A stretch of 5,549 nt of DNA from positions 1 to 5,549 of the forward strand of contig JAISNS010000102.1 in the NCBI GenBank assembly GCA_031276105.1. The letters are read 5' to 3'. This document shows, in pieces, positions 1 through 5,549 of the stretch (its first letter is position 1; each line of letters starts with the position of its first letter). Below the pieces are notes generated by a model, which had not been told where the DNA came from, searched no databases, and saw only the letters and a list, made by a program, of their open reading frames with translations. A program made the translations under genes and the position numbers. Origin of the DNA: Dysgonamonadaceae bacterium (GTDB lineage Bacteria > Bacteroidota > Bacteroidia > Bacteroidales > Azobacteroidaceae).

Positions 1-257
1 ATGGCGATGCCGTCGTCGATGGCGATGGTGTTGAACTCGGCGGCAAAGCAACCGAGTTTTTCTATTTCTTTTTTGACGAATTGTCCGATTTCGTGCAGGT
101 GAACGTGTCCCGGTACAAACTGCGTAAACGAATTGACGACGGCAATAACCGGTTGGCCGATTTGTTCTTCTTTCATTCCGTTGGCTTTCCAAAGGGCGCG
201 CGCGCCGGCCATTTTCCGTCCTTGCGTGCTGCTGTGACTGCGAAGTTGTATTTTCAT
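1..257 (-). CDS. ilvD: dihydroxy-acid dehydratase, N-terminal part (runs off left edge)
   Basis: Iron-sulfur enzyme of branched-chain amino-acid synthesis. It dehydrates 2,3-dihydroxyisovalerate and 2,3-dihydroxy-3-methylvalerate to the 2-keto acids that precede valine, leucine and isoleucine, in the cytoplasm. The 85 visible residues read like the start of the IlvD/Edd family: [16 protein letters not shown] at residues 4-23, [15 protein letters not shown] at 40-54, and [12 protein letters not shown] at 74-85. The aspartates of the last motif lie in the metal-binding part of the active site in known IlvD enzymes. The ATG at 257-255 is chosen because MK.QLRS is the usual family start; no clear Shine-Dalgarno sequence precedes it. 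The cluster cysteines and the rest of the protein (usually about 560-610 residues) are outside the window. Its leader carries an attenuator (272-400) and a good promoter (426-456), so it is likely the first gene of an ilv operon continuing leftwards. Confidence 0.95.
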
Positions 258-271
258 TGTTGTCTGTTTAT

Positions 272-306
272 AAAAAAAACCTTTCTCCGTTAATCAGAGA
301 AAGGTT
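272..306 (-). terminator. attenuator terminator in the ilvD leader
   Basis: On the minus strand AACCTTTCTC (306-297) pairs perfectly with GAGAAAGGTT (287-278) across a 9-nt loop. An unbroken run of T follows through position 272. This is an intrinsic terminator lying only 15 nt before the ilvD start codon, so it must work inside the transcript as a regulated stop, not at the end of a gene. Its 5' arm (306-297) is also exactly complementary to 343-334, which gives the competing antiterminator. Confidence 0.9.
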
Positions 307-343
307 AATTTTTGAATATCATCGACATGCCTCAACCTTTCTC
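278..343 (-). promoter_or_regulatory. antiterminator/terminator switch of the ilvD attenuator
   Basis: Three copies of one sequence are arranged as in classical ribosome-controlled attenuators. Segment 2 is GAGAAAGGTT at 343-334, segment 3 is AACCTTTCTC at 306-297, and segment 4 is GAGAAAGGTT at 287-278. Segments 2 and 4 are identical, so segment 3 can pair with either over 10 perfect base pairs. The 2:3 pair (antiterminator) excludes the 3:4 terminator. Segment 2 covers the last three codons and stop of the leader ORF, so a ribosome finishing the leader peptide would hide it and allow termination. A further segment 1, ACCTTCT at 369-363, can pair with AGAAAGGT at 342-335 with one bulged base. 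It lies over Leu codons of the leader, giving the 1:2 protector hairpin expected when the leader is not translated. Confidence 0.85.
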
Positions 344-400
344 CTCTCTGTGCAAGACGAGTAGAAGGTCTACGAGTATCACATGTAAATTTCTATTCAT
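332..400 (-). CDS. ilv leader peptide (attenuator peptide, 22 codons)
   Basis: A short ORF starts about 19 nt after the predicted transcription start and stops with TGA at 334-332. Its middle reads VILVDLLLVL (residues 7-16), so nine of ten consecutive codons are Val, Ile or Leu, and ten of all 22 residues are branched-chain. The last codons, GAG AAA GGT TGA, are themselves the antiterminator segment. This layout is the signature of a regulatory peptide whose translation senses charged tRNA for Leu, Val and Ile. The peptide itself probably has no function. No Shine-Dalgarno sequence precedes the ATG, but the upstream stretch is A/T-rich, as is usual in Bacteroidetes. It is too short for standard gene callers. 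Confidence 0.87.
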   Translation of the reverse strand: MNRNLHVILVDLLLVLHREEKG

Positions 401-425
401 TATATATATAAATTTATTTCGGGTG

Positions 426-456
426 CAAAGGTAAAAGATTTTTTCTTTTCAACAAA
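426..456 (-). promoter_or_regulatory. Bacteroidetes-type promoter of ilv leader and ilvD
   Basis: On the minus strand TTTG (456-453), a 19-nt spacer and TACCTTTG (433-426) match the Bacteroidetes primary sigma consensus (TTTG, 19-21 nt, TAnnTTTG) at every fixed base. Transcription should begin near position 419, so the leader RNA would be about 160 nt and contains the leader ORF and attenuator. Confidence 0.85.
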
Positions 457-527
457 ATTTTGCCTAAAATCGCTGTAATAATGCTAAATACATCTATAAA
501 TTTGGACAATACCCGCTACCGACATTG

Positions 528-557
528 TAAGGCTGTTATGGAGGTGGCAAAGCCTTA
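528..557 (-). other. hairpin downstream of the GH130 gene, possible weak terminator
   Basis: TAAGGCT (528-534) and AGCCTTA (551-557) form a 7-bp stem with a 16-nt loop, beginning 33 nt past the GH130 stop codon on the minus strand. There is no T run after the stem in that direction, so an intrinsic terminator is doubtful. Nothing else that looks like a terminator lies between the GH130 stop and the ilvD promoter. Confidence 0.25.
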
Positions 558-589
558 AAAAGATTTAGCCTGCTTGCTTCCGGTTTCTG

Positions 590-1564
590 TTATATCGACG
601 TTTCCTTCGTAAAGCGGATGATTTCAGGTATATACCCGAAAGCCAATCCGGTGACGGTATCGGCGCAGCCATAATAAATCGCGATTCGTCCGGTTTGTTC
701 ATCGTGCAACGAAGCGCAGGGAAAGCATACGTTCGGAACGTCGCCCACACATTCGTAATGCGTTTGAGGGGACAGCAAGTAAGGTCCGGAACGGAATTTT
801 ACTTTCCATGGCTGTTCCAAATCTAAAAGCGCAGAACCGAAACTGTAAACAAAGCCGTTGCACGAATGAAGTACGCCATGATAGATCAACAGCCATCCCT
901 CGGCGGTTTCGATTGGAATGGGGCCGGCGCCGATTTTCGTACATTGCCAGGCGCTGTCTTCAAAAGCAGCCGGCGACATAACGTGCCGGTGACGTCCCCA
1001 GAACTCCATATCAGGCGATTCGCTGTAAAAAATATCGCCGAAAGGCGTATGGCCGTTATCACTGGGGCGACTCAACATGGCATAACGCCCGTTGATTTTA
1101 CGGGGAAACAGTACGCCGTTGCGATTAAAAGGCAAATAAGCATTTTCCAGTTGGTGGAAAGTTTCAAAATCCGTTGTCCACGCCATGCCGATGGTTGGGC
1201 CGTGATAACCGTTGCACCAGGTAACATAATACCGGTCTTCAATCAAACAGACCCGCGGATCGTAACCATATACCCACCGGCCGATTTCCTTATCTTCACA
1301 CACAAATTGCAATGGTTTCGGACGGATTTCCCAATCAATTCCGTTGGCGCTGAAACCCACATGCAGCCGCATCCGGCGATTGGTATCGTCGCAACGAAAT
1401 ACGCCGGCATAAGCTCCCTTATAACGGACGACCGCACTGTTGAATATGCTATTAGAAGCCGGTAATAAATTCCTTGGAATCACCGGATTGTTGGAATAAC
1501 GCCAGATTATTTCCTTCGAGCCTTCGGGACGATCTTCCCAAGGCATAAAATGATTTGTTTCCAT
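590..1564 (-). CDS. GH130 beta-1,4-mannoside phosphorylase (mannosyl-GlcNAc type)
   Basis: Cytoplasmic inverting phosphorylase of 324 residues. In its close relatives (UhgbMP and BT1033-type enzymes, GH130 subgroup 2) it splits beta-1,4-mannosyl-N-acetylglucosamine, and to some extent beta-1,4-mannooligosaccharides, with phosphate into alpha-mannose-1-phosphate and the remaining sugar. The five-bladed beta-propeller family is recognised by FNSAVV (41-46), FRCDD (56-60), VYGYDPRVC (98-106), [11 protein letters not shown] (146-156), [20 protein letters not shown] (165-184), YHG (228-230) and YYGCADT (297-303). Asp102 in GYDPRV matches the catalytic acid of the family. Arg148, Arg166 and His229 match the phosphate-binding residues as I recall them from UhgbMP, with a constant two-residue offset. 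All key residues are present and the length is normal, so the gene looks intact. It lies 101 nt after the permease gene and is probably co-transcribed with it. The exact substrate (mannosyl-GlcNAc or mannobiose) is inferred from resemblance. Confidence 0.93.
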
Positions 1565-1587
1565 AGTTTATTTATAAATTATTAAGA

Positions 1588-1701
1588 GTAAACAAGTAAA
1601 CGAGTAAACGAGAGGCGCAAAGCGTGGTCTTGTTTACTTGTTTACTCGTTAACTTGTTTACTCGTTTACTCATTTACTTGTTTACTCGTTAACTTGTTTA
1701 C
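1588..1701. repeat. octamer tandem array with inverted arm (TTGTTTAC type)
   Basis: Nine head-to-tail 8-bp units fill 1630-1701: TTGTTTAC, TTGTTTAC, TCGTTAAC, TTGTTTAC, TCGTTTAC, TCATTTAC, TTGTTTAC, TCGTTAAC and TTGTTTAC. Three inverted units (GTAAACAA, GTAAACGA, GTAAACGA) occupy 1588-1611. The spacer between them, 1612-1629, includes the small hairpin CGCAAAGCG. The inverted arm pairs with the three units at 1662-1685 with a single mismatch, so a 24-bp stem can form. The array spans the gap between permease and phosphorylase and covers the last 12 codons of the permease. It could act as an RNA hairpin between the two genes or simply be an unstable repeat. Confidence 0.9.
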
Positions 1702-2901
1702 TCTCCCGGTAATTACAAACGACGGAATTGTAGCGATCATTACAAAAATAAAAAAATATTTATAACCCAGCCAATCGCTTACAAACCCGCTGAACATGCC
1801 GGGAAGCATTACGCCCAGATTCATGATGCCGGTCGCGAATGCGTAATGCGCCATCGGATGTTTGCCCGGGGCAATCTGTTGCATCATGAACAACGTTAGC
1901 CCCACATAACCAAAACCGTAACCGAAATATTCGAATACGATTCCGCCGGCTATCAGCCAGGCTTCGGACGGTTGAAAAACAGCCAGCAGCAAATATACCG
2001 AAAACGGGATATTAAATGCGCAACAAAGAATAAACAGCGTTTTTTTCAATCCGCGGAAAGAAATATAATATCCCGAAAGCAGCGAACCCAAAACAAAAGC
2101 CATGGCGCCGAACGTACCGTAATACAGACCGATTTGCTGTTCGTTCAATCCCAATCCGTTGTTTGCTATGGGCGCTTTAAGAAACAGAGGCACTATTTTG
2201 ATGACAAACCCTTCGGCAAAACGATAAAGCAGAATAAAGCAGATATACCAAACAATGTATTTTTTTGCAAAAAAAGTCCGTATCACCTCCCATAACTCGG
2301 CCATAACTTCGCGAAAAGAGCTTGTTTTTTTATCCGTTTCTGTTTCGGAAGGCACTGTCTGGATATGATACAAACCCAGCAACAACAGGATAGCAGAGCA
2401 GAAAACCATCACACACGCCCAAGCATTCACCGTTCCCCATTGCTCAATGAGGGAGCCGGCAAGATAGACCAGTCCTCCGGTTGCTGCAATTTTAGCCAGG
2501 TTATAAAAGGCGCCCTGCCAGCCGATATATTTTGCCTGATCGGATTGGGATAAGACTGACATATACACTCCATCGGCCACTATATCGTGTGTCGCTCCGC
2601 TGAACGCAATGACAAACAGCAAGGCGACGGCAAGGGCGAAAAAATGCGGTAAATACAACGATAAAGCAACGAAAAAAAAGACAATCCCTGAAAGAATCTG
2701 CGTCAACACAACAAAAAATTTCTTCGTCTTAAACAGGCCGACAAAAGGACTCCACAACGGTTTGAGCGTCCACGGAAGCATGATCAAAGACGTCCAAAAA
2801 GCGATTTGCGCATCGGAAATCTTCAATCCGCTAAACATCAACACCGAAACCATATTAAGGACAACAAAAGGCAAGCCCATTGCAAAATAAACGGAAGGCA
2901 C
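1666..2901 (-). CDS. AmpG-like MFS sugar permease
   Basis: Inner-membrane transporter with about twelve hydrophobic segments (roughly residues 4-26, 32-54, 60-84, 87-113, 125-152, 161-180, 215-241, 256-280, 286-310, 314-344, 353-380 and 381-402). A charged central loop lies at 181-214. The opening VYFAMGLPF and the motif LPWTLKPLWSPF (42-53) are typical of the AmpG/PAT branch of the major facilitator superfamily. Its place directly before a GH130 phosphorylase suggests that it imports the mannosyl disaccharide by proton symport; the substrate is inferred from context. The start is uncertain. The GTG at 2901 has GGAG six bases upstream, but the frame is open back to TAG at 2976-2974 and encodes KKKNPETW just before VPSVYF, which belongs to the conserved N-terminus of relatives. 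No ATG exists in that stretch; ATA at 2946-2944 would give a TDSERHKKKNPETW start. The last 11 residues (401-411) come from the octamer repeat array. Confidence 0.88.
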   Translation of the reverse strand: MPSVYFAMGLPFVVLNMVSVLMFSGLKISDAQIAFWTSLIMLPWTLKPLWSPFVGLFKTKKFFVVLTQILSGIVFFFVALSLYLPHFFALAVALLFVIAFSGATHDIVADGVYMSVLSQSDQAKYIGWQGAFYNLAKIAATGGLVYLAGSLIEQWGTVNAWACVMVFCSAILLLLGLYHIQTVPSETETDKKTSSFREVMAELWEVIRTFFAKKYIVWYICFILLYRFAEGFVIKIVPLFLKAPIANNGLGLNEQQIGLYYGTFGAMAFVLGSLLSGYYISFRGLKKTLFILCCAFNIPFSVYLLLAVFQPSEAWLIAGGIVFEYFGYGFGYVGLTLFMMQQIAPGKHPMAHYAFATGIMNLGVMLPGMFSGFVSDWLGYKYFFIFVMIATIPSFVITGRVNKLTSKQVNE

Positions 2902-2977
2902 CCATGTCTCCGGATTCTTCTTCTTATGTCTTTCAGAATCTGTTATAGCATTTATAAAAATTACAATATACTCCTAA

Positions 2978-3264
2978 TTATAATGGTTCTATAACGTTTC
3001 AGGTGGGTATCTTTATCCAAACGGATACGTATTCACCGCAAGTAATTTTTCTTTGCCCGTCAGGGCATACATATCAATAGAAAAAGAACCGGAGAGCGGA
3101 AATTACGCCGTCAGGCGTTACCTATCAATAGAAAATATGAAACCTCTACGAGGTTTATGGGAGGTGGATAATACCTTTTCTATTGATATCTATGCCCTGA
3201 CGGGCAACGGTTGACTGCAATTTTTCATCCATTACCCACCCGAAACGTTATAGAGCCATTATAA
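2978..3264. mobile_element. 287-bp MITE-like element with 32-bp terminal inverted repeats
   Basis: The ends 2978-3009 and 3233-3264 are inverted copies differing at 2 of 32 positions; each begins TTATAATGG and includes CTATAACGTTTC. The element is flanked by TAA on both sides (2975-2977 and 3265-3267), consistent with a 3-bp target duplication. It has no convincing ORF, so it would need a transposase supplied elsewhere. Inside are a second long inverted pair (3053-3084 against 3176-3207, near-perfect) and two further hairpins, so the single strand can fold almost end to end. It sits immediately upstream of the permease AGGAG (2974-2970, minus) and therefore separates that gene from whatever promoter it once had. 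The transposase family that moves it is not recognised. Confidence 0.8.
3054..3206. repeat. repeated hairpin module plus TATCAATAGAAAA motif inside the MITE
   Basis: Four short palindromes lie inside the element: TGCCC-GTCA-GGGCA (3054-3067), ACGCC-GTCA-GGCGT (3105-3118), AAACCTC-TAC-GAGGTTT (3140-3156) and TGCCC-TGAC-GGGCA (3193-3206). The 13-mer TATCAATAGAAAA follows the first two (3072-3084 and 3123-3135) and occurs inverted at 3176-3188 before the last. The first and second hairpins share the loop GTCA, and the base changes in the stems (GCCC/GGGC against CGCC/GGCG) are compensated on both sides. The stems thus keep pairing while their sequence changes, which suggests that the folded form matters. 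Confidence 0.75.
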
Positions 3265-3391
3265 TAAACAATTCAGAACAAATATCTACTATTTTTTTAA
3301 CCATGTTTAACTTGTTTAGTATCTAACTCCTCAAATCCTTGTAAAAAAAGCAGAATAATTAAGCATTGAAAGAATGAGGTTTCTTGTCGTA

Positions 3392-3442
3392 CACCTTGCA
3401 CCCTGCACCTTTCGTCATGTGTTTACTCGTTAACTCGTCAAC
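3392..3442. repeat. two short simple-repeat patches (heptamer and octamer)
   Basis: Positions 3392-3412 hold three heptamers (CACCTTG, CACCCTG, CACCTTT). Just after, 3419-3442 hold three octamers (GTGTTTAC, TCGTTAAC, TCGTCAAC) of the same type as the array at 1630-1701. The surrounding stretch 3268-3495 shows no gene, promoter or terminator that I can support. Confidence 0.65.
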
Positions 3443-3495
3443 TTTTTTCCAGCAATTCCGGGAAAAAAAAGGTTAAAAAATAAATACTTTCGTAA

Positions 3496-4029
3496 ATTCA
3501 ATTAGTAAATGCAACTCAAGTAAGAAAAAGTTTTTACTTTGTAGTTGTTATGAAAAATAAAAAACAATTAACTCGGGAGTAAAGATACGAAATAGAAGTA
3601 TTACTCCGGGCAGAAAAAAAACAAAAAGAGATAGCCGAACTTGTTGGAAAAGACAAATCCGTTATCAGTAGGGAACTTAAGCGTAACAGTCACAAGCGGG
3701 GTTATTCCGCTCGTTTGGCTCAGGAATATGTCGACGAACAAAAGGAACGTTACCGTTTCAAGCGCAAGTTTACGGAAAGTATCTGAAAGAAAGTGATCAA
3801 AAGAACTGACCGAAGAACAGTGGTCGCCGGAGCAAATCGTCGGCAAAGCCCAGCGGGAAGGCGTGCGTCTCATAAGACAATATATCCCTAAAAAAGAATC
3901 ATTTACAAAATACAATGATAATGATATAAAAAATTTCCAGTATACAATCAATCGAAGACCAAGAAAATTACTTAACGTTGAATCTCCTAAAGATACGTTT
4001 TTTAGAAAAGTTGCATTTGATACTTGAAT
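3496..4029 (+). mobile_element. internally deleted IS30-family insertion sequence
   Basis: The remnant transposase reading frame is bounded by inverted ends. ATTCAATTAGTAAATGCAAC starts at 3496 (left end 3496-3516) and its inverted counterpart is at 4009-4029, matching at 18 of 21 positions, with the right end overlapping the end of the transposase gene. The element is 534 bp, about half of a normal IS30-family copy (about 1.0-1.2 kb). No target duplication is evident next to the ends (TAA on the left against CTG on the right). With both ends kept and the middle lost, it could only have moved with help from an intact relative. Confidence 0.75.
3550..4027 (+). pseudogene. IS30-family transposase, broken (nonsense, frameshift, core deletion)
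   Basis: Starting at ATG 3550, the frame reads MKNKKQLTRE, stop (TAA 3580-3582), RYEIEVLL, then QKEIAELVGKDKSVISREL and KRNSHKRGYSARLAQEY. This is the N-terminal helix-turn-helix of IS30 transposases. The TAA replaces an expected Gln codon (EQRY in relatives). TGA at 3784-3786 probably replaces a Trp codon. A +1 shift at about 3802 moves the frame to ELTEEQWSPEQIVGKAQREG (3803-3862). At about 3866-3871 the sequence jumps directly to LIRQYIPKK, the extreme C-terminal part of the family, and continues through INRRPRKLLN and FFRKVAFDT to TGA 4025-4027. The DDE catalytic core between these points is missing altogether, so the protein cannot be active. About 158 codons remain of the usual 310-390. 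Confidence 0.9.
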
Positions 4030-4285
4030 CTGCGTTGAAAGTTTTTATGCGAAACATCAATATTCTTCCGCAATCAATATTCGTTGCAAAATATATTGAT
4101 TTATAAAGTAACCTTATTTTCAAAGAAATTAAAAGTAAATATATTTTGTCTATCCATTGTTTTATTTCATTGGTAATGAGTGAATAAATAAAGCTGGAAT
4201 AATCGAAAAAAATAAGAAAATTGTAAGATATTTTTTCCTTTTTTCCTCAACGGAAGAGGTAAAAAGCAAAGTTATGCAGAAAAAC
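4030..4285. other. A/T-rich intergenic stretch, nothing identified
   Basis: Between the IS30 remnant and the terminator at 4286 there is no ORF, promoter or RNA gene that I can support. The only structure seen is a direct repeat of ATCAATATTC at 4056-4065 and 4073-4082, one and a half helical turns apart (17 nt). Confidence 0.5.
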
Positions 4286-4316
4286 AAAAAAGTGCGATAG
4301 TTTTTCGCTATCACAC
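4286..4316 (-). terminator. intrinsic terminator after the RHH/antitoxin-like pair
   Basis: On the minus strand GTGTGATAG (4316-4308) pairs with CTATCGCAC (4300-4292), nine pairs including one G-U, around a 7-nt loop. Six T follow (4291-4286). It lies about 90 nt past the stop of the 4408-4587 gene and ends that transcription unit. Confidence 0.8.
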
Positions 4317-4328
4317 CTTTCTGCAGAA

Positions 4329-4357
4329 CAGTTCTTTCGTTTTAACCGGAAGAACTG
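4329..4357. other. second hairpin between the small gene and its terminator
   Basis: CAGTTCTT (4329-4336) and AAGAACTG (4350-4357) are perfectly complementary. The stem extends inwards by TCG/CGG to 11 pairs with one G-U and a 7-nt loop. Neither strand has a T run after it, so it is unlikely to terminate on its own. It might stabilise the 3' end of the transcript or be a mobile-element scar. Confidence 0.45.
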
Positions 4358-4407
4358 ATGGAGTAAATACTTTTAACTGGTAGTCCGTTTCAAAAATTTA
4401 GTAAGCT

Positions 4408-4587
4408 TCAATGTTCAAACCATTTTTCGTAACGTTCCTTCATTTCCAAATAGGAAAGAAGTTTTCCCTCATTCATTTGTATCACCCCATTTTCAATAGA
4501 AGTCATTTCCGCTTCGGATAAGATATTATACCAATCTCTTCTGCGTACCGTACTCCTCTTCATGATAAACTTTTCTTTCTTTTTCAT
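4408..4587 (-). CDS. small protein resembling the toxin-binding half of an antitoxin
   Basis: A predicted 59-residue cytoplasmic protein. The N-terminus is basic (MKKKEKFIMKRSTVRRRDW). The rest follows the pattern W..LSE.E..SIE.G..Q...G.......M..RYEKW (residues 19-57), which resembles the C-terminal helical part of small Bacteroidetes antitoxins paired with RelE/ParE-type toxins. That resemblance is from memory and not proven. The usual N-terminal DNA-binding part is absent and no toxin gene follows before the terminator. It starts 28 nt after the ribbon-helix-helix gene and is probably co-transcribed with it, so the DNA-binding function could come from that partner. ATG 4587 is preferred over an in-frame TTG at 4596; ATG 4563 (51 residues) is also possible. 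Function unknown. Confidence 0.65.
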   Translation of the reverse strand: MKKKEKFIMKRSTVRRRDWYNILSEAEMTSIENGVIQMNEGKLLSYLEMKERYEKWFEH

Positions 4588-4615
4588 AATAATCAAACTT
4601 TATCAATTAAACTTC

Positions 4616-4798
4616 TTATTGTTTTCTTTTGGGTATGCGGTCACATTTTTGTAATGCCTGATTTAATAAATACAATATTTGCCCATTGACGCTTCGAAAT
4701 TCATCGCAAGCCCATTTTTCAATAGCACTCATCATATCATTATCAATACGTAAGACAAAACTCTTGTTTCTACTTTCTTTCTCTACTTCTTTTGCCAC
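4616..4798 (-). CDS. Arc-type ribbon-helix-helix DNA-binding protein
   Basis: A 60-residue protein with the layout of a small RHH transcription repressor. A basic N-terminal tail (1-12) is followed by a beta-strand SFVLRID (13-19) that would insert into the DNA major groove as a dimer. Helix A is at about 20-33 (DMMSAIEKWACDEF), the turn RSVNGQ at 35-40, helix B at about 38-51 (NGQILYLLNQALQ), and the tail is basic (PKRKQ). The sequence is close to the widespread MAK..K.F.LRID..EKWA.DEFRSVNGQ family annotated as Arc-family DNA-binding proteins. The start is GTG at 4798, because the frame closes at TAA 4816-4814 and contains no upstream ATG. It is the first gene of a two-gene unit with 4408-4587, behind a strong promoter (4957-4987). 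Palindromes in its long leader suggest that it represses its own transcription. Confidence 0.85.
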   Translation of the reverse strand: MAKEVEKESRNKSFVLRIDNDMMSAIEKWACDEFRSVNGQILYLLNQALQKCDRIPKRKQ

Positions 4799-4864
4799 GG
4801 AATTATTTGTTAATTATGTAACATCAGAAACTTCAATCTATTACAATTATCATTCTCCCATTTC

Positions 4865-4956
4865 ATAATTATTCAAAATGAATAATTATAAATCAATATC
4901 AATTTGATATTATTATGATATTATTTAAATATATTAATAATATTGAAATAATATCA
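4865..4956 (-). promoter_or_regulatory. operator-like palindrome cluster in the RHH gene leader
   Basis: Directly downstream of the -7 box lie three palindromes. TGATATTATTT (4916-4926) faces AAATAATATCA (4946-4956) over a 19-bp spacer. AATATCAA (4895-4902) faces TTGATATT (4904-4911) over one base. ATAATTATTCA (4865-4875) faces TGAATAATTAT (4879-4889) over three bases. The half-site TGATATT occurs four times, twice in each orientation, and the outermost copy touches the predicted transcription start. RHH repressors usually bind such clustered A/T-rich half-sites; binding by the 4616-4798 product is inferred. The leader RNA is about 150 nt long, unusually long for so small a gene. Confidence 0.6.
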
Positions 4957-4987
4957 CAAAGGTAAATGTATTTTTTTATAAAACAAA
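4957..4987 (-). promoter_or_regulatory. Bacteroidetes-type promoter of the RHH unit
   Basis: On the minus strand TTTG (4987-4984), a 19-nt spacer and TACCTTTG (4964-4957) match the consensus fully. It has the same boxes and spacer length as the ilvD promoter. The start of transcription should be near 4950, inside the palindrome arm 4946-4956. Confidence 0.82.
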
Positions 4988-5060
4988 TAAATAATCAATT
5001 TTTTTTCAAAAAACCGAAAAAAAAAGAGGCCGTATGTTTTTTTCATTATTTTTGCAACGG

Positions 5061-5282
5061 ATTAAAAATAGAAAAAAGAATTACGGATAGAAATATTACA
5101 TATTAATAAAGAAATAAACGGGCTTATGCTCTTATTCTTAAGAGCAAACACACAAAACCACTAAAAAAACAAAAGCAAAAAAGAGCCGCTAAAAAGACAA
5201 TAAAACATCAAAATACATTTAGTTAAAACATATCACAAAACAAAAAAGCAATGCAACATTTATCGGTTGTATTGCTTTTTTT
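5061..5282 (+). ncRNA. candidate small RNA or orphan leader ending in a terminator
   Basis: A possible -7 box TATTTTTG (5047-5054) would start transcription near 5061, although no TTTG box is found at the right distance upstream. The following 180 nt is A-rich and poor in G, with a 7-bp hairpin TGCTCTT/AAGAGCA (5127-5133 and 5140-5146) and long unpaired A/C stretches. It ends at the strong terminator 5242-5282. No gene lies in between except a 12-codon ORF (ATG 5126, stop TAA 5162-5164). It could be a trans-acting small RNA, or a leader whose gene was lost. No known RNA family is recognised with certainty. Confidence 0.35.
5242..5282 (+). terminator. strong intrinsic terminator
   Basis: GCAATGCAAC (5248-5257) pairs with GTTGTATTGC (5266-5275) around an 8-nt loop. 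The A run before and the T run after (5276-5282) extend the stem to about 16 pairs and supply the U tract. The single G-T pair is compatible only with RNA made from the plus strand (A against C on the other), so the working direction is plus. Confidence 0.85.
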
Positions 5283-5292
5283 ATCTCCTGTT

Positions 5293-5526
5293 TTTGTTAC
5301 CAACTTGTTACTTGGGTACTCAAAATTTTGGTACTTGATGAAAAATGATTGAAATTCACTTGAAAATTCCGTTACTGAATTAATTATTATCTTGATATAC
5401 TGTAAAATATAAATATTTGCATGTAAAGCTAAAAAGTTGTTGTTTTCCTTTGTTACGTCGATATTTGTTTGTTACTTTGCAGCCGGTAACAAACAGATGA
5501 ATTTTATTGTTGATATGAGTAACAAA
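5293..5526. repeat. cluster of TTTGTTAC octamers in both orientations
   Basis: TTTGTTAC occurs at 5293-5300, 5449-5456 and 5468-5475, and inverted (GTAACAAA) at 5486-5493 and 5519-5526. A near copy, CTTGTTAC, is at 5304-5311. Copies at 5449 and 5468 overlap the -33 and -7 boxes of the promoter at 5449-5479. The 5468 and 5486 copies form a palindrome across the transcription start. This suggests operator sites for a repressor or arm-type sites for a recombinase; the protein is not visible here. Confidence 0.7.
5449..5479 (+). promoter_or_regulatory. promoter of the gene entering from the right edge
   Basis: TTTG (5449-5452), a 19-nt spacer and TTACTTTG (5472-5479) resemble the Bacteroidetes promoter with one change in the -7 box. 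Transcription would start near 5486, about ten bases before the ATG at 5497. Octamer repeats overlie both boxes. Confidence 0.6.
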
Positions 5527-5549
5527 AAAACATTTCCGAGTAAAGCAAA
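5497..5549 (+). CDS. N-terminal fragment of an unidentified gene (runs off right edge)
   Basis: Only 17 codons are visible: MNFIVDMSNKKTFPSKA. The frame may begin at ATG 5497 or at the second ATG, 5515 (MSNKKTFPSKA). The promoter-like boxes just upstream support a real gene start, but the fragment is too short to name a family. The flanking octamer cluster, with one copy inside the coding part (5519-5526), suggests tight self-regulation or a link with a mobile element. Confidence 0.45.
   Translation, partial: MNFIVDMSNKKTFPSKA

Follow-up and report, generated by a model that had tools for sequence, protein, structure and literature searches.

A candidate ribosome-mediated attenuator in the ilvD leader of a Bacteroidales genome and its relatives

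Classical attenuation, in which a ribosome translating a short leader peptide governs transcription of the genes behind it, is best known from Proteobacteria. In the ilvL and leuL leaders of enteric bacteria, a Leu/Val/Ile-rich leader peptide is combined with alternative 1:2, 2:3 and 3:4 helices and with a terminator followed by a U run. The locus considered here raises the question of whether a Bacteroidales ilvD gene is controlled in the same manner. The window (that is, the whole stretch of 5,549 nucleotides that was analyzed) is a complete contig (C254) of a 2.58-Mb genome which is 86% complete, and a first-pass annotation had proposed that such an attenuator precedes the truncated ilvD gene at its end. 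From sequence and comparison, we consider it very probable that the ilvD leader is a ribosome-mediated transcription attenuator for a branched-chain amino acid operon, an answer that draws on its parts, their conservation, the covariation of the 2:3 and 3:4 helices, the codon bias of the leaders and a geometry that fits with an assumed ribosome footprint.

Parts of the ilvD leader

The promoter, the 22-codon ORF and the 3:4 terminator with its T run, all anticipated by the first-pass annotation, can be read in the window at the positions collected in Table 1. The ORF devotes ten of its 22 codons to Leu, Val or Ile. The 10-mer GAGAAAGGTT is present twice, making segments 2 and 4 identical as had been claimed, and its complement AACCTTTCTC (segment 3) is able to pair with either copy. 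It is likewise seen that segment 2 coincides with the last leader codons and runs into the TGA stop. Regarding the promoter, the five other loci of the genus that carry the attenuator likewise have a TAnnTTTG box, which we take to be the Bacteroides -7 motif, 162-221 nt from ilvD on its 5' side. The leader RNA as a whole has a predicted folding energy of -45.7 kcal/mol (z -5.7), equaled by none of 200 shuffles.

Table 1. Features of the candidate attenuator, in window positions
Feature	Position	Strand	Basis
Promoter box TACCTTTG, TAnnTTTG type	433-426	minus	read from sequence
Leader ORF, 22 codons, MNRNLHVILVDLLLVLHREEKG	400-332 (stop TGA 334-332)	minus	sequence; recurrence in relatives
Leu/Val/Ile codon block V I L V D L L L V L, segment 1 within it	353..382	minus	sequence
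Segment 2 GAGAAAGGTT, overlapping the final leader codons and stop	343-334	minus	sequence
Segment 3 AACCTTTCTC, common to antiterminator (2:3) and terminator (3:4)	306-297	minus	sequence, covariation
Segment 4 GAGAAAGGTT	287-278	minus	T run after it ends at 272
Intrinsic terminator hairpin, 12 bp, loop 5	306-278	minus	consensus scan; dG -16.1 kcal/mol; 3:4 helix covaries
ilvD (dihydroxy-acid dehydratase), first 85 codons, contig ends inside	257-3	minus	NCBIfam and Pfam

Elsewhere in the window, a GH130 mannoside phosphorylase-like gene (590-1564) adjoins an AmpG-like MFS transporter gene (1666-2901), both on the minus strand. Nested inverted repeats occupy 2977-3265 (outer arms of 33 nt, 94% complementary; inner arms of 32 nt, 97%), and this stretch resembles a small non-coding mobile element. 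An 8-base unit (GTTTACTC/GTTTACTT) forms arrays at 1585-1704 and 3414-3452, and 3' of the leuA terminator in this genome (L190) there is a similar run, AGTAAACGAGTAAACAAGTAAAC. A match to the HTH_38 helix-turn-helix family (3601-3780) falls inside an apparent interrupted transposase, and a predicted small Arc-like DNA-binding protein (4616-4798, minus) has beside it a small ORF (4408-4596) with no family match.

Recurrence and covariation across Bacteroidales

Upstream regions of Bacteroidales-type ilvD were gathered from whole genomes (57) and named records (80); these 137 regions gave 133 non-redundant ones once four loci with identical last 120 nt had been merged, and distant IlvD-like genes (L138-L151) fell outside the set by an E 1e-15 cut. 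An attenuator was scored where an ORF of 10-40 codons, with at least seven Leu/Val/Ile within some 10 residues, was suitably spaced from a terminator with an energy of -8 kcal/mol or lower. Both were found together in 66 of the 133 regions, vs five of 532 dinucleotide shuffles and none of 133 reverse complements. The terminator alone was present in 80/133 real, 81/532 shuffled and 20/133 reversed sequences, and the ORF alone in 73/133, 37/532 and 9/133, respectively. The 67 regions that failed this strict test include likely cases missed by its thresholds, L060, L069, L070, L071, L073, L081 and L102 being attenuator-like by eye and nonetheless counted as failures. Among the carriers are Bacteroides acidifaciens, B. 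heparinolyticus, B. graminisolvens, Parabacteroides faecis and Dysgonomonas mossii, with leaders such as MNLHTSINLAVLHIIRVVVVTLGA (B. heparinolyticus) and MMNNVLHIILVVVLLVISR (P. faecis). The comparison with relatives on which the first-pass annotation had staked its reading thus came out in its favor, both the branched-chain-rich ORF and the alternative pairing being kept in many Bacteroidales families.

The 3:4 helix was a selection criterion for the 66 loci, whereas the 2:3 pairing was not. In 57 of the 66 loci, at most five of 100 mononucleotide shuffles of the region gave a 2:3 duplex as good as the real one, and in the other nine more than five did so (75 in the worst case, L033). On a plain MAFFT alignment of the 66 sequences, the nine pairs of the 2:3 helix are intact in 93.1% of 580 cells, a share that falls to 46-63% when the helix is slid by 1-3 columns. 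Doubly changed cells number 23, vs 3.8 in shuffles and 2-14 in slid versions, a count inflated, like all those of covariation given here, by relatedness among the sequences. Seven of the nine pairs show a double change, which is little above some slid versions (2-6 of nine), so that the strength of the 2:3 evidence lies in the paired share and the doubly changed cells. For the 3:4 helix, which had been selected for, 95.3% of 726 cells are formed, with double changes in all 11 pairs and in 53 cells, vs 6-12 when slid. Moreover, segments 2, 3 and 4 vary in step at several columns, one of which changes from A-T-A to T-A-T in four loci, and all three segments of the distant locus L044 deviate from the consensus at three core positions. 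The claim of a 2:3 antiterminator opposed to a 3:4 terminator is supported by stems that both covary across relatives. As in the trpL, hisL, ilvL and leuL attenuators, the antiterminator would exclude the terminator through their common segment 3, and an intrinsic terminator lies between the leader ORF and the first gene.

Another hallmark of these attenuators, a leader ORF rich in codons for the amino acids that the pathway makes, can be read from the sequences: Leu, Val and Ile account for 50.4% of codons in the 66 leaders vs 21.4% in ilvD, high content having been a selection criterion. The choice among synonymous codons is also shifted, with CTA taking 21.4% of Leu codons in the leaders vs 2.9% in ilvD of the same loci, GTC 49.8% vs 17.0% of Val codons and ATT 74.2% vs 38.5% of Ile codons, while TTG, GTA, GTT and ATC are rarer in leaders than in ilvD; part of this shift may be due to pairing constraints. 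A model of attenuation ranks CUA as the Leu codon best suited to control in E. coli, and the Salmonella leu leader uses this same codon that is enriched in the Bacteroidales leaders (PMC1183508).

Ribosome position, timing and alternative explanations

The geometry was computed with an assumed footprint, its size being that of an E. coli-like ribosome. In 56 of the 66 loci, no more than 12 nt separate the start of the segment 2 core from the stop codon; most often the core begins at one base into this codon, making the TGA part of TGAGAAAGG. With this footprint, a ribosome having the stop codon in its A site would cover at least six of the eight nucleotides of segment 2 in 54 of the 66 loci, and stalls at 737 of the 757 Leu/Val/Ile codons would leave segment 2 free, as would A-site stalls at nine of the ten such codons in the window's leader. 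For the assumed footprint, control codons and stop are thus placed as in known attenuators, stalling freeing segment 2 and finishing masking it, and the stall and release proposed for this leader would be geometrically sound. Folding was also computed for the window RNA that lies 3' of a ribosome stalled with each of codons 5 to 15 in its A site. The 2:3 helix was predicted as long as segment 4 was absent; with segment 4 present, the minimum-energy fold was 3:4 at each stall position tried. As 3:4 is lower in energy once segment 4 exists, antitermination must rest on 2:3 forming first, which would make the mechanism dependent on timing.

A shortage of charged Leu-, Val- or Ile-tRNA would, in the mechanism we propose, stall the ribosome in the codon block and thereby free segment 2, which would form the 2:3 antiterminator before segment 4 is made and allow ilvD to be transcribed. 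Under good supply, segment 2 would be covered by the ribosome on its arrival at the stop codon, segments 3 and 4 would pair as the terminator and a short RNA of ~150 nt would be released, with its end near 272. If the leader were left untranslated, segment 2 would be taken up by the leader itself (1:2), again with formation of the terminator. For the protector hairpin postulated for this last state the signs are divided: in the predicted fold of the window the leader does sequester segment 2, but the outer 1:2 stem is not above chance there. Across relatives, 64 of 66 predicted folds have half or more of segment 2 paired with the leader, a share that comes without a control; of the 66 leaders folded without segments 3 and 4, only 23 go past z -2, and the outer protector stem is better than chance at the 5% level in 23 loci, the window not among them. 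A His codon conserved immediately 5' of the branched-chain block (LH, IH) was considered as a feature of the peptide and reread as part of TTACAT, which would pair with ATGTAA 3' of segment 2; since no more than 23 of the 66 loci, the window again not included, have this stem above chance at the 5% level, it stays a lead.

Several of these observations also bear on other explanations. The hairpin could be an ordinary terminator, for instance that of the upstream GH130 gene, which lies on the same strand and reads towards ilvD, with the small ORF arising by chance. The consensus scan of the whole window leaves room for this, having returned five terminator-like sites vs 5.4 in shuffles, so that the scan by itself is no proof of a terminator. 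Yet the promoter box and the leader are located between GH130 and the hairpin, which lies ~280 nt beyond the GH130 stop; ORF and terminator occur together in half of the real regions vs about one shuffle in a hundred; and the 2:3 pairing, for which a plain terminator has no need, is conserved across loci. We regard this explanation as very improbable. Still less probable is a metabolite riboswitch or T-box controlling ilvD through the same terminator. Riboswitches and T-boxes do serve ilv and leu genes elsewhere, and they would share with this locus a structured leader having both terminator and antiterminator. However, Rfam gave no family at its gathering score in the window, where seven weak matches up to E 1 were taken as chance and the sole one over the leader was rnk_leader (E 0.46, 25 of 50 bits), nor did it give any in 20 related loci; the conservation sits instead in codon content, stop position and the 2/3/4 repeat.

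A leader acting mainly through translation-dependent RNA stability or exposure of the ilvD start, and not through termination, is also improbable, if less so than either of the foregoing. It would agree with the short distance from terminator end to ilvD start (just 10-90 nt in the 66 passing loci), and what speaks against it is the T run that follows the hairpin in these loci, itself a selection criterion. Sequence and comparison together thus favor a ribosome-mediated attenuator, as the first-pass annotation had suggested.

Distribution, a possible regulon and known systems

Conservation in relatives, which had been expected, holds across many Bacteroidales families but not within most of the window's own genus, where six of 31 ilvD loci keep the full element and 25 show no full attenuator. 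L009 (identical to L047) has only a terminator, behind a promoter box, and L002 has a box 3' of the terminator on a contig too short to show a leader; among the remaining 23 loci, 17 carry a TAnnTTTG box within 80 nt of the gene. At L009 (= L047) and L046, box and terminator remain before ilvD and the leader ORF is gone, a state that is possibly a stage in the decay of an attenuator. Azobacteroides, a termite-gut lineage to which the window's genome is very likely related, is found on both sides: Candidatus Azobacteroides pseudotrichonymphae ProJPt-1 (G021) and G003, presumably A. pseudotrichonymphae CfPt1-2, are without the attenuator, whereas a Candidatus Azobacteroides sp. (G028) keeps it, and L048, a record with the latter label that shares its upstream DNA with L010, passes the strict test. 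G017 has an intact leuA leader but has lost the one before ilvD. When attenuator presence by the strict test is mapped on a tree of 46 IlvD rows (17 chosen ones besides 29 of the 31 genus loci, the window's short IlvD being absent), seven changes are needed, at least four of them forced by well-supported branches, and these changes may be gains or losses. These relatives may offer a natural series of switch losses, A. pseudotrichonymphae among them. In three records labelled Desulfobulbaceae (L106, L118, L119), the first 85 residues encoded by ilvD are 81-84% identical to those of the window, and there is no attenuator by the strict test; these records represent either transfer or misbinned contigs.

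A covariance model built from the leader alignment was searched against 27 genomes, with 150 candidates scored per genome, so that further sites may exist. Among these best 150 candidates, at least 38 matches reached E 0.001 or less (19 ilvD, 17 leuA, two elsewhere) and at least 49 reached E 0.01 or less (21 ilvD, 17 leuA, one ilvA, 10 elsewhere); many of the ilvD matches, including the window's leader, belong to the training set, and the leuA leaders do not. In the window's genome, the best 150 of 1257 candidates contained two matches up to E 0.1, namely ilvD and leuA, the latter with leader MKSTTIYGLLLSIIILLCRTS and terminator AAACCTTTCTCGCTTCGGTTGGGAAAGGTTTTTTTT. Six regions that were neither ilvD nor leuA were inspected, and one proved to be ilvA. 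An Ile-rich ORF, MSIQIYITISIISLITS, and a terminator lie 5' of this gene in G055 (L246, G055:C21:34000-36300, minus), the arrangement that an isoleucine-specific attenuator would be expected to have.

A scan run without shuffle control found ORF and terminator at 17 of 24 leuA loci (15 convincing by eye) and at 12 of 22 hisG loci (11 convincing: L161, L164-L169, L173, L175, L177 and L181); L172, L193 and L200 were judged unconvincing, the partial hisG L183 was left out, and some gene starts were misplaced, for example in L163, L171, L172, L176, L179 and L182. His-rich leaders with up to six His codons in a row, such as MKRTVLHHHHHHYNGQ, precede hisG together with terminators in several Bacteroidales families, and no His-rich leader was found in the 338 nt of upstream sequence at hand for hisG of the window's genome. 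With leaders before ilvD, leuA, ilvA and hisG, this kind of attenuator looks general in Bacteroidales.

The genes behind the ilvD leader differ between relatives. G025 has ilvD, ilvB, ilvN, an acyl-ACP thioesterase gene (L156:4328-5065, minus) and ilvC, in this order. In G055 the order is ilvD, ilvB, ilvN, ilvC, leuA, leuC (ilvN, leuA and leuC called by family scan, ilvB and ilvC by resemblance), and two leader-terminator units stand in tandem 5' of ilvD (L158:1-351, G055:C112), the first ORF having only TTG or GTG as possible starts. This is the sole convincing tandem case in the 133 regions, the distant unit of a second candidate, L024, looking like chance. Salmonella mgtCBR is a known case of tandem attenuators (PMC3641672).

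It is conceivable, though we hold the idea with somewhat more doubt than confidence, that an order-wide Bacteroidales attenuation regulon, unmatched in Rfam, exists. In it, the leaders of ilvD and leuA (joined in several families by His leaders of hisG and in one genome by an Ile leader of ilvA) would be of one design with the leader stop built into a segment of the RNA switch, one lineage would carry tandem switches before an ilv-leu operon, and lineages of the termite-gut genus would repeatedly have shed the ilvD switch and kept the promoter. If these switches work, ribosome and RNA polymerase are closely timed in Bacteroidota, at least over such leaders. An attenuator conserved across a major gut order would be a ready reporter of transcription-translation timing in this phylum, and it points to leader peptides before core metabolic operons that gene callers would be apt to miss.

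Attenuation has been suggested before in these bacteria. The 2004 abstract of Vitreschak et al. is said to include Bacteroidetes/Chlorobi among the groups with candidate attenuators, and the Bacteroid-trp RNA has been linked to trp attenuation. The latter is a predicted cis-regulatory RNA of Bacteroidetes (Rfam RF01692; PMC2864571); RF01692 gave no match up to E 1 in the window and none at gathering score in the 20 related loci. Clues to leader peptide attenuation of amino acid operons are mentioned for Flavobacterium psychrophilum (PMC9723704), and sORFs in long 5' UTRs of B. thetaiotaomicron are called 'reminiscent of leader peptides' (PMC7366714); the passages concerned suggest attenuators in Bacteroidota but give neither ilvD nor alternative helices. 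Two further papers state that in 2010, as far as the authors knew, Proteobacteria and Actinobacteria were the only groups with demonstrated leader peptide systems, apart from ermC (PMC2965389), and that in 2013 Ile/Val attenuators were absent from Rfam (PMC3766115). Among the matches listed by our literature search, none described a Bacteroidales ilvD attenuator by its title or the start of its abstract; subscription journals were mostly outside the scope of the search, so that an earlier description may exist.

Set beside known systems, the ilvD leader is very likely, judging by sequence and comparison, to be an attenuator of the trpL/ilvL/leuL kind in a little-studied group. It is like ilvL of ilvGMEDA and leuL of enteric bacteria in its peptide, its alternative 2:3 and 3:4 helices, its terminator and the pathway genes that it precedes. 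It differs from them in belonging to another phylum, the likeness being one of design and not of compared sequences; in having ilvD as first gene, which in the relative G025 heads an ilvD-ilvB-ilvN-thioesterase-ilvC operon; and in a leader stop codon that often overlaps segment 2. The ilvB-II uORF attenuator of Corynebacterium, with its uORF 5' of the ilv operon (PMC10272879), comes from yet another phylum and precedes another first gene.
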